Below the pieces are notes generated by a model. It saw only the letters and a list, made by a program, of their open reading frames with translations, was not told the origin of the DNA and did not search any database. This document shows positions 1 to 20,702 of a stretch of 20,702 nucleotides of DNA, in pieces (position 1 is the first letter of the stretch; every line of letters starts with the position of its first letter). The DNA is taken from the IMG/VR virus record IMGVR_UViG_3300046787_000126, positions 1-20,702 of that record, one strand, 5' to 3'. A program made the translations under genes and the position numbers. Source of the stretch: a virus.

Positions 1-21
1 AAAGGGCAACCGAAGCTACCC
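1..21 (-). terminator. Rho-independent terminator with UUCG loop
   Basis: Read on the minus strand, a 7-bp stem (GGGTAGC pairing with GTTGCCC, two G-T wobbles) closes on a TTCG tetraloop with a C-G closing pair, a very stable loop in RNA. It is preceded by A-rich sequence and followed by TTT at the window edge; the rest of the U-tract lies outside. It sits about 25 bases after the stop codon of the putative tail tube gene and would end its transcript. Confidence 0.75.
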
Positions 22-46
22 TCTTTCCAATCAAAAAAACAAACAA

Positions 47-574
47 TTATGAACCTGAAACTACAGTAAATCCTGCTGAAGTTAAAGTAGTTGTCAAGAA
101 GTTTGCAGGTACAGGCTCTTGTCCTGATAATGTAAGTGTATAACCACTCAAATCACCCATAGCAGCACCTGTTACAATTGTACCACCTGATACTTCCATA
201 CCGTGTTCTAAACCGCAAAGGAATAAGTTTCCGTTGTTGTCTTCAACTACTACTTGTGGTCTACCATAAGATAATAGTTTGATTTGTTTGTGGTCTACAA
301 TAGACAATTTCTTTAAAGTTAAGTTCAAAGTTTGTTCAAAGAATGTAGTTCCATTTTCTCTTGAAGAAGTAATTGCTTGTTCAAATGAACTATTACCTTT
401 CAAGTCATATTTGTATGCACTTGGAGTACCTGCAACCGCACTAATAGCATCTGTATTAGTTACGTCATAAGTTACACCTGTCATATCTCCCCAATTTACA
501 AAGTAAACTGCTTTAAGACCACCTACTGCGTCTTTACATTTTTCTGTTCTACCTAAAGCGATTTCACAAGCCAT
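47..574 (-). CDS. Putative major tail tube protein
   Basis: A 175-aa protein with no signal peptide or membrane segment. It is rich in Gly, Thr, Val and Leu and reads as alternating short beta-strands. The C-terminal half carries SGGTIVTGAAMGDLSGYTLT followed by GQEPVPANFL, a pattern I associate with tail tube-like virion proteins of Bacteroidota phages. The gene stands alone between two terminators and directly follows the major capsid gene, the arrangement expected for an abundant structural protein needing its own high transcript level. The start is the ATG at 574, preceded by an A-rich leader and no Shine-Dalgarno sequence. The structural role is fairly safe; tail tube rather than another head or neck protein is inference from size, composition and position. 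Confidence 0.6.
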   Translation of the reverse strand: MACEIALGRTEKCKDAVGGLKAVYFVNWGDMTGVTYDVTNTDAISAVAGTPSAYKYDLKGNSSFEQAITSSRENGTTFFEQTLNLTLKKLSIVDHKQIKLLSYGRPQVVVEDNNGNLFLCGLEHGMEVSGGTIVTGAAMGDLSGYTLTLSGQEPVPANFLTTTLTSAGFTVVSGS

Positions 575-597
575 TTTTTATATTTTTATAAGTTAAT

Positions 598-629
598 AAA
601 AAAAAGGGAAGGCATTTTACCTCCCCTTT
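598..629 (-). terminator. Rho-independent terminator after the capsid gene
   Basis: On the minus strand the stem GGGGAGG pairs with CCTTCCC (one G-T wobble) around a 7-base loop, extended by AAA/TTT pairs, and runs into eight T. It lies 20 bases downstream of the capsid stop codon and separates the capsid gene from the putative tail tube gene. It may allow partial read-through, since no promoter is obvious in the remaining 23 bases before the next start codon. Confidence 0.8.
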
Positions 630-649
630 CATTTTAAAAAAGCTAATTT

Positions 650-1603
650 TTAGTTAGCAGCGTTTGTGATTCCGTAAGTTACGATATCTTCAACGATTCC
701 GTATTGAACACCTGCGGTGAAACGTAAAACTACGCGAACATTCATACTTCCGTCAGTTTCGCTCATATCAATAACTCTCGCTTCATTTTGGTCAGATAAT
801 AAACCTGTACCAAAGAATAAGTTAGATTTTTCAGCAGCGATAGCAGTGTTAGCAGCTAATCCATTTGCAACAAAGATTTTAACACCATCAAAGGATAATG
901 AACCATTGTTAAACCATTGTGTTCCTTGAGCGTTTGTACCATTAGCACCTAATCCTGAAGCACCAAATCCACCTAAAGCACGAACGTAAGCTCTTGCAAT
1001 GTTTTGAGAAACGTATAAGTACAAATCTTCTTTTCCGTAAAGTGCAGCAGGGATTGCATCAACAATCTTACCTAATTCAGCAACAACGTTAGAAGCAGTA
1101 ACTGTAGTACCTGCAATTTCTTGAGCAGCAGGTAAAGCAGCATCTAAAGCTAATAATGTAGCAAATCCGTTGAATTCACCTGCATTAGCAGTTACACCTT
1201 TCCAAATGTTTTGTTCTGTTTTTTCAGCAACTTTAGCAGCAACGTGTGCAATTAAGAAATCAGCAAAACTTGGCGGTAATGAATCAAAAGCAGAGTATCC
1301 CATAGATACAGCTTCCCAAGTTGCGTGAAAGTCTTTTTTACATAATTGAAGATTCACTTGGAATTCTTCAGGAGTGATGATTCTTTCGCTTAATGTTACA
1401 GTAGATGTAGCAGAAAAATCACAAGTAGCATCTTTAACGATACCATCTGTAGCAATTTTTTGAATTACAGATTTGTACTTAACATTAGGCATTACCTCAA
1501 TTCCACCATTTTCAATAGTAGAAGCAGATAATAAAGCAGCAGAGATATATTTTGAAGAAAATTCTCCCGCATAAGAAGTCGTAATCGAAGTCGTAGTAGC
1601 CAT
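650..1603 (-). CDS. Major capsid protein (HK97-fold type)
   Basis: A 317-aa protein whose C-terminal two thirds match the Bacteroidota phage major capsid proteins I know: a segment around residues 195-230 (LYLYVSQNIARAYVRALGG, then repeated Gly-Ala-Asn), a later SLSFDGVKIFVANGL segment, and a final part ending in VRVVLRFTAGVQYGIVEDIV. It would form the icosahedral shell after cleavage or assembly with the upstream protease and scaffold-like protein. The order protease, 60-aa protein, scaffold, capsid fits a head-assembly block, and a terminator follows it. The start ATG at 1603 follows an A/T-only leader. The length is typical for an HK97-fold shell protein without a fused delta domain. The capsid call is firm; the fold is inferred from family knowledge. 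Confidence 0.85.
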   Translation of the reverse strand: MATTTSITTSYAGEFSSKYISAALLSASTIENGGIEVMPNVKYKSVIQKIATDGIVKDATCDFSATSTVTLSERIITPEEFQVNLQLCKKDFHATWEAVSMGYSAFDSLPPSFADFLIAHVAAKVAEKTEQNIWKGVTANAGEFNGFATLLALDAALPAAQEIAGTTVTASNVVAELGKIVDAIPAALYGKEDLYLYVSQNIARAYVRALGGFGASGLGANGTNAQGTQWFNNGSLSFDGVKIFVANGLAANTAIAAEKSNLFFGTGLLSDQNEARVIDMSETDGSMNVRVVLRFTAGVQYGIVEDIVTYGITNAAN

Positions 1604-1624
1604 TTTTATTTATTTAGTTTATTA

Positions 1625-2206
1625 TTATTTAAAAAGTTTTGCCATTACTCTATCTTGAGTAGTTAATGGTCTGTTAGATGCAAATTTTTGAACTTGTGGT
1701 GCTTTTACTTCAGGTGAATGTGTTAATGGTTCAACACTTAATTCAACTTCTTTGGATTTTAAATCCTCATCAGTTTTGTCTTCTTCATCTGCAGAAAGTT
1801 TTACACCTTTCAATTCAGCAATTTCATTTCTTAATTTTTCAATTTCAGAAAAGAACATTTCTTTAGTGATTGATTCAACAATCTTTTTAGGTGTAGCTTC
1901 AGCATTAGCTTCAACAACAACCTCTTCTTCAGCAGGAGAAGCAACTTCTTCTTCAGATTCAGGCATTTCTTCTTCAGGCATTTCAATAGATGCAATAATT
2001 CCTTCAACGTCTACCTTTAAGATGTTACCATCTTCAAGTTTGTATTCGCCAACAGGTACTGCAATTCTATCTTCACCATTAACTATGAAAACAGGCATAT
2101 CCATTTCAAAAGCTTCAGCTTCTAAAATAGTCCCATTATCAAGCTTCATCTGTGCAAGACGTACTTCCATTCCAAGTAACGTCTTGATTTCATTGATTAC
2201 ACTCAT
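1625..2206 (-). CDS. Putative scaffolding or capsid assembly protein
   Basis: A 193-aa, strongly acidic protein. The N-terminal domain (about residues 15-75) reads as a small beta-rich unit with IFVNGEDRIAVPVGEY-like strands. It is followed by an acidic low-complexity linker of Glu, Pro and Ser (about 76-100), a probable coiled coil (about 113-135, FFSEIEKLRNEIAELKG), another acidic stretch and a basic tail ending in MAKLFK. This layout, and the position between the prohead protease and the major capsid gene, fit an internal scaffold removed by the protease. Similar proteins sit immediately upstream of the capsid gene in flavobacterial phages. Not certain: a structural head protein that is retained is also possible. 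Confidence 0.6.
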   Translation of the reverse strand: MSVINEIKTLLGMEVRLAQMKLDNGTILEAEAFEMDMPVFIVNGEDRIAVPVGEYKLEDGNILKVDVEGIIASIEMPEEEMPESEEEVASPAEEEVVVEANAEATPKKIVESITKEMFFSEIEKLRNEIAELKGVKLSADEEDKTDEDLKSKEVELSVEPLTHSPEVKAPQVQKFASNRPLTTQDRVMAKLFK

Positions 2207-2269
2207 ATTAATATTATTTTGTTTATATTTCTTTAATAAAATAAAAAAGTTTTGTTATAAATTAGGATG

Positions 2270-2452
2270 TTATCCGTTACTTCTAACAATAGTTTTTACA
2301 CCATCAACTATAGTGATAGTAGCACCACCTTGTGACACAGTTGAACCAATTCCTTGTTCTTGTAATTCTCCTGTGCAGTTTTCAATTGCATACTTGCCAT
2401 CTTTTCCAAGACAACCTCTTTTACCACCTTTCGGACTTGTAGATTTACCCAT
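2270..2452 (-). CDS. Conserved-looking 60-aa protein of the head block
   Basis: A 60-aa protein beginning MGKSTSPKGGKRGC. The N-terminus is basic and Gly-rich; the middle has two Cys (CLGKDGKYAIENC) and the end has a short beta-like segment (GATITIVDGVKTIV). I chose the ATG at 2452, 4 bases after the protease stop codon. An ATG 24 bases upstream would add eight hydrophobic residues and overlap the protease gene by 20 bases, which is less likely. It lies inside the head assembly block between protease and scaffold. Function unknown; a small decoration or assembly factor is conceivable from position alone. Confidence 0.6.
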   Translation of the reverse strand: MGKSTSPKGGKRGCLGKDGKYAIENCTGELQEQGIGSTVSQGGATITIVDGVKTIVRSNG

Positions 2453-2456
2453 TATT

Positions 2457-3044
2457 TTATAGATTATGTTTAACAATTATTTCTTTTATTTTGTTTATTA
2501 ATTCTTCTTCTTTAATTGCAGATAATTTTTGTTCGTCACTAAAATTGCCTTCAATACTTAAACCTAAATAAGTTCCTGCTTTTACTTCTTTCCAAACTTC
2601 TTCATTTTGAATAGACATTACAACTGCCCAAGCTCCTTCAACTGCATTTAAATTATATATAGCTGTTTTATCTCTTGCAGGGTCTTCAACAATCCAAGAT
2701 TCAACAACAGATACACCATTAACTTCTGTTTCGTGTTCTAATGTAGCGTTATTTACTTTTAGTCTTTTAAGATATAATTGTGCAGCTTTTTTAACTGTAT
2801 CTTTTGAGAAAACAATGTTGTACTCATAATCTCCATTTCTTCTGTAAATTTCTTTATCAGGAACTAAAGCTAATCCAATAATAATCTTCTTTTCTTCATC
2901 AATAGATTTAAACTCTATCTTGTGCTGATTTAAAGCTACCCAATTTTCTTCTATTGCGGGAAATTTAACTAAAGAGATAGCATCAATACCATCTTTTATT
3001 TCACTTTCGTCAATAAACAATTCTATTGTTTCTAATTTTGCCAT
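2457..3044 (-). CDS. Prohead protease, XkdF-like serine protease
   Basis: A 195-aa protein matching the XkdF-type phage serine protease pattern: LEHETEV with His104, then VVESWIVEDP (about 113-122), a GAWAVVMSIQNEEVW segment, and KAGTYLGLSIEG with Ser163. His104 and Ser163 are the likely catalytic residues by analogy with the family. It would cleave scaffold and capsid termini during head maturation; both candidate substrates are encoded just downstream. The ATG at 3044 lies inside the last 13 bases of the upstream GIY-YIG gene; the start MAKLETIELFIDE fits the family N-terminus. In many phages this domain follows or is fused to the portal, but no portal gene precedes it here. Confidence 0.75.
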   Translation of the reverse strand: MAKLETIELFIDESEIKDGIDAISLVKFPAIEENWVALNQHKIEFKSIDEEKKIIIGLALVPDKEIYRRNGDYEYNIVFSKDTVKKAAQLYLKRLKVNNATLEHETEVNGVSVVESWIVEDPARDKTAIYNLNAVEGAWAVVMSIQNEEVWKEVKAGTYLGLSIEGNFSDEQKLSAIKEEELINKIKEIIVKHNL

Positions 3045-3583
3045 TGTAAATTTGTGTTATTATTTTTTTTATTGTTTAACATCGAACTTAATGATGTGTA
3101 ATTTATTTTATAAAAATCAGAAGCTTTTCTTAAAGAATCAAACACTTCATTTGTTTCTAAATTAATAACTTTTTTAGACATTCTGCCTAAAGATGCTATT
3201 TTCATTTTGTCTTTATAATCTTGATTCTGTGTAAATGAATAATCTTTTAAATTTTTATTATAATCAATCATTCTATTTTTTCTTAACTCTCGTTCGGAAT
3301 AATTCATATTTAAAAAACCTTCACCACCATCAGTCATATTTACAAGAAAACCTTTTTTTAAATCTTTCCTACCATAGTAAGATATTAAAATGCGTTCTAA
3401 TTCTCTTGCAGTTTCGTAATCAACATCTTTAGTTAATATTTCAACTTCGTATCCATATTTATTTACTACATTATGCCAATGCTTATTTCTTCCGTGTTTA
3501 GAATATGCTCTTTTTTTAACAACACCAATTCCAATATAAAAGGTTTCTCCGCTTGGTTTTTTGTGTCTATAAACTAAAGCCAT
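3032..3583 (-). CDS. GIY-YIG homing-type endonuclease with NUMOD1 tail
   Basis: A 183-aa freestanding endonuclease. The N-terminal GIY-YIG domain (about 1-90) shows VYRHKKPSGETFYIGIG (residues 4-20, the GIY...YIG equivalents), then RAYSKHGRNKHW with the basic active-site residues, the conserved Glu in ELERILISYYGRKD (about 61-74) and LVNMTDGGEG. A linker with Lys/Arg leads to a C-terminal NUMOD1-like DNA-binding unit (about 138-172, INLETNEVFDSLRKASDFYK). Such proteins cut DNA at specific sites and spread their own gene. It is wedged between tape measure and protease genes, and its last 13 bases contain the protease start codon. Its leader shares 16 identical bases with that of the gene at 9627. 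Endonuclease assignment is firm; target unknown. Confidence 0.85.
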   Translation of the reverse strand: MALVYRHKKPSGETFYIGIGVVKKRAYSKHGRNKHWHNVVNKYGYEVEILTKDVDYETARELERILISYYGRKDLKKGFLVNMTDGGEGFLNMNYSERELRKNRMIDYNKNLKDYSFTQNQDYKDKMKIASLGRMSKKVINLETNEVFDSLRKASDFYKINYTSLSSMLNNKKNNNTNLQWQN

Positions 3584-3622
3584 AACTTATTTTTATTTAT
3601 AAATTAAATTATTTGGTTTTTG

Positions 3623-5488
3623 TTAATTTCCTATTGTAGCAGTCTTCACAATATTTCTATCTAAACTTTGAGCAGTAGTTACATCGTTACTTACTACATA
3701 AGCTTTAACAGGTGCTTGATTGCCTAAACTTTGTGCTATTTGATTTTGTCCTGAAGTACCTACTACATTAAAACTTGGAGCAGAAGCAACAGCACCACCT
3801 GAAACTGAAATAGGTGTAGGAGCAGCACCACCACCTCCACCGCCCGGAATTTTAACTGCAGTTATGGCTTTAACCGCTTTAAAACCTGTAGCCAATACAG
3901 TTGCTACGTTTGCTACTTTAGCAACTACATCAAAAGGTGAAGGTAATGTAGACTTTTGCTTTAATGCTTCAGTAACCCCAACATAAGTATTTACGGTAGC
4001 ACTTGCAATACCTAATGCTTTTCCTGCTATTGTATCTTTACCTGCTAATTCAGATAGTTGACCCATAACCGCCGAAGCTTCTCTTGCTTGACCTATTTTA
4101 AATGCGTATTCTTCTTCAGCTAATTTTTTTCTTGCAGCAGTATTTTCTGCTTCAGTTTTAGTTCTTGCTACTGCATTATCAGATTCTTTTGCAAAGTATT
4201 CTAATTCTAATTTATTTAAATTTTCTTTATGAAGTTTATCTAATGCTTCTGTTGATAAATTAGCTGAAATTAATAAAGCTTTTTTTCTTTCATATTCAGC
4301 ATTTTCAGCTTCAACTTTTAATTGATTATCTGTTTTTGTAGAATCAAGATTTTTCTTTTTTATTTCTCTATCTAACTTCTCTATATCTTCTAAATCTTGC
4401 CTTGCTTTTTCAGATTGGTCACGTTGCAATTTGTTTTTAGCAGCATCACGTTCTTCTTGTTCTTTATCAAGTACTTTTCTTGCTTCAGCTTCTTCTTTCC
4501 TTTTAGCAATTCTTTCATCAGCCGCAGCTTTTGCATCAGCAGTTTCTTGTCGATTAAGCATTTTTCTTTGCTTATTCAACTTTATTCCTGTCATTGCATT
4601 TTCAGTTTCTGCTTCATTCAATGCAATAGTTAACTCCCTTAATTCCTGCTTCGATTTCTTTTCTGCTTCGCCACCTAATGCTTTCGCTCTTTCTTTTGCT
4701 ATTCTTAAATCTTCAGCGGCAATCCTAACTTTTTCTGCACTACTTGCTTTTTCTGCTTTTGTTACTTCAGCTAATGCTTTTTTCTTTTCATTAATAGAAG
4801 CAGTTTCATCTGTTAATATTTCACGGGATTGTACAAGTAATTTATTTGTTTCAGATTGAACAACTGCTTGTTGTTTCCTCGCTTTATCTACTGCTTGTTG
4901 TTGCTTTGTTAAATTATAAATAATTTTAGCTGTAGTACCATCAATAGCATTACCAAGTTGACCAAATGATGTAGAAGCTTCTTTATTTGCTTTCTTCATT
5001 GATTCTGCAGCACCTTTAAAATCTAAAGTAATAAACTTATAAGCAGCAGCCGTTACATTTATTAAAGCACGACCCAATCCAAAAATAGCATCTTTAACTT
5101 GGTTACCTACACCTTCAACAGCAGCAAATATTGCTTTTAATTCTTTACCACCTGCAATTGAACTTTGGAATGCTTCATAAAGAAATTTTAAACCAACTAC
5201 AATACCTGTAATAATTAAACCAATAGGATTTGCTACTAAAGCTAAAAATTGTTTTCCCAATCCTGAAGCAGCACCTTCAGCACCTTTTAGTCCGGGAATT
5301 AATGATTCTGCACCTTGTTTTAATTGACCAAATACTTCACCTAATTTAGAACTTTTAGCTACTTCTTCATTTAAGCTACCTGCTTCAGTTTTTACGCCTT
5401 TTAAACTTTCTTTTAATTCATTTACTTTTTTAGAAGCATCAGGTATATTAGTGGTAATTTTTAATTCTACTGTTTTTACTTCAGCCAT
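3623..5488 (-). CDS. Tail tape measure protein
   Basis: A 621-aa protein with the usual tape measure layout: an N-terminal KTVELKITTNI strand, a hydrophobic segment at about 81-107 (FLALVANPIGLIITGIVVGL and onward), a long Ala/Lys/Glu/Gln-rich helical and coiled-coil region (about 150-470), a second Ala/Gly-rich hydrophobic stretch (about 475-550) and a Gly/Pro/Ser-rich tail with a run of six Gly. It sets tail length and takes part in DNA delivery. At about 0.15 nm per residue the tail would be near 90 nm, an estimate only. It lies downstream of the tail chaperone and tail-tip genes, unlike lambda, where it precedes them. The ATG at 5488 overlaps a 49-aa gene by 13 bases. Confidence 0.85.
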   Translation of the reverse strand: MAEVKTVELKITTNIPDASKKVNELKESLKGVKTEAGSLNEEVAKSSKLGEVFGQLKQGAESLIPGLKGAEGAASGLGKQFLALVANPIGLIITGIVVGLKFLYEAFQSSIAGGKELKAIFAAVEGVGNQVKDAIFGLGRALINVTAAAYKFITLDFKGAAESMKKANKEASTSFGQLGNAIDGTTAKIIYNLTKQQQAVDKARKQQAVVQSETNKLLVQSREILTDETASINEKKKALAEVTKAEKASSAEKVRIAAEDLRIAKERAKALGGEAEKKSKQELRELTIALNEAETENAMTGIKLNKQRKMLNRQETADAKAAADERIAKRKEEAEARKVLDKEQEERDAAKNKLQRDQSEKARQDLEDIEKLDREIKKKNLDSTKTDNQLKVEAENAEYERKKALLISANLSTEALDKLHKENLNKLELEYFAKESDNAVARTKTEAENTAARKKLAEEEYAFKIGQAREASAVMGQLSELAGKDTIAGKALGIASATVNTYVGVTEALKQKSTLPSPFDVVAKVANVATVLATGFKAVKAITAVKIPGGGGGGAAPTPISVSGGAVASAPSFNVVGTSGQNQIAQSLGNQAPVKAYVVSNDVTTAQSLDRNIVKTATIGN

Positions 5489-5625
5489 TTTATTTCTCTT
5501 TTAATTTGATTAAATCCTTTTGACCAACTATTTGGTAATTCATATTTACCTTTAGCTATTTCTATTGTTTCGCTTTGTCCGTAATGGTTGTCTAACATTA
5601 ACAGATTCAATATTTCTTTTATCAT
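5476..5625 (-). CDS. Small 49-aa protein between tail genes
   Basis: A 49-aa gene too short for usual length cut-offs. It begins MIKEILNLLMLDNHYGQ and ends in a basic IKREIKWLK. The support is positional: its ATG overlaps the stop of the upstream 648-aa tail gene as ATGA (5622-5625), and its stop lies 13 bases inside the tape measure gene, so it fills what would otherwise be a 133-base gap. No membrane segment, no known motif. Function unknown; because of translational coupling with both neighbours it probably serves tail assembly, but that is inference. Confidence 0.65.
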   Translation of the reverse strand: MIKEILNLLMLDNHYGQSETIEIAKGKYELPNSWSKGFNQIKREIKWLK

Positions 5626-7568
5626 AGTATTCTAAAATCGTTTATTAGTGTTAAACTAACTTCGCCACTTGTTAAATCAAAATTCATATTATCAATCAAA
5701 TACCTTGTATCACGTATAATTACCCTATCGTTCAATCTTAATTTAGTTAATAGGCTAATTGGAAACTGACATTTGAAGGTGTACTTTCTTGATTTGATAT
5801 TATATATATTACTTAAATAATTAAAATAATAAACGTTATACAAACTATTGTCTATTGGTGTCAACAATAAAGAACTAATTTCACTACCAAAATTCAAACT
5901 ATAATTTGTAGAACCTATTAAAGTATCTTGACCGAAGCAATTGTAATTAGTTACGTTTGTTGTAGTTGTATCGTATTTTAAATAGAAGTTACAAGTTTGT
6001 AAAGTGTTATAATCGTAAAGTATTACAGGTTTAGTTTGGTAGTTTTTAAAATCCTGCTTTAATGCATAACCAACCTGTAAATTCTGACCTGTTAATTTAT
6101 TAAATAATAAATTTTCAAAAGGTAGTGATACACCATATTCACCACCATCAGCATCTAAATCTGCTAACAAATCACCATATTGTGTTCCGTTGTTTGAAGC
6201 AAAAGCCACGTTCATAAATGATTCAGACTTTTCATATTTGAAATTAATTTTCTTATATGATTGCAATCTATCAATACTTACATCATCACTTAAAACATAT
6301 TGCGTAATATCTTCTATATTTCCATCAGCATACCAAGATTCCAATTCTTGTATTTGGTAAACATTTTGCTCATAACTAATACAAGTCAAATTAAACATCT
6401 TTAAAATACCACTAAAGAAATCTTCTACTTTAATATCGGGCATAAAAGAAGAAACATTTACAAGTCCTGAAGTAGTAGATGATGCTTTACTTGCTGTACC
6501 ATTGTTAAAACCTGTAACAGCTACAATTAAAGAATTTGCATAAGTTAAAGGTGATTCAGATTGTAAATAAAATTCATAGCTTCCTACGTTTGAAGGTAAA
6601 TCAGATGTGAAGTTTAATAAATTGAATACATTAGTTGCGTTATTTTTATTTGGTACAGGAAACGTATTTAATAGTGTGCCATTTTTATAAAGCAATATTG
6701 AGTAGTCTATACCTATAGTAGCTGCTGTAATAGTTAGTTCAACAAATGAATTGATAAATGTTGAAGGTTGTGTATATGTTAAAGTGCTACCTAAAAACCA
6801 TCTACTTGCCACAGGGAATCCTGAACTTGTAGAAAATTCTATATTTGTTAACCCACTTTTAGGTATAAATGTTTCTGCATTCTTTAACCACAAAAATGCA
6901 TTTGTAAACCTTTCATCGGTTAAAAAGTCGCCTTCAAATGTAATTCCATAATCAGACTCTATTGTATCAAATACTTTACTTAAACGTAATGCAGGAAATA
7001 ATTCAGAAGTTAATATTGCACCACCTGAAGTAGTTATGTTATCAGTAGTACCTGTTTCAGACCAAACCCTATTTGAAGTAATCAAAGGGAATTTAACATC
7101 GTTTGTTATTCCACCTGTTACCCTATCAACTACATCTCCACCTGTATAAGTAAAATTGTAAGCACTAAAATCTAAATCAAATAATTTCTTATTTGCAAAT
7201 GTATCTTTTAAAGAAACTAAACTACCAAAGAAAGTAATAGTGTAATTTTCAGGGACACCATTTTTAATAGTAGCTTTTTCTAATTGTATCTTACCTTTTC
7301 TAAATGGTATGGTATCTAATTCAATATAGGCATCTTTTCTTTTTCTTGCGTCAAAGCCACCATCAATAGAATTATTGTACCAATGTGAAAAGATAGCATT
7401 GTTTCTATCGTTAGCAGGTACTGTGAAAGATTGACTAAAATCTGTTCTTACTTTTGAAATATCAGAAACGTCTTGAACTGAAGATGTAATAGAAATCTTT
7501 TCATCATCAAACAATTCAACACGTTTAGCAATTCCATTTATATAAATATATATTCCTACTGTTACCAT
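5622..7568 (-). CDS. Large tail protein, probable tail-tip or baseplate component
   Basis: A 648-aa protein that I recognise only as a conserved virion protein of Bacteroidota phages. The N-terminal third is the most characteristic part (LFDDEKISITSSVQDVSDIS, then TDFSQSFTVPA, HWYNNSIDGGFDARKRKDAY and ENYTITFFGSLVSLKD). The middle and C-terminal parts are rich in Ser, Thr, Asn and aromatic residues and predicted mostly beta, as in host-facing or hub proteins. No catalytic motif was seen. It begins at TAATG overlapping the stop of the 352-aa gene and ends at ATGA overlapping the 49-aa gene, so it is in the same tail operon. Tail-tip hub, distal tail or receptor-binding roles are all possible. 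Confidence 0.6.
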   Translation of the reverse strand: MVTVGIYIYINGIAKRVELFDDEKISITSSVQDVSDISKVRTDFSQSFTVPANDRNNAIFSHWYNNSIDGGFDARKRKDAYIELDTIPFRKGKIQLEKATIKNGVPENYTITFFGSLVSLKDTFANKKLFDLDFSAYNFTYTGGDVVDRVTGGITNDVKFPLITSNRVWSETGTTDNITTSGGAILTSELFPALRLSKVFDTIESDYGITFEGDFLTDERFTNAFLWLKNAETFIPKSGLTNIEFSTSSGFPVASRWFLGSTLTYTQPSTFINSFVELTITAATIGIDYSILLYKNGTLLNTFPVPNKNNATNVFNLLNFTSDLPSNVGSYEFYLQSESPLTYANSLIVAVTGFNNGTASKASSTTSGLVNVSSFMPDIKVEDFFSGILKMFNLTCISYEQNVYQIQELESWYADGNIEDITQYVLSDDVSIDRLQSYKKINFKYEKSESFMNVAFASNNGTQYGDLLADLDADGGEYGVSLPFENLLFNKLTGQNLQVGYALKQDFKNYQTKPVILYDYNTLQTCNFYLKYDTTTTNVTNYNCFGQDTLIGSTNYSLNFGSEISSLLLTPIDNSLYNVYYFNYLSNIYNIKSRKYTFKCQFPISLLTKLRLNDRVIIRDTRYLIDNMNFDLTSGEVSLTLINDFRIL

Positions 7569-8626
7569 TAAATAACGTTGTTAATTAAGTTAAATGCGTA
7601 ATCAAATTCTATTTCGTAATTGATATTCTTATCTTGTAAAGAAGTTTTTAATGTGGTTGCTTGTGTCTTAACTTCAACAGGTTTACCATCTAATAAAACC
7701 GTTTCACTTAACAATAAATCTTGGATTAAATCAGAATAATTTTCAGGTACAAATCCTGAACTTAATTTTACTGATTGTTTTCCATTAATGTTAAACGATT
7801 TGCTTTGTCCTTTAGAAGTGTTATAATCAATTGAATCCTGCAGTAAATTAAAGTTACTACCCTTAACATTAATATTATTAGTTTGTGCCTTAAAGAACGT
7901 TAAAAACTGCCATCCGCCAAAGCGATTAATAAATGAACAAATTACAGGTGCATATTTAGGTTCGCAAATTGGCATCACATTATAAACGTAATCAGTATCG
8001 TTATAAGAAATAGTTAAAGTATTGCCTTTATTATATTTTACGTTTGTAGTTGCCAATGGAATTTTAAGCATTCCTTTTGTTTCTGTGTAACCAACTACCA
8101 CTTCATTTCTACCTCTTAAATCTTTATAGGTTGCAGTTATAACATCACCTTCAGCAGGACTTATTAAAACATTAACATAAGGGATAGATTTTGTAATGTC
8201 ATATCTAATTTCTTTTGTATTATCAGATAATAACATAAAAGTATTTGAAGCATTGGTGTAGTTATACCCATCTAAAAATTGAGTATAGCCATTAGTACCT
8301 AAATAAGTTGTAGTATCTAATAAAGAATATGTACCTACTGAAGTTTCTTTATATCGTTTAACTTCAACGTTAACCCACATAGTAGTAGAATCAGTTTCAC
8401 CTGAAGCATAATCAGGTGCTATATTGTCAATGTATTCTTTTACAAATGGACTTATGTTATAGATATTTTCTATTTGAGTTGAACTCGCAATAGATTTACT
8501 GAATGTATAAGTTGCAGGTGTAGGTGCTGAACCTGTACCATTCCATAATCTTAATTCTATGCGTGAACCTACTTGTGCTGATTCGTTAACTGTTATGAAG
8601 TAAGGACTTCTTGAATATATTATCAT
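7568..8626 (-). CDS. Tail protein of 352 aa, probable distal tail component
   Basis: A 352-aa, mostly beta-type protein beginning MIIYSRSPYFITVNE. The first part contains a strand-rich RIELRLWNG segment and YNISPFVKEYID (about 55-67), which I recall from conserved Bacteroidota phage tail proteins; a CPICEPKYAP-like region near the middle keeps a single Cys. No enzyme motif, membrane segment or signal peptide. It is separated by one base from the upstream neck gene and overlaps the downstream 648-aa gene by one base, so the two large proteins are translated together and probably act as a pair at the tail end. The virion role is likely; the precise position in the tail is inference. Confidence 0.55.
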   Translation of the reverse strand: MIIYSRSPYFITVNESAQVGSRIELRLWNGTGSAPTPATYTFSKSIASSTQIENIYNISPFVKEYIDNIAPDYASGETDSTTMWVNVEVKRYKETSVGTYSLLDTTTYLGTNGYTQFLDGYNYTNASNTFMLLSDNTKEIRYDITKSIPYVNVLISPAEGDVITATYKDLRGRNEVVVGYTETKGMLKIPLATTNVKYNKGNTLTISYNDTDYVYNVMPICEPKYAPVICSFINRFGGWQFLTFFKAQTNNINVKGSNFNLLQDSIDYNTSKGQSKSFNINGKQSVKLSSGFVPENYSDLIQDLLLSETVLLDGKPVEVKTQATTLKTSLQDKNINYEIEFDYAFNLINNVI

Positions 8627-8627
8627 T

Positions 8628-9170
8628 TTATTTTATATCTTTTAAATTATAATCTACCATTGTTTCTACATCTTGACCGAATGCCTTCATTAAATCAGTG
8701 TCTATGTATTTCTTATATCCCGCTTCAAAAGGTTTAGTAAAAAACAAACTCGGTTTAATTCCTTTGTGAAAAATACTTCGAGTAATAAGATACCCTGTTT
8801 GCTGATAACTCATAAACTTTCCACTCTTCTTGTCTCGGAATTGAAAACCTTTCGCTTGTACCCATTTTAATATGCTTTTAGTTAAACCACCTTTTCTACC
8901 TGTACCTGAACCAAATCTAAACGGACTTTTAGGTGCTTTTAATGAACTTGTTTTACCTTTAACACCTTGGTCTTGGAATTGTCCATATTCAGCCATAGAG
9001 AAGCCTACAATTGAATAATTATCTTCAGTTAGTATTTCACCCTTCAAACTATTATATAGTTCTTTAGAAACGTTCTTACCGCCTTTAGATAAATTACTAC
9101 GTGATTGTTGTATCACATAATCTTTAAAGCGTTTTAATACTTGTTGAACTTCTTTTAATTCCTGTGCCAT
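8628..9170 (-). CDS. Head-tail joining or neck protein, HK97 gp10-like
   Basis: A 180-aa basic protein. The N-terminal helix (about 1-50) is followed by YSIVGFSMAEYGQFQDQGVKG, a Gly/Lys-rich loop (GSGTGRKGGLTKSILKWV) and the distinctive SYQQTGYLITRSIFHKGIKP (about 124-143) before FFTKPFEAGYKKY. The EYGQFQDQGVKG type of motif, size and position between chaperone/terminator genes and tail genes resemble the HK97 gp10 family that completes the head-tail connection. The gene starts one base after the stop of the preceding 151-aa gene. Moderate confidence: the family was recognised by pattern, not alignment. Confidence 0.55.
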   Translation of the reverse strand: MAQELKEVQQVLKRFKDYVIQQSRSNLSKGGKNVSKELYNSLKGEILTEDNYSIVGFSMAEYGQFQDQGVKGKTSSLKAPKSPFRFGSGTGRKGGLTKSILKWVQAKGFQFRDKKSGKFMSYQQTGYLITRSIFHKGIKPSLFFTKPFEAGYKKYIDTDLMKAFGQDVETMVDYNLKDIK

Positions 9171-9171
9171 A

Positions 9172-9627
9172 TTAGCAAATCGTCATATCATTTTGTGCAA
9201 TCACATTCATCGTAACAGTTACACCTGCAATCTTATTTTCAAATCTGTCTACAAAGTATTCTATACTTGCACCATCCTGCAGTTGGTAACCATCATCAAA
9301 TAAATCACCACGTCTTAACATTTCAAGTAATCTTGTAGCAACCATTTGTTGTGTGTTTAATACATCTTGCTCGTTATCATTACCTAAAAAAATATCAGTA
9401 GTAGCTTCTTTAGATTCATCTACTATATCCATACACAAAACAGAAATACTATAGTTAAAAGTACTTCCGTTATAAGCTGCTGAATTAATCATTATATGTG
9501 ATAAAGGGAATATAGTTTGCTTATTCAAGTCTACTTTGAATATATCACCAATGGTAACAGTATTTACAAAAGCATCGGCATCTAATTGGTCTTTGATTGC
9601 TTGGCTTATTTGGTAAAATCCTTTCAT
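9172..9627 (-). CDS. Putative tail terminator or tail completion protein
   Basis: A 151-aa protein beginning MKGFYQISQAIKDQLDAD. A mixed alpha/beta layout is suggested: helix (about 5-17), NTVTIGDIFKVDLNKQTIFP strand pair, FNYSISVLCMDIVDES strand, then GNDNEQDVLNTQQMVATRLLEMLRRG helix (about 82-107) and a final beta part with DRFENKIAGVTVTM and NDMTIC. Size and position next to the gp10-like protein fit a tail terminator, though similar proteins carry only a hypothetical label. Its ATG overlaps by one base (TAATG) the stop codon of the -1 frameshifted chaperone product, a strong hint that this longer product is real. Role is inference. Confidence 0.5.
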   Translation of the reverse strand: MKGFYQISQAIKDQLDADAFVNTVTIGDIFKVDLNKQTIFPLSHIMINSAAYNGSTFNYSISVLCMDIVDESKEATTDIFLGNDNEQDVLNTQQMVATRLLEMLRRGDLFDDGYQLQDGASIEYFVDRFENKIAGVTVTMNVIAQNDMTIC

Positions 9628-10369
9628 TACTTATTTTTATTTATTAATTTCATTTCTATTTCGGTTTTTTCTTTTTCAAAAGTCAACCAAGTTAAACTTT
9701 GGTGTACGGGTAACTTGGAAACTTCATCAAATCTTCTAACGTTTCCTTGAGCAAGAGCATAGATACTTGAATACCATCCCCAACGTTTTCCAAATTGTGC
9801 TGTTTCAGAATATTCTGCACCTCCGGATTCTCCTCCAAATAGTTTATCGTACTGCTTAATAAGTCGTTCCCTAAATTGTAAAAAAAAACCATAGCACCAA
9901 GAACTACATCCAATGGTGCGTGTTTCATTACATCAGCATAGGTAATAGAACCTTGATATTGTTCTATCTCGTATTTGTTTCCTAACTTATTTGTAATAGG
10001 TCTATACAATACAGCCATTGCATTATGCATAGTGTCCCAATCAGTAATATAATTGTCTAAATCCATATATTCACCTGTAGACATATCGTCAAGGTTAGGT
10101 ATGAATCCAAACTCTACACCACCCATTTTAAATCGTTGTATAAACTTATTTTCTTTGTTGAATAGATTATTAATATTAGTGGTAATTTCAGCTACATCTT
10201 TATACCTAATTTGTGCCACATCTTTTAAATCTATACCACAAAATAATTGCACCATTTTCTGCTGCAAAAATTCAGATTCTTCATTGTCTTTTGCAATAGC
10301 TAAAAACTTTTGATACTGCACCAACTTTATTTCTGATAGCGAAGTTGGTATTTTTAATTCTATCTTCAT
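9627..10369 (-). CDS. Tail assembly chaperone, long form made by -1 frameshift (247 aa)
   Basis: This entry is the transframe product: 163 residues of the zero frame, then slipping at the T9 run and continuing in the -1 frame from 9881 for 84 codons. The extension begins LQFRERLIKQYDKLFGG and contains EYSETAQFGKRWGWY, IYALAQGNVRRFDEV and SLTWLTFEKEKTEIE, clearly protein-like and known to me from Bacteroidota phages. Its stop TAA overlaps the next start codon (TAATG). The -1 frame has no own suitable start, so frameshifting is the simplest way to express it. By analogy with lambda gpG/gpGT the product would help load tail tube subunits on the tape measure. The alternative is that the T-run is miscounted and the gene is a single 248-aa frame. 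Confidence 0.7.
9692..10369 (-). CDS. Tail assembly chaperone, short zero-frame form (225 aa)
   Basis: The unshifted product begins MKIELKIPTSLSEIKLVQY and shows FGFIPNLDDMSTGEYMDLDN and WDTMHNAMAVLYRPI, a pattern common in Bacteroidota phage tail-region proteins. After the FFY at residues 162-164 it continues for 62 codons (including GDGIQVSMLLLKETLEDL) that overlap the -1 frame described separately. Both endings look protein-like, so two products sharing 163 residues are expected. Position between packaging genes and tail genes fits a G-type chaperone, although the tape measure is four genes further downstream rather than adjacent. The gene starts 49 bases after a terminator, and I see no clear promoter in that space. 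Confidence 0.7.
   Translation of the reverse strand: MKIELKIPTSLSEIKLVQYQKFLAIAKDNEESEFLQQKMVQLFCGIDLKDVAQIRYKDVAEITTNINNLFNKENKFIQRFKMGGVEFGFIPNLDDMSTGEYMDLDNYITDWDTMHNAMAVLYRPITNKLGNKYEIEQYQGSITYADVMKHAPLDVVLGAMVFFYNLGNDLLSSTINYLEENPEVQNILKQHNLENVGDGIQVSMLLLKETLEDLMKFPSYPYTKV
9880..9889 (-). promoter_or_regulatory. Programmed -1 ribosomal frameshift site (T9 run)
   Basis: On the minus strand the zero frame reads ATG GTT TTT TTT TAC. The nine T include T TTT TTT in the X XXY YYZ register required for tandem -1 slippage. After slippage the ribosome reads TTA CAA TTT and then 84 codons without a stop up to 9627. I did not establish a downstream pseudoknot or an upstream Shine-Dalgarno-like stimulator. 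Confidence 0.7.
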
Positions 10370-10417
10370 TGTTGTTTTTTCTTTATTAATAAATATTTTA
10401 CATTATTGTATTAAATG

Positions 10418-10448
10418 AAAAAAGGCAGCCATTTCTGACCACCTCTTT
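10418..10448 (-). terminator. Rho-independent terminator before the tail operon
   Basis: On the minus strand GGTGGTC pairs with GGCTGCC (7 bp, three G-T wobbles) around a six-base loop AGAAAT, extended by an A/T pairing and followed by six T. It lies 19 bases after the stop of the 39-aa gene and ends the packaging transcript before the tail genes. Confidence 0.7.
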
Positions 10449-10466
10449 AACCAACTTATTTAAAAC

Positions 10467-10586
10467 TTAATCTTCATCTGCTCGTTCACATTGTTTATCA
10501 CAATATGTTTTCTCACAAGCTTCACCGCAATACCTGCATTCGTTTTCAGGGTATTCGTTTGGGTTTAAAAAATCATACCATTCCAT
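10467..10586 (-). CDS. Small 39-aa cysteine-rich, probable zinc-binding protein
   Basis: A 39-aa gene too short for usual cut-offs, reading MEWYDFLNPNEYPENECRYC and then GEACEKTYCDKQCERADED. The five Cys (17, 20, 24, 29, 33) form a CxxC plus CxxxC arrangement of zinc-ribbon type inside an otherwise acidic protein. It has a promoter-like element 12-33 bases upstream and a terminator directly downstream, so it could be a separate, short transcription unit. It lies between the terminase gene pair and the tail genes. Function unknown; DNA or RNA polymerase interaction is a possible role for such small zinc proteins, but nothing in the sequence shows it. Confidence 0.6.
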   Translation of the reverse strand: MEWYDFLNPNEYPENECRYCGEACEKTYCDKQCERADED

Positions 10587-10597
10587 AATTATATTTG

Positions 10598-10619
10598 TTT
10601 AATGTTATAGCAAATATAA
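10598..10619 (-). promoter_or_regulatory. Candidate promoter element (TATATTTG type) before the 39-aa gene
   Basis: The minus strand has TATATTTG at 10611-10618, matching the Bacteroidota -7 consensus TAnnTTTG. The 22-base stretch at 10598-10619 agrees at 20 positions with 15419-15440, where a full promoter is visible. A TTG at the proper -33 distance is missing here (the nearest is about 30 bases upstream), so activity is uncertain. Confidence 0.4.
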
Positions 10620-10662
10620 CACAAAAATTAAACGTGTTAACATTTTACCAAAACTTTAACAT

Positions 10663-10812
10663 TTACACTTTCAAATATTCTTCAGCAATTAAATACATTT
10701 TCTGCATCTTTTTTATTTCACCAATGTTTCTCGGTAAATTAATTGATACTTCAATCCCTTTAACGTGGTGAATGTAACATTGAATAGTTGCTATGATTTG
10801 TGCGTATGTCAT
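10663..10812 (-). CDS. Small 49-aa protein behind the large terminase
   Basis: A 49-aa gene reading MTYAQIIATIQCYIHHVKGI at the start and KKMQKMYLIAEEYLKV at the end. Its ATG overlaps the terminase stop by one base (TAATG), the same coupling used throughout this phage, which supports it despite its size. The protein is basic and probably two helices joined by a loop (EVSINLPRNIGE). No known motif. Because it is coupled to the large terminase it may take part in packaging, but that is only positional inference. Confidence 0.6.
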   Translation of the reverse strand: MTYAQIIATIQCYIHHVKGIEVSINLPRNIGEIKKMQKMYLIAEEYLKV

Positions 10813-12017
10813 TAGTAAACGTAATAAGTTCCTTTGTTTGGATTCTCTAATTGATATGATACAATATATCTTAAAGCATCTATTAAGTGATTATGGTTGT
10901 CTATTGGTGTATTAGATTTCTTTTCTAACCAACAGTAGTTATTTAGTTCCTTGATTAAATTAATAGATTCAGGTGTAACTATCAAATCATAATCTTGTAA
11001 TAAAGCTATTCCAAATGTAACAGAACCCTGTCCTTTAATTGCAGGTACTATATTCAATCCTGCAGTTTGTAATTCAGATATTAATCTTGGTTCAGCACTA
11101 TCAGCTACAATCAAACTATCCAAGCAATGCTGTTTATTTAATTGATAAATCTGTGATGTAGTTAATGCAGGTAAGCAATACCTTTCGTTGATGTATATCT
11201 TCTTATTAGCTGTGTCTATATTACATTCTACTAATGTAGTTGGGTCATTACTAAATCCAAAATCCTGACCAAATGCTGATGCACCTACTTGTTTGTATTC
11301 TCCTATGGTCCAATTGTTAAAGATTACACCTTCAGCTTTGTCTAACCATCCACCAAGAATTTGATGCTTATACTTTTCAGGCCTTCTTTGCTTGATGTTT
11401 TCTATTTGGCTTATAAAAGATTCTGATAGGTTTTCTATATTATCTAAATACGTTGTGTGAATGTAAGTAGTATCACCTTTGATTAAATTGCTTCCTGCTT
11501 GGATTCCTTTGTCTTCAAAGAATTTCTTATATATGAAGTGTTCTTTTGTTGCAGGATTCAGTACAAGTAGCACTCTATTCTGTACACCTTTAGTTCTAAT
11601 ACTGAAGTCTATCTTTTCAAATACTTCTTCATCTGTTAGTTCTTCAGCTTCATCCAATACCCAAGTAGTTACACCTGCCAAAGATTTCAAACTTGCAGTC
11701 TGTGTTCCGCTGCTTGTTTTAATCCCTTTAAAGATGATTTTAGACCCTGTTTTAAGATTTACTATCTCATCCTTCGTAATATAAAAATCGTTGCTTAAAT
11801 CAGCTGATTCTATCTTGTCTATAAATTCAGGAATGATAGATACATTTGCAGATGTCAAAGTGTAACGTGTAAATAGTATAACGTGTCCTACTTCATAAGT
11901 TAACAATAGCAGGAACGAGTTCAAAGAATATGATTTCCCTGAACCCCTTCCACCTGTTATTACAAAGTACCTACTATCTGAACCAAGTAGATTGTATTTG
12001 TTATTTAGACTTATCAA
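10812..12017 (-). CDS. terL: Terminase large subunit
   Basis: A 401-aa packaging motor. The N-terminal ATPase has Walker A GGRGSGKS (22-29), Walker B VLDEAEE (120-126) and the coupling motif LNPAT (153-157). The C-terminal RNase H-like nuclease shows Asp252 in AFGQDFGFSNDP, Asp306 in IVADSAEP and Asp380 in HLIDALRYIV, the three metal-binding acids. The pattern is that of the PBSX/Terminase_3 type. It would dock on the portal, pump DNA into the prohead and cut the concatemer. Its start overlaps the end of the small subunit gene by 17 bases. Length and all key residues are normal, so the gene appears intact. Confidence 0.93.
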   Translation of the reverse strand: MISLNNKYNLLGSDSRYFVITGGRGSGKSYSLNSFLLLLTYEVGHVILFTRYTLTSANVSIIPEFIDKIESADLSNDFYITKDEIVNLKTGSKIIFKGIKTSSGTQTASLKSLAGVTTWVLDEAEELTDEEVFEKIDFSIRTKGVQNRVLLVLNPATKEHFIYKKFFEDKGIQAGSNLIKGDTTYIHTTYLDNIENLSESFISQIENIKQRRPEKYKHQILGGWLDKAEGVIFNNWTIGEYKQVGASAFGQDFGFSNDPTTLVECNIDTANKKIYINERYCLPALTTSQIYQLNKQHCLDSLIVADSAEPRLISELQTAGLNIVPAIKGQGSVTFGIALLQDYDLIVTPESINLIKELNNYCWLEKKSNTPIDNHNHLIDALRYIVSYQLENPNKGTYYVY

Positions 12018-12294
12018 TTTTGAATATATCTTTTATATTGAAGTCGTTAATATTGTGAGTAGTTTCAACTATTTCTTTTGGTTTGCCAAATATGTGTTCA
12101 GCAATAAACAATTGACCACGTTGTGATTCCATTAAAGTACCTTTGACAAAAGCTATCTTTGTTTCGTCTTCAGTTTCTTTATTGTATAATTCCTTTAATG
12201 CTTGGATAAAAATATTGTTTACCTTTTGTTCTTCAACTTTAGTTTTTCTACCTGCAGTTTTATGACCACCGTTGTTTCTTCTTTTATCTTCCAT
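12001..12294 (-). CDS. terS: Terminase small subunit (probable)
   Basis: A 97-aa basic protein beginning MEDKRRNNGGHKTAGRKTK, a flexible basic N-terminus. A helical core follows (FIQALKELYNKETEDETKI, then MESQRGQLFIAEHIFGKPKE) and a C-terminal tail with NDFNIKDIFKID. Proteins of this kind stand directly before terL in Bacteroidota phages and are usually taken as the DNA-recognising small terminase. The RGQLFIAEHIFGKP segment is the most characteristic. The 17-base overlap with terL supports coupling. The call rests on this position and on pattern memory; a clear helix-turn-helix is not obvious. Confidence 0.7.
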   Translation of the reverse strand: MEDKRRNNGGHKTAGRKTKVEEQKVNNIFIQALKELYNKETEDETKIAFVKGTLMESQRGQLFIAEHIFGKPKEIVETTHNINDFNIKDIFKIDKSK

Positions 12295-12345
12295 ATTTAA
12301 AAAAGTTATTATTATTAAATCTATAATAAATAAAACTTATAGTTG

Positions 12346-12708
12346 TTAAATGAATTCGTATTCGTCTTTGTATTTCTGCAAACCATTTGGTCTGTTATTC
12401 AAAGCTAAAGATAATGAAGAACGATTAATTCCTGTTTCCCTACATAGTTGTATCATTCCACTAAATACTTTGCCATCAGATTTTCTTCTTATAGGTTTCA
12501 TTCTATGTGATTGTTCCTTTTGCATCTTTAAACTCTTATCAGATAGTTCTACAAAGTCAAGTACTTTCTTTTTGTTTTTGTAATCGTTACCTTGTTTAAT
12601 TTGATTTAGATTATAATAGTCTATTGCTTCCCATTTAGGTTTAGGTAAATCCCATAGGTAAGATGTGTTGTCGTTTCTTAATATTTCTATTATTTCTGTT
12701 ATCTTCAT
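12346..12708 (-). CDS. NUMOD1-type DNA-binding protein without a nuclease domain
   Basis: A 120-aa protein. The C-terminal 50 residues (about 70-120, KPIRRKSDGKVFSGMIQLCR and then NRSSLSLALNNRP) match the NUMOD1 helix-turn-helix unit of homing endonucleases, and resemble the tail of the GIY-YIG protein at 3032-3583. The N-terminal part (SYLWDLPKPKWEAIDYYNLN and a Lys-rich linker) has no GIY-YIG or HNH motif. It could be the remnant of a homing endonuclease, a DNA-binding regulator built from one, or a fusion of a phage protein with a NUMOD1 unit. It overlaps the upstream 70-aa gene by ATGA and lies 51 bases before terS. Confidence 0.65.
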   Translation of the reverse strand: MKITEIIEILRNDNTSYLWDLPKPKWEAIDYYNLNQIKQGNDYKNKKKVLDFVELSDKSLKMQKEQSHRMKPIRRKSDGKVFSGMIQLCRETGINRSSLSLALNNRPNGLQKYKDEYEFI

Positions 12709-12917
12709 AACTTTTCAATTTCTTGTTTAACTTCTTGCCAATAAATTATTTCCCCATCTTTCAAATCACAACCCATATATTCTAAAGAGTTATTTATGAT
12801 TTCATCAACTGCTATTAATGCACATTGTTTAGCTTGTGACTTTGACATAACGTAAATTGTATCTACTTCAATATGCATTTTGTTAAATAATTCATTTGCT
12901 TTTTCTTTTGGTTTCAT
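12705..12917 (-). CDS. Small conserved-looking 70-aa protein
   Basis: A 70-aa protein beginning MKPKEKANELFNKMHIEVDT. The central helix AKQCALIAVDEIINNSLEYM and the ending IYWQEVKQEIEKL recur in small unnamed proteins of Bacteroidota phages. It is probably all-helical, with no membrane segment or metal-binding motif. It starts within an ATGA overlap with the 63-aa gene and ends in another ATGA overlap with the NUMOD1 gene. Function unknown. Confidence 0.7.
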   Translation of the reverse strand: MKPKEKANELFNKMHIEVDTIYVMSKSQAKQCALIAVDEIINNSLEYMGCDLKDGEIIYWQEVKQEIEKL

Positions 12918-13105
12918 AATCCTTTTTCTTTTTTGAATTTATCTAATGTATCATCTTTTAATTTCAATCCACTCTCACCTAACGACCTGTTTAATACCCA
13001 TTCGGCAAACTCAATAGCGTAATCATCTGCTATTGCCATAAATGTTTCGTGCGGGTCTTGGTCATCGTAATTCTTGATTACTTCTAATTTTTCTTTTAGT
13101 GTCAT
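12914..13105 (-). CDS. Small 63-aa protein of unknown function
   Basis: A 63-aa, acidic and probably helical protein: MTLKEKLEVIKNYDDQDPHE, then a central ADDYAIEFAEWVLNRS and a Lys-rich end. Its ATGA start overlaps the stop of the DnaA-like gene, and its end overlaps the 70-aa gene in the same way, so it belongs to the replication and packaging operon. No motif that assigns a function. Confidence 0.65.
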   Translation of the reverse strand: MTLKEKLEVIKNYDDQDPHETFMAIADDYAIEFAEWVLNRSLGESGLKLKDDTLDKFKKEKGL

Positions 13106-13578
13106 AATCTTATATTTTTATTCATTGAATAGAATGCTTCTAACCTTAAAGTGATTAACTCGTGTTGTTCTGTTCCTTTAGTAGCTTCTAATAGGTTGTT
13201 TAGGTTTTCAATTATTTTGTATTCGTATCTTGGTGCATTCAATTGCTTTTCTAAATCGTGCAGCTTCTTCTTAAAGATGTCTTCTTGTGATAGTTCTTGT
13301 TCTACTTCACCGCCCAATAGTTTTAAGATTAAATTCTTGCAATCTAATATCTTTGGATTGTATGTTTCATATACTTGAAAGTTCTTTAATGAATGTACTA
13401 CTGTAGCGTGATTCATTTCGAAGTCTGATGCTATAGATTGTAAGCTTCTTTTCTTATATAGCTTTCTTACTAAATAGAAGTATAATGCTCTACCTTCAAT
13501 TATTTCTCGCTTCCTGCAAGTTTCTGTTATATCTACTTTTAGTTCTCTTAAAATTAATTCTTTTATTTGATTTTCCAT
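13102..13578 (-). CDS. DnaA domain IV-like DNA-binding protein
   Basis: A 158-aa protein. Residues about 24-68 (REIIEGRALYFYLVRKLYKK, SLQSIASDFEMNHATVVHSL) match the C-terminal DNA-binding domain of DnaA, where the NHATVVHSL segment is the signature helix that inserts in the DnaA box. There is no AAA+ ATPase part. The C-terminal half (about 85-158) is a helical, charged region that may dimerise. The protein may bind the phage origin or regulate replication in the absence of a full initiator. The gene starts inside the last 16 bases of the HNH gene, so it lost its own leader or acquired the HNH gene upstream. Confidence 0.7.
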   Translation of the reverse strand: MENQIKELILRELKVDITETCRKREIIEGRALYFYLVRKLYKKRSLQSIASDFEMNHATVVHSLKNFQVYETYNPKILDCKNLILKLLGGEVEQELSQEDIFKKKLHDLEKQLNAPRYEYKIIENLNNLLEATKGTEQHELITLRLEAFYSMNKNIRL

Positions 13579-14042
13579 TGTTCTCTGTTTTTATATGTTA
13601 TTCTTACTCCATTATAATCTGAACCTTTTGACATATTATCTTTCCACCACAAAGGTTGTAGATTTGTATAATGACATAATTCAATAAGTTCTTCTTTATT
13701 ATTTGCTAAAGCTAATGGCTTTATATGGTCTATATGCCATCCATATCTACCCATATTATACCAATTCATTTCTTCAGTAAATAAACTTTCTAAATGATTC
13801 TTAACAGTTAAGAAATCAGCTCCAAGTATTTTTTCTGTTTTGTATGGTTTATTTTCTTTTATTTTTTTAAAAGCACAATAACATCTACTTCTTAAATTTT
13901 CTTTTAAATTATCAAATACGCATCTATCTGCATAAAAATCACCATATTTAATACGAAGTAATTTAATGAATAGTTCTTTATTTTTTTTGTTTCTTGCGTT
14001 TTTTTTACCAAAAAATCCTTCGCAAAATAATTTAGTTTCCAT
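13563..14042 (-). CDS. HNH homing-type endonuclease
   Basis: A 159-aa freestanding HNH endonuclease. The first part (about 35-85) has the usual LRSRCYCAFKKIKENK and LGADFLTVKNHLESLF segments. The catalytic beta-beta-alpha-metal core is GWHIDHIKPLA (101-111, with Asp105 and His106) and HYTNLQPLWWKDNMSKG (124-140). Such enzymes nick or cut specific sites and mobilise their own genes. It begins at a TAATG overlap with the exonuclease gene and ends 16 bases inside the DnaA-like gene, as if inserted between them. It is related to the partial HNH gene at the right edge, with which it shares 19 identical bases over the catalytic motif. Confidence 0.87.
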   Translation of the reverse strand: METKLFCEGFFGKKNARNKKNKELFIKLLRIKYGDFYADRCVFDNLKENLRSRCYCAFKKIKENKPYKTEKILGADFLTVKNHLESLFTEEMNWYNMGRYGWHIDHIKPLALANNKEELIELCHYTNLQPLWWKDNMSKGSDYNGVRITYKNREQWKIK

Positions 14043-14812
14043 TACAATATTCCTCTTAATACATATTGATTCAAATCTACAGCTTCATTCTGAAAGAAGT
14101 ATTTGTAGTTAGCAATACCTTGTTCAAGTTTGTCTTTACCTTTTTGGTAGAAGTCATCACTACATTCAAAGATTCCAATATCTAAACTACCTTTGTCAAT
14201 ACATACAAATATGAATTCATCTACCCCAAACATTTCTTTGTACATATAAGCTTGTAAGTCGTAACTATATTTGTCTGCTGAATATCTAAATTCATTTAAT
14301 CCTGTAGTAGTTTTTAAGTCTATTATTTGGTTGCCTCTTAAAATATCTGCTTTGGCTCTAAATGGTATTCCATCTATCATAGCTACTTCAGGTATTTCAA
14401 ATTGAGCACCCATAAAATAACTTGTGGCTTCATTGTTCTTTAGGATTGCATCAGCTAATCTTTCAGCATCTCTTAATTCGTTTGTAGTGTAAACGTTTTG
14501 TTTTTCTTCTACTGCAAGTTTGTATTCTTTTGCTGCTTTAGTTTTGCAATCTACAAATGTAAAGTTATCTATCTTATTAGGTTCAAGTATAAGTGTGTGG
14601 AATAGTTTGCCATCTCTTAATGGTTGCGTTTCTGCTTGTCCATACTTTGTAACGTACTTATATGTTTTAGGTGATTTAAGCACCATCTTTAGACTTGATG
14701 AAGATAATGCTTGTTTTCCTAAATACCCATAGTAGAAGTCATCGTCATACATATTATCTAATAGTTCCTGTTTGTCCCAAATCTTGTTGTCGAATGTTTT
14801 AATTGTTCCCAT
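14042..14812 (-). CDS. Exonuclease VIII-like PD-(D/E)XK nuclease
   Basis: A 256-aa nuclease of the RecE/exonuclease VIII-like group (PDDEXK_1, DUF3799 type). Recognisable parts are SSSLKMVLKSPKTYKYV near 38-54, GKLFHTLILEP (68-78), Glu142 in EIPEVAMIDGIP, Asp156 in FRAKADILRG, the catalytic DLK (165-167) in NQIIDLKTTTGL, and YDLQAYMY (184-191). It would resect double-stranded DNA ends for phage recombination; an annealing partner is not recognisable nearby, so it may lie outside or be one of the unknown genes. All key residues are present. It starts 3 bases after the 77-aa gene and ends in TAATG with the HNH gene. Confidence 0.85.
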   Translation of the reverse strand: MGTIKTFDNKIWDKQELLDNMYDDDFYYGYLGKQALSSSSLKMVLKSPKTYKYVTKYGQAETQPLRDGKLFHTLILEPNKIDNFTFVDCKTKAAKEYKLAVEEKQNVYTTNELRDAERLADAILKNNEATSYFMGAQFEIPEVAMIDGIPFRAKADILRGNQIIDLKTTTGLNEFRYSADKYSYDLQAYMYKEMFGVDEFIFVCIDKGSLDIGIFECSDDFYQKGKDKLEQGIANYKYFFQNEAVDLNQYVLRGIL

Positions 14813-14815
14813 ACA

Positions 14816-15049
14816 TTATTTGTTTATAAATTGTTTAAATATTAACCTTCTTGCTTCTGCATCAGATTTTGTTGCTCTTAATCTTTGTAGAAATTCTGAA
14901 TTACCTATTTGTTCTTGTTGCCATTCAGCACCTCTAATAAATGTATTTTTAGTATTCAATCTATAAAGAGGACTAATACCTTCTATCGAATTTGCAAAGT
15001 TTTCAGCAACTTCTTCAAGTGTTTCTTGTTTGTTAATTTTTTCTTGCAT
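14816..15049 (-). CDS. Small 77-aa protein with TFIRGAEWQ motif
   Basis: A 77-aa helical protein: MQEKINKQETLEEVAENFAN, then NTKNTFIRGAEWQQEQIGNS and a basic end (RRLIFKQFINK). The FIRGAEWQQE type of motif is frequent in small unnamed proteins of Bacteroidota phages. The gene overlaps the 65-aa gene by 17 bases and is 3 bases from the exonuclease gene, so it is in the same operon. Function unknown. Confidence 0.7.
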   Translation of the reverse strand: MQEKINKQETLEEVAENFANSIEGISPLYRLNTKNTFIRGAEWQQEQIGNSEFLQRLRATKSDAEARRLIFKQFINK

Positions 15050-15230
15050 CTTGTATAATTAAGTCGTAAATATAATAGTGTGTTTGTATATCTCTTTCAG
15101 TTGAATCTATCATTGCCATAAATTGGTCGTCATTTAATTGTGCATTGAAGTATTCACTGTAAATCCATTGCAAATCACGTTCAAGTGATTGTATTTTACT
15201 AAATATCTTTATTGTAGCGTCTTCGTTCAT
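15033..15230 (-). CDS. Small 65-aa protein of unknown function
   Basis: A 65-aa, acidic, probably helical protein beginning MNEDATIKIFSKIQSLERDL and ending YDLIIQDARKN, with many aromatic residues (YSEYFNAQ, THYYIYD). It overlaps both neighbours, the 69-aa gene by 32 bases and the 77-aa gene by 17. No motif recognised. Confidence 0.55.
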   Translation of the reverse strand: MNEDATIKIFSKIQSLERDLQWIYSEYFNAQLNDDQFMAMIDSTERDIQTHYYIYDLIIQDARKN

Positions 15231-15408
15231 ATATTTCTACATCGTTTAAAATTACATCTATTTCGTTTGTAAAGTATGCTGATTGCATCCATTCGTGTTC
15301 TAAAGCTGATAGTACTGCTTTTAGTTTAAGTGCTGCGTAATCGTTTTCTAATGTTTCTAAAACGTAGATTACATTTTCTAATTCTGTTTTGATTTCTTGC
15401 TTTGTCAT
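15199..15408 (-). CDS. Small 69-aa protein, first gene behind a promoter
   Basis: A 69-aa protein beginning MTKQEIKTELENVIYVLETL, mostly helical and acidic, with ALEHEWMQSAYFTNEID near the middle. I chose the ATG at 15408: an ATG at 15462 in frame would put the start inside the promoter element, and 15408 lies about 25 bases downstream of the -7 element. It is the first gene of the unit that carries exonuclease, DnaA-like protein and terminases. Function unknown. Confidence 0.65.
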   Translation of the reverse strand: MTKQEIKTELENVIYVLETLENDYAALKLKAVLSALEHEWMQSAYFTNEIDVILNDVEIYERRRYNKDI

Positions 15409-15431
15409 TTTGTTTGGTTTTAATGTTGAAG

Positions 15432-15462
15432 CAAATATAAACAACTTATTTACATTGTGCAA
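15432..15462 (-). promoter_or_regulatory. Promoter of the Flavobacterium type
   Basis: On the minus strand TTG (15460-15462), exactly 20 bases, then TATATTTG (15432-15439), matching the published flavobacterial TTG-N17-23-TAnnTTTG pattern. It directly follows a terminator and lies about 25 bases before the start at 15408. A near copy of its -7 region occurs at 10598-10619. Confidence 0.7.
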
Positions 15463-15481
15463 GTATTAACATAATTTTAAC

Positions 15482-15508
15482 AAAAAAAAGGATAGCTAAT
15501 TGCTACCC
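15482..15508 (-). terminator. Strong rho-independent terminator
   Basis: On the minus strand GGGTAGC pairs with GCTATCC (7 bp, one G-T wobble) around AATTA, followed by eight T. It ends the right-hand operon. The stop codon of the 44-aa gene lies inside the hairpin, and the next promoter begins 20 bases further on. Confidence 0.85.
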
Positions 15509-15630
15509 TCTAATTTTAGTTTTATAATCTTTCTATATACTGCATTTACTCTTTCACTATTCAACCCTCTATTATAGTTGAACTTCATAATGCGTTGTAT
15601 TCTTTGTAGTGCTGATTGCTTAATTTTCAT
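15496..15630 (-). CDS. Small 44-aa basic protein at the operon end
   Basis: A 44-aa gene too short for usual cut-offs, beginning MKIKQSALQRIQRIMKFNYN and ending RKIIKLKLEGSN. Very basic and helical, possibly nucleic-acid binding. It overlaps the metallopeptidase gene by 11 bases and its stop lies in the terminator stem, an economical end of operon that makes coding plausible. No known motif. Confidence 0.5.
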   Translation of the reverse strand: MKIKQSALQRIQRIMKFNYNRGLNSERVNAVYRKIIKLKLEGSN

Positions 15631-15949
15631 AATCTATAAATTTAATTACTTCTTTAAAAATATAACCCGTTAGGTATGCTTGTGGTTCGTCATTATCTAA
15701 ATCTAATTGTACACCACATCTTTTAAATATCATATTGACTATATGCACTATTTCGTGTGCTATAATATCTAATCTTTTTTCTTGTATAGCTAAAACTATT
15801 TTACCTTTTTTATCTTCAAATACTACTGCAGAATATAAACTTTCATCAATATCAGTTCCATAAAAAGCATTTACATCTTTATAATCTAATGTATTTATAA
15901 CTAAAATATTTGATAAATATATCGGAACTTTTATTATTTTACTTTTCAT
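15620..15949 (-). CDS. Small HExxH metallopeptidase-like protein
   Basis: A 109-aa protein with HEIVH (65-69) in the helix DIIAHEIVHIVNMIF, the zincin zinc-binding motif, and a downstream acidic segment DNDEPQAYLTGYIF (85-98) whose Glu88 may be the third ligand. Similar small zincins occur in Bacteroidota phages. The first half (IPIYLSNILVINTLD and YSAVVFEDKKGKIVLAI) forms the beta part expected before the active-site helix. Possible roles are cleavage of a repressor or host regulator, as in ImmA/IrrE-type proteins, but the substrate is unknown. It overlaps both neighbours by 11 bases. Confidence 0.65.
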   Translation of the reverse strand: MKSKIIKVPIYLSNILVINTLDYKDVNAFYGTDIDESLYSAVVFEDKKGKIVLAIQEKRLDIIAHEIVHIVNMIFKRCGVQLDLDNDEPQAYLTGYIFKEVIKFIDYEN

Positions 15950-16172
15950 TATCTATTCTTTTTAACTTCTCTAAATACAATAAAGCATCCATTAATTCTT
16001 CGGAGATGTGCGTTATCCATTCATCTCTTGTTAAATCATCTCTATCCATTGTAGTTCCGTATTTCTTTATTCCTACTTCACTACGTTGTTTAAATTTATT
16101 AATTACTGATTGCACTACACTATCTTTTACTTGTGCATCAATCCATTGTGACATTGTGTCTTTTACTTTCAT
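15939..16172 (-). CDS. Small MazG-like or phage-specific 77-aa protein
   Basis: A 77-aa protein. KFKQRSEVGIKKYGTTMDRD and then EWITHISEELMDALLYLEKL recall the EExxDA helix of MazG-like or dATP/dGTP diphosphohydrolase-like nucleotide pyrophosphohydrolases found in phages, in a shortened form. If active it would hydrolyse nucleoside triphosphates and modulate pools or alarmones, but only one half of the usual metal-binding set is evident. It starts by ATGA overlap with the 84-aa gene. An enzymatic role is tentative. Confidence 0.5.
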   Translation of the reverse strand: MKVKDTMSQWIDAQVKDSVVQSVINKFKQRSEVGIKKYGTTMDRDDLTRDEWITHISEELMDALLYLEKLKRIDNEK

Positions 16173-16423
16173 ATCAATTTACTTTGGTTAATATATAATT
16201 CCATTATCTTCTTGGTTGCTTCATATTCGCTAAACTCTACTTTCTTGTTATTCTCTTTCAAATAGATTACATTTTTATAATCACTCGGAATGTATTTGAC
16301 TATGTAGAATTTTTTATTAGTATTAGCTTCTAAAGAATATGCCACATTGCGTTTGACACAATAAACCATTGCTTCTACCTCTTTGTAATTTACAAAGTAT
16401 ATTTCAATTTTCTTTTTAGCCAT
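16169..16423 (-). CDS. 84-aa protein of unknown function
   Basis: An 84-aa basic protein: MAKKKIEIYFVNYKEVEAMV, then YSLEANTNKKFYIVKYIPSD and SEYEATKKIMELYINQ. A beta-rich N-terminal part with a C-terminal helix is suggested. It overlaps the 119-aa gene by 8 bases and the 77-aa gene by 4. No family recognised. Confidence 0.65.
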   Translation of the reverse strand: MAKKKIEIYFVNYKEVEAMVYCVKRNVAYSLEANTNKKFYIVKYIPSDYKNVIYLKENNKKVEFSEYEATKKIMELYINQSKLI

Positions 16424-16775
16424 CTATTCTTAAAAATTCAGCTTGTCCGTATTCCAAGAACCATTCTTTGTTTTCTTTATACTTTTCAATAACTGCATTA
16501 ATCATTACAAGTTCATCTAAATCTGAAGTAGTTAATTTTATAACTATGTCTTCAATGCTGTTTAGAATGTTTGTAGTCATTTCTGCATCAGCTTTATAAA
16601 TCTTTCTGTATTCATCATATACTGTACTTTCAAGGTGTAATATCACTTTGTTAAGTAAATGCTTTAAAGCACCGTTATATTGCTTTGTGTAACGTAAATT
16701 TTCATTACATTCTAAAAGAAGTTGTGATAGTAATACACTCTTTAAATATTCTAATTGTATTGGGTTATTGTTCAT
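16416..16775 (-). CDS. 119-aa helical protein of unknown function
   Basis: A 119-aa protein that appears all-helical: YLKSVLLSQLLLECNENLRY, KHLLNKVILHLESTVYDEYR, then NILNSIEDIVIKLTTSDLDE and KENKEWFLEYGQ. No membrane segment, no metal-binding or catalytic motif. Similar helical proteins exist in Bacteroidota phages without an assigned role. It overlaps the nuclease gene by 11 bases and so may be translated with it. Confidence 0.65.
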   Translation of the reverse strand: MNNNPIQLEYLKSVLLSQLLLECNENLRYTKQYNGALKHLLNKVILHLESTVYDEYRKIYKADAEMTTNILNSIEDIVIKLTTSDLDELVMINAVIEKYKENKEWFLEYGQAEFLRIDG

Positions 16776-17424
16776 TGTTCTGATTTATTAAATTAGTTAA
16801 TAGTAAGTTTATTTGATTGAAAACATTTTGCTTGTCAAATAGTTCATCTTTTTCGTAATAGATTAAGAAATGCGGCACTCCATAAGTTAGCTTGTATAAT
16901 TCCCTTTGCTTGTTATGATTGTCTTTAGCTTTTAGTTGGTATGGGTTACTCATATATTTATAAGTAATTGGTTTAATCTGTAAACCTAAAATTAAAATAC
17001 CATTAGAAAAGCATTCGAAATCTGTAAAGTATTGTTCATCCTTGTTATAATCTGCTTTTTCAAAAGTTAAGTTTGGGAATTGCTCTTGCAGTTCTTTTAC
17101 CAAAGCTATTTCATTTAGCATTCCATTCCAAGTTTGACCTATTATCCTGTGTTTAACGTATGCAAAAGAATCATTAATATCTAATGAAGTAATAGCTAAA
17201 GATGTATTAGCTAATACCTTTGGGTATCGTTCTAAATAATATTCGTACCATTCACTACTATCTATTTGCTCTACTGATTTATAATAGTCATCAAATAGCT
17301 TTGCACATTTTCCTACTTTGTCGCTCCTGAACAAGCTATTAATAGCAGGTTCTTTATTTAATTGCCTATAAACTTTATCATCTATAGGCATATCAAATCT
17401 ATAACTACTGTACTTGATATTCAT
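16765..17424 (-). CDS. MjaI-like restriction endonuclease (probable)
   Basis: A 219-aa protein resembling the MjaI restriction family in the order of its conserved parts: RSDKVGKCAKLFDDYY, SSEWYEYYLERYPKVLANT (about 55-73), IIGQTWNGMLNEIALVKELQ, then KDEQYFTDFECF and LQIKPITYKY before FLIYYEKDELF. The second to last pieces would give a D...QxK variant of the PD-(D/E)XK active site. MjaI recognises CTAG, and I found no CTAG in this window. No cognate methyltransferase is adjacent; a cytosine-5 methyltransferase lies 1.4 kb upstream. The protein might degrade host or competing phage DNA. The family call is from memory of the pattern and is not proven. Confidence 0.5.
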   Translation of the reverse strand: MNIKYSSYRFDMPIDDKVYRQLNKEPAINSLFRSDKVGKCAKLFDDYYKSVEQIDSSEWYEYYLERYPKVLANTSLAITSLDINDSFAYVKHRIIGQTWNGMLNEIALVKELQEQFPNLTFEKADYNKDEQYFTDFECFSNGILILGLQIKPITYKYMSNPYQLKAKDNHNKQRELYKLTYGVPHFLIYYEKDELFDKQNVFNQINLLLTNLINQNNEQ

Positions 17425-17785
17425 TAAATACTTTTCTTAAATCGTTAATAATATCTCTCCAACAAGAAGCACAATTACTATCATCTAATTTTACTTCAAA
17501 TACTCTAAAGTAAATAGCTTGTATTTGCCATTGTTCGTTTGGTGTTAAACTACCTTTCTTTGGTGATACAAAAGGTTTTAAAGCTTCATAGTCTGATTCA
17601 GTTAAGCAATTAACTTTTCTTCTATATGGAATTAAGTTATTTAGTTTTGCTTTTCGTTCTTCGCATTTGCAATCTACTCCGGTAACTTTGCTAAATGTTT
17701 CTACAACTTTTTTAATTCCGGTTGCTTCTGTAATTTGCTCTATGGTATCTCCTAAACCACGAGCAGGTGTTTTTCTTTTTGCCAT
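17405..17785 (-). CDS. Cysteine-rich 126-aa protein, probable zinc-binding
   Basis: A 126-aa protein beginning MAKRKTPARGLGDTIEQITE, with ATGIKKVVETFSKVTG, then Cys39 and Cys41 in DCKCEERKAKLN, Cys60, and Cys105/Cys108 in DDSNCASCWRDI. The first 50 residues (ARGLGDTIE...DCKCEERKAKLN) form a signature that recurs in many Bacteroidota phages without a known role. The paired Cys suggest a zinc site. It overlaps the nuclease gene by 20 bases and begins at a TAATG overlap with the sigma-like gene; the partnership with sigma may mean a role in transcription. Function unknown. Confidence 0.7.
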   Translation of the reverse strand: MAKRKTPARGLGDTIEQITEATGIKKVVETFSKVTGVDCKCEERKAKLNNLIPYRRKVNCLTESDYEALKPFVSPKKGSLTPNEQWQIQAIYFRVFEVKLDDSNCASCWRDIINDLRKVFNEYQVQ

Positions 17786-18324
17786 TAGTACATCATATTA
17801 TAGTCGTTATTAATATATTCTTGATAATCATTCTCAAATTTTTCTTTCAAAATAATCTTATAATTCTTAATTGAATTAAATATTGAAATCAAACTAATAT
17901 TAGTTTCTTTAGCTATATCACGCATAGATAAATCTGTGTCCCTGTATAGTTTAAATAGTTTTCTATCGTACCAATCCCAATTCTTTATTTCTTCATCTAT
18001 CAACATACATATGTCGTTATATGCCTTGTGTTCTTCTATATTTGAATCATCGAATAATTCCCAACACCCATCAAAAGAAACTTTGTTAATCTTTTTCTTT
18101 TTGTTATAGTATTGATAAAATAAAGAACGTAGTGTGAAATAAACGTAACCCTTTCGAACTTCTCCATTAGCATCTAAAAGCTTTTCAGCATCAGCATACT
18201 TCCACAAAGCTATGTATGTTTCTTGTACAATATCTTGTGCGTAATCATATTCCCCAAATGATTGAACTACTTTAATCCAATCTTGATGATATTCTGCTAC
18301 TTTAGCTAACCAAGAATTATCCAT
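17785..18324 (-). CDS. Phage-encoded sigma-70-like (ECF-type) factor
   Basis: A 179-aa protein with the two domains of a short sigma factor. Region 2 shows YAQDIVQETYIALWKY (about 28-43), the typical core-binding helix, then a promoter-opening part with YFTLRSLFYQYYNKKKK. Region 4 (about 121-163) is a helix-turn-helix: RKLFKLYRDTDLSMRDIAKE, then SLISIFNSIKNYK. It would redirect host RNA polymerase to phage promoters, perhaps late virion genes, whose leaders lack the TATATTTG motif. It may also be a terminase-like or regulatory relative of sigma, a common ambiguity for phage proteins. It overlaps the small membrane protein gene by 8 bases. Confidence 0.7.
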   Translation of the reverse strand: MDNSWLAKVAEYHQDWIKVVQSFGEYDYAQDIVQETYIALWKYADAEKLLDANGEVRKGYVYFTLRSLFYQYYNKKKKINKVSFDGCWELFDDSNIEEHKAYNDICMLIDEEIKNWDWYDRKLFKLYRDTDLSMRDIAKETNISLISIFNSIKNYKIILKEKFENDYQEYINNDYNMMY

Positions 18325-18529
18325 TAGTTTGCCAAATTATAGTAAAGCATACAACACCAAATAAAAACTGAATTGTATGTTCTGTTGTGTCTTCAAATTC
18401 TTCAGCATCATACAGACAACCTGCCATAAAACCAATTATTGGACTAATAATTAATTCACCACCATATTTCTGAATGGTCATAAGCAGCACCCAAAACACT
18501 GCAGCAATAATAAAAATAGTTGTAATCAT
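18317..18529 (-). CDS. Small membrane protein
   Basis: A 70-aa protein with a hydrophobic N-terminal helix (ITTIFIIAAVFWVLLMTI, residues 2-19), a second hydrophobic stretch (ELIISPIIGFMAGCLY, about 25-40), an acidic loop (DAEEFEDTTEH) and a third hydrophobic end (FLFGVVCFTIIW). It probably spans the host inner membrane two or three times. It could affect superinfection or lysis timing, but no such motif is visible. It is coupled by ATGA to the 99-aa gene upstream and overlaps the sigma-like gene by 8 bases downstream. Confidence 0.65.
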   Translation of the reverse strand: MITTIFIIAAVFWVLLMTIQKYGGELIISPIIGFMAGCLYDAEEFEDTTEHTIQFLFGVVCFTIIWQTNG

Positions 18530-18825
18530 AAATAAATTTTTGCGTTAATAATACATTCCTTCTTTTCTGATTGTATTGGTCTAACTTGAAAATTTACGTT
18601 AATATGTGTTAAGTTTGTGTCTGTTTGGTAATAGTGTTTAACTGCTTCAGCTACATCAGTTAAATGTAATTCGTTTTCTAATTCAATTAAGTCTTCTATT
18701 TGTTCTAACTTTAAAAGCACATCTTGCACAAAAGAAAACATAACTTTGTTATCACAGAATACTAATCCTGTTCTTGATGCTGTATTTTTTAATTCCTGAA
18801 TTTGGTTTTTAATAGTTGTTTTCAT
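18526..18825 (-). CDS. 99-aa protein of unknown function
   Basis: A 99-aa protein beginning MKTTIKNQIQELKNTASRTG. A helical region with FSFVQDVLLKLEQIEDLIEL is followed by a C-terminal beta part (THINVNFQVRPIQ, then ECIINAKIYL). I chose the ATG at 18825, which follows an AT-rich leader; an ATG at 18855 would add ten hydrophobic residues and overlap the methyltransferase gene by 7 bases. No family recognised. Confidence 0.6.
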   Translation of the reverse strand: MKTTIKNQIQELKNTASRTGLVFCDNKVMFSFVQDVLLKLEQIEDLIELENELHLTDVAEAVKHYYQTDTNLTHINVNFQVRPIQSEKKECIINAKIYL

Positions 18826-18848
18826 TTTGTAAATATATAAAAAAGTTA

Positions 18849-19706
18849 TTAACAATGTATAAAGCTAAAAATATGTTCAATTATTGGTAATGTCCAACCA
18901 TCACCTAAAAGACTACCTGCGTGTTTAGTTGATAGTATGTCACAATAGTCATCAGTAAAACCTTGTAGTCTGCACATTTCTATTTTATTTGGTAACCTAC
19001 TTTCTTTACTTGATTCGTAAATAATCTGCATCATTCCCATTCTATACCTTTTTTCGTATTTGTCAAAATCTAATGCAGGTTTTTTAGTGTAATATCCTTC
19101 TAACAAACATAAACTTTTATCTCTATCTACAAATCCACTTGTGATAATATCTTTAAACATTATTGCTCTATCTTTTGGTTGTGGTATATCGGTCATAATA
19201 TCGCCAAACATACCATCTTCTTTTGTCCTAATGTTACTCCAATAATATCTATCTCTTAATTGTGCAGTTACCAAGCTACTATTTATTCTTACGGGATATA
19301 CACCTAAAGCTCTTGACATAATACCTACATCTTCCTTTCTTGCACTACCAACATTTTCCTGCAGAAACAATACATTAGGATTTAAAGATTTTATATGTTC
19401 TAATATTTCAACAAATGTAAAGAACAAACTTGACTTCTTGCCATTTATACCTGCACGTTTTCCTGCAGCAGATAAATCTTGACAAGGTGAACCTGATAAA
19501 ACTAAATCAATACTTTTCCAATCTATATCCCATTCTTTCCATTTAGTAACATCACCAACTTGAATAGTATCAGGAAAATGATGTTGTGTTAATTCAATAG
19601 CGTATGGTTTAATTTCGCTTGAATAATATTTTTCTACTTTGATGCCTACATTTTCTAATGCTTGGCGTCCTGTATTCATTCCGTTAAATAATGATAGTAC
19701 ATTCAT
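18849..19706 (-). CDS. DNA (cytosine-5) methyltransferase
   Basis: A 285-aa enzyme that methylates carbon 5 of cytosine using S-adenosylmethionine. Motif I is VLSLFNGMNTG (3-13), the catalytic Cys75 is in GSPCQDLS (motif IV, 73-79), ENVG (117-120) is motif VI, QLRDRYYW (149-156) motif VIII and GDGWTLPII (268-276) motif X. The length is short, with a small target-recognition region between about 160 and 240. All catalytic motifs are intact. No adjacent cognate endonuclease is present, so it may be a solitary protective methylase; the MjaI-like nuclease gene lies 1.4 kb downstream. Target sequence cannot be read from the gene. The ATG at 19706 follows the ATPase stop by 2 bases. Confidence 0.92.
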   Translation of the reverse strand: MNVLSLFNGMNTGRQALENVGIKVEKYYSSEIKPYAIELTQHHFPDTIQVGDVTKWKEWDIDWKSIDLVLSGSPCQDLSAAGKRAGINGKKSSLFFTFVEILEHIKSLNPNVLFLQENVGSARKEDVGIMSRALGVYPVRINSSLVTAQLRDRYYWSNIRTKEDGMFGDIMTDIPQPKDRAIMFKDIITSGFVDRDKSLCLLEGYYTKKPALDFDKYEKRYRMGMMQIIYESSKESRLPNKIEMCRLQGFTDDYCDILSTKHAGSLLGDGWTLPIIEHIFSFIHC

Positions 19707-19708
19707 AA

Positions 19709-20563
19709 TTAAAATACTCCTTTTAATGGGTCGTAAACTGCTCCTTCTACTTGTGGCAAACCAAAGTTATTTACTTTAAAACTAAACGTTTCAAACGATG
19801 CGTTTCTACTTCTTTTGCAGCTTACAGTTACCAAGTCTTTGTTTACCGTGTTAAGTTCTAATTGTATTTGTGTTTCTGTTTTCTTTTCTAAAAATGAACC
19901 TAAATGCCCTGTAGGTTTATCTGAACCAAAGTTACTATGTATAACTGTTATAATGTGGCAATTTAATTCTTTTGTAAACTTCATCAATTTTTGAACTAAA
20001 GCATTGCTTTCTTCTATATTATTGACATCTGAACAAAGGTCTGCTACTCCATCTATTATTACAAGACCAACTTGTCCTTCTTCTACCTTTTGATATAATA
20101 CATATTCTATTAATTCTAATCTTTCTTTGTAGTCTAAACTTCGCAAAGAATATGTTAAATATCTTTCATCATTAATTCCTGTCATATCAATTGGTCTTCT
20201 AAATACCCTTTGAGAATGTGGTACAGACTGCTCTGTATCAAAATGAATTAAGTATTTATTATCTCTAAAGCTTTTTATATCACCACCAAATGTATCTAAA
20301 TAACCATTCTTTAAATATATTGCACTCAACAAAGACATAAAAAAAGTCTTTTTGCTTTTAGGCGGTGCTTGTATAAAAGAAAAGTTTCCTTTTGTCCCTA
20401 TTGGAATAGGTACTTCTGTTACTCCATCTTTATTTATATATTGTTTACTTCCTAAAGATAATACAGGTTCAGGAAAAGCTACTTCTTCTAATGGATTTAC
20501 TTTACATTCATTTTCTGCAAATTCTAATAATAATCTTTTAGCATCATCATCTATTTTCTTCAT
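19709..20563 (-). CDS. RepA/RecA-like P-loop ATPase
   Basis: A 284-aa ATPase of the RepA/AAA_25 helicase type. GNFSFIQAPPKSKKTFF carries the P-loop (APPKSKKTF, 66-74) with Lys where the canonical GKT has Gly; this K/R variant is common in Bacteroidota phage versions as I recall them. Walker B is VGLVIIDGVADL (165-176), and HSNFGSDKPTGHLGSFLEKK (199-218) supplies sensor and hexamer-contact residues. The protein probably acts as a replicative or recombination ATPase. I chose the ATG at 20563, which overlaps the stop of the HNH gene as ATGA; a GTG at 20638 would extend it into the HNH coding frame, which is unlikely. Confidence 0.75.
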   Translation of the reverse strand: MKKIDDDAKRLLLEFAENECKVNPLEEVAFPEPVLSLGSKQYINKDGVTEVPIPIGTKGNFSFIQAPPKSKKTFFMSLLSAIYLKNGYLDTFGGDIKSFRDNKYLIHFDTEQSVPHSQRVFRRPIDMTGINDERYLTYSLRSLDYKERLELIEYVLYQKVEEGQVGLVIIDGVADLCSDVNNIEESNALVQKLMKFTKELNCHIITVIHSNFGSDKPTGHLGSFLEKKTETQIQLELNTVNKDLVTVSCKRSRNASFETFSFKVNNFGLPQVEGAVYDPLKGVF

Positions 20564-20702
20564 AATATTTTGTTTCCTTTTCTGATATTTTCTTCTGCCC
20601 AAAGTGGTTGTAAGTTTGTATAGTGATTTAAAGCACACATTTCATTATAATCTTTGCCTGAAGATATTGGTATTATATGGTCTATATGCCAACCTTTAAT
20701 AC
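20560..20702 (-). CDS. HNH homing-type endonuclease, partial (C-terminal part)
   Basis: The window cuts this gene; only the last 46 residues or so are visible, beginning IKGWHIDHIIPISSG. This is the HNH core: GWHIDHIIP with the catalytic Asp-His pair, and NHYTNLQPLWAEENIRKG with the metal-binding part. It is related to the HNH gene at 13563-14042 (NLQPLW shared; 19 identical bases over the catalytic motif). It ends with TGA overlapping the ATPase start (ATGA). The 5' end and any DNA-binding domain lie beyond the right edge. Confidence 0.8.
   Translation of the reverse strand, partial: IKGWHIDHIIPISSGKDYNEMCALNHYTNLQPLWAEENIRKGNKIL

Follow-up and report, generated by a model that had tools for sequence, protein, structure and literature searches.

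The window, by which we mean the whole stretch of 20,702 bases analyzed here (IMG/VR virus record IMGVR_UViG_3300046787_000126), carries its genes on the minus strand. One of them is an open reading frame of 225 aa (10369-9692, minus strand) with homologues in a 101-member alignment, and it contains, in its second half, a run of nine T (9888-9880); no other A/T run in the window is as long. The codons at this site read GTT TTT TTT TAC, and the heptamer T TTT TTT, of the form X XXY YYZ, lies in the zero-frame slippage register at 9887-9881; any run of nine T always holds an in-frame T TTT TTT. Beyond the site the zero frame continues as a conserved tail of 62 codons, and the -1 frame has 84 open codons followed by a stop (9881-9627, minus strand), encoding a domain with the motif FLxFR...WGWY. 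The stop codon of this extension (TAA, 9629-9627) overlaps the ATG of the next gene (9627-9625) in a TAATG (9625..9629, minus strand), and a gap of 64 bases separates the zero-frame stop from the same ATG. The earliest start codon in the extension is a TTG at residue 67. The original prediction of an in-register heptamer, an open -1 frame of 84 codons without a start of its own, a TAATG overlap and a 64-base gap was thus borne out by the sequence. A product joined at the run would comprise a 163-residue N-terminal part and the 84-residue extension, 247 aa in all, to be set beside the short, gpG-like protein of the zero frame. AlphaFold models had pLDDT values of 81 for the zero-frame protein and 87 for the extension, which is predicted to be helical.

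Upstream of the gene lies the terminase large subunit (10812..12017, minus strand; phrog_2, E 1e-43), and downstream a tail-module neighbor of 151 aa (9172..9627, minus strand; phrog_30964, unknown); four genes separate the frameshift gene from the tape measure protein (3623..5488, minus strand; phrog_1538 and phrog_9483). The window corresponds to the first part of the gene order found in a 33 kb relative, in which the terminase large subunit and the frameshift gene are followed by proteins of 152, 180, 352 and 651 aa, the tape measure, a protease, a major capsid protein candidate, a 175 aa protein, the portal and the tail fibre. The frameshift gene therefore sits in a tail module, but one without the lambda order.

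The identity of the product was approached through family, profile and fold matches. All 101 relatives matched phrog_32199, while the N-terminal part matched phrog_166, a tail protein family, in 14 of the 101 (best 1.3e-4); P2 gpE itself matches phrog_166 at 4e-7. Two relatives weakly matched Pfam Phage_TAC_7 (best 0.006), and Foldseek weakly matched a viral protein that bears the name tail assembly chaperone (prob 0.91, E 0.09). Nothing credible was found in PDB by fold or by sequence, and chaperone homology received no support when the zero-frame family was compared with P2 gpE relatives by hhalign. The gene had originally been called a tail chaperone. Weak family matches, context and architecture speak for this name, whereas gene order of the lambda type and the hhalign comparison with P2 gpE do not; on balance, we consider a role in tail assembly as a chaperone probable. 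A further Foldseek match, in Flavobacterium phage 6H, was left unused, as the frames round its gene are disordered by two changes. In this phage (L392), the protein whose fold resembles that of the zero-frame product, BFVD R9VW65, was assigned by its length to the gene at 10048-10960 (minus strand). Its downstream part is in two other frames, and either the recoding layout differs or the record contains sequencing errors.

A scan of viral contigs seeded with the extension gave 317 relatives, 80 of which were kept. All 80 carry nine T, and in all except L046, a broken contig end, the zero frame stays open beyond the site and the -1 frame carries the extension. Viral-contig scans with increasingly distant seeds, together with a genome scan, brought the total to 588 extension-bearing sequences including the window, in a family that reaches down to about 25% identity. 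Of these, 449 are distinct at the slip site, and in these the extension is found in the -1 frame at the same position. When only the N-terminal part was used for searching, leaving the site untouched, nine T were present at every locus that spanned it. The suggestion that the extension resembles a conserved protein is well supported by these hundreds of homologues. Two cultured Nonlabens phages, P12024L and P12024S, are among the relatives. The homologue in P12024L, which follows the terminase and is about 30% identical, shows the same layout around CTT TTT TTT TAT; both the T9 site and the -1 extension were seen directly in its sequence, and in P12024S the extension was matched. In the cultured phages the gene is annotated as two hypothetical proteins (gp40-gp41 in P12024L), with the frameshift unrecognized. 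Three further matches occur in metagenome-assembled genomes of Bacteroidetes or Flavobacterium, consistent with a Bacteroidota host.

Where the two frames overlap (9695..9880, minus strand), both are translated. Across 90 pairs of closely related sequences, the differences per site reached 0.352 at third positions of the region coding in the zero frame only and 0.327 at extension third positions beyond the zero-frame stop. Within the overlap they were 0.155, 0.082 and 0.158 at extension positions 1, 2 and 3, and the third frame there is full of stops. Since neither frame has free wobble positions in the overlap, we conclude that both are translated. The stretch directly 3′ of the T run, ACAATTTAGGGAACGACTTA (9860..9879, minus strand), is conserved at the nucleotide level, and 16 of its bases, TTTAGGGAACGACTTA, are identical between the window and P12024L; this conservation likely reflects the double coding. 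Purifying selection on both frames of the overlap, together with the 449 distinct relatives, rules out chance. The comparative evidence makes it almost certain that the frame changes at the nine-T run and that both frames are expressed.

The slip site itself was compared across the 449 distinct sites. Nine T occur in 413, ten in 21 and twelve in 1, so that 435 sites have nine T or more; a further 13 have A AAT TTT, and 1 has five T. Runs of seven or eight T were absent from the 449 sites, as were T TTT TTC/A/G interruptions from the 435 T-run sites, and after clustering at 70% identity, 87 of 89 clusters had only runs of at least nine. The run is found in all three codon registers, namely GTT TTT TTT Tnn, GGT/TAT/GAT TTT TTT TTG and CTG TTT TTT TTT GTG. 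Counted as T's before/after a core of six, the sites are 2/1 (366), 1/2 (24), 3/0 (23), 2/2 (20), 3/1 (1) and 2/4 (1), and never 1/1, 2/0 or 1/0 in the 435. Along the tree, 11 changes of register state were counted, and the run keeps at least nine T through all of them. The accompanying Fisher tests were uncorrected for relatedness, and strict pairing on the tree leaves 2-4 independent pairs, too few for significance.

Part of this pattern may come from protein constraint. In the commonest register, the residues V/L-F-F-Y/W combined with a required T TTT TTT imply nine T. The codon following the run in the common registers encodes Y, W, C, S or L, with only its first T in common, and the register changes are not accounted for by such constraint. 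Under a codon null that kept the amino acids constant, 64% of runs reached nine or more wherever a T TTT TTN heptamer was present; we gave this null no weight, as with these residues a strict T TTT TTT already implies nine T. Elsewhere in these phages long runs are scarce, with 7 A9 runs seen against 66 expected from synonymous shuffles of 1,686 other genes, and 8 T8 runs against 35. Avoidance of long runs has also been reported for bacteria (Baranov et al., 2005; PMC1088944).

The 13 distinct A AAT TTT sequences (L204, L206, L207, L210, L214, L223 and others) form a clade nested within the T-run lineages on the tree. Their site reads GTA AAT TTT AT[TA] TAC, with the heptamer one codon upstream and at most four consecutive T, and they keep the same extension. 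Lacking the T run, this clade must shift by means of the ribosome, so that either one ribosomal mechanism serves the whole family or the level of recoding was switched once. L254 (IMGVR_UViG_3300013132_000746) stands alone among the relatives in lacking both a run of nine T and a canonical heptamer; its site is TTG CTT TTT ATG CAG, with five T, and its extension is still in the -1 frame. Stem-loop analysis detected no such structure in the RNA upstream or downstream of the site, with mean z of -0.01 at T-run sites (n = 101) and 0.26 at A AAT TTT sites (n = 9). A stimulatory stem-loop or pseudoknot downstream is common in -1 ribosomal frameshifting, although some sites do without one.

In bacteria, runs of nine A or T slip efficiently (PMC5009743, PMC1088944), in vivo at the level of RNA polymerase (PMC5009743), and in mxiE an inserted U gives access to a longer product (PMC1088944). 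The reading that we prefer for the present gene is of this kind. Most copies of the protein would end in the zero frame as the 225 aa gpG-like product, and presumably a minority would consist of the first 163 residues joined to the extension, a gpGT-like protein. At the nine-T run, RNA polymerase would insert one extra U in part of the transcripts, ordinary translation of which would read into the extension, with T TTT TTT possibly adding some ribosomal slippage. In the nested clade, the T run would have been lost and A AAT TTT taken up with a ribosomal shift; the family would thus have moved between levels of recoding, as in dnaX, with the two proteins unchanged. The invariant run of at least nine T, the freedom of its register and the absence of structure suggest polymerase slippage, which in our judgment has even or marginally better than even odds of being the main route in the T9 phages. 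For the overall explanation, that is, a two-product gene working by polymerase slippage at T9 with a ribosomal swap in one clade, we estimate a probability of roughly 0.53. The wider proposition, in which a large Bacteroidota phage family controls the ratio between its two tail-chaperone products by this mechanism and one clade has swapped to A AAT TTT, comes very close to an even chance without quite reaching it.

Alternatively, -1 ribosomal frameshifting may operate throughout, by tandem tRNA slipping on T TTT TTT and, in one clade, on A AAT TTT, with the length of nine T following from amino-acid constraint plus the heptamer. This is a serious possibility, although it falls below even odds. 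A zero-frame X XXY YYZ heptamer is in place at every T-run site and, as the canonical A AAT TTT with no more than four T in a row, in the nested clade, for which one ribosomal mechanism across the family is the simplest account; CTT TTT A in L254 is compatible with a weaker motif of the ribosomal kind. Ribosomal shifting is the known route in tail chaperone genes (PMC5009743). In addition, the avoidance of runs in other genes could reflect replication slippage. On the other hand, a heptamer needs only seven T, yet seven- and eight-T runs and interrupted runs are absent from the T-run sites; registers change while at least nine T persist, downstream structure is not conserved, and there are just two main site types in a family this divergent. 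Conservation of a run of at least nine by length rather than by register, as expected for transcriptional slippage, holds for the T-run sites but not for the family as a whole, given the A AAT TTT sequences and L254. The original prediction of a programmed -1 frameshift therefore stands as regards the frame change, which is strongly supported; as to its ribosomal route, run length, register and lack of structure favor RNA polymerase and the A AAT TTT clade favors the ribosome. Routes other than polymerase or ribosomal slipping retain very little probability.

It is very unlikely that the extension is a separate gene expressed by internal initiation or re-initiation, as implied by the annotation of P12024L gp41 from an internal ATG. 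Its conservation begins right at the slip site, the window offers no start ahead of residue 67, and among the 449 relatives 411 have no ATG ahead of the WGW motif and 247 have no ATG, GTG or TTG there. Less likely still is a sequencing error, a recent frameshift mutation or a phase-variable DNA switch in a single-frame gene: homopolymer runs are indeed error-prone and mutable and some BFVD proteins resemble in-frame fusions, but an identical T9 occurs in 413 distinct sequences and two cultured phages, no contig among the 449 has both parts fused in one frame, and the zero-frame tail is also under selection within the overlap. The relatives and the dual-coding selection exclude both sequencing error and a pseudogene, and the alternative of ten T in a plain single frame fails, as it is T9 and not T10 that is conserved, the two cultured phages included. 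The BFVD proteins in question, several single-ORF viral proteins of 226-267 aa that match both AlphaFold models, may be natural fusions of the two parts in other phages.

Several other genes were noticed. A candidate homing endonuclease of the GIY-YIG type follows the tape measure in the window (3032-3583, minus strand; recognized by eye, without a Pfam match), and another follows the capsid gene in the relative L391 (2984-3541; phrog_314, E 9e-29), in both cases within the structural module but at different places. A match to MjaI-type restriction endonucleases (16765-17424, minus strand; E 1e-8) and a C5 cytosine methylase (18849-19706, minus strand; E 3e-26) share one early region and could possibly constitute a phage-borne restriction-modification pair. 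A small protein with the DnaA C-terminal DNA-binding domain (13102-13578, minus strand; Pfam Bac_DnaA_C, E 2e-10) may possibly be a replication initiator or a decoy of the host origin. The product of 17785-18324 (minus strand) combines a match to Sigma-70 region 2 (E 9e-5, slightly short of the Pfam cut-off) with one to an HTH (E 9e-6), and P12024L gp35 is annotated likewise; the protein could direct host RNA polymerase, which bears on the question of slippage.

Frameshifting in tail chaperone genes is a textbook case of ribosomal recoding in phages, and to our knowledge the experimentally described examples are all ribosomal. In the literature searched, which covered few subscription journals, transcriptional slippage was not described for any tail chaperone gene, nor was the present frameshift reported from Bacteroidota phages. 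Hundreds of metagenomic phages can now be properly annotated at this locus, and P12024L and P12024S provide cultured test systems. If the slip site acts transcriptionally, the level of recoding would be interchangeable within one gene, as has been argued so far mainly from dnaX.

As in lambda gpG/gpGT and P2 gpE/E+E′, the gene described here has two predicted products with a common N-terminus and a C-terminal -1 extension, and the extension stop overlaps or abuts the next gene; the one-base overlap of the TAATG type is found in 185 of 438 relatives. The resemblance to lambda gpG/gpGT that had been proposed thus holds for the shared N-terminal part and the -1 extension but not for gene order, as the lambda gene lies between the major tail protein and the tape measure and the present one directly after the terminase. 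With P2 gpE the family shares phrog_166 in the 14 relatives mentioned above, but has no direct profile match to it. The long conserved zero-frame tail and a slip site of at least nine T differ from both lambda and P2, and the nine-T rule together with its replacement by A AAT TTT sets the family apart from known frameshifts of the lambda G/GT type. Cases of transcriptional slippage, in Shigella mxiE (a U run), Thermus dnaX (A9) and Citrobacter tssM1 (A11), likewise involve a homopolymer of about nine or more A/T, a product frame reached through one inserted base and no accompanying RNA structure; by contrast, the present site belongs to a phage tail gene, was read at the DNA level and has a related clade that uses a ribosomal heptamer. 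A further parallel may be dnaX, in which one pair of products is obtained by ribosomal frameshifting in E. coli and by transcriptional slippage in Thermus. In the present case, both levels would possibly occur within a single phage family, the T-run lineages apparently enclosing the clade that switched.
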